The notes under the pieces are model-generated. The model saw nothing but the letters and a program-made list of their open reading frames with translations. It was not told the DNA's origin and did not search any database. Shown here piece after piece: positions 1-46,072 of a DNA stretch of 46,072 nt; position 1 is the first letter of the stretch; each line of letters begins with the position of its first letter. Both the position numbers and the translations under genes were made by a program. The stretch is from Candidatus Giovannonibacteria bacterium (GTDB taxonomy: Bacteria; Patescibacteriota; Minisyncoccia; JACPKW01; UBA11713): positions 1 to 46,072 of the forward strand of contig JACOXM010000005.1 of assembly GCA_016176285.1 (NCBI GenBank), written 5' to 3'.

Positions 1-591
1 AGCTTGATTTATTTCCTTCTTCGCGGGGAGCTTACCACCAGATTTATTCTGAAAGTTTTAACAATTCTCTTGGTGGCGCTCGGAGTATTTGTATATTACC
101 TCTGGGAAGCGCGTCGCTCCCAAGGTTCTGTTAAGCCGTGGTACATAGCATTGGTGTCGTGGGCCTCCATAGTAATAGTAGCCACGGCAATTATTTACGG
201 CTTTTTCTTGGTTGGTTCTCCTTCTGAAGAGCGGGCGTACCGGTTTGACGACGAACGAGTAAGCAATCTCCAAATGATACAAAACGAAATAATTAATTTC
301 TGGCAGACAAAAAAGAGATTGCCTAATGATTTAGCTGAGCTTACGGATGAAATTAAAGGTTTTCGAGCCCCGAAAGATCCCGAAACGGGGGCGGATTATG
401 TTTATAAAAAGACGGGAGACGAAAACTTTGACCTTTGCGCAACTTTTGTGAGGCCAAATAGGAGCAGGGCTTCTGAACCAAAGATTTCTGTCCCGGGGCA
501 AGAGTTTACTTGGGAGCACAACGAAGGAGAGCAATGTTTTTCGCGCACAGTAGATCCGGAACGCTATCCATTTTTTGAAAAAACCAGATAA
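1..591 (+). CDS. DUF5671-like membrane protein, 5' partial
   Basis: The frame is open to the left edge, so the true start is probably outside the window. Two hydrophobic segments lie near residues 14-33 and 47-69 of the visible part, followed by a soluble tail of about 110 residues. The tail motif (RxxDExR, xxIQxxIxxxW, LPxxLxEL) and a DPETGxxYxY segment resemble CPR proteins annotated as DUF5671-containing. Molecular function is unknown. The stop overlaps the next gene by 17 nt, suggesting co-translation. Family call is from memory of similar CPR proteins. Confidence 0.6.
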   Translation, partial: SLIYFLLRGELTTRFILKVLTILLVALGVFVYYLWEARRSQGSVKPWYIALVSWASIVIVATAIIYGFFLVGSPSEERAYRFDDERVSNLQMIQNEIINFWQTKKRLPNDLAELTDEIKGFRAPKDPETGADYVYKKTGDENFDLCATFVRPNRSRASEPKISVPGQEFTWEHNEGEQCFSRTVDPERYPFFEKTR

Positions 592-1033
592 AATATTTTT
601 GATTCTCCATAACATAAGGAGCCTTCATAACGTCGGCTCGATTTTCCGCACGGCCGACGCGGCGGGAGTTTCAAAAATTTATTTAACCGGGTATACGCCC
701 GATCCTTCGCAAAAAACCGCTCTTGGCGCCGAAAAATTCGTGCCATGTGAAAGAAAAAGGGACATATCGAAATTGATAAAAGAACTTAAAAAATTAAAAA
801 TAAAAATAATCGCCCTTGAGCAATCGAAAAAATCTATCGATTACAGAAAATTCAAACCGAAATTTCCCTTGGCGCTGATTTTGGGAAACGAAGTCCGTGG
901 GCTCTCATCCGCGATTTTAAAAAAGTGCGATGCCGTTATTCAAATTCCCATGAAGGGCAGGAAAGAATCGCTGAACGTTTCCGTTGCCGCCGGAATTTCC
1001 CTGTTTGAATTAATAAGAAGTTTCGGTGACTAA
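575..1033 (+). CDS. TrmH/SpoU-family RNA methyltransferase
   Basis: SPOUT-fold enzymes of this family transfer a methyl group from S-adenosylmethionine to a ribose 2'-OH of tRNA or rRNA. All three SpoU motifs are visible: motif 1 around N13-R25 (NIRSxxNVGSIFRTAD), motif 2 GNEVRGL at 104-110, and motif 3 IPMKGRKESLNVSVA at about 125-139. At 152 aa it is a minimal version without an N-terminal substrate-binding domain. It starts with TTG inside the preceding gene. Its last 24 nt overlap the end of the convergent gene on the minus strand. Target RNA cannot be told from sequence. Confidence 0.88.
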   Translation: MKKPDKIFLILHNIRSLHNVGSIFRTADAAGVSKIYLTGYTPDPSQKTALGAEKFVPCERKRDISKLIKELKKLKIKIIALEQSKKSIDYRKFKPKFPLALILGNEVRGLSSAILKKCDAVIQIPMKGRKESLNVSVAAGISLFELIRSFGD

Positions 1034-1903
1034 TTTTCCGAAGCGGTCAATAACCTTGATGTCCTCATGGCGGTTTGACCAGAATTCACTCGTTCTCCCG
1101 AGAAAAATTCTCCATTCTTTTGCGTCGAAATCAAGATCATTTTTAAAATCTTTTACACACCCCGCGTAGTGGGCGTGTTCCGTAACAAAAGCAGAGCATG
1201 AAAAATCAATATCACTCTCGGCATTAATTAGTGGCGTCCTGCAGGTATTCTGCCTTTCTAAAAACAATTGGCATTTTTCCGATTGTTGACGGGCTTGCTG
1301 AAGCGAAGCAACATGCGGACAGAAGTTCGAGATTGAAGGCGAATATGTTTTTACCTGCGCAAGATAACCCGAGCACTTATTTAATTTGAAATTGAATCCC
1401 CGCGGGCTTTGTCCCGTAGATATTATTGCGCGTTCGCCCGGGAGGAGGGAAATTGGATTGCCGGATTCGTCCGTGCCGATTTTCACGGATTCATTTCTGC
1501 TGTTTTGAAGGGTTATCCCCGTGATTACAACGCGGCCCCTGTTTTGAACGGGTGCGGAAAATTGAACGAATTCGTCCGCGTACTCGAGGCGCGCGGACCC
1601 GAAAGCTTGAAGGGTTAATTCATCTTTTGATGGAGTTACTATGACGTTCGAAGTGGTCGGTGTCGGGCTAGCGCCGGGGGCCGCGGGGGTTGGACGTGAT
1701 TCCGGGAATGTTGGCGTCGGCGCTGGCGCTGACCCAGCATTTCTAATTTCTTCTTCAACGGTTCCGCTTTGGGAAGGGGAGCCGAATTTAACCCCGCCAC
1801 CGACGCCAGCACCTCCCCTCGCGCTAAAAAAAGCCGCAATCAATACGACTACAAAAAGCCAAATCCAAGGGTCTGTTCCTCCATTGCCTTCGCCTTCCGC
1901 CAT
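1010..1903 (-). CDS. membrane-anchored protein with Pro/Ala-rich linker and lamin-tail-like domain
   Basis: Predicted cell-surface protein of unknown function. It has a short hydrophilic N-terminus, one hydrophobic segment near residues 13-27, then a Gly- and Pro/Ala/Ser/Thr-rich linker to about residue 90. The C-terminal half contains a beta-rich segment (LQNSxxxSVxIG ... LxPGERAIIxTG) resembling lamin-tail-type domains in CPR proteins, plus seven or so cysteines that could form disulfides outside the cell. The C-terminus (EWRIFLGR ... DRFGKLV) is a recurring CPR ending. It stands alone on the minus strand and converges on the methyltransferase gene. Confidence 0.6.
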   Translation of the reverse strand: MAEGEGNGGTDPWIWLFVVVLIAAFFSARGGAGVGGGVKFGSPSQSGTVEEEIRNAGSAPAPTPTFPESRPTPAAPGASPTPTTSNVIVTPSKDELTLQAFGSARLEYADEFVQFSAPVQNRGRVVITGITLQNSRNESVKIGTDESGNPISLLPGERAIISTGQSPRGFNFKLNKCSGYLAQVKTYSPSISNFCPHVASLQQARQQSEKCQLFLERQNTCRTPLINAESDIDFSCSAFVTEHAHYAGCVKDFKNDLDFDAKEWRIFLGRTSEFWSNRHEDIKVIDRFGKLVTETSY

Positions 1904-1931
1904 AGATTAAGTATATTGAGTTTATATGAAT

Positions 1932-1960
1932 TTGACAAATCTAGTTAAATATAGTATTCT
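1932..1960 (+). promoter_or_regulatory. sigma70-type promoter for the 54-aa gene
   Basis: A perfect -35 box TTGACA (1932-1937) is followed, after 17 nt, by TATTCT (1955-1960). The expected start site near 1967 leaves only about 10-12 nt before the ATG at 1979, just enough for the CGGAGG ribosome site. Confidence 0.75.
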
Positions 1961-1978
1961 TGAAAACGGAGGTACCCA

Positions 1979-2143
1979 ATGAAAAACTTGGAAAAAGAAG
2001 AACAATTGGAGCTGGTTTCCAGAACGGAAACCGAAATTTTTCTGGCGAAATTAAAGGAGAAGTTTGAAAAAAAGCGCTTAAGCACGGCGTGGATCAAGAC
2101 GTGGATGAAGATCACTGCCGCACCAAAAAGAGGGGTCATATGA
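1979..2143 (+). CDS. 54-aa charged small protein, unknown
   Basis: Not recognised. ATG with a strong Shine-Dalgarno site (CGGAGG, 1967-1972) behind a near-consensus promoter argues that it is translated. The product is rich in Lys and Glu in its first 33 residues, as in an amphipathic or coiled-coil helix, followed by STAWIKTWMKI and a basic tail. The TGA stop sits inside a 26-nt palindrome that looks like a terminator, so promoter, ribosome site, ORF and terminator occupy only about 220 nt. It may be a small regulatory or toxin-like protein, but nothing in the sequence fixes a role. Confidence 0.6.
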   Translation: MKNLEKEEQLELVSRTETEIFLAKLKEKFEKKRLSTAWIKTWMKITAAPKRGVI

Positions 2144-2152
2144 CTCCTCTTT
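2127..2152 (+). terminator. palindromic hairpin overlapping the small ORF's stop
   Basis: AAAGAGGGGTCAT pairs with ATGACTCCTCTTT (13 bp with one G-T), with the TGA stop in the apical part. Only a short T run follows, so termination efficiency is uncertain. Confidence 0.55.
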
Positions 2153-2167
2153 AAAATTTCATTTAAT

Positions 2168-2176
2168 TGATATAAT
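2168..2176 (+). promoter_or_regulatory. extended -10 box before doxX
   Basis: TGA-TATAAT ends 8 nt before the ATG at 2185, so the transcript would start 1-2 nt from the start codon (leaderless or nearly so). No clear -35 box. Confidence 0.55.
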
Positions 2177-2184
2177 ATGTCTCT

Positions 2185-2586
2185 ATGTTGAGTATCTTTC
2201 CGGATCTTTTTTTCCTGGAGCAATTGTCGGAATTAGTTTTGCGTCTTGTGCTTGGCGTGATTTTTATCGCGCACGGCTATCCCAAGCTTTTTAAGGATTT
2301 TGCGGGGACGGCGCAATTTTTCGAATCGTACGGAATAAAACCCGCCACGTTCTGGGTTATAGTTGTTGGAGTCGTTGAATTTGTGGGCGGAATTTTATTA
2401 ATCATCGGATTATTTACACAAATTGCCGCAATCCTTTTGGCAATAAATATGGTGGTTGCAATTATTAAAGTTAAATTCAGACAAGGATTTGTTAACGGAT
2501 ATGAGTTCGATTTGGCCCTCCTCGCTATGACAATTGCGCTCGTATTCTTAAAACCTGGATTTTTTTCAATTGATCTCCCGTTTTAA
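2185..2586 (+). CDS. DoxX family membrane protein
   Basis: Small integral membrane protein of 133 aa with four hydrophobic segments, the usual DoxX size. The typical family features are visible: LRLVLGVIFIAHGYPKLF near the N-terminus, a following helix with VEFVGGILLIIGLFT, and a third with ALLAMTIALVFL. DoxX proteins are associated with redox homeostasis or quinone-linked electron transfer, but the specific role here is unknown. No Shine-Dalgarno site is visible and the -10 box lies immediately upstream. The next gene begins 3 nt after the stop. Confidence 0.85.
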   Translation: MLSIFPDLFFLEQLSELVLRLVLGVIFIAHGYPKLFKDFAGTAQFFESYGIKPATFWVIVVGVVEFVGGILLIIGLFTQIAAILLAINMVVAIIKVKFRQGFVNGYEFDLALLAMTIALVFLKPGFFSIDLPF

Positions 2587-2589
2587 ATC

Positions 2590-3078
2590 ATGACAGAGAA
2601 CGCAAGATTCAATTCGCAGGGAGAAAATATTTCATTCGATGAATTAGTCGGGAGGCTTTGTAGTTTTATAAAAGAAAAACCAGAACGGGAATACAAAGTG
2701 GTCGTAGGAACGGATTCGCGGGCGGATAAGCAGGTGCGCTTAATTACGGCGGTTTCTGTTTTGAGAATTGGAAACGGAGGAAGGTATTTTTGGACGCGCT
2801 CCGAAGAAATTGTCGCACCGACAATGCGTGAGCGCATATATAAGGAAGCTATGTACTCGATCGCTTTCACACAGGAACTCCGCTCAAGATTAAAAGACAA
2901 GCTTGGGGAAGAAGTTTTTTGGGACAGAAAAATTTCCGTGCACTTGGATGTAGGTACCAAGGGGCCGACGAAAGAGCTCGTTGATGCTGTAGTTGGAATG
3001 GTTAAGGGATACGGATTAGAAGCAGTGATAAAGCCTTATTCCTTCGGCGCGTTTGTGTTGGCGGACAGGCACACATAG
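2590..3078 (+). CDS. YkuK/DUF458 RNase H-like protein
   Basis: Matches the YkuK (DUF458) family, an RNase H-like fold whose biochemical role is not settled. The hallmark pieces are present: EYKVVVGTDSR near residues 36-46, a central strand-helix region, HLDVGTKGPTKELVDAVVGMV at about 119-139, and a C-terminal IKPYSFGAFVLADRHT. The 162-aa length is normal for the family. Asp in GTDS and Asp in HLDVG are candidate metal ligands. The final G of its TAG stop is also the first base of the tRNA-Arg gene. Confidence 0.85.
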   Translation: MTENARFNSQGENISFDELVGRLCSFIKEKPEREYKVVVGTDSRADKQVRLITAVSVLRIGNGGRYFWTRSEEIVAPTMRERIYKEAMYSIAFTQELRSRLKDKLGEEVFWDRKISVHLDVGTKGPTKELVDAVVGMVKGYGLEAVIKPYSFGAFVLADRHT

Positions 3079-3149
3079 CCCTCGTAGTTCAACGGATAGA
3101 ATGCGGGCCTCCGAAGCTCGAGATCTGAGTTCAATTCTCGGCGAGGGCA
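3078..3149 (+). tRNA. tRNA-Arg (CCG)
   Basis: Acceptor arms GCCCTCG and CGAGGGC (3142-3148) pair fully. The anticodon stem is CGGGC/GCTCG with loop CTCCGAA, giving anticodon CCG, which reads CGG. The T arm is CTGAG-TTCAATT-CTCGG. CCA is not encoded. Its first base is the last base of the upstream stop codon. Confidence 0.9.
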
Positions 3150-3159
3150 CAAAACTTTG

Positions 3160-3168
3160 TGCTAATAT
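3160..3168 (+). promoter_or_regulatory. extended -10 box, leaderless type
   Basis: TGC-TAATAT ends 6 nt before the ATG at 3175. The surrounding string TTTGTGCTAA-ATTAA is nearly repeated before the glycosyltransferase gene at 21913. Confidence 0.55.
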
Positions 3169-3174
3169 TAATTT

Positions 3175-3864
3175 ATGATCGCCTTTTCTTCATGGTTGTA
3201 CGTATTTAATGGAATTGTAAGTTTATGGTACGGCCTTAGAAGCCGCAAGGTTTACATTGAAACAGGCAATGAATTTTCAAGATATGTTTTTTTTGTAGGC
3301 ATGGGCGTCGGAATAGCTGAATTTTTTTACGGAGTTCCTTATTTTATTTTTTTCGATGACCCCCAAATAGTAGGCATTTTTTATATCCTCGCAATTTTAC
3401 CTCTGTTTGGCGGACTTCTGTTTTCCCTAAAAATACCGCTTCAATCTCTGGCTAATAAAAAAATTGAATATATTTGGATTTCATTATTGAGCTTGGCAAC
3501 AGTTCTGCTTTTTATTTTTCATTTTTGGGCAATTCCAAAACCGAGCTTCGACGAATTAGGGGTCATTTATTGGAATATTGATAGATTTTATGCTGTCTGG
3601 TGGAGTGCGTTGTTGGCCTTATCAACCCTGGTACCGGCAATTTATTTTTTTCTTGTCCCTGCGACAACAACGAAAGCAATTTTTAAAAAAATATTGTTCG
3701 GTTTAACGCATCTTTTGGGAGGTATGGGAGCAATTCTTCTCGTTTTATTTTCTGGCGATCAGTTTTGGACTATAATTTTTTTCCTTATTCAATTTTCCGG
3801 CTTTTTGGTTTTAGCAAGTATATTTGTTACAGATATTTTATTAAAAGAGAAATACGGGCTGTAG
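3175..3864 (+). CDS. polytopic membrane protein, about 7 TM, unknown
   Basis: Not recognised beyond being an integral membrane protein. Of 229 residues about two thirds are hydrophobic, arranged in roughly seven helices (first near residues 2-17, last near 205-224) with short charged loops. The pattern resembles bacterial seven-helix sensor-type proteins, but no ligand-binding or catalytic motif stands out. It is preceded by a leaderless-type -10 box and lies between two tRNA genes. Its last ten bases, including the TAG stop, form the 5' acceptor arm and following bases of tRNA-Pro. Confidence 0.7.
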   Translation: MIAFSSWLYVFNGIVSLWYGLRSRKVYIETGNEFSRYVFFVGMGVGIAEFFYGVPYFIFFDDPQIVGIFYILAILPLFGGLLFSLKIPLQSLANKKIEYIWISLLSLATVLLFIFHFWAIPKPSFDELGVIYWNIDRFYAVWWSALLALSTLVPAIYFFLVPATTTKAIFKKILFGLTHLLGGMGAILLVLFSGDQFWTIIFFLIQFSGFLVLASIFVTDILLKEKYGL

Positions 3865-3925
3865 TATAGAGGTAGTACGCAAGGCTGGGGGTCTTGTAGC
3901 CGGGGTTCGATTCCCCGCAGCCCGA
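3855..3925 (+). tRNA. tRNA-Pro (GGG)
   Basis: Acceptor CGGGCTG pairs with CAGCCCG (3918-3924), with the C1-G72 pair characteristic of bacterial tRNA-Pro. The anticodon stem is CAAGG/TCTTG with loop CTGGGGG (anticodon GGG). The T arm is CGGGG-TTCGATT-CCCCG. CCA is not encoded. The gene overlaps the upstream CDS by 10 nt. Confidence 0.9.
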
Positions 3926-3935
3926 CAGAATTCTT

Positions 3936-4011
3936 TGGTCCGCCCAGTAGGATTCGAACCTACGACCATCTCCTTAAGAGGGAGTTGCTCTACCAACTGA
4001 GCTATGGGCGG
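3936..4011 (-). tRNA. tRNA-Lys (CTT)
   Basis: On the minus strand CCGCCCA pairs with TGGGCGG. The D arm has AGCTCAGTTGGTAGAGC, and the anticodon loop CTCTTAA gives CTT. The T arm is GTAGG-TTCGAAT-CCTAC. The 3' CCA is encoded (3936-3938 on the plus strand). The 5' end overlaps the last codons of rpmB by 10 nt. Confidence 0.92.
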
Positions 4012-4199
4012 TATGTCAGATGTTTTTCTTTTTTCAAGCAATCTGAACAAATTTTTATTCTGCCGCCTGCAGGCAAAGTAGCCCACTGGAGGTTGGGATA
4101 TTTTCTTGTTTTTTTAGTCGGGTTGTATTTTCCGCGAAGGAGTACTCTTTTCGTACCCATCTGTGACCCTTTTTTGCAAATTGGACAAATTCTAGCCAT
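4002..4199 (-). CDS. rpmB: ribosomal protein bL28
   Basis: Structural protein of the large ribosomal subunit. The 65-aa product begins MARICPICKKG and has a second cysteine pair, CSDC, near residues 51-54, so it is the zinc-binding form. The core KTRKYPNLQ segment is typical of L28. Its TAG stop lies inside the 5' acceptor/D-arm junction of the downstream tRNA-Lys on the same strand, so the two products probably come from one transcript whose processing would trim the mRNA end. Confidence 0.92.
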   Translation of the reverse strand: MARICPICKKGSQMGTKRVLLRGKYNPTKKTRKYPNLQWATLPAGGRIKICSDCLKKEKHLTYRP

Positions 4200-4209
4200 G
4201 AATATTATT

Positions 4210-4279
4210 GCTCGCGACTCTTTTTTCGGCTGGTGAAGAATTAAAAATTCTTCTAGGCCTTCAAAAAGAGCACGCTCGC
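4210..4279. ncRNA. structured element, copy A
   Basis: Read on the plus strand it folds as: lower helix CTCTTTTT (4218-4225) with AAAAAGAG (4263-4270); internal loop; GGCT (4228-4231) with GGCC (4256-4259); small loop GGT/TA; apical hairpin GAAGAATT (4235-4242) with AATTCTTC (4246-4253). Copy B at 29420-29489 has the same architecture with paired changes. It lies in the gap between divergently transcribed rpmB and the site-2 protease gene. Whether it acts as RNA, and on which strand, is not known. Confidence 0.55.
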
Positions 4280-4293
4280 ATAGGCTAGATAAT

Positions 4294-4938
4294 ATGATAA
4301 AGTGGTTCTATATGCAAGTTTTAGACATAATTTTTTCAATAGCGATATTGATAATGTCCGTTGTGATTCACGAAGTTTCACATGGGGCGGTTGCGTATGC
4401 CATGGGCGACCCGACCGCAAAATATGCTGGCCGTCTGACATTGAATCCGATAAATCATCTCGATCCCTTCGGCTCTATACTTTTGCCTTTAATGACTTTT
4501 ATCATACCAACGCTTTTGGGCGGGCAGGGCTTCATTATAGGGTGGGCGAAACCGGTCCCTTATAATCCGTATAATCTTTCAAATCAGCGATGGGGTCCCG
4601 CTTTGGTTGGCGCGGCTGGTCCTGCGGCGAATATAATAGTAGCGTTACTGTTCTCTATCGTTATAAGATTTTTTGCCTTGGGAATATCGCAAGCGCTTGT
4701 TGGGATTCTTGCTTCAATAATTTTCGTAAATATTCTTCTAGCAATTTTTAACTTGGTTCCAATCCCTCCCCTGGACGGCTCTAAAGTTCTTTTTGCACTT
4801 CTTCCGAACCCTTATAGACTCCAAGCCATGATGGAGGAATATGGCCTTTTCCTGATTATAATATTCATTTTTTTTGTCTGGCCCGTTATTATTCCCGTTG
4901 TGGAGTTTATTTTTAGGCTGTTTGTGGGGGCAGTATAA
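4294..4938 (+). CDS. site-2 protease family (M50) intramembrane metalloprotease
   Basis: Zinc-dependent intramembrane protease of 214 aa. The zinc site HEVSH (HExxH) is in the first helix at about residues 26-30, and the third ligand motif NLVPIPPLDG (NPxxDG type) is near residues 151-160. Five or six hydrophobic segments are visible. There is no PDZ domain, so this is the compact CPR/archaeal-type S2P rather than RseP. Such enzymes cleave membrane-tethered regulators or signal-peptide remnants; the substrate here is unknown. The rpsL promoter begins immediately after its stop. Confidence 0.9.
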   Translation: MIKWFYMQVLDIIFSIAILIMSVVIHEVSHGAVAYAMGDPTAKYAGRLTLNPINHLDPFGSILLPLMTFIIPTLLGGQGFIIGWAKPVPYNPYNLSNQRWGPALVGAAGPAANIIVALLFSIVIRFFALGISQALVGILASIIFVNILLAIFNLVPIPPLDGSKVLFALLPNPYRLQAMMEEYGLFLIIIFIFFVWPVIIPVVEFIFRLFVGAV

Positions 4939-4967
4939 TTGACGCGTTTTTTTCTTTCTGTTAAGCT
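4939..4967 (+). promoter_or_regulatory. str operon promoter (upstream of rpsL)
   Basis: TTGACG (4939-4944), 17-nt spacer and TAAGCT with an upstream TG (extended -10, 4959-4967). The bases TTGACGCGTTTTT closely match TTGACGCATTTTT in the tuf promoter. Confidence 0.6.
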
Positions 4968-4979
4968 AGTTTTCATATT

Positions 4980-5399
4980 ATGCCTACTGTAAACCAGTTA
5001 ATACGCAAGGGAAGAAAACCTATTATAAAGAAGTCAAAAGCCGTGGCGCTGGCACGAGGTTTTAATTTGTTAAAAAACCGGCCGGTGCACTACCCCTCGC
5101 CCTTTAAGAGGGGGGTTTGCTTGAAAGTTTTTACTACAACCCCGAAAAAACCTAACTCTGCTTTGCGAAAAGTAGCGAGAGTGCGGCTAACAAACGGAAT
5201 GGAAGTAACCGCGTATATTCCTGGAGAAGGGCACAATTTACAGGAGCATTCCGTAGTAGTAATTCGCGGCGGGAGGGTAAAAGACCTTCCGGGCGTGCGT
5301 TATCATATTGTCCGGGGAGTTCTTGATACTTCCGGAGTGGAAAACAGGAAACAACAGAGGTCTAAATACGGAACTAAAAAACCGAAATCACAAGCATAA
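4980..5399 (+). CDS. rpsL: ribosomal protein uS12
   Basis: Decoding-centre protein of the small subunit, first gene of the str operon. The 139-aa product begins [14 protein letters not shown] and carries the conserved [19 protein letters not shown] loop and the [29 protein letters not shown] segment. The lysine in PKKPNS, where streptomycin-resistance changes occur, is wild type. A short basic insertion follows the N-terminal helix. There are 3 nt between its stop and the rpsG start. Confidence 0.97.
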
Positions 5400-5402
5400 A
5401 TT

Positions 5403-5873
5403 ATGAGAAGGCAATTTAAGAGAAAAATTTTCAGGAGTCCTGATCCGGTTTATGGATCGGAGCTTGTGGAACAGCTTACAAATTACATAATGCAGGATGG
5501 AAAGAAAGCCACTGCAAGAAGGGTTGTTTATGATGCTATTAAAATTTTGAATGAAAAAAACAAAAGCGATAATCCTTTGAAGATTCTGGAAGAAGCCGTG
5601 GCGAATGTCTCCCCTCTTTTAGAAGTGCGCTCGAGAAGGGTTGGGGGCGCTACATATCAGGTCCCGAGGGAAGTAAGTACGGAGAGAAAATTAACTTTGG
5701 CATTTCGGTGGCTGATTGGTGCCGCCCGCGCCAAAAAAGGAAAGCCAATGGCGGAAAAATTATCAGAAGAGCTTCTACTTGCTTCAAAAAACGAAGGCGG
5801 AGCAATCAAGAAAAAAGAAGACACGCGTAAAATGGCTGAAGCCAACAGGGCTTTCGCCCACTTTGCCTGGTAA
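5403..5873 (+). CDS. rpsG: ribosomal protein uS7
   Basis: Primary 16S rRNA-binding protein that nucleates the small-subunit head. At 156 aa it has the usual length. The beta-hairpin segment [18 protein letters not shown] and the [13 protein letters not shown] helix are recognisable, and the C-terminus ends [15 protein letters not shown]. It lies between rpsL and fusA in the standard str order with 3- and 5-nt gaps. Confidence 0.97.
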
Positions 5874-5878
5874 GGAAT

Positions 5879-7990
5879 ATGCCGAGAGAATACCCCTTAG
5901 AAAGAGTACGCGACATTGGAATTATCGCTCACATAGACGCCGGAAAAACTACCGTATCCGAGCGCATTTTATTTTATACTGGAGTTTCGCATAAAATCGG
6001 AGAGGTCCACGAAGGGAAAGCGGTTATGGACTGGATGGAGCAGGAGCAGGAGAGAGGAATCACAATCACATCTGCCGCAACAACTTGTTTTTGGACGCCG
6101 ACTTATCTTCCCCATGAAAAGAAGGACAAAGAAAACGAATATCGCATAAATATTATAGACACGCCCGGCCATGTGGATTTTACGGTTGAGGTTGAAAGAT
6201 CATTGCGGGTCCTCGACGGCGGGGTTGTAGTTTTCGACGGAGTTTCCGGAGTGGAGCCGCAGTCGGAAACAGTATGGAGGCAGGCGGATAAATATAAAGT
6301 GCCTAGGATTTGCTTCATAAATAAACTTGACCGAATGGGAGCGAGCTTTGTCGGAAGTCTAAATTCTATTTATGAAAGATTAACTCCGAATGCGCTTGCC
6401 ATGAATATCCCAGTCGGGCTTGAGTCGGAATTCCGGGGGGTAATTGATCTTATGCGGATGAAATTTGTGCGTTTCGATGGCGAGCATGGAGAAAATATTA
6501 TCACCGAAGAAATCCCAGCTTCACATAAAGAAGAAGCCGAGAAGTGGCGCCATAAAATGATTGAAAAAATAGCGGAGCAGGACGACGTTCTTACGGAAAA
6601 ATATCTCGAGGGGAAGGAAATTTCCGAAGAAGAGCTCAAAAGCGTCTTAAGAAGGGCGACACTTGCCTATAACTTGGTACCTGTTTTCTGCGGCTCCGCG
6701 TTAAAAAATAAAGGAGTCCAATTAATGCTCGATGGAGTCGTGGATTATTTGCCGAGCCCGAAAGACTTGCCCCCGGTTAAGGGTGTGGATTTAGAAACCG
6801 GCGAAGAAGTAACCCGCGAAACTGATGACGACGCGCCCTTTACTGCGCTTGCTTTCAAATTACAGACCGATCCCTACGTGGGCCAACTTACTTATTTCCG
6901 CGTTTATGCGGGAACGCTTAAGGCCGGATCATACGTTTTAAATGCAAACTCCGGCGATAAAGAAAGAATCGGGAGGATTTTGCGGATGCACGCGAACCAT
7001 AGAGAAGAGATAAAGGAAATTTTTTCCGGGGAAATCGGGGCAATTGTGGGTCTCAAGAGCACGAAAACCGGCAACACTCTTTGCGACCCGGATCACCCGA
7101 TAAGGCTTGAGACAATAGTTTTCCCGGAGCCGGTGGTTTCCATGAGAATCGAACCAAAAACCAAACAGGATCAGGAGAGAATGGGCATTGCTTTGAAGCG
7201 GCTTTCTGATGAAGATCCGACATTTAGAATAAAATCCGACGAAGAAACTTTGGAAACTATTATCTCTGGAATGGGGGAATTGCATTTGGATATTATCGTC
7301 GACAGGATGAAAAGAGAATTTAAGGTTGAGGCGAACGTCGGTCGCCCGCAGGTTGCATATAAAGAAACTATCCGTGCTAATGCAGAAGCGGAAGGAAAAT
7401 ATATCAGGCAGTCGGGAGGGCGTGGGCAATATGGACACGTTTGGCTGCGCGCGGAAGCGAGGGGCCGCGGAGAGGGTTTTGAATTTGATAACGCGATCCG
7501 CGGAGGAATCGTTCCGCAGGAATTTATTCCCGCAGTTGAAAAAGGGGTTAAAGAGGGGCTTGATCGCGGCATCATCGCGGGGTTTCCGGTTGTGGATGTA
7601 AAAATTACTTTATACGACGGTTCCTACCACGAAGTGGATTCTTCGGAAATCGCTTTTAAAATCGCGGCGTCGATGGCAACACAAGAAGCTTGCAGGAGAG
7701 CAAAGCCTGTTTTACTTGAACCCATAATGAAAATCGAAGTTGTAACGCCGGATAAATTCATGGGGGATGTAAACGGGGATCTTAATTCCAAGCGGGCGAG
7801 AATTGAAGAAATTTCCGACCGAGGAACCCTTAAAGTCATCCGTGCCAAAGTTCCGCTTTCGGAAATGTTCGGATATGTTACTAACTTGCGCTCCTTTACG
7901 GAAGGCAGGGCGAGTTTCTCGATGGAGTTTGATCACTACGACGAAGTGCCAGTGAATGTGGCCGAGTTGATTAAGGAGGGAAAAAAGTAA
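5879..7990 (+). CDS. fusA: elongation factor G
   Basis: Translational GTPase that drives ribosomal translocation and, with RRF, ribosome recycling. At 703 aa it is full length. G1 AHIDAGKTT (residues 17-25), G2 RGITI, G3 DTPGHVDF and G4 NKLD are all present. The domain II-V landmarks ([51 protein letters not shown]) are intact. It is the third gene of the str operon; unlike the classical order, tuf is not next but lies 1.4 kb away behind its own promoter. Confidence 0.98.
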
Positions 7991-8034
7991 GCTCAATTAA
8001 CAAATCTAATTCTCAAGAGGGAAGGGGAGAAAGA

Positions 8035-8070
8035 GGAACATTGTATACGCTATAGCGCGAATAGTGTACC
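8035..8070. promoter_or_regulatory. operator-like element 1 (regulator promoter)
   Basis: Outer arms GGAACATT (8035-8042) and AGTGTACC (8063-8070) are inverted with two mismatches across 20 nt. Inside, TACGCTAT and ATAGTGTA also form an inverted pair. About 26 of 36 bases match element 2 at 8643-8678 in the same orientation. It is directly upstream of the ATG at 8079 and would overlap the promoter. Confidence 0.55.
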
Positions 8071-8078
8071 ATATACAT

Positions 8079-8630
8079 ATGGCTGAGTATGGGAAATTTA
8101 CGTGGAAAATTTTAGAACTTTTAGCCGCTGGCACTCTTTTGGGTTTTACAAAAGATAAGGGCCTAAGGCGCGAGTTATTAGATGAATGTGATCGAATTTG
8201 GTACGAGATGGATCACAAACAGTTATTTCGATTTCTCGAAAGATTGAGGTTAAAAAAATATGTCGAATTTGTTAAAAATAAACAAGGAATAGAAAAAATA
8301 CATCTAACTAATAAAGGCAAGGCACGCTTTTTAGTTTATCAGTTCAAAAATATTTCTTTGAAGAAAGCTAAAAAGTGGGATAAAAAATGGAGGATGGTCC
8401 TGTTCGATATACCGGAATCAAAAAAGAAAATTCGAGACTCGCTACGCAGGAAGCTGAAGGGATTGGGCTTTCTTGAATTTCAAAAGAGCGTTTTTATTTA
8501 TCCTTACGCCTGTAGAGACGAAATAAATTTTGTAATAAATTTTTGGGACATTCCGGAGAATGTTTATTATATAGAAGCTCCGATTGCCCCTGACCAAACA
8601 TTAAGGAAACATTTCAAGTTGCAAATTTAG
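8079..8630 (+). CDS. PaaX-like regulator with Cas2-like C-terminal fold
   Basis: Predicted DNA-binding protein of 183 aa. Residues 1-90 read as a winged helix: ILELLAAG, then a helical region and the wing FVKNKQGIEKIHLTNKGKARF. Residues about 105-180 (WRMVLFDIPESKKKIRDSLRRKLKGLGFLEFQKSVFIYPY) match the ferredoxin-like, Cas2-like middle domain of PaaX regulators. Such genes are often mislabelled Cas2; no CRISPR array or cas1 is present here. I chose ATG 8079 over the GTG at 8064, which lies inside the operator. Autoregulation through the flanking repeats is inferred. Confidence 0.75.
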   Translation: MAEYGKFTWKILELLAAGTLLGFTKDKGLRRELLDECDRIWYEMDHKQLFRFLERLRLKKYVEFVKNKQGIEKIHLTNKGKARFLVYQFKNISLKKAKKWDKKWRMVLFDIPESKKKIRDSLRRKLKGLGFLEFQKSVFIYPYACRDEINFVINFWDIPENVYYIEAPIAPDQTLRKHFKLQI

Positions 8631-8642
8631 GCACTTTAATTG

Positions 8643-8678
8643 AGAACACTCTATATGCTATCGCACAAACAGTGTTCT
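8643..8678. promoter_or_regulatory. operator-like element 2
   Basis: Perfect 8-bp arms AGAACACT and AGTGTTCT separated by 20 nt that include TATATGCTATCGCAC. It is the second copy of the element at 8035-8070. It ends 2 nt before a consensus -10 box, so a bound protein would cover the -35/spacer region. Confidence 0.6.
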
Positions 8679-8680
8679 AA

Positions 8681-8686
8681 TATAAT
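8681..8686 (+). promoter_or_regulatory. -10 box for the 148-aa membrane protein gene
   Basis: Perfect TATAAT with no good -35 box, as expected if activity depends on the adjoining operator-like element. The expected start near 8693 gives a leader of about 75 nt. Confidence 0.5.
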
Positions 8687-8767
8687 AACTAGGTTTCTAT
8701 CGGGGTCTTTTAAAGTTTGAGTGGATTTGCTATGCTTTTTTCAAAATAACAAGAAGGGAGAATTTCT

Positions 8768-9214
8768 ATGCTCCTTGAGCTGGTTTATATCGATTGCTTA
8801 GTGGTTACGTGGTTTCGGACGATCAGGCATCAGTTATTACCGCGGAGTCTAAGAAAGGGCGCCGCGGCTTCCGTCGCAAGCTATTGTTTGTTTTTGGTTT
8901 TCGCCGCGATTTTTTTCTGGCTGACCAGCATACCTTTGGATGGAAAGCTGGTATTCGTCTTCATACTGATGACTATCAGCGCGACCATAAATATTATTCA
9001 TTCATGGATGCTTGAAAAAGGGACGATTGACCCAGAATTTAATGGAAGGTATATTTTTTGCCGCATAATCATCCTGTTGATGAGCGCCACCCTGATCTTA
9101 TGGGCGTCCTATGTGCTCATAGATAAGCCGTTACCATTACTTGTGGTTACATTGGCTGCACTTGCCATGATTTCGGGGTGGTACTTTGACGCGTGCAGGA
9201 CTCAAGTGGAGTGA
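8768..9214 (+). CDS. 148-aa membrane protein, unknown
   Basis: Not recognised. The product has four hydrophobic segments (about residues 33-53, 61-76, 93-112 and 122-139) with a basic first loop, so it is probably a four-helix inner-membrane protein with few extramembrane residues. The start is supported by GGGAG seven bases upstream. It has its own promoter and leader behind the second operator-like repeat, and a terminator follows, so it is a single-gene unit. Control by the neighbouring PaaX-like protein is an inference from the shared repeat. Confidence 0.65.
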   Translation: MLLELVYIDCLVVTWFRTIRHQLLPRSLRKGAAASVASYCLFLVFAAIFFWLTSIPLDGKLVFVFILMTISATINIIHSWMLEKGTIDPEFNGRYIFCRIIILLMSATLILWASYVLIDKPLPLLVVTLAALAMISGWYFDACRTQVE

Positions 9215-9250
9215 AGGCAGTTCATTAGATTTAAGGTGTAAGAAAGAAGG

Positions 9251-9279
9251 GCGATTTGGATATACCGGGTCGCTTTTTT
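9251..9279 (+). terminator. intrinsic terminator before tuf
   Basis: GCGATTTGG pairs with CCGGGTCGC (three G-T pairs) around an ATATA loop, followed by six T residues. Confidence 0.7.
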
Positions 9280-9318
9280 AAATTTTTGTCAAATTTATTA
9301 TTGAATTATCGTTGGCTA

Positions 9319-9347
9319 TTGACGCATTTTTAGGGTTAGATTAGTAT
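9319..9347 (+). promoter_or_regulatory. tuf promoter
   Basis: TTGACG (9319-9324), 17-nt spacer, TAGTAT (9342-9347). The -35 region TTGACGCATTTTT nearly repeats that of the rpsL promoter. The expected leader is about 40 nt, AT-rich and without a clear Shine-Dalgarno site. Confidence 0.65.
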
Positions 9348-9395
9348 TGTATGTACGCTTACAATTAGTGGTTATTCATTTAATTTTTTTATTTT

Positions 9396-10586
9396 ATGGC
9401 AAAATTTGAAAGAACGAAGCCCCACCTGAATGTAGGTACGATTGGGCACGTAGACCACGGCAAAACATCTTTGACCGCGGCCATTTTACATGTTATGAAT
9501 TTGGCGGGAAAAAGCGTTAAGCTTGAATCCATTGACCAAATTGACAACGCGCCGGAGGAAAGGCAGAGGGGGATTACTATTGCTCTCCACCATTCCGAGT
9601 ATGAGTCCGACAAGAGGCACTATGCGCATATTGATGCCCCGGGACACGCCGACTACATTAAAAATATGATTACAGGGGCCGCTCAAATGGATGGTTCTAT
9701 TTTGGTGGTTTCCGCCGCTGATGGACCAATGCCACAGACAAGGGAACACATACTTTTAGCGCACCAGGTAGGTGTACCTTCTATAATAGTGTTTCTCAAT
9801 AAGATAGACATGGTTGAGGATAAAGAATTGGTTGATCTCGTGGAAACGGAAATAAGGGAGCTTTTGACTAAATATGAATATCCCGGAGACAAGACTCCGA
9901 TTATTCGCGGCTCGGCAGTAAAGGCGCTCCAGGCGAAATCAGTTGACGATGAATGGGCAAAACCAGTTTTGGAATTGATTAACACCCTTGATACTTATAT
10001 CCCGGAGCCTGTCCGCGAGGTAGATAAGCCATTCTTGATGCCGATCGAAGATGTCTTTTCAATTGAAGGCAGGGGAACCGTTGTAACCGGAAGAGTTGAG
10101 AGAGGAAAGGTAAAGGTTAACGAAGAAATCGAAATTGTTGGATTGAAGGACACCCAAAAAACTATCATAACAGGAATCGAAATGTTTAATAAGCAGCTCG
10201 ATGAAGGAATTGCTGGCGACAATGCGGGAGTTCTTTTGCGGGGAGTTAAAAAAGAAGATGTAGAGAGGGGGCAGGTGCTCGCGAAGCCGGGATCCATTAC
10301 CCCGCATACGGATTTCGAAGCAGAGGTTTACATTCTAACAAAGGAAGAAGGCGGAAGACACACCCCATTTTTCACTGGTTACAAACCCCAGTTTTATATC
10401 AGGACAACCGATGTAACGGGAGACGTTGCCCTGCCGCAGGGAATAGAAATGGTCATGCCAGGGGACACGATTCAGTTTACCGTAAAGCTGATTGGCCCAG
10501 TGGCGCTTGAGGAAAAACAGAGATTTGCGATACGCGAAGGCGGAAAGACGGTTGGCGCCGGGGTTGTAACAAAAATTATTAAGTAA
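9396..10586 (+). CDS. tuf: elongation factor Tu
   Basis: GTPase that delivers aminoacyl-tRNA to the ribosome. At 396 aa it is full length. G1 GHVDHGKT is at residues 17-24, RGITI is the switch I motif, G3 is DAPGHADY and G4 NKID. Domains II and III are intact ([51 protein letters not shown]). Switch I reads [14 protein letters not shown], where most bacteria have RGITINTxHVEYxT; the usual Cys of DCPGH is Ala. It is transcribed from its own promoter ahead of the S10 cluster. Confidence 0.98.
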
Positions 10587-10602
10587 TATTGAAAATTAAA
10601 TA

Positions 10603-10941
10603 GTGCAAAAAGCATCCAAAAGCGAAACTGAAGAGATACAGAAGCTCCGAATACGGGTTAGGGGTTACGACCACAAGATTTTAGATTCTTCGGTAAAACA
10701 AATCGTGGATACCGCGCTCCGCTATGGCGGGGAGGTGGTGGGCCCCGTTCCGCTTCCAACGGAAATTCGCAAGTACACGGTGAACCGCTCAACGTTCGTT
10801 TATAAAAACGCCCGGGAGCAGTTTGAAATGCGCGTACATAAAAGGCTTTTGGACATAATAAATGTCACTCCCAAAATTATTGACGCCCTTACTAACTTAA
10901 ATCTTCCAGCGGGAGTGGATATAGAAGTAAAGATGCTATGA
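10603..10941 (+). CDS. rpsJ: ribosomal protein uS10
   Basis: Small-subunit head protein that also serves as NusE in antitermination. The core [38 protein letters not shown] and [18 protein letters not shown] is unmistakable. It starts with GTG 16 nt after tuf, giving a roughly 12-residue N-terminal extension (112 aa in total against about 102). A GC-rich hairpin with a T run separates it from rplC. Confidence 0.95.
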
Positions 10942-10962
10942 AGGTAAAAAAAGAAATACACG

Positions 10963-10987
10963 CCCCGCCACGGCGGGGTTAATTTTT
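10963..10987 (+). terminator. terminator-like hairpin between rpsJ and rplC
   Basis: CCCCGCC and GGCGGGG form an uninterrupted 7-bp all-GC helix followed by TTAATTTTT. It lies just before the rplC start, so it may attenuate transcription of the rest of the operon or mark a processing site. Confidence 0.6.
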
Positions 10988-10992
10988 ATGAA

Positions 10993-11601
10993 ATGGCAAA
11001 ATTAATGCTAGCTAAAAAAATACAGATGTCACAGATTTTCGATGAAGCCGGAAACGTTTTACCGGTGACTATTTTGCGCGCAGGTCCGTTGACGGTTACG
11101 CAGGTAAAGACAAAGGAAAAAGATAAATACGAGGCCGTACAGCTTGGGTTTGGCAGTAAAAAAGAAAAAAATATATCAAAGCCAGTTAGGGGACACCTAA
11201 AGGATTTGGGTTCTTTTGCGTGGCTTAAGGAAGTAAAAAATGCAGACGGGGGATATAAGCGCGGAGATAAAATTGACGTAACGATATTTAAAGAAGGCGA
11301 AAATGTGAACGTACGCTCCCTTTCAAAGGGAAAAGGATTTCAAGGAGCCGTTAAAAGGCACGGCTTTAGGGGGGGATCCAGAACTCATGGGCAGAAACAT
11401 TCAGAACGCGAAGTCGGATCGATTGGCGCCACGTGGCCGCAGAGAGTCATTAAGGGAAAAAGGATGCCAGGACGAATGGGCGGAAAAAGGGTGACTGTGA
11501 AGAATTTAAAAATTGTAAAAATAGATTCAGAAAATAATCTTTTATATGTAAGCGGAGCGCTTCCGGGAGGAAATGGAAGTTTCGTTGAAGTAATGGGATA
11601 G
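10993..11601 (+). CDS. rplC: ribosomal protein uL3
   Basis: Early-assembling large-subunit protein close to the peptidyl transferase centre. Recognisable by the N-terminal strand MLAKKIQMSQIFDEAGNVLPVT and by the central GKGFQGAVKRHGFRGGSRTHGQKHS loop with the following PGRMGG motif. At 202 aa it is near the family's usual length. An overlapping ATG at 10988 is out of frame. It is followed after 1 nt by rplD. Confidence 0.97.
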   Translation: MAKLMLAKKIQMSQIFDEAGNVLPVTILRAGPLTVTQVKTKEKDKYEAVQLGFGSKKEKNISKPVRGHLKDLGSFAWLKEVKNADGGYKRGDKIDVTIFKEGENVNVRSLSKGKGFQGAVKRHGFRGGSRTHGQKHSEREVGSIGATWPQRVIKGKRMPGRMGGKRVTVKNLKIVKIDSENNLLYVSGALPGGNGSFVEVMG

Positions 11602-11602
11602 T

Positions 11603-12238
11603 ATGGAAGCAAAAGTTTACAACAAAGAAGGAAAAGAATCGGGAACTTTTGAAATATCAAAGAAAGTTTTCGGCTTCTCCTGGAAGCCGGAATTAGTAAG
11701 GCAGGTTTTCCTGTCGGAAATGGCAAATAAAAGAAAAAATACCGCACACACTAAAGATAGAAGTGAAGTTTCGGGAGGAGGAAAAAAACCCTGGCAGCAG
11801 AAGGGTACCGGAAGGGCGCGGCACGGATCCATCCGTTCCCCCATTTGGATTGGGGGAGGAATAACGCACGGGCCGCGCAAAACCCGTGATTACAGCGAAA
11901 AAATAAACAGAAAAGCCCGCAGAAGGGCTTTATTGACGGCTCTTTCGGAAAAATTCCGCGCGAATGAAATATTTTTTCTGGATGATTTAAAATTAAGCGA
12001 ATCAAAAACAAAAAAGGCGCGGGAAATTTTACAAAAGCTTCCGATTGACCACAAATCCTCGACCCTTGTTGTTTTGTCTGGAAAGGACGAGGCTCTTTGG
12101 AGAGCCTTCAGAAATATAAAAAATGTTTCTCTTTCGGAGGCGAGAAATTTGAACTTATCCGATATTCTTTCGAATAAATTTCTTGTGATGCCGCAGGGCG
12201 CTGACAAGGTTTTAGAGGAAACTTTTTCAAAGAACTGA
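11603..12238 (+). CDS. rplD: ribosomal protein uL4
   Basis: Large-subunit protein lining the exit tunnel; in E. coli it also represses the S10 operon. The extended loop RKNTAHTKDRSEVSGGGKKPWQQKGTGRARHGSIRSPIW with GGGITHGP is clear, and the C-terminal Rossmann-like part follows. At 211 aa it has the usual length. Its TGA is followed after 1 nt by rplW. Autogenous control cannot be judged here. Confidence 0.97.
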   Translation: MEAKVYNKEGKESGTFEISKKVFGFSWKPELVRQVFLSEMANKRKNTAHTKDRSEVSGGGKKPWQQKGTGRARHGSIRSPIWIGGGITHGPRKTRDYSEKINRKARRRALLTALSEKFRANEIFFLDDLKLSESKTKKAREILQKLPIDHKSSTLVVLSGKDEALWRAFRNIKNVSLSEARNLNLSDILSNKFLVMPQGADKVLEETFSKN

Positions 12239-12239
12239 T

Positions 12240-12506
12240 ATGTCTAAAATTATTCATCCAATAATTACGGAGAAAGCCAATATGCTGGCGGAAAGCGGCG
12301 CTTATGCATTTAAAATAGGACGGGGGGCAGATAAATTTGAGATTAAGAAGGAAATTGAGAAACTTTATAAAGTTAATGTGCGCATGGTTAATATCATATC
12401 CGTATTGCCCAAGAAAAGGCTTTATAGGGGAAAAGTCGGACACAAGCCAGGATATAAGAAAGCCCTTGTATTTTTAAAAAAAGGGCAGAAGATTGATTTA
12501 GTATGA
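12240..12506 (+). CDS. rplW: ribosomal protein uL23
   Basis: Large-subunit protein at the tunnel exit, the docking point for trigger factor and SRP. The motifs IIHPIITEKANMLAE, the YAFKIGRGADKFEIKKEIEKLYKVNVRMVN core and a PGYKKALVFLKKGQKIDL ending identify it. It is short (88 aa), as in many CPR genomes. The last 4 nt overlap rplB. Confidence 0.95.
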   Translation: MSKIIHPIITEKANMLAESGAYAFKIGRGADKFEIKKEIEKLYKVNVRMVNIISVLPKKRLYRGKVGHKPGYKKALVFLKKGQKIDLV

Positions 12507-13330
12507 AAACGTTTGGGACAAGAACACCTGGCCGCAGGCAGATGACGGCGGTGGAATATAAAAAAGTTTTGACTCGCAGTAAACCTGAGAAAAGTTTGAC
12601 GTTTGGCCGCAAGCGTCATGTAGGCAGGAATAACCGGGGAAGAATTACAACCCGCCATAAGGGCGGTGGCGCAAAAAGGCTTTACAGAGAGGTAGATTTT
12701 TTGATGGATAAAAAAAATATTCCGGGAAGAGTCGTTTCGGTGGAATACGATCCAAATAGAACCGCATTTATTGGACTTGTTTCGTATAAAGATGGAGAGA
12801 AGCGTTACATGGTTTTGCCCGCTGGAGTAAGCGTTAATGAAGAATTTATTATTTCTGAAAACGCACCCCTAAAAAAAGGCAATCGTTTGCCGCTAAAAAA
12901 TATCCCTGTCGGCACGCAAGTATTTAATTTAGAGGTTTATCCAAAATCTGGCGCAAAATTAGTAAGGAGTGCGGGGTCTTTTGCCCAAGTACTGGCGCAG
13001 GATTCTCCCACGTGCCTTATTAAACTTCCTTCAGGAGAAGTAAGGAAGCTTTCGGAAAACGCCTGGGCTTCAATTGGCCAGGCTTCCAATGAAGAAGAAA
13101 ATCTTGTGGTTCTTGGAAAGGCTGGAAGATCGAGGTGGCTTGGAATCAGGCCGACCGTAAGAGGTTCCGCGATGAATCCGGTGGACCACCCTTATGGCGG
13201 TGGAGAGGGAAGAGCGCTTCGCGGTACAAGGCGTCCCAAAAATAAATGGGGGAAGGGTACGAGAGGCGTTAAAACCAGAAGAAGAAAAAAATGGTCGCAA
13301 GGCGCAATTATTTCCAGAAGAACAAAATAA
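12503..13330 (+). CDS. rplB: ribosomal protein uL2
   Basis: Core large-subunit protein needed for subunit association and peptidyl transferase assembly. At 275 aa it is complete. Seen are [22 protein letters not shown] near residues 40-62, [27 protein letters not shown], and the C-terminal [18 protein letters not shown] loop whose histidine lies near the catalytic centre. It starts within the end of rplW; rpsS begins 1 nt after its stop. Confidence 0.98.
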
Positions 13331-13331
13331 T

Positions 13332-13655
13332 ATGTCTCGCTCAACTAGAAAAGGTCCCTGGGTGGACGAAAAATTATTAAAGAAGATTTCAAAGCTAAGG
13401 CAGGGAGACAGAACTGTCATTAAAACCTGGTCGCGTTCTTCGCAGATTTCTCCGGATATGATCGGTTTCACCTTGGGCGTTCATAATGGTCGGGATTTTA
13501 TTCCCGTTATAGTTAATGAAGAAATGGTCGGACACAGGCTTGGAGAATTTGCGCCGTCGAGAAAATTTGTCAGACACGGAGGAAAAATGCAAAGAGAATT
13601 AGAGGCGCAGGCAAAAGAAACTCCGGCCGCGGCTCCGGCAGCTCCAAAAAAATAA
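13332..13655 (+). CDS. rpsS: ribosomal protein uS19
   Basis: Small-subunit head protein. The 107-aa product begins [19 protein letters not shown] and includes [29 protein letters not shown] and [18 protein letters not shown] start it at ATG 13332 rather than the longer upstream frame, which runs through rplB. The C-terminus carries an extra alanine/proline-rich tail of about 15 residues ([11 protein letters not shown]) not usual in the family. Confidence 0.96.
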
Positions 13656-13658
13656 TAT

Positions 13659-13994
13659 ATGAAAGAAATACCAGCAAAATTGAATTATTTAAGAATATCT
13701 CCGAGAAAGGTGAGGGCTGTTGCTGATGCGATCAAGGGAAAATCCGTAGTTTGGGCAGGGGAATATTTAAAGGTTGCGCCGCGCACGCCACGTTCGCCGT
13801 TGGAGAAATTATTGAAATCGGCGATCGCAAACGCGAAGCATAATTTCGGAGTAAGCGCTGATAAGCTTTTTGTAAAGGAGGTTCGCGTGGATGCTGGCCC
13901 GACGCTTAAGAGGGTCATGCCTAGGGCGTTTGGGCGCGCGTACCAGATAAAGAAAAGGTCAAGCCACGTAACTTTAGTCTTGGGAGAAAAATAA
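13659..13994 (+). CDS. rplV: ribosomal protein uL22
   Basis: Large-subunit protein whose beta-hairpin reaches the exit-tunnel constriction. The core LRISPRKVRAVADAIKGKSV, a helix with LLKSAIANAKHNF, and the hairpin VDAGPTLKRVMPRAFGRAYQIKKRSSHVTLVL identify it. The length of 111 aa is normal. It lies in standard order between rpsS and rpsC with 1-3 nt gaps. Confidence 0.97.
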   Translation: MKEIPAKLNYLRISPRKVRAVADAIKGKSVVWAGEYLKVAPRTPRSPLEKLLKSAIANAKHNFGVSADKLFVKEVRVDAGPTLKRVMPRAFGRAYQIKKRSSHVTLVLGEK

Positions 13995-13995
13995 T

Positions 13996-14658
13996 ATGGG
14001 TCACACAGTTCATCCTTATTCTTTTCGCGTAGGCGTATTAAGGGATTGGAAATCCCGCTGGTTTAAAAATAAGTTTTATCGTGAATATTTGAAATCCGAT
14101 GTGACTTTAAGGGAATGGCTTTCGAAACGCCTTCGCGGAATGTATATTGCAGACATTGAAATCGAAAGGGGAGAGAATGAAATGAACTTGATATTAAAAA
14201 CATCAAGGCCCGGTCTATTGATCGGACGGGGAGGAGAGGGCATCGAAAAGCTTAGAAAGGAAATAACGGCGGTTTCACAAAAAGAGAAACTAAACCTTCC
14301 TAAAAATTTTAAAATTTCCGTGCAGGAAATAAGATTCCCGGAAGCCCAGGCGCGCATAGTTGCCCAAATGATTGCAGAAGATCTGCAAAAGCGCATGAGT
14401 TTCAGAAGAATATTAAACCAGACAATAGAAAAAGTTATGGCAAATAAGGATGTGAAGGGAGTTAAGTTGGCGCTCTCTGGAAGATTGGACGGCGCAGAGA
14501 TGGCGAGATATGAGTGGCTTAAGCGCGGGCAAGTTCCATTAACGACTTTGCGTGCCGACATTGATTTTGCTAAAGAGCGGGCGCACCTTCCCTACGGCGA
14601 TTTAGGAATAAAGGTTTGGATTTACAAAGGCGAAGTGTTTGAGAAGCAAGCCAAATAA
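13996..14658 (+). CDS. rpsC: ribosomal protein uS3
   Basis: Small-subunit protein at the mRNA entry channel. The 220-aa product starts [23 protein letters not shown], has a KH-type RNA-binding motif [17 protein letters not shown] near residues 73-89, and ends with the [20 protein letters not shown] and [14 protein letters not shown] strands. It ends 1 nt before the rplP ATG. Confidence 0.97.
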
Positions 14659-14659
14659 C

Positions 14660-15079
14660 ATGCTGTTTCCAAAGAAAGTTAAATACAGAAAGTGGCAGAG
14701 GCTCAGAGGGCAGTTTAAGGGTAACGAAACGCGGGGAACAAGTCTGGCGTTCGGAGGGTTTGGGATGAAAGCCCTGTCTCCGGGGCAAATCACTTCACAG
14801 CAAATTGAAGCTTGCCGAAAAGTTTTAACGCGGTATGTCGCAAAGGGAGGAAAAATCTGGATAAGAATTTTTCCAGACCAGCCTTATACCCAAAAGCCGC
14901 CGGAAGTTACCATGGGTGCGGGAAAGGGAGATCCAGTTGGTTATGTTGCGGTGGTGAAGCCGGGAAGAATACTTTTTGAACTGGATGGATTGCCGAGAGA
15001 GAGCGCCCTGGAAGCCCTGAGGAAGGCGCAGTCAAAACTACCAGTTAAAACGAAAATAGTTAAAAGAGATGAAAACTAA
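14660..15079 (+). CDS. rplP: ribosomal protein uL16
   Basis: Large-subunit protein that organises the A-site tRNA elbow. I use ATG 14660, giving the canonical N-terminus [21 protein letters not shown] and 139 aa; the upstream extension is rpsC sequence. [41 protein letters not shown] and [21 protein letters not shown] are all present. The last 11 nt overlap rpmC. Confidence 0.97.
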
Positions 15080-15263
15080 AGAACTTCGAGGAAAACCAGC
15101 TGACGAACTTTCGAAATTGCTCGGCGAAAAGAGATCGGATCTCGACAAGTTTAATTTTGGAATAAATTTAGGAAAGAATAAAAACAGCAAACTGGGGTCC
15201 TCGATAAAAAAAGATATCGCGAAAATTTTAACTTTAATTAAGGAAAAAAATGGAAAAAATTAA
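15069..15263 (+). CDS. rpmC: ribosomal protein uL29
   Basis: Two-helix large-subunit protein near the tunnel exit. The 64-aa product begins [31 protein letters not shown] and ends in [16 protein letters not shown], as expected for L29. Identification relies on size, the ELRxKxxxEL pattern and its fixed position between rplP and rpsQ, with both of which it overlaps. Confidence 0.93.
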
Positions 15264-15495
15264 AAGACCGAAAACATTTAAGGGAAAAGTAGTCTCGGAT
15301 AAAATGCCGAAAACGAGGGTTGTTAAAATTGAGCGCTATCAGAAAATTCCCAAATATGGAAAATATGTGAAAATGTCCAAGCGATTTAAGGCGCACGACG
15401 AAAGTAATGAATATAAAGTCGGGGACCTCGTAATTATTCAGGAGACAAAGCCTATTTCACGCGATAAGCGCTGGAAAATAATTTCAAAAATATGA
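15250..15495 (+). CDS. rpsQ: ribosomal protein uS17
   Basis: OB-fold small-subunit protein that binds 16S rRNA early. The 81-aa product has [52 protein letters not shown] and a C-terminal [13 protein letters not shown], matching the family closely. It starts inside rpmC and overlaps rplN by 4 nt. Confidence 0.95.
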
Positions 15496-15857
15496 TACAG
15501 CACAGAACAATGTTAAAAGTAGCGGATAATACGGGAGCTCTATTGGTCCAATGCATTAAAGTTTTGGGAGGAACAAGGAAAAGGTACGCCAAGTTAGGGG
15601 ATGTGATTGTTGTGACGGTTAAAAAAGCGGAGCCGCGAAAAATTGTGAAGAAGAAGGACGTCTTAAAGGCAGTTGTTGTCAGGCAGAGGAATCCCTTTCG
15701 CAGGCCGGACGGTTCTTATCTTCGTTTTGACGACAATGCAGTTGTTATATTGGATGGAGACGAGCCAAAAGGAGGAAGAATTTTCGGTCCTGTTCCGCGC
15801 GAACTTAGAGAAAAGGGTTTTTTGAAGATTATTTCTTTAGCGCCAGAAGTTGTTTAA
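15492..15857 (+). CDS. rplN: ribosomal protein uL14
   Basis: Large-subunit interface protein. The 121-aa product starts [27 protein letters not shown] and includes [39 protein letters not shown] and [28 protein letters not shown], covering the whole family profile. First gene of the spc part of the cluster. Confidence 0.98.
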
Positions 15858-15872
15858 ATTAAGTAAGTAAAT

Positions 15873-16187
15873 ATGTCTGCAAGAATAAAAAAAGGCGATA
15901 GCGTAATCGTAATATCCGGCAAAGATAAAGGACACGGCGGTAAGGTTTTGAAAGTTTACCCGGGCGATGATTTGGTGCTGGTGGAAGGATTGAATTTAAG
16001 GAAGAGACACAGAAGGCCCCGCAAAACAGGGGAGAAGGGAAGTATTGTTCAATCTCCAGCGCCAATGGCTATGTCAAAAGTTATGCCTAAATGCCCGAAT
16101 TGCCAAAAAGGCGTGAGGGTCGGATCGGCAGGGCACGAAAGCGGAGAGAGGAAGAGGGTTTGCAAAAAGTGCGAAAAGGAATTCTAA
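15873..16187 (+). CDS. rplX: ribosomal protein uL24
   Basis: Assembly-initiating large-subunit protein with a KOW motif (KKGDSVIVISGKDKGHGGKVLKVYP, residues 6-30). The C-terminal part has two CxxC pairs (CPNC near 74-77 and CKKC near 97-100), suggesting a zinc site. At 104 aa it has the usual length. There is a 15-nt gap after rplN. Confidence 0.95.
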   Translation: MSARIKKGDSVIVISGKDKGHGGKVLKVYPGDDLVLVEGLNLRKRHRRPRKTGEKGSIVQSPAPMAMSKVMPKCPNCQKGVRVGSAGHESGERKRVCKKCEKEF

Positions 16188-16191
16188 ATTT

Positions 16192-16728
16192 ATGGCAGAT
16201 TACAAAACAAAATTCGAAAAGCAAATAGTCGGAAAAATTATGAAGGAGAGGGGCCTTACCTCGCCGCTTGCTGTGACGCGCTTGACCAAGATAGTTATTA
16301 ATACCGGAGTCGGAAAATTAAAGGACGACAAGGAAAAAGAAATTGTAAAAAAATATCTTACTATGATTTCCGGACAGGAGGTGCACGCGAGGCCCGCAAA
16401 AAAATCTATTGCTTCTTTTAAATCGAGAGAGGGTATGACTATTGGTTACTCCGTTACTTTGAGAGGGCAGCGAATGTATGATTTCCTTACCCGCTTAATT
16501 GATGTGGCGCTCCCGCGCTCAAGGGACTTCAGGGGAATTTCCGAAACAAGCGTAGATCAGTTTGGGAACTTAACTATTGGAATAAGGGAGCATATTGCTT
16601 TTCCCGAGATAATAGGGGAAGATGTTAAGACTATTTTCGGCCTTGAGGCGACCCTTGTAACCAGCGCAAAGAATAAAGAGGAAGCTCTTGAGCTTTATAG
16701 GGCATTAGGAATACCTTTTAAAAAATAA
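16192..16728 (+). CDS. rplE: ribosomal protein uL5
   Basis: 5S rRNA-binding protein of the central protuberance that contacts P-site tRNA. The 178-aa product contains [46 protein letters not shown] and the C-terminal [35 protein letters not shown]. It directly precedes rpsN by 2 nt. Confidence 0.97.
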
Positions 16729-16730
16729 GT

Positions 16731-16916
16731 ATGGCAAAAACATCCGTAGTAGCAAGATCAAGAAAGCAGCCGAAATTTTCTTCCCGCATTGTGCGCAGGT
16801 GTTTTAGGTGCGGCAGGAAGAGAGGCTATATGAGGGATTTCGGCCTCTGCAGAATTTGCTTTCGTGAACTTGCAAACGAGGGTGCTATCCCCGGAATTAG
16901 AAAAAGCAGTTGGTAA
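16731..16916 (+). CDS. rpsN: ribosomal protein uS14, zinc-binding type
   Basis: Small-subunit head protein. At 61 aa this is the short type Z form, with the zinc ligands CFRCG (near residues 24-28) and CRIC (near 40-43), and the ending IPGIRKSSW. It lies between rplE and rpsH as usual. Confidence 0.96.
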
Positions 16917-16923
16917 TTATTAT

Positions 16924-17313
16924 ATGGATCCAGTTTCAGACATGTTAATTAGGATAAAGAATGCGGCCCTTGTTAAAAAGGGGTCTGTTTCGGTTTTACA
17001 CTCAAAATTGAAGTTGGAGATCGCTAATATTTTGAAGGAGAAGGGGTATTTGTCCTCCGTGGATACAAAGGGAAGAAAAAATCGAAAACTGATTGATATA
17101 GAAGTCGCGTACGGCGCGGACGGGGAGCCGATTTTACACGACGTTAAAAAAATATCCAAGCCATCCCGAAAAATTTATAAAAAAGTTTCCGAAATAAAAC
17201 CAGTAAAGCAGGGATACGGCCTCTCAATCATTTCTACGTCCAAGGGACTTAAAACCGATGAAGCTGCTAGAAAGGAAAAGGTTGGCGGAGAAATTTTGTG
17301 CGAAGTTTGGTAA
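16924..17313 (+). CDS. rpsH: ribosomal protein uS8
   Basis: 16S rRNA-binding small-subunit protein; in E. coli it regulates the spc operon. I choose ATG 16924, giving the canonical MDPVSDMLIRIKNAALVKKGSV start; the longer frame runs through rpsN. The C-terminal signature GYGLSIISTSKGLKTDEAARKEKVGGEILCEVW is present. It is 129 aa and is followed after 4 nt by rplF. Confidence 0.96.
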   Translation: MDPVSDMLIRIKNAALVKKGSVSVLHSKLKLEIANILKEKGYLSSVDTKGRKNRKLIDIEVAYGADGEPILHDVKKISKPSRKIYKKVSEIKPVKQGYGLSIISTSKGLKTDEAARKEKVGGEILCEVW

Positions 17314-17317
17314 TTAT

Positions 17318-17860
17318 ATGTCGCGACTCGGGAAAAAACCAATAGTAGTCCCTCCGGGAGTTGAAGTGAAGATTCAAGACGGCAGCGTATTCGTAAAAGG
17401 CCCGAAGGGAGAACTTTCCAAAGAATTTAGGAGGGAAATTTCGATGGAATTAAGGGATAATTTATTCCAACTTTCCCTTCGCTCCCAAAGCAAGCTCGCA
17501 AGAAAACTTTGGGGAACTTATGTTTCTCTGGTAAAAAATATGTTAATAGGTGCGAGCGAAGGTTATGCAAAAAAGCTTATCCTTGAGGGAATTGGATATA
17601 GGGCGCAGGCGGAAGGGAAAGACCTTGTTTTGAATTTGGGCTTTTCGCATCCGGTGAAGTTTCCCGCACCAGATGGAATTTCTTTCAAGGTTGAGAAAAA
17701 CCTGATAACTATTTCCGGAATAGATAAGGAAAAAGTAGGACAGACCGCAGCGAAATTAAGATCGCTCAAAAAGCCGGACCCATATAAGGGAAAGGGCTTC
17801 AGGTACGAGGGTGAAATTATTAAAAGGAAGGCTGGGAAAAAAGCTACCAGTAGCGCTTAA
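17318..17860 (+). CDS. rplF: ribosomal protein uL6
   Basis: Large-subunit protein near the sarcin-ricin loop. I start at ATG 17318 (MSRLGKKPIVVPPGVEVKI); the upstream part of the frame is rpsH. The two similar alpha/beta domains are visible, the second with the signature GIGYRAQAEGKDLVLNLGFSHPV and the ending PDPYKGKGFRYEGEII. The length is 180 aa. Confidence 0.97.
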   Translation: MSRLGKKPIVVPPGVEVKIQDGSVFVKGPKGELSKEFRREISMELRDNLFQLSLRSQSKLARKLWGTYVSLVKNMLIGASEGYAKKLILEGIGYRAQAEGKDLVLNLGFSHPVKFPAPDGISFKVEKNLITISGIDKEKVGQTAAKLRSLKKPDPYKGKGFRYEGEIIKRKAGKKATSSA

Positions 17861-17862
17861 AT

Positions 17863-18201
17863 ATGAAAAATAAAGATTCCAGAAAAATAAGACATAGGCG
17901 ATTAAGGGCTAAAATCTCTGGCACTAAAGAAAGGCCGCGCCTTTCGGTGTTTCGCTCTCTTAAGCATATAGAAGCGCAGTTGATTGACGATGAAGCTAAA
18001 AGAACATTATTCGGAAAGAAGGATTTGAAAGTTGGTAAGGGTAACAAGACAGAGCGGGCTTTAAGTTTCGGAGAATCGTTTGCTAAAGAAATTTTAGCAA
18101 AAGGATATAAAAAAATTATTTTTGATCGCGGGGGGTATAAATACCACGGCAGAATTAAATCATTTGCCGAAGCATTAAGAAAAGAGGGATTAGAATTTTA
18201 A
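17863..18201 (+). CDS. rplR: ribosomal protein uL18
   Basis: 5S rRNA-binding protein. The 112-aa product has KIRHRRLRAKISGTKERPRLSVFRSLKHIEAQLIDDEAK near the N-terminus and FDRGGYKYHGRIKSFAEALRKEGLEF at the end, both typical of L18. Standard position before rpsE. Confidence 0.96.
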   Translation: MKNKDSRKIRHRRLRAKISGTKERPRLSVFRSLKHIEAQLIDDEAKRTLFGKKDLKVGKGNKTERALSFGESFAKEILAKGYKKIIFDRGGYKYHGRIKSFAEALRKEGLEF

Positions 18202-18210
18202 ATATATTTT

Positions 18211-18681
18211 ATGGCAAGAAGAGAAAAAAGTGAATTTGCGGAGAAGATGATTGATTTGCGCAGAGTGGCGAGAGTTGTCGCTGGAGGTAGGCGTTTTACT
18301 TTCAGGGCTACTATTGTGATTGGGGACCGAAGAGGTCGCGTTGGAGTAGGTATCGGGAAAGCGACACATACCGCGCTCGCGATGGAAAAAGCCGCAAGGT
18401 CTGCAAAGAAAAATATGGTTAGTGTTCCGCTTACCCAAGCCGGATCGATTCCGTTTGAAGTTCAAGCAAAATATGGCGCGGCGGTAGTCCGTATGAAGCC
18501 CATTGCTTCCGGGCGCGGACTTGTGGCGGGCGGAGCAGTGCGGAGCGTTTTGGAAATAGCGGGAGTTACGGATACTTCCGCAAAAATAATTTCACACACA
18601 AAAAATAAAATTTCGAACGCCAGGTCTGCGGTTGAAGCCCTTAAAAAATTAAAGCCAGTAATAAATCATGCAGGCTCATAA
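18211..18681 (+). CDS. rpsE: ribosomal protein uS5
   Basis: Small-subunit protein involved in decoding accuracy. The N-terminal double-stranded-RNA-binding-like domain begins EKMIDLRRVARVVAGGRRFTFRATIVIGDRRGRVGVGIGKA, followed by GSIPFEVQAKYGAA and the C-terminal ASGRGLVAGGAVRSVLEIAGVTD. It is 156 aa. Its last 14 nt overlap rplO; no rpmD (L30) lies between them. Confidence 0.97.
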   Translation: MARREKSEFAEKMIDLRRVARVVAGGRRFTFRATIVIGDRRGRVGVGIGKATHTALAMEKAARSAKKNMVSVPLTQAGSIPFEVQAKYGAAVVRMKPIASGRGLVAGGAVRSVLEIAGVTDTSAKIISHTKNKISNARSAVEALKKLKPVINHAGS

Positions 18682-19108
18682 TCTCGGGATCGTATCCAAA
18701 ACGAAGACAAAAAAAAGAGTCGGCCGCGGAGGGAAGCGCGGGACTTATTCAGGAAGAGGCATTAAGGGGCAAAAAGCCCGCTCTGGACGCAGAATCCGCC
18801 CCCAATTCAGGGACACCTTGAAAAAAATTCCTAAAAAAAGAGGATATAGCGTTAAAGTTCTTGCTAGGAGAATCGCTGTGGTGAATTTAAAGGATCTCGA
18901 GAAAAAATTCGAAAATAATTCAGAAATTTCTCCTAAGGCGCTTCGTGAAAAGGGGCTTATATCAAAGATTGCGGGCAGAATTCCCGAGGTCAAAATATTG
19001 GGCGAGGGAGAGCTCGCAAAGAGTTTTATAGTTAGAGACTGTGTTTTTTCTAAGAAGGCCGAAGAAGCTCTTATTAAATCGGGCAGCAGGATTTTTCCGA
19101 AAAAGTGA
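18668..19108 (+). CDS. rplO: ribosomal protein uL15
   Basis: Large-subunit protein with a long basic N-terminal extension (KTKKRVGRGGKRGTYSGRGIKGQKARSG). The 146-aa product starts inside rpsE, directly replacing the usual rpsE-rpmD-rplO order. Its TGA stop supplies the TG of the extended -10 element before secY. Confidence 0.95.
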   Translation: MQAHNLGIVSKTKTKKRVGRGGKRGTYSGRGIKGQKARSGRRIRPQFRDTLKKIPKKRGYSVKVLARRIAVVNLKDLEKKFENNSEISPKALREKGLISKIAGRIPEVKILGEGELAKSFIVRDCVFSKKAEEALIKSGSRIFPKK

Positions 19109-19114
19109 TAAAAT
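19106..19114 (+). promoter_or_regulatory. extended -10 box before secY
   Basis: TGA-TAAAAT, where the TGA is the rplO stop codon. It ends 7 nt before the secY ATG at 19122, which would give an mRNA beginning at or very near the start codon. Confidence 0.5.
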
Positions 19115-19121
19115 ATAGTTT

Positions 19122-20390
19122 ATGGACAAATTTCTCCTGATATTCAGCGATAAGGAGTTGAGAAAAAAAATCCTTTTTGTTTTGGGCATATTGGTCGTGT
19201 TCAGAATTGCCGCAGCTTTGCCTGTTCCGGGGGTTGATCCGTTCAAGCTTAAACAACTTTTCGAAGGAAACCAGTTTTTGGGTCTGTTAAATCTCTTTTC
19301 AGGGGGAGCCCTGGATAATCTTTCTATAATAATGTTGGGGGTAGGGCCCTATATTACAGCTTCTATTATAATGCAGCTTTTGACTATGATTTTTCCCGGC
19401 CTCAAGGAAATGTATCAGGAAGAAGGGGAAGCTGGGAGAAAAAAGTTTAATCAATATTCTCGTCTTTTAACGGTGCCCCTGGCGATTATTCAGGGGTTTA
19501 GCCTTTTGATTTTACTTGAGAATAGGGAAATATTGGAACACCTTGGATTGATGGAGAGAATAATAAGCCTAACAATAATCGCGGCGGGCTCCGTTTTTCT
19601 TATGTGGTTAGGGGAACTTATTTCCGAATACGGTATTGGAAACGGAATGTCATTAATTATTTTTGCCGGAATCGTGGCAAGTATCCCGGGGTCCATTCAG
19701 CAGGTTTTGCTTTCATTCTCGAGCGACAAATCTCTTATCTTTTCGATTTTAGGTTTTTTGATTGCGGGTATTTTGGTAGTTGCCGCGGTTGTTATTATTA
19801 CAGAGGGCGAAAGACCTATCCCTGTTTCATACGCCAAACGCGTTAGGGGTACTAGGGTTTACGGGGGCGTTTCTACACATCTTCCTCTTCGGGTTAACCA
19901 AGCCGGCGTGATACCGATTATTTTTGCGCTTTCGATTCTTCTTTTCCCGCAGATGATCATAAATTTTACCGCGCAGAGCGGGAATGAGTTAGTCCGTTCT
20001 ATTTCGAACACCATTTTGGTATTTATCTCAAGCTCCTGGTTTTACGGTGCGGCGTATTTCATTTTAGTTTTCCTGTTTACGTATTTTTATACCGCGGTTA
20101 CTTTTGATCCCGAACAAATTTCATCGAATCTTCAGAAGCAGGGAGCTTTTGTTCCGGGGATAAGACCGGGACGGCCAACCGCGGACTATCTTTCAAAAAT
20201 TTTGACCAGAATTACTCTTGTCGGCGCGCTATTTCTTGGAGTGATCGCGGTTTTGCCGATTGCCATGCAGGCGGCTACTGGGTTTGCCGCGCTGACAATC
20301 GGAGGCACGGGGCTTTTGATAGTTGTTTCGGTGGTGCTTGAAACCGTAAAACAAGTTGAAGCGCAGTTAGTGATGCGCGAATACGAATAA
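19122..20390 (+). CDS. secY: preprotein translocase subunit SecY
   Basis: Channel-forming subunit of the Sec translocase. At 422 aa it has ten predicted transmembrane segments. Visible signatures: AALPVPGVDP in the first periplasmic region, GVGPYITASIIMQLLTMIFP (helix 2 signature), GEGNGMSLIIFAGIVASIPG-like GIGNGMS, and SYAKRVRG before helix 6. No Shine-Dalgarno is seen; an internal -10 box may allow separate transcription. The next gene starts on the last base of its stop. Confidence 0.97.
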   Translation: MDKFLLIFSDKELRKKILFVLGILVVFRIAAALPVPGVDPFKLKQLFEGNQFLGLLNLFSGGALDNLSIIMLGVGPYITASIIMQLLTMIFPGLKEMYQEEGEAGRKKFNQYSRLLTVPLAIIQGFSLLILLENREILEHLGLMERIISLTIIAAGSVFLMWLGELISEYGIGNGMSLIIFAGIVASIPGSIQQVLLSFSSDKSLIFSILGFLIAGILVVAAVVIITEGERPIPVSYAKRVRGTRVYGGVSTHLPLRVNQAGVIPIIFALSILLFPQMIINFTAQSGNELVRSISNTILVFISSSWFYGAAYFILVFLFTYFYTAVTFDPEQISSNLQKQGAFVPGIRPGRPTADYLSKILTRITLVGALFLGVIAVLPIAMQAATGFAALTIGGTGLLIVVSVVLETVKQVEAQLVMREYE

Positions 20391-20986
20391 TGGTTCCTAG
20401 GGCGACAACATTATTTTTTCTTGGGAGGTCCGGATCGGGAAAGGACACGCAGGTGGAATTCTTATTGAAACATCCAGATTTTGTAGGAGCGGTTGAAACA
20501 AACACAGGGGGATTTATGCGCGAGCTTGCAAAGGAGGAAACAGTTCTCGGCAAAAAAGTAGGGCAGGTTTTAGAATCAGGGGGACTTATGCCGGGGTGGC
20601 TTTCTTTCTCGGGTTGGTTTTCTTATTTAAGGAATAAGGTTCGATCGGATGAAATTTTGATTTCTTCGGGCAGTCCCAGAAGGATGGAGGAAGCCCTTTT
20701 GGAGGATGAGGCTTCAGAATTTTTAGGAAGGCCGAAACCGGTAATAGTGCATATAAATATAAGCCCGGAAGAAGCCCAAAAGAGATTATTATTGAGAAAG
20801 AGAAATGATGACAGTGAAGCAAGTATAAAAAACCGAATGGCTTGGTTTGAAACAGAAGTTCTTCCGATTGTTGATTATTATTCGAAGGAAGGCAGGGTTA
20901 TAAGCGTTGATGGCGAGGGGACGAGGGAAGAAGTTTTCGCGAGGCTTTTATTAAAAATAGAAGAACATTTTTCAAAAAAGGTATGA
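20390..20986 (+). CDS. adk: adenylate kinase-like nucleoside monophosphate kinase
   Basis: Predicted NMP kinase, ATP + AMP = 2 ADP, in the usual secY-adk-map order. The P-loop GRSGSGKDTQ is at about residues 12-21. The NMP-binding region TNTGGFMRELAKEET follows, and SGSPRR takes the place of the common DGFPR. The product is 198 aa, with RLLLRKRNDDSEASIKNRMAWF in the short LID position, so there is no zinc or long LID domain. Divergence leaves substrate specificity (AMP or another NMP) open. Confidence 0.8.
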   Translation: MVPRATTLFFLGRSGSGKDTQVEFLLKHPDFVGAVETNTGGFMRELAKEETVLGKKVGQVLESGGLMPGWLSFSGWFSYLRNKVRSDEILISSGSPRRMEEALLEDEASEFLGRPKPVIVHINISPEEAQKRLLLRKRNDDSEASIKNRMAWFETEVLPIVDYYSKEGRVISVDGEGTREEVFARLLLKIEEHFSKKV

Positions 20987-21753
20987 CTGTAAAAACTTTG
21001 GAAGAAATAATGAAATTAAAAGAAGGCGGCGGCAAATTGGCCGCCATTTTAGAAATAATAAAAAAAGAAACGAAGCCCGGAGTCTCTACGATGGAGCTGG
21101 ATAAGATGGCGGAGCAATTAATCTTGAAAGAAGGCGGAGTTCCTTCTTTTAAGGGGTATAAAGGAGGGAAGGATGCTGTTCCATTTCCTGCGACTATGTG
21201 CATTTCGGTAAATGACGAAGTTGTCCACGGCATGCCCGGAAAAAAAATATTAAAAGAAGGCGATATTGTGGGGCTGGACATAGGAATGAAGTACAAGGGG
21301 CTTTTTACGGATATGGCGGAAACAGTGATTGTTGGAAATTCAAAAGAAAAGGATCCCGCGGGAGATAAGTTGGTGAAGGTAACAAAGGAATCTCTTGAAC
21401 TTGCAATCTCCGTTATTAGGCCGGGCCTTAAAACGGGTGATCTCGGCAATATTATCCAGAGCTTTATCGAAGCGCATGGCTTTGGAGTTGTGCGGCAATT
21501 AGTTGGGCATGGAGTAGGGCATGCAGTACATGAAGAACCGCAAATCCCGAATTGGGGAACGGCCGGCGAGGGAGTGCCACTTAAAGAAAATATGGTCATA
21601 GCAATTGAGCCTATGGTTACGGAGGGAGATTATAATTTATGTATCGCCGATGATGGCTGGACGTGGAAGACTAAGGACGGGTCGCGCGCGGCTCATTTCG
21701 AGCATACGATGGCGGTAAAAAAAGACGGGGCCGAGGTATTGACCTCGATATAG
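20983..21753 (+). CDS. map: methionine aminopeptidase, type I
   Basis: Removes the initiator methionine from nascent proteins. The five metal ligands are visible in order: D in VGLDIGMKYKG, D in FTDMAET, H in GHGVGHAVHEEP, E in AIEPMV, and E in AHFEHTMAV. At 256 aa it is a type I enzyme without an N-terminal SH3-binding extension. It overlaps adk by 4 nt and ends the ribosomal protein cluster. Confidence 0.96.
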   Translation: MTVKTLEEIMKLKEGGGKLAAILEIIKKETKPGVSTMELDKMAEQLILKEGGVPSFKGYKGGKDAVPFPATMCISVNDEVVHGMPGKKILKEGDIVGLDIGMKYKGLFTDMAETVIVGNSKEKDPAGDKLVKVTKESLELAISVIRPGLKTGDLGNIIQSFIEAHGFGVVRQLVGHGVGHAVHEEPQIPNWGTAGEGVPLKENMVIAIEPMVTEGDYNLCIADDGWTWKTKDGSRAAHFEHTMAVKKDGAEVLTSI

Positions 21754-21863
21754 CTTTGGGGTGCACGTTTTTGGGGTTTGGATCGCCGATGGTTAAGTTG
21801 CGGCGAAGCAGGCGGAGGCGGCCACTCCACGAGCGAATTTAGGGCGGAGGAGTTTTCAGCACG

Positions 21864-21889
21864 GGCTGGGTTTTATTACTCGGCCTTTT
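21864..21889 (+). terminator. intrinsic terminator ending the ribosomal cluster
   Basis: GGCTGGG pairs with CTCGGCC (two G-T pairs) across a TTTTATTA loop, followed by TTTT. The 110 bases between the map stop and this hairpin hold no convincing gene. They contain small GC-rich inverted repeats (CGCCG/CGGCG, ACTCC/GGAGT) and a 17-codon arginine-rich ORF I do not trust. Confidence 0.7.
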
Positions 21890-21897
21890 AAATTTTG

Positions 21898-21906
21898 TGC
21901 TAAAAT
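21898..21906 (+). promoter_or_regulatory. extended -10 box before the glycosyltransferase gene
   Basis: TGC-TAAAAT ends 6 nt before ATG 21913; leaderless arrangement, almost the same as that before the gene at 3175. Confidence 0.55.
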
Positions 21907-21912
21907 TAAAAA

Positions 21913-22656
21913 ATGCAGCAACCAGATATATACCTTTCGGTGATTATTCCCGCATACAATGAGGCGGAGAAAATTACGAAAACTTTAAGGAGGATTCAGG
22001 AATATTTTTCCGAAAGGCCGTATACGTACGAGATTATTGTAGCGGCTGACGGCCCGCGGGACAACACGATAGAAATCGCAAAAAAATTATCGGGCGAGAT
22101 AAAGAATTTAAGAATTTTGGACAGGCGGAAGAACAAGGGGAAGGGGTTTACCGTGAAAGAGGGAATGCTTGCCGCCAAAGGAAAAATAAGGCTTTTTATG
22201 GATGCGGACAATGGCACCGATATTTCTCATTTTGACATGATGCGCCCGCTTTTTGATAAAGGTTGCGATGTGGTTATTTCTTCGCGCGATTCCAAGGATG
22301 CTCCGGGGGCAAGGCAGGAAGTGGCGCAGTCTTTTTTGAAAAGGCTTGCCGGAAATGCTGGAAATCTTTTTATACAAATAGTGGCTGTTCCGGGAATTTG
22401 GGATACTCAAAATGGCTTTAAAGCTTTCAGGGATTATGCGGCGGAAAAAATATTCCGGAAGGCGCGAATAAACAAGTGGACGTTTGACGTGGAAATTTTA
22501 GCCCTGGCGAGAAAGTTTAATTATAAGATCGGAATAATACCGGCTCATTGGGTTAACGATCCAAGAAGTTCTGTAAAATTTTCCGCGTATCTGTTGTCTT
22601 TGCTTGAGGTAATAAAAATCAGGTGGAATATTATGAGGGGAAAATATAATATATAA
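21913..22656 (+). CDS. family 2 glycosyltransferase, dolichyl/polyprenyl-phosphate type
   Basis: Transfers a sugar from a nucleotide donor, probably to a polyprenyl phosphate at the membrane face. LSVIIPAYNEAEKITKTL opens the GT-A fold, YEIIVAADGPRDNT is the first nucleotide-binding strand, and MDADNGTD at about residues 96-103 supplies the metal-binding DxD. NGFKAFRD and WTFDVEILALARK match the dolichyl-phosphate glucosyltransferase/DPM1 group. There is no C-terminal membrane helix. At 247 aa it starts a new transcription unit leading into the GalT-like gene. Confidence 0.87.
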   Translation: MQQPDIYLSVIIPAYNEAEKITKTLRRIQEYFSERPYTYEIIVAADGPRDNTIEIAKKLSGEIKNLRILDRRKNKGKGFTVKEGMLAAKGKIRLFMDADNGTDISHFDMMRPLFDKGCDVVISSRDSKDAPGARQEVAQSFLKRLAGNAGNLFIQIVAVPGIWDTQNGFKAFRDYAAEKIFRKARINKWTFDVEILALARKFNYKIGIIPAHWVNDPRSSVKFSAYLLSLLEVIKIRWNIMRGKYNI

Positions 22657-22658
22657 AA

Positions 22659-23687
22659 ATGACAGAATCAGAGTTTAGAAAAGATATTGTTTCCGGTGAA
22701 TGGGTTCTAGTCGCGGGAGGGATAAAAAAGAAGCCCAATTTTTTAGCTATAAAAAAACCAAAAGCATCAAAAAGAAATTGTCCTTTTGAAGAAAATAGAA
22801 TTAATGATGAAAACCCGATTTTATGGACCCCGAAATTAGGAGTAAAAAATAGTGAAGATATTTCTTCTTGGTTCTTGCAAGTTGTCCCAAATAAATTTCC
22901 AATTTTAACTCCGCATAATGCTTGCCCTTTGCCTGAATCGAATGGGCCTTATCAGAGCATGATTGGCGTTGGATTCCAGGAGGTTGTAATTACGCGCTAC
23001 CACGACCGTTCTCTAGCTCTTTTAAGTAATGAGGAGGTTTTTCTTGTCCTTGACGCATATATTTCACGATACAGGTCATTAATGAAGGAAGCATGTGTGG
23101 AATATATTTTGATTTTTCATAATCATGGCCCAACTGCTGGTGCGACCGTTGGGCATCCGCACTCGCAGATTCTTGCTCTGCCCATAGTTCCTTTAGATGT
23201 TTCTAGAAGCTTGAAGGGGTCTGAAAATTATTTTAAAAAATATGGAAAGTGCGCCCATTGCGAAGTTCTGAAAAAAGAATTGAAGGATAAAAAAAGAGTT
23301 ATTATAAAAAACGAAGATTTTGTGGTAATAGCTCCTTTTGCTTCCCACGTTTCTTTTGAAACAAGGATTTATCCCTTGCGGCACGGTTCTAACTTTGAAG
23401 AAGTAAGCAGTAACGAAAAAAAGAATCTAGCAAAAATAATGAGAGAAACATTAGCGAAAATTCGAAATAGCATGAATGATTCGGATTACAATTTTTTTAT
23501 ACACACGGCACCAGTGAGATCTAAAAACTTTAAACATTATCACTGGCATATAGAAATTTTACCAAGGACAAATATTTGGGGGGGTGTGGAGCTTGGTTCG
23601 GGAACGGAGGTGGTTAAAATTCCACCCGAAGAGGCCGCGGAGATTTTAAGAAAAACCAGCTTGCCAGTGAGGCAGGCAAAAGTATGA
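22659..23687 (+). CDS. galT: galactose-1-phosphate uridylyltransferase-like protein
   Basis: HIT-superfamily nucleotidyl transferase, predicted to exchange UMP between sugar phosphates. The N-terminal region RKDIVSGEWVLVAGG and the catalytic HPHSQ at about residues 166-170 preceded by NHGPTAGATVG are diagnostic; HYHWHIEILPR near 303-313 closes the second half. The first zinc motif is degenerate (CPFEEN where CPFC is usual), while a CAHC pair appears near 206-209. The 342-aa length is normal. It follows the glycosyltransferase by 2 nt, suggesting a sugar-nucleotide pathway for surface glycans. Confidence 0.85.
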   Translation: MTESEFRKDIVSGEWVLVAGGIKKKPNFLAIKKPKASKRNCPFEENRINDENPILWTPKLGVKNSEDISSWFLQVVPNKFPILTPHNACPLPESNGPYQSMIGVGFQEVVITRYHDRSLALLSNEEVFLVLDAYISRYRSLMKEACVEYILIFHNHGPTAGATVGHPHSQILALPIVPLDVSRSLKGSENYFKKYGKCAHCEVLKKELKDKKRVIIKNEDFVVIAPFASHVSFETRIYPLRHGSNFEEVSSNEKKNLAKIMRETLAKIRNSMNDSDYNFFIHTAPVRSKNFKHYHWHIEILPRTNIWGGVELGSGTEVVKIPPEEAAEILRKTSLPVRQAKV

Positions 23688-24304
23688 CGGAATTTTTTGG
23701 AATCGACCTGCCGGCGTTAATCAGATCTGTCGGCTATGTCGGGCTTTTTATTATTATTTTTGCAGAGTCAGGCCTTTTCATTGGCTTTTTTCTGCCGGGC
23801 GACAGCCTCCTATTTACCGCGGGATTTTTGGCATCGCAGGGGATTTTGAATATTTTTATCTTAGTTCCCCTCTGTTTTATTGCGGCTATTCTAGGTGATA
23901 GTTTCGGCTACTTTTTTGGAAAAAAAATAGGGCCAGCGCTTTTTAATAAGGAACGCTCGTTCTTTTTTCATAAGGAAAATTTAGAGCGCGCGCGGATGTT
24001 TTACGAACGCTATGGGGCCAAAACAATTTTTTTAGCCAGATTTCTTCCCGTGGTCAGGACATTCGCGCCGATACTGGCGGGGGTGGGGGAAATGCGATAC
24101 CGAACTTTTATGATTTATAATTTTATTGGAGCGCTGGTTTGGGGCATTGGTATTACTATTTTTGGATATTATTTAGGGAGTATTTTTCCCCAAGCAGAAA
24201 AGTATCTTCTTTATATTGTGGCGGCAATAATAGCCCTATCTGCTCTCCCGAGCCTTATTCACGTTATTAGAAATAGGGAAACGTTTTTCAATAATAAAAA
24301 ATGA
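23684..24304 (+). CDS. DedA family membrane protein
   Basis: Integral membrane protein of 206 aa in the DedA/SNARE-associated family, members of which act as lipid (undecaprenyl-phosphate or phospholipid) transporters. The typical FAESGLFIGFFLPGDSLLFTAGFLASQG is near residues 26-53, and the re-entrant signature ARFLPVVRTFAPILAGVGEMRYRTFMIYNFIGALVWG is near 117-153. Overlaps of 4 nt on both sides place it in a tight operon. Confidence 0.92.
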   Translation: MTEFFGIDLPALIRSVGYVGLFIIIFAESGLFIGFFLPGDSLLFTAGFLASQGILNIFILVPLCFIAAILGDSFGYFFGKKIGPALFNKERSFFFHKENLERARMFYERYGAKTIFLARFLPVVRTFAPILAGVGEMRYRTFMIYNFIGALVWGIGITIFGYYLGSIFPQAEKYLLYIVAAIIALSALPSLIHVIRNRETFFNNKK

Positions 24305-25056
24305 GAAAGCAAATAATAATCGCTAATTGGAAGATGAATCCGCGAACCGCAAAAGAAACAAAAAATATTTTTGAGCGTATAAAAAATGCTTCGAAAAAAT
24401 ATCAAAGAGTGGAAGTTGTCGTAACCCCGCCGCATATTTATCTGCCCCTAATTAAGGCTGGAAGTAGAATTAAACTTGGAGCTCAGGATATTTTTTTCAA
24501 AGACGAAGGACCATTTACCGGCGAGATTTCCGCAGGGATGCTCAAGGACTCGGGCGTTTCTTATGTTTTAATAGGCCATTCCGAAAGGAGAGAATTAGGA
24601 GAAACCCTGGAGACCGTTCGAAAAAAAATTTATCAAGCGGCATCAAAAGGATTTCGGGCGGTTTTATGCGTTGGAGAAAAAGAGAAAAACCAAGAGGCTT
24701 TTCCGGTGATGGTAAAAGAAGAAATTATTTCCGCGTTGAAAGGAGTTCCGCGGCGCCTTGCTTCGAAAACCATAATTGCCTATGAACCCGTTTGGGCGAT
24801 CTCGTCCCATTCTGGGGGAAAATCGGATACCCCACAGAATTTTTTTGAGATGTCTATATATATAAGAAGAATACTGCTCGATATTTGGGGAAAGAACGCG
24901 GCATTGAGAATTCCAATCATTTACGGAGGATCTGTAAATTCCAAAAATGTAAAAGGATTTCTAGATGTGAAGGGTGCTTCGGGGGTGCTTGTCGGCAAAG
25001 CAAGTCTTAACCCTGCCGAATTCATAAAAATTTTGGAGATAGCAGACAAAAAATGA
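24301..25056 (+). CDS. tpiA: triosephosphate isomerase
   Basis: Interconverts dihydroxyacetone phosphate and glyceraldehyde 3-phosphate. Catalytic residues are visible: Lys in NWKMN (residues 9-13), His in IGHSERRELGET, Glu in AYEPVWAI. The phosphate-binding YGGSV and GVLVGKASL motifs are near the C-terminus. At 251 aa the barrel is complete. It overlaps dedA and pgk by 4 nt each. Confidence 0.97.
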   Translation: MRKQIIIANWKMNPRTAKETKNIFERIKNASKKYQRVEVVVTPPHIYLPLIKAGSRIKLGAQDIFFKDEGPFTGEISAGMLKDSGVSYVLIGHSERRELGETLETVRKKIYQAASKGFRAVLCVGEKEKNQEAFPVMVKEEIISALKGVPRRLASKTIIAYEPVWAISSHSGGKSDTPQNFFEMSIYIRRILLDIWGKNAALRIPIIYGGSVNSKNVKGFLDVKGASGVLVGKASLNPAEFIKILEIADKK

Positions 25057-26042
25057 AAAGTTTAAAGAGCGCGAAAGTCGGCGGGAAAAGAGTTTTAGTA
25101 AGGGTAGATTTTAATGTTTTTCCACCCAAGCACGACGAGTTAAGAATCGTAAAAACCCTCCCCACGCTAAAATATTTGCTTTCAAAAAAAGCGAAGGTAA
25201 TTATGTTGACGCATTACGAAACTAACCAAGGTGAGATTCCTAGTGTAAGGGGATTAGCCGATATTCTAAGAAAAAATTATTTTCCGAAACTAAAATTTAG
25301 TGAGACCAATCTTGCGCCTGGAGAAATTTCCATACTCGAAAATTTGAGGAAGGATTCAAGGGAAAAAGAATGTGATGAAGGTTTTGCGGGAGAGCTTGCA
25401 ACGCTTGGGGATATTTATGTAAACGAGGCGTTTGCGGCTTCGCACAGAAAGCATACTTCGATATTTTTTTTACCTAAACTTCTACCTTCATATCCTGGAT
25501 TTTTATTTGAAAATGAAATCAAAAATTTATCCAAAGTGTTTAAGCCGTCCCATCCGTTCACTTTGATTTTGGGGGGTGGGAAAGTAGAAACGAAACTGCC
25601 TCTTTTAGAAAAGCTTTTGCCGAAAGCGGATTATGTGCTTCTTGGCGGTGTTCTTTTGAATCTTTTTATCATGGAGAAAAAAAGTCTATTTTCTCCGAAA
25701 TTAATTTTGCCCAAACAGATTATTTCTTCAGGAAAAAAAGTTTTGGATGTCGGACCGGAGTCTTTTCCTGAATGGAAAAAAATAATCAATAAATCAAAAC
25801 TGGTTGTTTGGAACGGGCCCTTGGGGTATTTAGAGAAGGGGCATATAGGGGGAACGAGGGAGTTAATTTCCATTCTTTCACGATCAAAGAATCGTGTAAT
25901 ATTGGGCGGCGGTGATACCCTTGACTGCCTCCCTGCCTCAAAAAGAAAATTTCCAAAAAACATTTTTATATCCACCGGAGGAGGTGCTATGCTGGACTAT
26001 CTGGTAAAGGGAACTTTGCCGGGGATCGAAGCATTAGGATAA
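25053..26042 (+). CDS. pgk: phosphoglycerate kinase, short form
   Basis: Transfers phosphate from 1,3-bisphosphoglycerate to ADP. VRVDFNVF, RIVKTLPT, ENLRKDSRE, NEAFAASHRKHTS, GGGKVETKL, WNGPLGYLE, GGGDT and STGGGAMLDYL match the family. At 329 aa it is some 60-70 residues shorter than usual. The substrate-binding HLGRP motif reads THYETN, keeping the His but losing the Arg. The other basic-patch arginines are present, so activity is plausible. It ends the five-gene operon starting at 21913. Confidence 0.88.
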   Translation: MKSLKSAKVGGKRVLVRVDFNVFPPKHDELRIVKTLPTLKYLLSKKAKVIMLTHYETNQGEIPSVRGLADILRKNYFPKLKFSETNLAPGEISILENLRKDSREKECDEGFAGELATLGDIYVNEAFAASHRKHTSIFFLPKLLPSYPGFLFENEIKNLSKVFKPSHPFTLILGGGKVETKLPLLEKLLPKADYVLLGGVLLNLFIMEKKSLFSPKLILPKQIISSGKKVLDVGPESFPEWKKIINKSKLVVWNGPLGYLEKGHIGGTRELISILSRSKNRVILGGGDTLDCLPASKRKFPKNIFISTGGGAMLDYLVKGTLPGIEALG

Positions 26043-26052
26043 CAAGATCGCC

Positions 26053-26081
26053 TTGATTTTCGTCTTTAAGTGAATTACCAT
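26053..26081 (+). promoter_or_regulatory. possible hicB promoter
   Basis: TTGATT, 17-nt spacer, TACCAT ending 7 nt before ATG 26089. Confidence 0.4.
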
Positions 26082-26088
26082 AAATTTT

Positions 26089-26337
26089 ATGATAAGCGAA
26101 TTTATAGCAAAAAAACTAAAGCAGGCAAGGTACGAAATTTTGGAAGACAGAACTTATTATGGCGAAGTTCCCGGGTTTAGGGGTGTCTGGGCAAACGCAA
26201 AAACTCTTGAGGATTGTCGCAGTGAATTGCAGTCTGCTCTTGAAGATTGGATTGTGTTTAAATTGAGGGATGGTGATAAAATACCCGGTCTGCGCGTGGA
26301 TAGTGTACGCAAGAGGCATCTAATAAAACATGCCTAG
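26089..26337 (+). CDS. hicB: HicB-like antitoxin
   Basis: Small partial RNase H-fold protein of the HicB type, which in an intact system binds and neutralises the HicA mRNA interferase and represses its own operon. The pattern YEILEDRTYYGEVPGFRGVWANAKTLEDCRSELQSALEDWIVFKLRDGDKIP covers the HicB core. At 82 aa it is the short form with no obvious DNA-binding domain. It overlaps the hicA remnant by 8 nt. Confidence 0.85.
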   Translation: MISEFIAKKLKQARYEILEDRTYYGEVPGFRGVWANAKTLEDCRSELQSALEDWIVFKLRDGDKIPGLRVDSVRKRHLIKHA

Positions 26338-26541
26338 AAATATTTCTTGGAGAAAGTTGGTGCAAAAGTTTAGGAGGTTTGGTTCGGTGGCCCGTATTCT
26401 GGAGGCCGCCATTTGTTTATGGTGAAGGGAAATCTTAAAATAATTATACCCAATCCGCATTCTAGGGATATTTCCATCAGCCTACTTAAAAGAATTCTTA
26501 AACAAGCGGGAATTTCGCTTGAAGATTGGGATAAAATTTAA
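26330..26541 (+). pseudogene. hicA: hicA toxin gene with a one-base frameshift
   Basis: The first frame gives MPRNISWRKLVQKFRRFG and then runs off to a stop. From the GGTTCGG near 26381-26387 the next frame continues with FGGPYSGGRHLFMVKGN, then IIIPNPHSRDISISLLKRIL, ending at TAA 26541. Joined, they make a normal HicA of about 70 aa with the catalytic His in GGRHLF. The length of 212 nt is one base short of a multiple of three, consistent with one lost T in GGTTTCGG. Either a real inactivation or a read error. Confidence 0.8.
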
Positions 26542-26543
26542 AT

Positions 26544-26597
26544 ATGAATTCCGAAATTAAAACCTGTCAAAACTGTCCCGATTTTGAAAAATTTTAA
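26544..26597 (+). pseudogene. truncated 5' fragment of a zinc-ribbon gene
   Basis: Seventeen codons, MNSEIKTCQNCPDFEKF, then stop. The first eleven closely copy the start of the full gene at 26903 (MNSETRKCQNC), including the CQNC zinc knuckle. The fragment lies immediately before the GIY-YIG gene, with the intact paralogue right after it. Confidence 0.6.
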
Positions 26598-26600
26598 TCC

Positions 26601-26906
26601 ATGTACTATACTTACATCTTGGTTTCAGAAAAGTTCAACGCATATTATGTTGGCTATACTGCCAATTTGAATCATCGGCTTCTCGCGCATAATAACGGCA
26701 TGGTTAGAGCAACAAAAAATAGAGGACCGTGGAAAATTTTCTATCACGAAAAGTTTGAAACAGAAGTCGGCGCGGTTCAAAGGGAGCGGCAAATAAAATC
26801 ATGGAAAAGTCGTAAAGCTATTGAACGATTAAAATTTTATCAAAATCGAGGATCCTCGACTTCCTATTCTAAATTTATAGATGAAAGTCGGGACAAAAAA
26901 GTATGA
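26601..26906 (+). CDS. GIY-YIG domain protein
   Basis: Small single-domain GIY-YIG nuclease-like protein of 101 aa. The two motif strands are YYTYILVS and YYVGYT (residues 2-9 and 15-20), followed by NLNHRLLAHNNG, where Arg is the catalytic candidate, and by a central Glu in EVGAVQRERQIKSWK. Family members range from repair-type nucleases (YhbQ-like) to mobile endonucleases; substrate unknown. The C-terminal 20 residues are low-complexity. It sits between a fragment and the complete copy of a zinc-ribbon gene and overlaps the latter by 4 nt. Confidence 0.9.
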   Translation: MYYTYILVSEKFNAYYVGYTANLNHRLLAHNNGMVRATKNRGPWKIFYHEKFETEVGAVQRERQIKSWKSRKAIERLKFYQNRGSSTSYSKFIDESRDKKV

Positions 26907-28663
26907 ATTCTGAAACCAGAAAATGTCAGAATTGTAAATCTGATTTCGTCATAGAACCCGATGATTTTAAATTTTATGAGAAAATTTCCGTCCCCCCGCC
27001 GACTTTTTGTCCGGAGTGTAGATTGCAAAGAAGGCTAGCCTTTAGGAATGAAAGAAATTTATATCGAAGAAACTGCAATCTGTGCGGCAGGGATATTGTT
27101 TCCATGTGGCAGAAAAATGTTCCCTTTCCGGTTTATTGCCAAGAGTGCTGGTGGTCTGACAAATGGGATGGGATTGGCTTTGGACGTGAGTTTGATGAGA
27201 GTAAATCTTTTTTGGAGCAATTTGCAGAGCTTCAAAAATTAATTCCTCGCCCTCAATATTTTAATTATGAATCCGCGCGATTAGTCAGAAGTCCTTATGC
27301 AAATTGCTCCGGGGACTTGGAGGATTGTTATCTGGTTTTTGCAACGCAGTATAGTAGGAATTGCGCTTATACTCATTATTTAAATAATGGCAAAGATTCT
27401 TTTGATATGCTCTATAGCGACAAAGCGGAGCGTTGTTATGACAGCCAGGATATTGAAAATTGCTATAACGTATCGTTTTCCGTATCTTCGTCCAACTGTG
27501 TCGACTCGATGTTTTTATTTGATTGCAAGAATTGTAACGACTGCTTAGGGTGCTCGGGGCTGCGTAATAAAAAGTATCATATATTGAACAAGCCATTTTC
27601 AAAAGAAGAGTATGAGAAGAAAAAGAAAGAATTGAAATTAAATACTTCTGCTGGAGTCGCCGAATTTAGAAAAAAATTCTTTGATGAAATTTACTATAAT
27701 ACACCTCGAAAATACTATCATGGGCAAATGAATTCTAACTTTAGCGGTGATTATATTTCTAATACTGAAAATACTTTCGAAGGTTTTTACACAAAAAATA
27801 CTCGAAATGTAAAATATTCTTTTTGGTGCCTAGGTGGCGATGATGTCTATGACTATTTTGCATGGGGGGATCTTCATAAATCGTATGAAGTTGTCTCATC
27901 GGGAGATAACTCCTTCAATATAAAATTTACGTATGGCTGTTGGGGCGGCTCTAGAAATATTGAATATTCTACATACTGTATTTCGTGCAATGATTTATTT
28001 GGATGCGTGGGCTTGAGACACAAAAAATTCAGTATATTAAATAAACAATATTCTGAAGACGAGTATTATAAATTGCGCGAGAAAATTATTAAGCAGATGA
28101 CGGAAAAATCTTATGTCGCGAAAGACGGCATCCAATACAAATACGGCGAGTTTTTTCCCATTGAGCTTTCAATAATGTTCTACAATGAAACCGTGGCCGA
28201 GGAGCATTTTCCCTTAACTCAAGAAGAAGCATTGGCCAAGGGGTATTTGTGGAATGAAGGAGAAAGAGGGTCGTATGTGGCTTCAAAGAAAGGCACGGAA
28301 TTGCCGCAAAGTATTTCAGATGTGGGTGATGATATTTTGAACGAAGTTATTGAATGTAGGGTTTGCAAGCGCCCATACAGAATAATTGAGCCCGAATTGA
28401 AATTTTACAAAGAAATGGATTTGCCGCTGCCGCAGTTATGCCCGGATTCAAGGCACTTGGAAAGAATTAAATTGCGTAATCCTTTGAAGCTATGGAAAAG
28501 GAAATGCGAGTGCAATTCTAAAAAAGCAAAAATTGTATACCAAAATACCGCGGTGCATGAACATGGCGAGTCGGAGTGTCTAAATGAATTTGAAACTTCC
28601 TACGCGCCGGAAAGGCCGGAGATTGTTTATTGTGAACAGTGCTATTTAAAGGAGGTGGTATGA
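26903..28663 (+). CDS. large CPR zinc-ribbon repeat protein, unknown
   Basis: Function unknown. Residues 1-90 form a multi-cysteine module (CQNC, then CPEC, CNLCG, CQEC). The middle consists of cysteine-dotted repeats, with the segment GLRNKKYHILNKPFSKEEY near 231-249 echoed by GLRHKKFSILNKQYSEDEY near 373-391. The last 110 residues repeat the N-terminal module (CRVC ... EPELKFYKEMDLPLPQLC), but its second pair is degraded to CPDS. At 586 aa it is probably a scaffold or nucleic-acid-binding protein, which is inference. It is widespread in CPR genomes as a hypothetical protein. Confidence 0.75.
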   Translation: MNSETRKCQNCKSDFVIEPDDFKFYEKISVPPPTFCPECRLQRRLAFRNERNLYRRNCNLCGRDIVSMWQKNVPFPVYCQECWWSDKWDGIGFGREFDESKSFLEQFAELQKLIPRPQYFNYESARLVRSPYANCSGDLEDCYLVFATQYSRNCAYTHYLNNGKDSFDMLYSDKAERCYDSQDIENCYNVSFSVSSSNCVDSMFLFDCKNCNDCLGCSGLRNKKYHILNKPFSKEEYEKKKKELKLNTSAGVAEFRKKFFDEIYYNTPRKYYHGQMNSNFSGDYISNTENTFEGFYTKNTRNVKYSFWCLGGDDVYDYFAWGDLHKSYEVVSSGDNSFNIKFTYGCWGGSRNIEYSTYCISCNDLFGCVGLRHKKFSILNKQYSEDEYYKLREKIIKQMTEKSYVAKDGIQYKYGEFFPIELSIMFYNETVAEEHFPLTQEEALAKGYLWNEGERGSYVASKKGTELPQSISDVGDDILNEVIECRVCKRPYRIIEPELKFYKEMDLPLPQLCPDSRHLERIKLRNPLKLWKRKCECNSKKAKIVYQNTAVHEHGESECLNEFETSYAPERPEIVYCEQCYLKEVV

Positions 28664-29418
28664 ATTGGATTAAAGATGTTGAACAATTTAAGGAGCAGTC
28701 TGGGTACGTAATTGACGGGAAATGGTACCCGCGCGTGACGAAAATAGTTGAAATAAAATCCAAACCGGCGCTGAATTATTATTATGGGCAAGCAAAAAGC
28801 TACGCTGAAGCGCAGGCGCAGACACAGAGATCGGCCGAGGAGGGGACGAAAATACACGAAGCGGTGGAGGCAATTATGAGGGGCGAGAATCCGGAAGTTG
28901 ATCGGCTTATAATTCCTTCCGTAACCGCTTTCAGGAATTTTCTTGATTTTCAGAAAATAAACGTCCTTTCGGAGCATATAGAAAAAAGAATATTTCATCC
29001 GGACGAGCGCTATGCGGGGACGATCGATACGCTTGCGACTATAGACGGGAAATTTGGAGTATTGGATATTAAAACCTCGCAGGCAATTTATAGGGATTAT
29101 AATATGCAGACCGCAGCGTATGTCGCCGCGCTTGGGGGGGAATTTCCAAACCTTTCCACGCGCTGGATTTTACGCATTGATCAAGCGCAGGCTTGTCTCA
29201 AGTGCGGGGCAACCTTGAGGACAAAGGGAGGCCGTGAAAAGATCAAAATAAACGGTTCCAAAAAATGCGGAGATGATCACGAGTGGAGCGAGGTGAAGGG
29301 AATAATCGAACTCAAAGAATTTCCATACTGGCGCGATGATTTCGAGGCATTTCTCGCCGCAAAAAAATTATGGGAGTGGGAAAATGATTATTGGCTTAAG
29401 CAAGCCGGGTATTTATGA
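28660..29418 (+). CDS. PD-(D/E)XK nuclease-like protein with Cys insert
   Basis: RecB-type nuclease fold of 252 aa. GTKIHEAVEAI supplies the conserved His, RYAGTIDTLA the Asp, VLDIKTS the (D/E)XK motif and YNMQTAAYVAAL the final Q-x-x-x-Y. A segment with CLKCGA and, 20 residues later, KKCGDDHEW looks like a zinc-binding insert after the catalytic core. The start at ATG 28660 is fixed by GGAGGTGG upstream. It overlaps the zinc-ribbon gene by 4 nt. This resembles phage or Cas4/AddB-like nucleases, but no partner genes are nearby. Confidence 0.82.
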   Translation: MNWIKDVEQFKEQSGYVIDGKWYPRVTKIVEIKSKPALNYYYGQAKSYAEAQAQTQRSAEEGTKIHEAVEAIMRGENPEVDRLIIPSVTAFRNFLDFQKINVLSEHIEKRIFHPDERYAGTIDTLATIDGKFGVLDIKTSQAIYRDYNMQTAAYVAALGGEFPNLSTRWILRIDQAQACLKCGATLRTKGGREKIKINGSKKCGDDHEWSEVKGIIELKEFPYWRDDFEAFLAAKKLWEWENDYWLKQAGYL

Positions 29419-29419
29419 C

Positions 29420-29489
29420 GCAAGCAATTCTTTTCTCGACTTGTGAAGAATCTTCGATTCTTCTAGGTCTTCGAAAAGAATACGCTTGC
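29420..29489. ncRNA. structured element, copy B
   Basis: Same architecture as 4210-4279: GCAAGC (29420-29425) with GCTTGC (29484-29489); ATTCTTTTC (29427-29435) with GAAAAGAAT (29473-29481); GACT (29438-29441) with GGTC (29466-29469); apical GAAGAATC (29445-29452) with GATTCTTC (29456-29463). It begins 2 nt after the nuclease stop codon. Loop bases TC/TTC and TGT/TA are shared with copy A. Confidence 0.6.
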
Positions 29490-29581
29490 TTATCCTCATA
29501 TGAGAATTTTTCTTTTTGACAAACATAGAAGCCGAAGCCGAGGGTTCACAGTTTGTAAAAAGGAAAATTCTATATAATATA

Positions 29582-30034
29582 ATGAAAACCAAATCAGAAA
29601 AATTAATAGTCTATACAGACGGCGGGGCAAGGGGAAATCCAGGGCCGGCGGCCTTAGGTGTCGCAATTAAAGACGAGAAAGGGAACCTGATAAAAAAATA
29701 CGGGGAAGCTCTCGGGATAAAAACAAATAACGAAGCGGAATACGCCGCAATTGTTTCCGCCTTAAAAAAAATCAAAGCCCTTTACGGAAAGGAAAAGACG
29801 AAAGATATGGAGATAGAAATGCGAATGGATTCCCAGCTCGCCCAGAGGCAGTTGAGCGGGAAATATAAAATAGAAGAAGAGAAACTTTTCCCGCTGTTTA
29901 TAAAAGTTCATAATTTAATTATGGATTTTGGAAAAATTACTTTTACGCATATCGGGCGCGAGGAAAATAAGGATGCGGACAGCATGGTGAACGAGGCCTT
30001 GGATAAAAAAGAAGACCCAAAGCTATTCGAATGA
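29582..30034 (+). CDS. ribonuclease H-like (RNase HI family) protein
   Basis: Predicted to cut RNA in RNA-DNA hybrids. The four acidic catalytic positions are visible: D in YTDGGARGNPGPAA (near residue 12), E in NNEAEY, D in RMDSQL, and D in EENKDADSM. At 150 aa it matches the short reverse-transcriptase-like/RnhA group. ATG 29582 is chosen because the motif follows 10 residues later; a TATATAAT sequence lies just upstream. The next gene overlaps by 4 nt. Confidence 0.9.
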   Translation: MKTKSEKLIVYTDGGARGNPGPAALGVAIKDEKGNLIKKYGEALGIKTNNEAEYAAIVSALKKIKALYGKEKTKDMEIEMRMDSQLAQRQLSGKYKIEEEKLFPLFIKVHNLIMDFGKITFTHIGREENKDADSMVNEALDKKEDPKLFE

Positions 30035-31395
30035 GAAAATTCGGAGTATCCGCCCTTTTAGGTTTTTTTCTGGGCGTCGCATTCCGCTCATTTTTTCCGG
30101 TTAGCGGGGAGTTGTTCCTGCTTTCTTTTTCAATTGCGATAGTTTTCGCGCTGATCGTTTTTTTAAATAAAAATTTCAGCGTTTTTATAATATGGGCGTC
30201 TTTTTTCCTCATCGCCTTCAGTTTGGGCGGCATTCGCTATGAAGTTTCCGATTCCAGGGAAAACATATCAGAGCTCCATGGGCAGATTGGAGAAAAATTT
30301 GAGGTGTCGGGCGTAGTTGTAGAGGATCCGGAATTTCTTGATAAATACACAAGAGCTATTTTTAAAACAGACGCCCCCTTTAATGGAAAAATTTTACTCT
30401 CTCTTCCTCATTATCCCGAAGTGAATTATGGCGACAGGCTCAAAATTTCAGGGACACTAAAAGAGCCGGAAAATTTTGAAGCCGACGGCGTATATATCAA
30501 ATGGAAGGAACATCTTGCTAAAGATAATATATATTATGAAATGTCTTTGCCGGCTGTATTGTCAAAAAATCGCGAAAATCTTTCAATCGGGGAGAAAATA
30601 AAACAATCATTATTCACGATTAAACATAAGTTTCTGCAAAATTTATCCCGCGTTATACCGGAACCACATAACTCATTTCTTGCCGGAATAACGATAGGCG
30701 AGAGGGCGTCGCTTCCCCAAGATTTAAAGGAAGGTTTTAAGAAGGTTGGAATTATGCATTTGGTGGTTTTGTCCGGTTATAATATTTCCATTGTCTCCGA
30801 TTACATTATGAAATTTTTAGGATACCTGCCTATATCAAAAATATTGCAAGCTTTTATTGCTACGGGAGGAATCATTCTTTTTGCCACTTTGACGGGAGGA
30901 TCCGCCACGGTTGTACGCGCGGCGATTATGGGCATCCTTCTTCTTTGGGCAAGGGAGTCAGGCAAGATTTATGAAGCCATGGTCGCCCTGCTCTTCGCGG
31001 CCTTTCTTATGGTTTTTGTAAATCCGAAAATTTTGCGGTTCGATACTTCTTTTCAGCTTTCTTTCCTGGCAACTGCCGGATTAATTATTTTATCTGCTCG
31101 CTTGGATAAAATTTTACGCTTCATTCCTAATTTCTGGAAACTTCGCGAAAATCTAGTCTCTACCTTGTCCGCGCAAATTTTTGTGATGCCTCTTTTGATA
31201 TCGATAGGCGGAAAATTCACCTGGGCAACTATTCCGGCAAACCTGTTAATTTTAAGCGCGATCCCACTTACGATGTTTTTTGGATTTATGGCCGGCCTTT
31301 TTGGATTTATCTCTTATTATATTTCCTGGGTATTTTCTTTCCCTGCGTATATTTTACTTGCGTATGAGTTATGGATAGTAAAAATTTTTTCATGA
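30031..31395 (+). CDS. comEC: ComEC/Rec2-family DNA uptake channel, membrane part
   Basis: Predicted inner-membrane channel that passes single-stranded DNA into the cytoplasm in natural competence. The N-terminus has two or three membrane helices, then an OB-like DUF4131 region (VSGVVVEDPEF ... GDRLKISGTLKEP). The competence domain has GITIGERASLPQDLKEGFKKVGIMHLVVLSGYNISI near residues 218-253 and many helices up to residue 454. The C-terminal metallo-beta-lactamase domain is not fused but is encoded by the next gene, overlapping by 4 nt. Confidence 0.92.
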   Translation: MRKFGVSALLGFFLGVAFRSFFPVSGELFLLSFSIAIVFALIVFLNKNFSVFIIWASFFLIAFSLGGIRYEVSDSRENISELHGQIGEKFEVSGVVVEDPEFLDKYTRAIFKTDAPFNGKILLSLPHYPEVNYGDRLKISGTLKEPENFEADGVYIKWKEHLAKDNIYYEMSLPAVLSKNRENLSIGEKIKQSLFTIKHKFLQNLSRVIPEPHNSFLAGITIGERASLPQDLKEGFKKVGIMHLVVLSGYNISIVSDYIMKFLGYLPISKILQAFIATGGIILFATLTGGSATVVRAAIMGILLLWARESGKIYEAMVALLFAAFLMVFVNPKILRFDTSFQLSFLATAGLIILSARLDKILRFIPNFWKLRENLVSTLSAQIFVMPLLISIGGKFTWATIPANLLILSAIPLTMFFGFMAGLFGFISYYISWVFSFPAYILLAYELWIVKIFS

Positions 31396-32240
31396 AAAAA
31401 CATTTCAGATATTCTTTCCCGCTCGCGCTTGCTTTTATCGCGGTTTTGCTGTTCTATTCGCTTTCATATCTAAGTAATAATAAGCTGAAATTTTATATTC
31501 TTGATGTCGGGCAGGGGGATGCGATTTTTATAGAGACGCCCTCAAAAAACCAGATATTGGTTGACGGCGGTCCGGATAAATCTGTCCTTAAGGAGCTTGG
31601 AAAGGTTATGCCTTTTTATGACAGATCGATAGATGTTGTAATTCTTACCCATCCAAATCTCGATCATTTGGCCGGACTGGTTGAAGTATTAAAAAAATAC
31701 GAAGTTAAAACATATATCGACGCGGGGGATGATTACGCACTTTCGGAATATGTTGAGCTGAAAAACATAATAAAGGAGAGACGTATCAATTATATAAAGG
31801 GAAGAAGAGGAATGAAAATAATCGCGGATAAGGAAGTCGGCCTTTTAATTTTAATGCCCGAAAAATTAATTGAAAGCAAGAATCCGAATGATAATAGTAT
31901 AGTCGCGAAGCTTACCTACGGTGACATAGATTTTCTTTTAATGGGGGATGCGGAAAAAAATGAAGAACTTTCCCTGGTTTTAATCGGGGATAACATAGAG
32001 AGCGAAGTTCTCAAGGTTGGACATCATGGATCGAAAACTTCTTCTAATCCTTTATTTTTAGAAAAGGTTAAACCCGAATTAGCACTGATTTCCGTCGGCA
32101 AAAATTCTTACGGACACCCCTCAAAAGATATTCTCCAGAACCTTGCTTTTTCCGGAGCAAGCGTTTTTCGAACGGACGTTGATTTGACCATACTAGTGGA
32201 AACTGACGGCAAAAGTTTGACTTCGAACATAAAAAAATAG
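31392..32240 (+). CDS. MBL-fold hydrolase, detached ComEC C-terminal domain
   Basis: Metallo-beta-lactamase-fold protein of 282 aa with one N-terminal membrane helix. FYILDVGQGDAIFIETP opens the fold; the metal-binding motif THPNLDHLAGL, then GDAEK and HHGSKTS, are as in the ComEC C-terminal domain, thought to degrade one DNA strand during uptake. I prefer ATG 31392 (ATGA overlap with the comEC stop) to ATG 31371. Together with the preceding gene it makes up a complete, two-gene ComEC. Confidence 0.88.
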   Translation: MKKHFRYSFPLALAFIAVLLFYSLSYLSNNKLKFYILDVGQGDAIFIETPSKNQILVDGGPDKSVLKELGKVMPFYDRSIDVVILTHPNLDHLAGLVEVLKKYEVKTYIDAGDDYALSEYVELKNIIKERRINYIKGRRGMKIIADKEVGLLILMPEKLIESKNPNDNSIVAKLTYGDIDFLLMGDAEKNEELSLVLIGDNIESEVLKVGHHGSKTSSNPLFLEKVKPELALISVGKNSYGHPSKDILQNLAFSGASVFRTDVDLTILVETDGKSLTSNIKK

Positions 32241-32255
32241 TATTTTATTAACAAT

Positions 32256-32846
32256 ATGAAAAAACTAACTGAAGAAAGGACATTGGCGCTAATAAAGCCT
32301 GACGGCGTTAAGCGCGGCCTAGTGGGGGAAATTATACATAGGATAGAACAGCGCGGACTGAAAATCATCGCGCTTAAAATGATTAAGGCGACGGAGGAAC
32401 AAGTTACGGGGCATTACCCGAAAGATCAAGCCTGGATACGTCGCTTGGGGGAAAAATCACTCAAAACTTATGAAAAATACGGCATAGACCCCATAAAAGA
32501 GTTGGGTACGGACAATCCGGATGAAATAGGAAAAATGGTAAGAAGCTGGATAATCGAATATATGACTTCGGGGCCCATTGTAAAAATTGTTGTCGAAGGA
32601 GTGCACGCTATAGATATGGTAAGAAAATTATGCGGAAATACTTTGCCGAATTTAGCTGAAATGGGCACGATTCGAGGTGATTATTCGGTGGATTCTCCGG
32701 CTTTGGCAAATTCCGGAAAACGCGCCGTTCATAATCTTATTCACGCGTCAGAAACTCCGGAAGAATCCAGCCATGAACTTGACTACTGGTTCACTTCAGA
32801 GGAAATCCACGACTATAAGCGGGCCGAGGAGGATATAATGTTCTAA
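32256..32846 (+). CDS. ndk: nucleoside diphosphate kinase, long form
   Basis: Equilibrates NTP and NDP pools through a phosphohistidine. LALIKPDGVKRGLVGEIIHRIEQRGLKI is the classical N-terminus, MGTIRGDYSVDSP precedes the active site, and the phosphorylated His lies in NLIHASETPEES. At 196 aa it is about 45-50 residues longer than the usual 140-150. The extra residues are inserted around residues 50-80 (WIRRLGEKSLKTYEKYGID), a form seen in some archaea and CPR. It supplies dNTPs alongside the reductase further along. Confidence 0.93.
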   Translation: MKKLTEERTLALIKPDGVKRGLVGEIIHRIEQRGLKIIALKMIKATEEQVTGHYPKDQAWIRRLGEKSLKTYEKYGIDPIKELGTDNPDEIGKMVRSWIIEYMTSGPIVKIVVEGVHAIDMVRKLCGNTLPNLAEMGTIRGDYSVDSPALANSGKRAVHNLIHASETPEESSHELDYWFTSEEIHDYKRAEEDIMF

Positions 32847-32851
32847 TTGAA

Positions 32852-33256
32852 ATGCAGGAGTTTTTTAAGGTAGAGCCGAGATTTGTTCTGATATTTTTAC
32901 TTTTTATAGCCTTAATTCACAGCTGGGCGCTTTTAACTTCGGCCTATTTTTTTTATTGGTGGCTTGATATGGCAATGCATTTTATGGGCGGCCTATGGGT
33001 CGCGTTATGCGCATTTTTTGCGTTAAAAAAATATTCTCCGGCAGATTATGTCTTACTTGCGCTTTTATTGGGTGCGGCGGGTGTTTTGGGAATTCTTTGG
33101 GAATTTATGGAGTTTGGGCTGGATGTAATTTTCAATAGCGCTGTTTTCCAGGGCGACTTGATGGACACTTTATCTGACTTGTTTTTTGACCTTTTGGGCG
33201 GCGCAACTGCCTATCTTTTCATAATTTCCAAAAAGAACTCTATAATTAAAGAATGA
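32852..33256 (+). CDS. DUF2238-like membrane protein
   Basis: Four-helix membrane protein of 134 aa with conserved polar residues inside the membrane: WLDMAMHFMGGLW near residues 37-49, GILWEFMEFGLD near 79-90, and QGDLMDTLSDLFFDLLGGATAY near 98-119. These match the DUF2238/YjdJ-type pattern in which Asp, His and Glu recur in the helices. The function is not known. It lies 5 nt after ndk and overlaps the beta-CASP gene by 4 nt. Confidence 0.7.
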   Translation: MQEFFKVEPRFVLIFLLFIALIHSWALLTSAYFFYWWLDMAMHFMGGLWVALCAFFALKKYSPADYVLLALLLGAAGVLGILWEFMEFGLDVIFNSAVFQGDLMDTLSDLFFDLLGGATAYLFIISKKNSIIKE

Positions 33257-34599
33257 AAATTTCTTTTTTCGGCGGAGCGCAGGAAGTCACGGGGTCTTGT
33301 TTTCTTTTTGATTCCGGAAGTACAAAAGTTTTAATTGATTGCGGGCTTTTCCAATGCCCGAAATTTTGCGATGCCCGTTCCGATGCCCCATTTCCGTTTG
33401 ATCCGAAAGAAATATCCGCTGTTTTCGTAACCCATGCTCACATAGATCACACTGGGCGCATTCCCAAGCTGGCAAAAATGGGATTTAAGGGAAAAATTTT
33501 TTCTACATTGCCCACAAAAGATCTTGCAGAAATTATGCTGTCGGACAGTTTAGGGCTTCTGGAAAAGGAAGCGCTAAAACACGGAGTGCCTTTGATTTAT
33601 GAAGAAAAAGACATAAATTCATCAATGAGTTTATGGAAGGGAGTGCCATATGGAGAGGAGATATCCGCAGGAGATTTGAAAATAAAATTACGAGATTCGG
33701 GACATGTGCTGGGATCTTCCATGGTGGAAATTTTAGCTGGCGGGAAGAAAATTATTTTTACCGGGGACCTTGGGAATCCGCCCACGCCGCTTCTTAATGA
33801 TCCTGAAAAAGTTAAAGACGCCTCGGTGCTTGTAGTGGAGTCAACCTATGGGGATAGGGTTCACGAGGAAAGGGGAGAAAGAAAAATTATGCTCGAAAGA
33901 GCGATTGAGGAAACGGTTCATGAAAAAGGCGTTTTAATGATCCCAGCTTTTTCGCTCGAAAGGACGCAGGAGCTTTTGGCCGAGGTTGATGATTTATTGG
34001 ATACCGGGAAAATTCCAAGTGTGCCTATTTTTCTTGATTCCCCGCTGGCAATAAAGACAACTGCCATATACAAAAAATATGAAAGTTTTTTTAACAAAGA
34101 GGCGCACAAAAAAATAAAATCAGGCGACGATATTTTTCATTTCAAGGGCCTAAAGATGACTCTAACGACAGAAGAATCTAAAAGTATTAATGAAGTAGGG
34201 CCGCCGAAAATTATTATCGCGGGGTCGGGAATGTCTACCGGAGGGAGGATATTGCACCATGAAAAACGCTATCTTCCTGATCCGCATTCGACTTTGCTTA
34301 TGGTTGGCTATCAGGGCGCGGGGTCTATGGGGAGAATGCTCCAGGACGGAGCTAAGGAGGTTAGGATTCATGGCGAAATTGTTCCGGTTCGGGCAAAAAT
34401 TAGAACGCTTGGGGGTTATTCCTCGCATCCGGACCGGGATAAGCTTGTAGAATTCGTAGCCTCGAGCAAAGACACTCTGGAAAAAGTTTTTGCGACTCAC
34501 GGTGAACCTTCCTCAAGCCTCTTTTTTATTCAAAGGGTCCGCGATTATTTAGGTATTGAAGCTTTTGCCCCGCGTTACGGAGAAACGTACGAAATATGA
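33253..34599 (+). CDS. beta-CASP MBL-fold ribonuclease
   Basis: Predicted RNA-processing endo/exonuclease of the CPSF73/YSH1-like group. The MBL motif THAHIDHTGRIPKL is near residues 58-71, SGHVLGSSMVEI and FTGDLGN follow, and the beta-CASP part has VESTYGDR, IPAFSLERTQELL, SGMSTGGRILHH and the final GGYSSHPD and FATHGEPSSS. At 448 aa it is complete and has no KH domains. The TG of its TGA stop doubles as the extended -10 dinucleotide of the next gene. Confidence 0.93.
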   Translation: MKISFFGGAQEVTGSCFLFDSGSTKVLIDCGLFQCPKFCDARSDAPFPFDPKEISAVFVTHAHIDHTGRIPKLAKMGFKGKIFSTLPTKDLAEIMLSDSLGLLEKEALKHGVPLIYEEKDINSSMSLWKGVPYGEEISAGDLKIKLRDSGHVLGSSMVEILAGGKKIIFTGDLGNPPTPLLNDPEKVKDASVLVVESTYGDRVHEERGERKIMLERAIEETVHEKGVLMIPAFSLERTQELLAEVDDLLDTGKIPSVPIFLDSPLAIKTTAIYKKYESFFNKEAHKKIKSGDDIFHFKGLKMTLTTEESKSINEVGPPKIIIAGSGMSTGGRILHHEKRYLPDPHSTLLMVGYQGAGSMGRMLQDGAKEVRIHGEIVPVRAKIRTLGGYSSHPDRDKLVEFVASSKDTLEKVFATHGEPSSSLFFIQRVRDYLGIEAFAPRYGETYEI

Positions 34600-34605
34600 T
34601 AAAAT
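34597..34605 (+). promoter_or_regulatory. extended -10 box before the SLOG gene
   Basis: TGA-TAAAAT, where TGA is the stop of the beta-CASP gene. It ends 7 nt before the GTG at 34613 and supports that start. Confidence 0.55.
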
Positions 34606-34612
34606 TTATAAC

Positions 34613-35188
34613 GTGAAGCCATCTCCTCATTCTCATCTAAAATTTAAAATTTGCGTTTCCGGCGCCGCTGAAACGGGGCACTGCGGGGAGGAGGCGCTTG
34701 AAAAAGCGAAAGAACTTGGCAGAGAAATCGCCAGGCATAAATCCGTTCTAGTTACGGGAGCCACGACCGGCGTTCCTTATTGGGCATGTATTGGAGCGAA
34801 GGAGGAAAGAGGAATTTCAATAGGCCTTTCGCCCGCGAAAAACGAAAAAGAGCACGTCGAGGAATATAAATTACCCGTAGACTACATGGATATGATTGTT
34901 TATACGGGCTTCGGTTTTTCCGGAAGAAATTTATTACTGACTAGATCGGCGGACGCGGTAATATTCGGCTGCGGCAGGATGGGCACGATAAATGAATTTA
35001 CTATATCTTTCGAAGACGACAAGCCCATCGGAATTTTAAACGGTCCTTGGCAGACGGACGAACTGCTGGCGGAAATAGTGGAGCAAGCGCACCGCGGCCC
35101 GGGAAAAATTGTTTACGGGTCCGATCCGAAGCTTTTAGTTGAAAAAATCATTGAACTTATCCGCAAAGAAAAAGTTGTAGAAATATGA
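34613..35188 (+). CDS. SLOG/LOG-like Rossmann-fold protein
   Basis: Nucleotide-binding Rossmann protein of 191 aa resembling the TIGR00725/LYSDEC-like group. ICVSGAAETGHCGEEALEKAKELGREIA opens the fold; VTGATTGVPYWACIGAKEERGISIGLSPA is the second strand/loop. The phosphate-binding part reads GCGRMGTINEFTISFEDDKPIGIL, where Gly-rich and Glu residues match the PGGxGTxxE motif loosely. Ligand unknown; family members bind nucleotides or nucleotide-derived signals. The GTG start is supported by a -10 box 7 nt upstream. It overlaps the permease gene by 4 nt. Confidence 0.75.
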   Translation: MKPSPHSHLKFKICVSGAAETGHCGEEALEKAKELGREIARHKSVLVTGATTGVPYWACIGAKEERGISIGLSPAKNEKEHVEEYKLPVDYMDMIVYTGFGFSGRNLLLTRSADAVIFGCGRMGTINEFTISFEDDKPIGILNGPWQTDELLAEIVEQAHRGPGKIVYGSDPKLLVEKIIELIRKEKVVEI

Positions 35189-36309
35189 AAAAGATAATTG
35201 AGGGTTTCGGCCTTATGACGGGGATGATAATTGGCGCCGGCCTTTTTGCTCTTCCTTATGGATTTTCGAAGGCCCCGCTTCATTGGAATATTTTACTTCT
35301 TGTCGCGGTGTTTCTTCTTTCTTGGTTTTTGCACCTGCTTTTTGCGGGAATAATCTATATTACGCCCGGGAGGCACAGATTTCCCGGCTACGTAAAAAAA
35401 TATTTAGGACATAGGGCAGAAACGATCGCCGCCATATTTACGATTCTGAGTGCTTACGGCGTGATGCTTGTTTACGGGATCCTGGGTTCAATTTTTTTGG
35501 GAAATATTTTCCAAATAGATTTTATTTTAGCGGGAATTATATTTTTTGCGCTGGGAGGGCTTTTATTTCTCTTTTCCCTAGATACGATTGGGAAAGTTGA
35601 TTTTTATCTGACAGTTCTGCTCTTATTTTTTATAGTATTGATATCCTCTAAACTTTTCCCTGCGGTTAATATAAATAATTTTCATCCACCCGAAAATCCA
35701 ACCTGGTTTTTCTCATATGGAATATTGATTTTCGCATTCGGGGGATATTCTGCTCTTCCTGATCTGCGAGATATTTTTGGAGGCAATGGAGGCGCCATCT
35801 CTAAAAAAATTATTTTCTGGAGCCTCTTTGTTGCCGCAGTTTTTTACCTCATATTTATTATTTCTGTTCTGGGCGCGTCAGGCGGTGTTGTGAGCGAAGA
35901 TGCTATTTCTGGTTTAGGGGGCATAATCGGCCCTGCTGCCAAATTAATGGGTTCAATTATCGGCATTATAGCCGTATTCAGGTCCTACACGGTTTTCGGA
36001 GCAGATCTCAAACTGATGTTTACCTATGATTATAAATTATCAAAAAAGTCTTCGTGGCTGTTGTCTTTCCTCCCGCCTGTTACATTTTTTCTTTTGGGAT
36101 TAGTAAGCCTCGCGGATACGTTGAGCATTGTCGGTTCCGTGGGACTGGGAGTATTCGCAGTTTTTACTTTTCTCATGGTATATAAAAAGCGTAAAGAAAT
36201 TTCATCGTTTGTCGGCTTTAGGCCGCGAGGATGGCTTCTCTTTTTACTCGGAGCACTTTTTGTCTCCGGTGCCCTCTACGACATTATAAAAATATCTTTG
36301 TTGCCTTAA
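35185..36309 (+). CDS. aromatic/hydroxy amino acid permease-like transporter
   Basis: Secondary transporter of 374 aa with about 11 membrane helices. The N-terminus GLMTGMIIGAGLFALPYGFSKAP is the discontinuous first helix shared by the HAAAP (tryptophan/tyrosine) and related amino-acid permeases, and FFSYGILIFAFGGYSALPDLRD matches their sixth helix. This fits an organism likely unable to make most amino acids; the substrate is not determined. Its stop shares a base with the next start codon. Confidence 0.85.
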   Translation: MKKIIEGFGLMTGMIIGAGLFALPYGFSKAPLHWNILLLVAVFLLSWFLHLLFAGIIYITPGRHRFPGYVKKYLGHRAETIAAIFTILSAYGVMLVYGILGSIFLGNIFQIDFILAGIIFFALGGLLFLFSLDTIGKVDFYLTVLLLFFIVLISSKLFPAVNINNFHPPENPTWFFSYGILIFAFGGYSALPDLRDIFGGNGGAISKKIIFWSLFVAAVFYLIFIISVLGASGGVVSEDAISGLGGIIGPAAKLMGSIIGIIAVFRSYTVFGADLKLMFTYDYKLSKKSSWLLSFLPPVTFFLLGLVSLADTLSIVGSVGLGVFAVFTFLMVYKKRKEISSFVGFRPRGWLLFLLGALFVSGALYDIIKISLLP

Positions 36310-36926
36310 TGGAAAAGGGTGAAAAACTTTTAGAACTTAATAAAGAACTCGCTGCGAATCAGGAGCTTCCTTTATTTGGATCCGCGAACCTTGTTTTTGG
36401 GGAGGGGAGTGTGGATGCGAGCGTTTTGTTTATAGGCGAGGCCCCGGGTTTTCATGAGGATAAGCTCTCGCGGCCGTTTGTGGGGCAGGCGGGAAAGCTT
36501 TTAGATAAGCTTTTATCATCGATAAATTGGCCGCGTGAAAGCGTTTATATTACGAACATTGTTAAAAGGCGTCCTCCGGGGAACAGGGATCCGCTGCCCG
36601 ATGAAATAGAAGCTTACAAACCATATCTCGAAAAACAAATAAAAATTCTTTCTCCGAAATTGATTGCGACTCTTGGACGTTTTTCCATGAATTATTTTTT
36701 GCCTGATGCGAAAATTTCGCGCGATCATGGCGTTGCCCAATACGCCGGGGAGCATCTCATTATGCCGTTCTATCATCCCGCCGCAGCGCTCCGCTCGACC
36801 GCTGTTTTAAAAGAGCTCGAGTTGGATTTCAAAAAACTTCCAGATATCCTATTAAATCCCCCGCCTAGAAAAAACGACCATCCTCCGAAATCAGCGGAAG
36901 AAAATAAGCAGTCAAGTTTGTTTTAA
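36309..36926 (+). CDS. family 4 type uracil-DNA glycosylase lacking Fe-S cysteines
   Basis: Removes uracil from DNA. IGEAPGFHEDKLSRPFVGQAGKLLD (residues 42-66), TNIVKRRPPGNRDPLPDE (82-99) and FYHPAAALR (154-162) are the family 4 motifs. The protein contains no cysteine: the positions that carry the four cluster ligands in family 4 enzymes are A16, E19, R87 and A102. The C-terminus ends QSSLF, a good match to a sliding-clamp-binding motif. Start ATG 36309 gives 205 aa, the usual size; upstream frame is permease sequence. Confidence 0.88.
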   Translation: MEKGEKLLELNKELAANQELPLFGSANLVFGEGSVDASVLFIGEAPGFHEDKLSRPFVGQAGKLLDKLLSSINWPRESVYITNIVKRRPPGNRDPLPDEIEAYKPYLEKQIKILSPKLIATLGRFSMNYFLPDAKISRDHGVAQYAGEHLIMPFYHPAAALRSTAVLKELELDFKKLPDILLNPPPRKNDHPPKSAEENKQSSLF

Positions 36927-36932
36927 AAAAAT

Positions 36933-36990
36933 ACTCCTCTGCCAGTTTTTTGGAGCCAAGTGATTGGTGCCAAAGAATCGACAGAGGAGT
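36933..36990. other. long structured stem-loop after the glycosylase gene
   Basis: ACTCCTCTG (36933-36941) pairs perfectly with CAGAGGAGT (36982-36990). Inside a 4x4 loop, TTTTTTGG pairs with CCAAAGAA; after a 2x2 AG/TG step, CCAA-GTGA-TTGG closes with a GNRA-type tetraloop on the plus strand. On the minus strand the helix is followed by ATTTTTTT, so it could also terminate minus-strand transcripts. Confidence 0.6.
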
Positions 36991-37134
36991 GAATTAGAGA
37001 AACATATTTTTTTGTAAGGAGCTATAAAGATAACTTTACGAAAACCTTTTTACCCAAAATGCTTGCGAATGTTTTTTAAATTTTCGCCCAATAATTTGGA
37101 CGCATTTTGCACAGGCGTTTTTTAGGTCGAGACT

Positions 37135-37173
37135 TTCTCAAAGTTACCTATATATAGAGTAACAGATTGAGAA
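37135..37173 (+). promoter_or_regulatory. hairpin in the polX leader
   Basis: TTCTCAA pairs with TTGAGAA and, further in, GTTAC with GTAAC, across a TATATATA-rich loop. It ends just before the purine-rich ribosome site (GAAGAAGGG) and GTG start of polX. The 37000-37130 stretch is AT-rich with no gene that I can see. Confidence 0.45.
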
Positions 37174-37183
37174 GAAGGGCGTT

Positions 37184-38926
37184 GTGGATAATAATATAGT
37201 GGTGAACCAGGAAATAGCCAAAATCTTTTTTGAACTCGCTGAAATATATGGGATGGATGAGGTGCCCTTTAAGCCGCGCGCTTTTGAACGCGCTTCACAG
37301 TCCATCAACTCCCTAGATGAGGATGTTTCTGCGATATATAAGAAAGAAGGTATAAAAGGGTTAGAAAAGATTCCTGGCGTGGGCAGGGGGATTGCAGAGA
37401 GAATCGAAGAATACTTGAAAACAGGTAAAATGAAGGAATATGACAAATTAAAGAAAAAATTTCCGGTTGATATTTCGGGCCTTTCTGCCGTTGAGGGCGT
37501 CGGGCCGAAAATTATCAAGCTTTTGTATACCAGACTAAGGATAAAAAATGTCGCCGACCTCGAAAAAGCCGCAAAGGACGGGAAACTCCGGAAGCTTCCG
37601 CGTATGGGCGCCAAACTAGAGGTGAAAATATTAAAGGGACTCGAATTCAAAAAGGAAAATGGCAATCGCTTTTTGCTAGGGGAAATTCTACCGGTGGCGC
37701 GCAAGATTTGTGAACGTCTTTTAGAAATTAAAGGAGTTCACAAGGTTGAGATTGCGGGTTCGATTCGCAGAATGCAGGAAACGATTGGAGATTTGGATTT
37801 TCTGGTGATTTCAGAGAATCCTAATGAGGCTGCTGATTTTTTTGCATCTATGCCTGAAGTGGCGCATGTTTACGCGCACGGAAATACAAAAGTTTTAGTT
37901 CGGCTTCGTTCCGGAATTGATGCTGATTTGCGCGTAGTGCCCGGAGAATCTTTCGGCGCCGCTCTTCAGTATTTCACTGGCAATAAAGATCATAATGTGG
38001 AGGTTAGAAAAATTGCGATCAAGAATGGGTATAGCTTAAACGAATACGGACTAACTCGCGGAAAAAAAATAATTGCCTCAAAAACCGAAGAAGAAATTTA
38101 TGGAAAACTGGGAATGCCGCAGGTGCCGCCGCCGGAGATTCGCCTGAACAGGGGGGAAATCGAAGCGGCTTTCGCAAAGAAAATCCCGAAGTTAATTGGT
38201 TACGACGACTTGAGGGGAGATTTGCAAACACAAACTTCGTGGACTGACGGGAGTAATTCTATAGAGGAAATGGCGCGCGAGGCTATGAAGCTGGGGCATG
38301 AATATATTGCAATCACAGATCATACTAAATCACTTGCGATGACGGGAGGAGCGGACGAAAAAAAATTAATGAGACAGATGGCGGAAATAGATAGAATAAA
38401 TTCAAAACTCAAAAAGCAAAATTTAAAATTAACTGTTCTAAAAGGTGCTGAAGTAAATATTATGAAAGATGGTTCGCTCGATATATCGAATGAAGTTTTA
38501 AAAAAATTAGATGTCGTAGGCGCGGCGGTGCATTCGTATTTTAATTTGACGCGCGAAGAGCAGACCAAAAGAATTTTACGCGCGATGGAAAATCCGAACG
38601 TGGATATTATTTTTCATCCGACAGGACGAATTATAAATCGAAGGAAGCCTTATGAAGTTGATATTGAAGCAATAATTAAACAAGCAAAAAAAACTAAAAC
38701 GATTCTGGAAATTGACGCGCATCCGTGGAGGCTTGATTTAAAAGACGAGCATATCCGAATGGCGCGCGAAGCCGGTGTAAAAATGGTTATTGATACGGAT
38801 GCGCATTCCGTTTCGGAGATGCATTATCTTGAATACGGTATCGCGCAGGCGAGACGAGGATGGTGTGAGACAAAGGACATAATAAATACTTTGCCGCTCA
38901 AAGAATTTTTGAAGGCATTGAAATAG
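37184..38926 (+). CDS. polX: DNA polymerase X family protein with PHP domain
   Basis: Repair polymerase of 580 aa. The N-terminal lyase/HhH region (FKPRAFERASQSI, IPGVGRGIAERIEEYL, VEGVGPKII) comes first, then the palm with GSIRRMQETIGDLDF and DADLRVV supplying the catalytic aspartates, and YFTGNKDHNVEVRKIAIKNGYSLNEYGL. The PHP domain follows from about residue 340. Its first metal motif, normally HxH after GDL, reads Q348-T-Q350, while ITDHT, GAEVNI, AVHSYF, FHPTGR and DTDAHS are kept. Starts with GTG behind GAAGAAGGG. Confidence 0.93.
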   Translation: MDNNIVVNQEIAKIFFELAEIYGMDEVPFKPRAFERASQSINSLDEDVSAIYKKEGIKGLEKIPGVGRGIAERIEEYLKTGKMKEYDKLKKKFPVDISGLSAVEGVGPKIIKLLYTRLRIKNVADLEKAAKDGKLRKLPRMGAKLEVKILKGLEFKKENGNRFLLGEILPVARKICERLLEIKGVHKVEIAGSIRRMQETIGDLDFLVISENPNEAADFFASMPEVAHVYAHGNTKVLVRLRSGIDADLRVVPGESFGAALQYFTGNKDHNVEVRKIAIKNGYSLNEYGLTRGKKIIASKTEEEIYGKLGMPQVPPPEIRLNRGEIEAAFAKKIPKLIGYDDLRGDLQTQTSWTDGSNSIEEMAREAMKLGHEYIAITDHTKSLAMTGGADEKKLMRQMAEIDRINSKLKKQNLKLTVLKGAEVNIMKDGSLDISNEVLKKLDVVGAAVHSYFNLTREEQTKRILRAMENPNVDIIFHPTGRIINRRKPYEVDIEAIIKQAKKTKTILEIDAHPWRLDLKDEHIRMAREAGVKMVIDTDAHSVSEMHYLEYGIAQARRGWCETKDIINTLPLKEFLKALK

Positions 38927-38950
38927 GGGCTTCCTTTTTCGGATAAAAAA

Positions 38951-38959
38951 TGATATTAT
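38951..38959 (+). promoter_or_regulatory. extended -10 promoter for the 216-aa gene
   Basis: TGA-TATTAT with a likely leader of about 28 nt that includes AGGAGG at 38980-38985. Confidence 0.5.
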
Positions 38960-38993
38960 ATCCATCGAAGTAACTTTACAGGAGGTGTTAGAG

Positions 38994-39644
38994 ATGAACA
39001 ACGGTCTATATGCGTTGGAGTTTCTTAGGGACGGTAGAAGGTTTAGTGTGCCCGAAGAAAATAAGCGAGCTTTACGGGCATGCATTTCGGGAGGATGGGA
39101 AGAGGAGGAAACAAACTTGCCAATTGTTTTGACTGCCTATCTCAACGGGCCGGAACTCATGAAATATGGGTTGTCGTTTCGGCTTCGTTCGTTTCTGAGA
39201 AGTATCCCAAAGTGGATTCATTGGGACTCATTGACGTATTGCTTTGAGGTCCGAGACGGAACGAATTTGGATACTTGCCAGGCAGAAGTTTCCGATTTCA
39301 TGACCTATGGCGATGCGATCAGCTTGGCAAGAAAACGTTCCGGGGTAAAAACATTGTCGCCACGGCTGGTCACAATGTCTTTACGAAGGAGTTATTCTAA
39401 CGGCAATAAACCGGAACGTCTAGTGACTGATGAAGGAACTATTTATCTTTTTTTTGAAAATCCTGACGTTGGTATCCCGTTGGGTCGGGAAAAATTCATC
39501 CGGGTGGAGGTTAAAAGGCCGAGTGAACTTCGGCCTAGGCTGAATGGTTCTCTTGGACGTTTTCTGAGAGTTTTCGGTACCCAAGCCGTATCCAAGAAAA
39601 CCCAGGGATACCTTCGGATAAAAAGATACCTGGATTGTAAGTAA
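38994..39644 (+). CDS. 216-aa basic protein, unknown
   Basis: Not recognised. The product is soluble, rich in Arg (about 12 percent), with a Leu/Arg-rich stretch SFRLRSFLRSIPKWIHWDSL near residues 64-83, and no membrane segment. Its ATG follows a strong AGGAGG site by eight bases and it has its own extended -10 promoter and a following hairpin, so it is a single-gene unit. High Arg content and strong ribosome site differ from the AT-rich, tightly overlapped neighbours and may indicate an orphan or acquired gene. Confidence 0.6.
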   Translation: MNNGLYALEFLRDGRRFSVPEENKRALRACISGGWEEEETNLPIVLTAYLNGPELMKYGLSFRLRSFLRSIPKWIHWDSLTYCFEVRDGTNLDTCQAEVSDFMTYGDAISLARKRSGVKTLSPRLVTMSLRRSYSNGNKPERLVTDEGTIYLFFENPDVGIPLGREKFIRVEVKRPSELRPRLNGSLGRFLRVFGTQAVSKKTQGYLRIKRYLDCK

Positions 39645-39651
39645 TAAACAT

Positions 39652-39675
39652 AGCGTCTGGCTTCAGCCCGGCGCT
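39652..39675 (+). terminator. hairpin after the 216-aa gene
   Basis: AGCGTC-T-GG and CC-C-GGCGCT form a 9-step helix (one mismatch, one G-T) with a CTTCAG loop, followed by ATTAAAATTTT. Confidence 0.5.
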
Positions 39676-39708
39676 ATTAAAATTTTGGGTCGCGTAATAA
39701 AATGATTT

Positions 39709-40137
39709 ATGCCAGTTGAAAGGTCAGCCGGAGCGATAATTTTCCGAAAAACGCCGAAAGGACGCGAGTATTTATTGATTCAGCACCGCCCGCCTTATAA
39801 TCACTGGGATTTGGCAAAGGGTCATATCGAAAAAGGGGAAACGACAGAGGAAACGGTGAGAAGGGAAGTGAAAGAAGAAACGGGCCTTTCTAAAATAGAA
39901 ATAATTCCGGGCTTTAAGGAAACTGTAAAATATTTTGTGGGGAAGAAGGGAGAGAGGCATTTGAAATTCGTAGCATTTTTTCTTGCTGAGGCGGTAACCA
40001 AGCGCGTCAAAATTTCCTGGGAACATCAGGATCATAAATGGGCGCCATATGAAGAAGCATTTAAGCTAGCGACTTATCCCGATACTAAAAAATTAATACA
40101 AAAAGCGGATGAATTTATTCAAGAAAAAAGTTTTTAA
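39709..40137 (+). CDS. Nudix hydrolase
   Basis: Hydrolyses nucleoside diphosphates linked to another moiety. The full Nudix box [23 protein letters not shown] lies near residues 38-60, with the metal-binding REVKEE core. The N-terminal [33 protein letters not shown] resembles bis(5'-nucleosyl)-tetraphosphatase (Ap4A) hydrolases of the MutT type, and the C-terminal [17 protein letters not shown] supports that. At 142 aa it is complete. The substrate is not certain. It overlaps the next gene by 29 nt. Confidence 0.92.
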
Positions 40138-40363
40138 TATAGTTCGAAAAATTCCGAGGGGAGAAACGCTAATTTACAAAGATGTGGCTATTCGGGCCGG
40201 CTCACCCAAGGCTTTTCGAGCGGTCGGGAATATTTTAAATAAAAATTATGACCCTAAAATTCCATGCCATAGGGTTATCCGCTCGGACGGCAAGACAGGA
40301 GGGTACAATCGTGGTTTCCTGAACAAGAAATTGATTTTAAAAAATGAAGGAGCTATTCTTTAA
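40109..40363 (+). CDS. MGMT/Ogt-like DNA-binding domain protein
   Basis: The 84-aa product matches the C-terminal domain of O6-alkylguanine-DNA alkyltransferases: [38 protein letters not shown], then the active-site [18 protein letters not shown] with the acceptor cysteine. The N-terminal domain is absent, as in the Atl1/YbaZ group, but unlike those the catalytic Cys is kept. It could repair alkylated guanine or flag lesions. It begins inside the Nudix gene (29-nt overlap). Confidence 0.88.
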
Positions 40364-40369
40364 ATACAT

Positions 40370-41113
40370 ATGAGCCTTTTAGGCGCTATAATTCTCTCAT
40401 CTTTTGCGGCGGCTTTCGTTTCGCTTATCGGCGGGCTTTTGCCTATTTACAACGGCGATAAAGTGAAGGGTGCAACCCACTACGTCGTAAGTTTTGCGAT
40501 TGGCGCTCTTTTCAGCGTTTCTTTTTTAGATCTTCTCCCTGAAGCGATCGAGATGAGTTCGGTTGAATATGCTATGCCATTTGTCCTTGTTGGCGTTTTA
40601 TTTTTTTTCCTTTTGGAAAAATTTATTTTCTGGTACCACTGCCATGACGGCGAATGCCAAGTTCATGCTTATTCCTATTTGGTATTGTGGGGCGATTTTT
40701 TACATAATTTTGTAGATGGGATAATTTTAGGGCTGACTTTTCTTGTTGATATGCGGCTTGGTTTTATTACTACGATAGCCATCATTCTACATGAGATTCC
40801 CCAGGAAATAGGAGATTTTGGCATTTTGATGCATGGAGGCCTTTCGCGCTCGAAAGCGCTTTTATATAACTTCTTATCGGCCTTGTCCGTGGTAGCTGGA
40901 GGAATATTAACCTATTTTCTGGGAAGTTCCCTTGAGCCATTTTTACCTGCCTCCCTTGCAATGGTTGCGGGGGCGTTTATTTATTTGGCGGCCGTTGATT
41001 TGATGCCGGAACTTCACGAATCAACGAGACTTTCGCATTCCTTGATTCAAATCATATTTATCTTAGCCGGAGCGTTTTTTGTAATCGCTCCTGGATTTTT
41101 CCTCGGGCACTAA
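40370..41113 (+). CDS. ZIP family metal transporter
   Basis: Divalent-cation (zinc or iron) permease of 247 aa with eight hydrophobic segments. The binding-site helices are clear: FLHNFVDGIILGLTFL (HNxxD) near residues 116-131 and ILHEIPQEIGDFGILMHGG (HExPxExGD) near 139-157. A short His/Asp/Cys-rich loop, WYHCHDGECQVH, near 87-98 may bind metal. It converges on the rplT gene. Confidence 0.92.
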   Translation: MSLLGAIILSSFAAAFVSLIGGLLPIYNGDKVKGATHYVVSFAIGALFSVSFLDLLPEAIEMSSVEYAMPFVLVGVLFFFLLEKFIFWYHCHDGECQVHAYSYLVLWGDFLHNFVDGIILGLTFLVDMRLGFITTIAIILHEIPQEIGDFGILMHGGLSRSKALLYNFLSALSVVAGGILTYFLGSSLEPFLPASLAMVAGAFIYLAAVDLMPELHESTRLSHSLIQIIFILAGAFFVIAPGFFLGH

Positions 41114-41136
41114 TTAGCTGGAAAGGGAGAAATAGC

Positions 41137-41481
41137 TTATTTTACGGAGTCTACAAGTTTTTTAAAAGCCGCGGGATAATTTTGCGAAAGCTCGGCTAAA
41201 ATTTTTCTGTCGAGATCGATATTGGCTTTTTTAAGTTTGTTTATTAATACGCTGTAAGAAAGGCCGTTTTCCCTCGCTCCCGCATTTATTTTAACCTGCC
41301 AAAGTTTTCTAAAATTTCTTTTCTTTTTTCTCCTGTCTTGAAAAGAATTTTTTGCGGCGTGCAAAAGGCGCTCACGCGCAAGGCGTTCCTTGGATTTTCC
41401 TCCCCAGCGAAAACCTTTCGCTCTCTTTAATATTTTTTTTCTTTTTTTGAGGCCTATCGTTCCTCTTTTTACTCTTGGCAT
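41137..41481 (-). CDS. rplT: ribosomal protein bL20
   Basis: Early-assembling large-subunit protein; in E. coli it represses rpmI-rplT translation. The 114-aa product starts MPRVKRGTIGLKKRKKILKRAKGFRWGGK, contains RKKKRNFRKLWQVKINAGARENGLSYS and ends in DRKILAELSQNYPAAFKKLVD, all typical. It is the last gene of infC-rpmI-rplT. Confidence 0.96.
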   Translation of the reverse strand: MPRVKRGTIGLKKRKKILKRAKGFRWGGKSKERLARERLLHAAKNSFQDRRKKKRNFRKLWQVKINAGARENGLSYSVLINKLKKANIDLDRKILAELSQNYPAAFKKLVDSVK

Positions 41482-41490
41482 ATTTTTATA

Positions 41491-41685
41491 TTAATTCTTT
41501 TCAAATGGTAAAAAACGTTTAAGGGTTTTTCTTGGAATCACAAAATCAGCGAGCCCCTTCTGGTGGAGCTGTTTTACTCGTCTTGTTTTAGCATTGAAGT
41601 GGTTCTTTCCGGGAATCCTAACAAGAACCTTACCGCTACGCGTGACTCTCAAGCGTTTTGCAAATGATTTGTTTGTTTTCGGCAA
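41491..41685 (-). CDS. rpmI: ribosomal protein bL35
   Basis: Small basic large-subunit protein of 64 aa. MPKTNKSFAKRLRVTRSGKVLVRIPGKNHFNAKTRRVKQLHQKGLADF matches the family's K-rich opening and central NH(F/L)xxK(T/S) segment, and it lies in the fixed infC-rpmI-rplT order. Confidence 0.94.
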   Translation of the reverse strand: MPKTNKSFAKRLRVTRSGKVLVRIPGKNHFNAKTRRVKQLHQKGLADFVIPRKTLKRFLPFEKN

Positions 41686-41697
41686 TTTAGTTTTAAG

Positions 41698-42213
41698 TTA
41701 TTTCTTTTCTATTAGCACGTAGATTCCTCTTGGCCCCTGTTTTGGGCCTTCCGCGATTTTATAGTCCCTCGGTATAAAATGCAGTATTCGCTCTATTCTC
41801 CCGTTTATAAACTTTTTGTCAAGATATTTGGCCCTTCCCCGTAAAACCAGCTGGATTTTTACTTTATCGCCTTCTTCCAGGAATTCCCCGACTTTTTTCG
41901 CCTTCATCTCAAGATCGTGTTCGGATGTATTGATTCCGATCCTCATTTCCCTGACCTCCGTTGTGTGCGCCTTCTTGCCGGCCTCGCGCCTTTTTCTTTC
42001 TTCCTGATAGGACCATTTCCCGTAGTCCATTATTTTGACAACCGGCGGATTCGCGGTGGGAGAGATTTCAATCAGGTCTATTCCCTTTTCTCTTGCGACC
42101 CTCAAAGCTTCCGCTACATCAATTACTCCGTAATTTGTTCCGTCGTCCCCGATTGCCCGTACTGGGCTTGCGGTTATTTGGTTGTTTATTCTTACTTTTT
42201 GTTTGCTTGCCAA
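41698..42213 (-). CDS. infC: translation initiation factor IF-3
   Basis: Binds the small subunit and checks initiator tRNA-start codon pairing. The 171-aa product has the N-terminal RINNQITASPVRAIGDDGTNYGVIDVAEALRVAREKGIDLIEISPTANPPVVKIMDYGKW and the C-terminal EMRIGINTSEHDLEMKAKKVGEFLEEGDKVKIQL with RGRAK. It starts a minus-strand operon with its own probable promoter, back-to-back with the B12 module promoter. Confidence 0.96.
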   Translation of the reverse strand: MASKQKVRINNQITASPVRAIGDDGTNYGVIDVAEALRVAREKGIDLIEISPTANPPVVKIMDYGKWSYQEERKRREAGKKAHTTEVREMRIGINTSEHDLEMKAKKVGEFLEEGDKVKIQLVLRGRAKYLDKKFINGRIERILHFIPRDYKIAEGPKQGPRGIYVLIEKK

Positions 42214-42243
42214 ATAGTTAATTTAACTGATAAATGCCTTAAT

Positions 42244-42272
42244 ATCCTAGCATTTTAAATTAAAGTTATCCA
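42244..42272 (-). promoter_or_regulatory. possible infC promoter
   Basis: On the minus strand TGGATA (42267-42272), 17-nt spacer, TAGGAT (42244-42249) preceded by TGC. Confidence 0.4.
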
Positions 42273-42275
42273 CTT

Positions 42276-42305
42276 TTGCCAGTTGTTCGGAGACGAGACT
42301 ATAAT
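42276..42305 (+). promoter_or_regulatory. promoter of the B12 module
   Basis: TTGCCA (42276-42281), 18-nt spacer, perfect TATAAT (42300-42305). The start site near 42312 leaves about 13 nt to the GTG at 42325, too short for a cobalamin riboswitch downstream of it; no B12 box was seen in the leader. Confidence 0.65.
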
Positions 42306-42324
42306 AATTTAGTTAGAGAAAGTT

Positions 42325-42882
42325 GTGTCAAAGAACTGGCCAAAATTTGTACTTGGTTGGATTATTTCCTTCCTGGTGCGTTTGATTCCGTCGAGACCCC
42401 CAAATTTCGAGCCGGTTTTGAGCATACAGATGCCTTTCTCCAAGGCATATGGGTATCTCCCGGCTTTTTTCTTTGCTTTTTTTAATATAGCGCTATACGA
42501 CGCAGTTACGATGAGGGTAGGAGTATGGACTTGGATTACAGCTCTCATTTACGGGCTCCTCGGAATTTGGGGCTATATGTTTTTTAAAAAGAGAGAAAGT
42601 ACCGCCGGCAACTACCTCAAGTTTTCCATAATGGCAACGCTCGCTTATGATGCCCTAACGGGACTTTCCATAGGTCCTTTATTTTTTAACCAAACTTTCA
42701 CTGAAGCGCTTATCGGCCAAATACCCTTTACCATTTTTCATTTGCTTGGAAATGGGGCATTGGCTCTCTTGGTAAGCCCTTTGGTTTACCGGCTTGTTAC
42801 GGGGCAAAGCCCCATATTATTAATTAATTATGAGCAAGTAAAAATATGGAAACAGCCATCAACTCCCAAAAGTCGTCAGTAG
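42325..42882 (+). CDS. ECF S-component-like membrane protein (DUF6580-like)
   Basis: Integral membrane protein of 185 aa with five or six helices. The opening LIPSRPPNFEPVLSIQMPFSKAYGYLPAFFFAFFNIALYDAV resembles the DUF6580/ECF transporter substrate-binding subunit pattern. Located directly before an adenosylcobalamin-dependent reductase and a cobalamin adenosyltransferase, it may bind and import a cobamide precursor; this is inference from context. No energising ECF A/T subunits are in the window. The GTG start is chosen; its 3' end overlaps nrdJ by 37 nt. Confidence 0.65.
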   Translation: MSKNWPKFVLGWIISFLVRLIPSRPPNFEPVLSIQMPFSKAYGYLPAFFFAFFNIALYDAVTMRVGVWTWITALIYGLLGIWGYMFFKKRESTAGNYLKFSIMATLAYDALTGLSIGPLFFNQTFTEALIGQIPFTIFHLLGNGALALLVSPLVYRLVTGQSPILLINYEQVKIWKQPSTPKSRQ

Positions 42883-45125
42883 AAATAACGGAAATTAGGA
42901 AGCGCGACGGGAAAATTGTTCCCTTTGACCTTTCCAGAATTGAAAATGCTGTTTCCAGGGCTTTTCAAGTCACTAACGAGGGCGGCCAGAGTGAAGCAGG
43001 TTTGATTGCGAGAAGGGTTCATGATGTTTTGAGCCAATTAAAACAGAGGGACCTTAACTTTTTGCCGGCAGTCGAGCAAATACAGGATATGGTGGAAAAA
43101 GAACTCATAATTAATCAATTCCCCGAAACTGCTAAATCCTACATTTTATACAGAGAGAAGCATGCGATGAAGAGGAAGGAGGTCGGCGCGATACCTGAAA
43201 GATTGAGGGGCTTAGTAGACGGTAGCAAGAAATATTTTAAAAATCCTTTAGCTGAATTTATATACTACAGATCTTATGCAAGGTGGATCGAAGAGGAAAA
43301 CAGGCGCGAGACTTGGATCGAAACCGTGGACCGATATATGTCTTTTATGAAAGAGAAATTGGGGGATCGTTTGATGGAAGGCGAGTATTCCGAAGTCCGG
43401 GAAGGAATTTTAAACCACGATGCCATGCCTTCAATGCGCCTTATGCAGTTTTCGGGCACGGCGGCGAGATCCACCAATGTCTGCGCGTACAACTGCTCTT
43501 ATATTGCCCCTAAATGTTTTCAGGATTTCGCGGAAATAATATACATATCTATGTGCGGAACAGGCGTGGGGTGGTCCGTTGAGAGTGAAAACATCCAATC
43601 TCTGCCGCAGGTAAAGAGGCAAACAGGCAAGAAACACCCAACTTATGTTATTCCGGATAATAAAGAGGGCTGGGCGGATGCTTTATCTTTAGGGATGAAA
43701 ATTTGGTTCGAGGGGGAGGATATTGATTTTGATTTTTCCCGCCTGCGCCCCGCAGGCACGCGATTGAAAACAATGGGAGGAAAAAGCTCCGGGCCGGAAC
43801 CCTTGAGAAATCTTTTGGAGTTTACGCGCGAAAGGATTTTAAAAAAGCAGGGAAGAAGAATTTCAAATATAGATGCGCATGACATAATTTGCAAAATAGG
43901 GGATTGCGTGGTTTCGGGAGGAGTACGCAGAAGCGCCATGATTTCACTCTCGGACTTGGATGACGAATCAATACGCGACGCAAAGAAGGGACAATTCTAT
44001 GTGACTGATCCTCAAAGAAGTCTCGCGAACAACTCAACCGTTTACTGGCAAAGGCCGACTTCCGGCGAATTTTTCGATGAATGGACGGCATTAGTCAAAA
44101 GCGGAAGCGGGGAGAGAGGAATTTTTAACAGAGGCGGGCTTGCTAAAACATTGCCGCAAAGAAGACTCGAACAGTTTCATGGCGGGATTTATCCCTCATG
44201 GGGAACCAATCCTTGCGGGGAAATAGTTTTACAGTCAAAACAGTTCTGCAATTTAACGGAAGTTGTCGCGAGGGCGGAGGATACGGAAGAGACGCTTCTC
44301 AAAAAAGCCAGAATTGCGACCATATTGGGGACATACCAATCCATGCTCACTTACTTCCCATATCTTTCGAGGGAGTGGAGGGAGAATTGCGAGCAGGAAA
44401 GATTATTGGGAGTCTCAATCACGGGGCAGTGGGATTCACCGGCCGTAAGGAATGAGGCCACCCTCGCAAAAATCAAAGAAAGAATAGTTGAGATAAACAA
44501 AGAGTATGCAGAAAGATTCAATATTAATCAGTCTACGTGCACGACTTGCGTGAAGCCTTCCGGGACGGTTTCCCAGCTTGTGGACTGTGCTTCGGGCATG
44601 CATGCTAGGCACTCGCAATATTACATCAGAAGAATTCGAATTTCAGCAACGGATGCGCTTTTCAAAATGCTTAAGGACCAAGGCGTGCCGTATTACCCCG
44701 AAGTCGGGCAAACTATGGATAGCGCTACGACTTTTGTTCTGGAATTTCCAGTCAAAGCTCCGGAGGGCGCCATATTCCGCGATGACCTTTCCGCGATGGA
44801 TCAATTAAAACACTGGAAAAAAGTAAAAGAAAATTACACGGAGCATAACCCGTCCGTTACGGTTACCGTGGGAGACGATGAATGGATTTCGGTTGCGAAC
44901 TGGATTTATGAAAATTGGGATATAGTCGGGGGGCTTTCATTTCTTCCGCGCTCGAACCATGTTTACAGGCTTGCCCCATACGAAGCGATTAATAAAGAAG
45001 AATATGATACCCGTGCGGCTAAGCTTGGCCATGTTGATTTCTCGAAAATTTATACTTATGAGGTCGAAGACGAGACGGAATTAAAGCGCGAACTGGCCTG
45101 CGCGGGGGGCGTTTGCGAAATATAG
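42846..45125 (+). CDS. nrdJ: adenosylcobalamin-dependent ribonucleotide reductase (class II)
   Basis: Makes deoxyribonucleotides using adenosylcobalamin as radical source. An ATP-cone (ITEIRKRDGKIVPFDLSRIENAV) occupies the N-terminus. The barrel shows MCGTGVGWSVE, GGVRRSAMISL, NPCGEI and CNLTEVV, then TCVKPSGTVSQL. The C-terminal C752 and C757 (ACAGGVCEI) form the reducing pair expected for a monomeric triphosphate reductase of the Lactobacillus type; 759 aa fits. The adenosyltransferase gene follows immediately, with no gap. Confidence 0.95.
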   Translation: METAINSQKSSVEITEIRKRDGKIVPFDLSRIENAVSRAFQVTNEGGQSEAGLIARRVHDVLSQLKQRDLNFLPAVEQIQDMVEKELIINQFPETAKSYILYREKHAMKRKEVGAIPERLRGLVDGSKKYFKNPLAEFIYYRSYARWIEEENRRETWIETVDRYMSFMKEKLGDRLMEGEYSEVREGILNHDAMPSMRLMQFSGTAARSTNVCAYNCSYIAPKCFQDFAEIIYISMCGTGVGWSVESENIQSLPQVKRQTGKKHPTYVIPDNKEGWADALSLGMKIWFEGEDIDFDFSRLRPAGTRLKTMGGKSSGPEPLRNLLEFTRERILKKQGRRISNIDAHDIICKIGDCVVSGGVRRSAMISLSDLDDESIRDAKKGQFYVTDPQRSLANNSTVYWQRPTSGEFFDEWTALVKSGSGERGIFNRGGLAKTLPQRRLEQFHGGIYPSWGTNPCGEIVLQSKQFCNLTEVVARAEDTEETLLKKARIATILGTYQSMLTYFPYLSREWRENCEQERLLGVSITGQWDSPAVRNEATLAKIKERIVEINKEYAERFNINQSTCTTCVKPSGTVSQLVDCASGMHARHSQYYIRRIRISATDALFKMLKDQGVPYYPEVGQTMDSATTFVLEFPVKAPEGAIFRDDLSAMDQLKHWKKVKENYTEHNPSVTVTVGDDEWISVANWIYENWDIVGGLSFLPRSNHVYRLAPYEAINKEEYDTRAAKLGHVDFSKIYTYEVEDETELKRELACAGGVCEI

Positions 45126-45668
45126 ATGTATTGGACCGGCAAGGGAGATGACGGAACGACTAAGCTCTATAATTCTCCGTCTGGCTGCCGGATCTCTAAA
45201 GGTTCGAAAGTGATTGATGCGCTCGGATCGCTCGACGAGGTAAATTCTTATCTCGGCTTGTGTAAGGCGCTCGCGAAAAAAGAAAAACTGGATTTGGAAT
45301 CGTTTATCCATTCTTTGCAGGACCATCTTTTCACGGTCCAGGCGGAACTTGCAGGGGCAGAGCGCTCCGTAAATAAAGAAGCTCTGGAAAAAATGGAAGT
45401 AACGCTGAAAGAGCTTTCGGAAAAAATTCCGGAAATAAAATCTTTCTCTGTTGCGGGCGGAACGGAACTTTCCGCGCATTTCGATGTGGCGCGCACGATG
45501 GCAAGACGAGCGGAGAGAAAAATAATTGAACTAAAAGAATCAGGAGAGCGAACACTCGGCCCGGTGAGTTTGGCATTCATTAACCGCCTCTCAAGCGCGT
45601 GCTTCATTCTCGCGCGTTATGTAAACGTGCAAAAAGGTGTGGCCGAAATCCCACCGGAATACGATTAG
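45126..45668 (+). CDS. pduO: ATP:cob(I)alamin adenosyltransferase, PduO type
   Basis: Transfers the adenosyl group of ATP to cob(I)alamin, making the cofactor used by the reductase encoded just upstream. TGKGDDGTTKLYNSPSGCRISKGSKVIDALGSLDEVNSYLG is the P-loop-like N-terminus; FSVAGGTELSAHFDVARTMARRAERKI carries the conserved RR(A)ER cobalamin/ATP-site motif; and FINRLSSACFILARYVN the final one. At 180 aa it is a complete single-domain enzyme. Translation is likely coupled: ATG follows the nrdJ stop with no gap. Confidence 0.95.
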   Translation: MYWTGKGDDGTTKLYNSPSGCRISKGSKVIDALGSLDEVNSYLGLCKALAKKEKLDLESFIHSLQDHLFTVQAELAGAERSVNKEALEKMEVTLKELSEKIPEIKSFSVAGGTELSAHFDVARTMARRAERKIIELKESGERTLGPVSLAFINRLSSACFILARYVNVQKGVAEIPPEYD

Positions 45669-45691
45669 ATTTTAAAACCCGATATCAGTTA

Positions 45692-45719
45692 TTGACTAGC
45701 GCATAAAAAATGCTATTTT
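45692..45719 (+). promoter_or_regulatory. promoter of a short transcript
   Basis: TTGACT (45692-45697), 16-nt spacer, TATTTT preceded by TGC (extended -10). The transcript would begin near 45726. Confidence 0.55.
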
Positions 45720-45763
45720 GGTCATGAAAAAATACTCAATAAAAAGTACATAGAGGAGGAATT

Positions 45764-45796
45764 ATGGCCCGGAGTGAAAACGTGCGGGCTTTTTAA
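45764..45796 (+). other. 10-codon mini-ORF overlapping an intrinsic terminator
   Basis: ATG behind GAGGAGG gives MARSENVRAF. GCCCG (45767-45771) pairs with CGGGC (45785-45789), followed by TTTTT, so the ORF's stop lies in the terminator's T run. It may be a leader peptide or the end of a ~70-nt small RNA. Between 45669 and 45990 I see no larger gene. Confidence 0.4.
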
Positions 45797-45818
45797 TTTG
45801 GAAAAATGGTGGAGGCTA

Positions 45819-45917
45819 ATGAATGACGTTAGAACCTCTCTGAACCAAAACGAAAATATGATGTATATACTCGGTATTCAAGAATGTGTAAAAACATTTG
45901 AATCAAGGGTTGTCTAG
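45819..45917 (+). CDS. possible 32-aa ORF
   Basis: ATG after GGTGGAGG. The product MNDVRTSLNQ...FESRVV has no recognisable features. Kept only because of the ribosome site; a 10-base string GTTAGAACCT inside it (45828-45837) recurs at 45936-45945 downstream. Confidence 0.25.
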   Translation: MNDVRTSLNQNENMMYILGIQECVKTFESRVV

Positions 45918-45957
45918 GTGAGATACATGGAATAAGTTAGAACCTGTTGGTTTTTGG

Positions 45958-45994
45958 AAAAAAAAGCCGCACTAGTTAGTTGTCGGTGCGGCTT
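45958..45994 (-). terminator. strong terminator for the minus-strand gene at the right edge
   Basis: AAGCCGCAC (45964-45972) and GTGCGGCTT (45986-45994) pair over 9 bp. On the minus strand the helix is followed by a run of T residues (plus-strand A run 45958-45965). Confidence 0.8.
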
Positions 45995-46072
45995 CAGTTT
46001 ACTGCGGTAGCTTCGTTTTTGAAGATTCTGCCGGAGATGATGAAACTCAAGACAGAGATGACTATCGTGAGA
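45994..46072 (-). CDS. 3' end of a minus-strand membrane protein, partial
   Basis: An open minus-strand frame enters from the right edge and ends TGA at 45994. Its 25 visible residues contain a hydrophobic stretch (IVISVLSFIISG) followed by RIFKNEATAVN, like a C-terminal membrane helix. The terminator immediately after the stop supports a real gene. Family cannot be told from this fragment. Confidence 0.5.
   Translation of the reverse strand, partial: LTIVISVLSFIISGRIFKNEATAVN

Follow-up and report, generated by a model that had tools for sequence, protein, structure and literature searches.

The window, the whole 46,072-nucleotide stretch of Candidatus Giovannonibacteria DNA analyzed here, contains two related hairpin-forming elements. 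Copy A (core at 4218 to 4270, + strand) lies between the divergent genes rpmB (ribosomal protein L28, - strand) and an M50 peptidase gene (+ strand), upstream of a -10-like sequence of the latter. With its outer arms ATTATTGCTCGC ... GCTCGCATAGGCTAGATAAT, it occupies the whole 94-nt spacer (4200 to 4293). Copy B (core at 29428 to 29480, + strand), which spans 29420 to 29489 with its outer stem GCAAGC/GCTTGC, begins directly behind the stop codon of the gene preceding rnhA. Gene names here and below were assigned by inspecting the translations rather than by a family search.

The two copies share one fold, made up of a lower helix, a YC/TTC loop, a 4-bp helix, a KGT/TA loop, and an apical hairpin. 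These parts read CTCTTTTT/AAAAAGAG, TC/TTC, GGCT/GGCC, GGT/TA, and GAAGAATT-AAA-AATTCTTC in copy A, and TTCTTTTC/GAAAAGAA, TC/TTC, GACT/GGTC, TGT/TA, and GAAGAATC-TTC-GATTCTTC in copy B. RNA folding of the + strand gave -29.4 kcal/mol for copy A (z = -3.8) and -33.0 kcal/mol for copy B (z = -7.1), and none of 200 dinucleotide shuffles was as stable as either. With DNA parameters, the same fold was obtained for both copies on either strand. The single fold plan proposed in the initial annotation, with compensated changes in the apical, middle, and lower helices, is thus confirmed, and the sequences are as it gave them. Its limits for the element (4210 to 4279 and 29420 to 29489) hold only in part, as pairing and flanking similarity reach further at both copies. 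A descriptor drawn from the fold plan (KGTG...CTA, a middle helix of 3 to 4 bp, and at least 6 in the lower helix) had no match in the window apart from copies A and B, and a single one in 20 random windows.

Other palindromes were observed. A second long one (29505 to 29570) shares the extra spacer DNA with copy B, 15 nt beyond its end, and has an RNA folding z of -4.7 on the + strand. It may be related to the element, to which it has a weak reverse-strand resemblance (model score of 18.5 bits); we did not accept it as a family member. A very stable hairpin at 36926 to 36995 (-32.5 kcal/mol per 70 nt, CACTCCTCTG-type arms) is located directly 3′ of a uracil-DNA-glycosylase-like gene. In the related genomes G003 and G005, rpmB contains within its coding sequence an extra palindromic stretch (CCCGCCTGCGCGGGCAGGC and a near copy; seen in L073 and L075 ahead of the M50 gene), which the rpmB of the window (4002 to 4199) lacks.

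Further copies and host range

Blast and two covariance models identified three more copies in the host assembly (G000; 638,120 bases in 16 contigs), at C5:26-77 (+), C11:7629-7678 (-), and C11:8094-8146 (-), and three in two relatives that also belong to Ca. Giovannonibacteria, at C15:1176-1229 (+) of G003 and at C22:11806-11858 (+) and C22:12263-12316 (-) of G006. The sample thus comprises eight copies from three genomes, five of them in G000, and the assemblies are MAGs. A partly deleted relative of the element is present in G006 (contig C6) at the site of copy A. Weak matches of one model (R2) in G001, G002, G004, G003:C21, and G006:C13 were taken as chance (E of 0.4 to 2).

The host range is narrow. 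A pattern search of the named genome collection matched only two records, MFIQ01000015 and MFIE01000022, both from Ca. Giovannonibacteria and with match positions that fit the copies on G003:C15 and G006:C22. Samples of the class (286 genomes) and the phylum (380) yielded no match outside the same family under stricter filters, so that weak copies may be missed there. Blast matches outside the family were mostly short (about 14 to 33 nt) and AT-rich and were discarded. No match was found in viral contigs searched with two patterns, nor in distant blastn searches of plasmids with copy A and of phages with copy B. Literature searches returned no report on repeats of this host group.

The copies are scattered over unrelated spacers (rpmB/M50, rnhA, tRNA-Arg, rplJ-rplL, and the one following rplL). 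In G003, the copy is bounded by a stop codon on one side and tRNA-Arg(TCG)/CCA enzyme on the other, and the C5 copy is found at the same place; contig C5 starts about 25 bases ahead of it (C5:1-26), which cuts off the upstream gene. The C11 copies of G000 and the C22 copies of G006 are located in the rplJ-rplL spacer and beyond the 3′ end of rplL. Those beyond the 3′ end are inside terminator-like stems, in sense orientation in G000 and antisense in G006.

Conservation of pairs and internal loops

In the model alignment of all eight copies, 94.8% of the pair cells are standard; shuffles reach 75.4% (sd 2.1), and sliding the partners gives no more than 67%. Both sides have changed in 15 of the 20 pairs versus 6.2 in shuffles, and none of 500 shuffles reaches 15, a count that leans towards structure by construction because this alignment was fitted to the model. 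A MAFFT alignment of six copies gave 95.0% standard pair cells, versus 82.0% in shuffles and at most 66.4% with slid partners, and changes on both sides in 12 of 20 pairs. The best-conserved parts are the two internal loops (95% and 90%), compared with 79%, 80%, and 70% for the lower, middle, and apical helices and 46% for the terminal loop; the earlier observation that loop bases are kept thus extends to eight copies. In copy C5, the half-helices flanking the apex are nearly letter for letter those of copy A, and the apical helix itself, GTTCCGC/GCGGAAC, is unrelated to that of A and fully paired, the whole helix having been swapped. The standard pairs, the double changes, the conserved loops, and the swapped yet paired apex show that the hairpin structure is constrained, and the added copies support the selection on structure proposed from copies A and B alone.

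The pair at columns 15/48 bears on the strand. Six copies have T-G (U-G) there and the others C-G or T-A (U-A), so that only the + strand gives a standard pair throughout. Because the other strand would carry an A-C mismatch in six copies, the + strand is more likely the folding strand.

Empty sites and subfamilies

At all five loci, the element is missing from orthologous spacers of sister genomes. Between rpmB and the M50 gene, G003 and G005 have about a dozen nucleotides, CATTCAAAAAATATATGATAAAG, and the G002 spacer is likewise short and devoid of the element. In G003 and G005, the rplJ-rplL spacer and that following rplL are short and empty. The rnhA spacer is short in G003, G002, and G006, with none of the DNA of copy B. 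At the tRNA-Arg site of G006 the core is absent, with TAATATTCGCTCGC and TAGGTTATG retained, as in a deletion remnant or a target. The sequence GCTCGC is found on both sides of copies A and C5 and once at this G006 site; copy B differs.

Copy A shares 87% identity with the tRNA-Arg copy of G003, and copy B 89% with the rplJ-rplL copy of G006, although the loci differ, whereas the same-locus pairs are only 63% and 69% identical. Similarity thus tracks subfamily, not locus, and we rejected the view of the copies as single-copy orthologous RNAs. Since G000 and G006 are both occupied at three loci, vertical inheritance of old insertions that were then lost in G003 and G005 is possible.

The occupation of unrelated spacers, the empty sites, the flipped orientation, and the subfamily structure fit a small mobile-type palindromic repeat. 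We therefore favor, with some reservation, the view that these elements are a repeat family of Ca. Giovannonibacteria, small (about 70 to 100 bp), palindromic, intergenic, and non-autonomous, which spread as mobile-type hairpins. The + strand would form the hairpin as single-stranded DNA, and a candidate recombinase or transposase acting in trans would read the conserved internal loops (YC/TTC and KGT/TA), while the helices, the apical one above all, would need only to remain paired. Copies would be scattered into spacers beside gene ends, promoters, and a terminator, where they may persist by doing little harm. Several observations count against mobility: the copies are few (5 in 638 kb), none has a clearly established target-site duplication, and seven of the eight cores run in the sense direction of the downstream gene. 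We saw no transposase gene adjoining a copy. A search of G000 with PF01797 (Y1 transposase) gave a single match, which has its own, different palindrome.

Comparison with known elements and other explanations

REPINs are miniature mobile hairpins in which compensatory changes are common (PMC3116915), and IS200/IS605-type and REP transposases recognize bulges in folded single-stranded DNA (PMC8266576). The element resembles the REPIN/REP systems with RAYT (TnpA_REP) in being a small intergenic palindrome with common compensatory changes, conserved unpaired bases, and dispersal in both orientations (PMC3116915, PMC8266576). In contrast, the left arms of the copies lack a common GTAG (GT[AG]G) head on the 5′ side of the palindrome, and 5 copies in a 638-kb assembly are far from the 100 or more per genome usual for REP/REPIN (PMC2817692). 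Moreover, the resident RAYT gene (G000:C14:9599-9820) is flanked by another palindrome, ACTTGGAAACCGAGTTTCCAAGT; ACTTGGAAAC-n3-GTTTCCAAGT palindromes are present at both sides of the gene and inside it, and the R1 model had no match there. For these reasons the element is not the REP of the genome's own RAYT, in line with the earlier statement that no known REP family was recognized, and we rejected this RAYT as its mobilizer. The ORF itself encodes a RAYT-like Y1 transposase of 213 amino acids, with its three palindromes after, before, and inside the frame (L056:1848-1872, 2054-2082, and 2538-2564).

Like the MITE-like repeats (Correia, RUP, ERIC, and RU elements), the element is short, non-coding, intergenic, and hairpin capable, with empty sites in relatives; unlike them, it showed no clearly established target-site duplication, and no full-length insertion sequence related to it was found. 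The folded strand of integron attC sites comprises a lower helix, an unpaired spacer, a second helix, and a variable terminal hairpin, an order that the element shares. However, its lower helix is T-rich/A-rich, there is no cassette array, and the R″/R′ boxes (RYYYAAC/GTTRRRY) are absent from the base of the folded strand in copies A and B.

The main rival explanation is a cis-acting RNA, namely a hairpin, protein-binding or of the RNase III type, that would serve mRNA processing or regulation from the 5′ or 3′ untranslated regions of translation genes. It retains this rank because seven of the eight cores have the sense orientation relative to the downstream gene and because the neighboring genes lean to translation (L10/L12, L28, and tRNA-Arg/CCA enzyme); the + strand pairing at columns 15-48 and the conservation of both internal loops also agree with it. 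Nevertheless, sister-genome orthologues of these genes lack the element, one copy is antisense to both neighboring genes, and copy A lies between divergent genes, ahead of the -10-like sequence. Rfam 15 returned only three tRNAs for the window at gathering scores and chance-level matches in lax searches of the A and B sites, in agreement with the earlier remark that no known riboswitch or ribozyme was recognized. We thus regard a cis-acting RNA as rather unlikely. The functional structured RNA implied by the initial annotation holds for the constraint on structure; a function as RNA is less well supported, weakened by the dispersal, the empty sites, the antisense copy, and the similarity by subfamily. 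The transposon-derived palindrome that it listed among the refuting possibilities is now favored in the form of a mobile-type repeat, but not of a simply decaying one. The element fits the REPIN or miniature-transposon sort of dispersed palindromic repeat better than a cis-regulatory RNA, and it resembles a minor repeat of the mobile type more than a novel gene switch.

Palindrome upkeep by mutation, in which template switching in quasipalindromes copies one arm to the other, could create apparent covariation without selection. The whole-arm replacement at the C5 apex with near-identical flanks is the trace expected of it, or of a palindrome swap. However, this process would erase the mismatched internal loops, which are the best-conserved parts, and the same core recurs at unrelated loci; we consider it improbable. 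Least probable is a terminator or transcription insulator unit duplicated by chance, since, although the G000 copy 3′ of rplL lies within a stem followed by TTTTTTG, the G006 copy likewise, and copy B and the tRNA-Arg copies directly follow stop codons, no T run follows the stem in A, B, C5, or the G003 copy, a terminator scan found none at the A or B hairpins, and a generic terminator works without conserved internal loops.

The hairpin family itself is new, and the kind of element, a small dispersed palindromic repeat, is already known. The family provides a documented case, in the reduced genomes of Patescibacteria, of a mobile-type hairpin under structural constraint, and it shows that covariation among repeat copies need not imply a regulatory RNA. 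It is conceivable, if improbable, that a domesticated mobile hairpin became a lineage-specific protein-binding RNA hairpin joining the L10/L12, L28, and tRNA-Arg/CCA enzyme genes in one post-transcriptional regulon; if so, these ultra-small bacteria would coordinate several translation genes post-transcriptionally. For the mobile-type repeat that we favor, the two conserved internal loops offer a specific lead to the enzyme that would read the hairpin.
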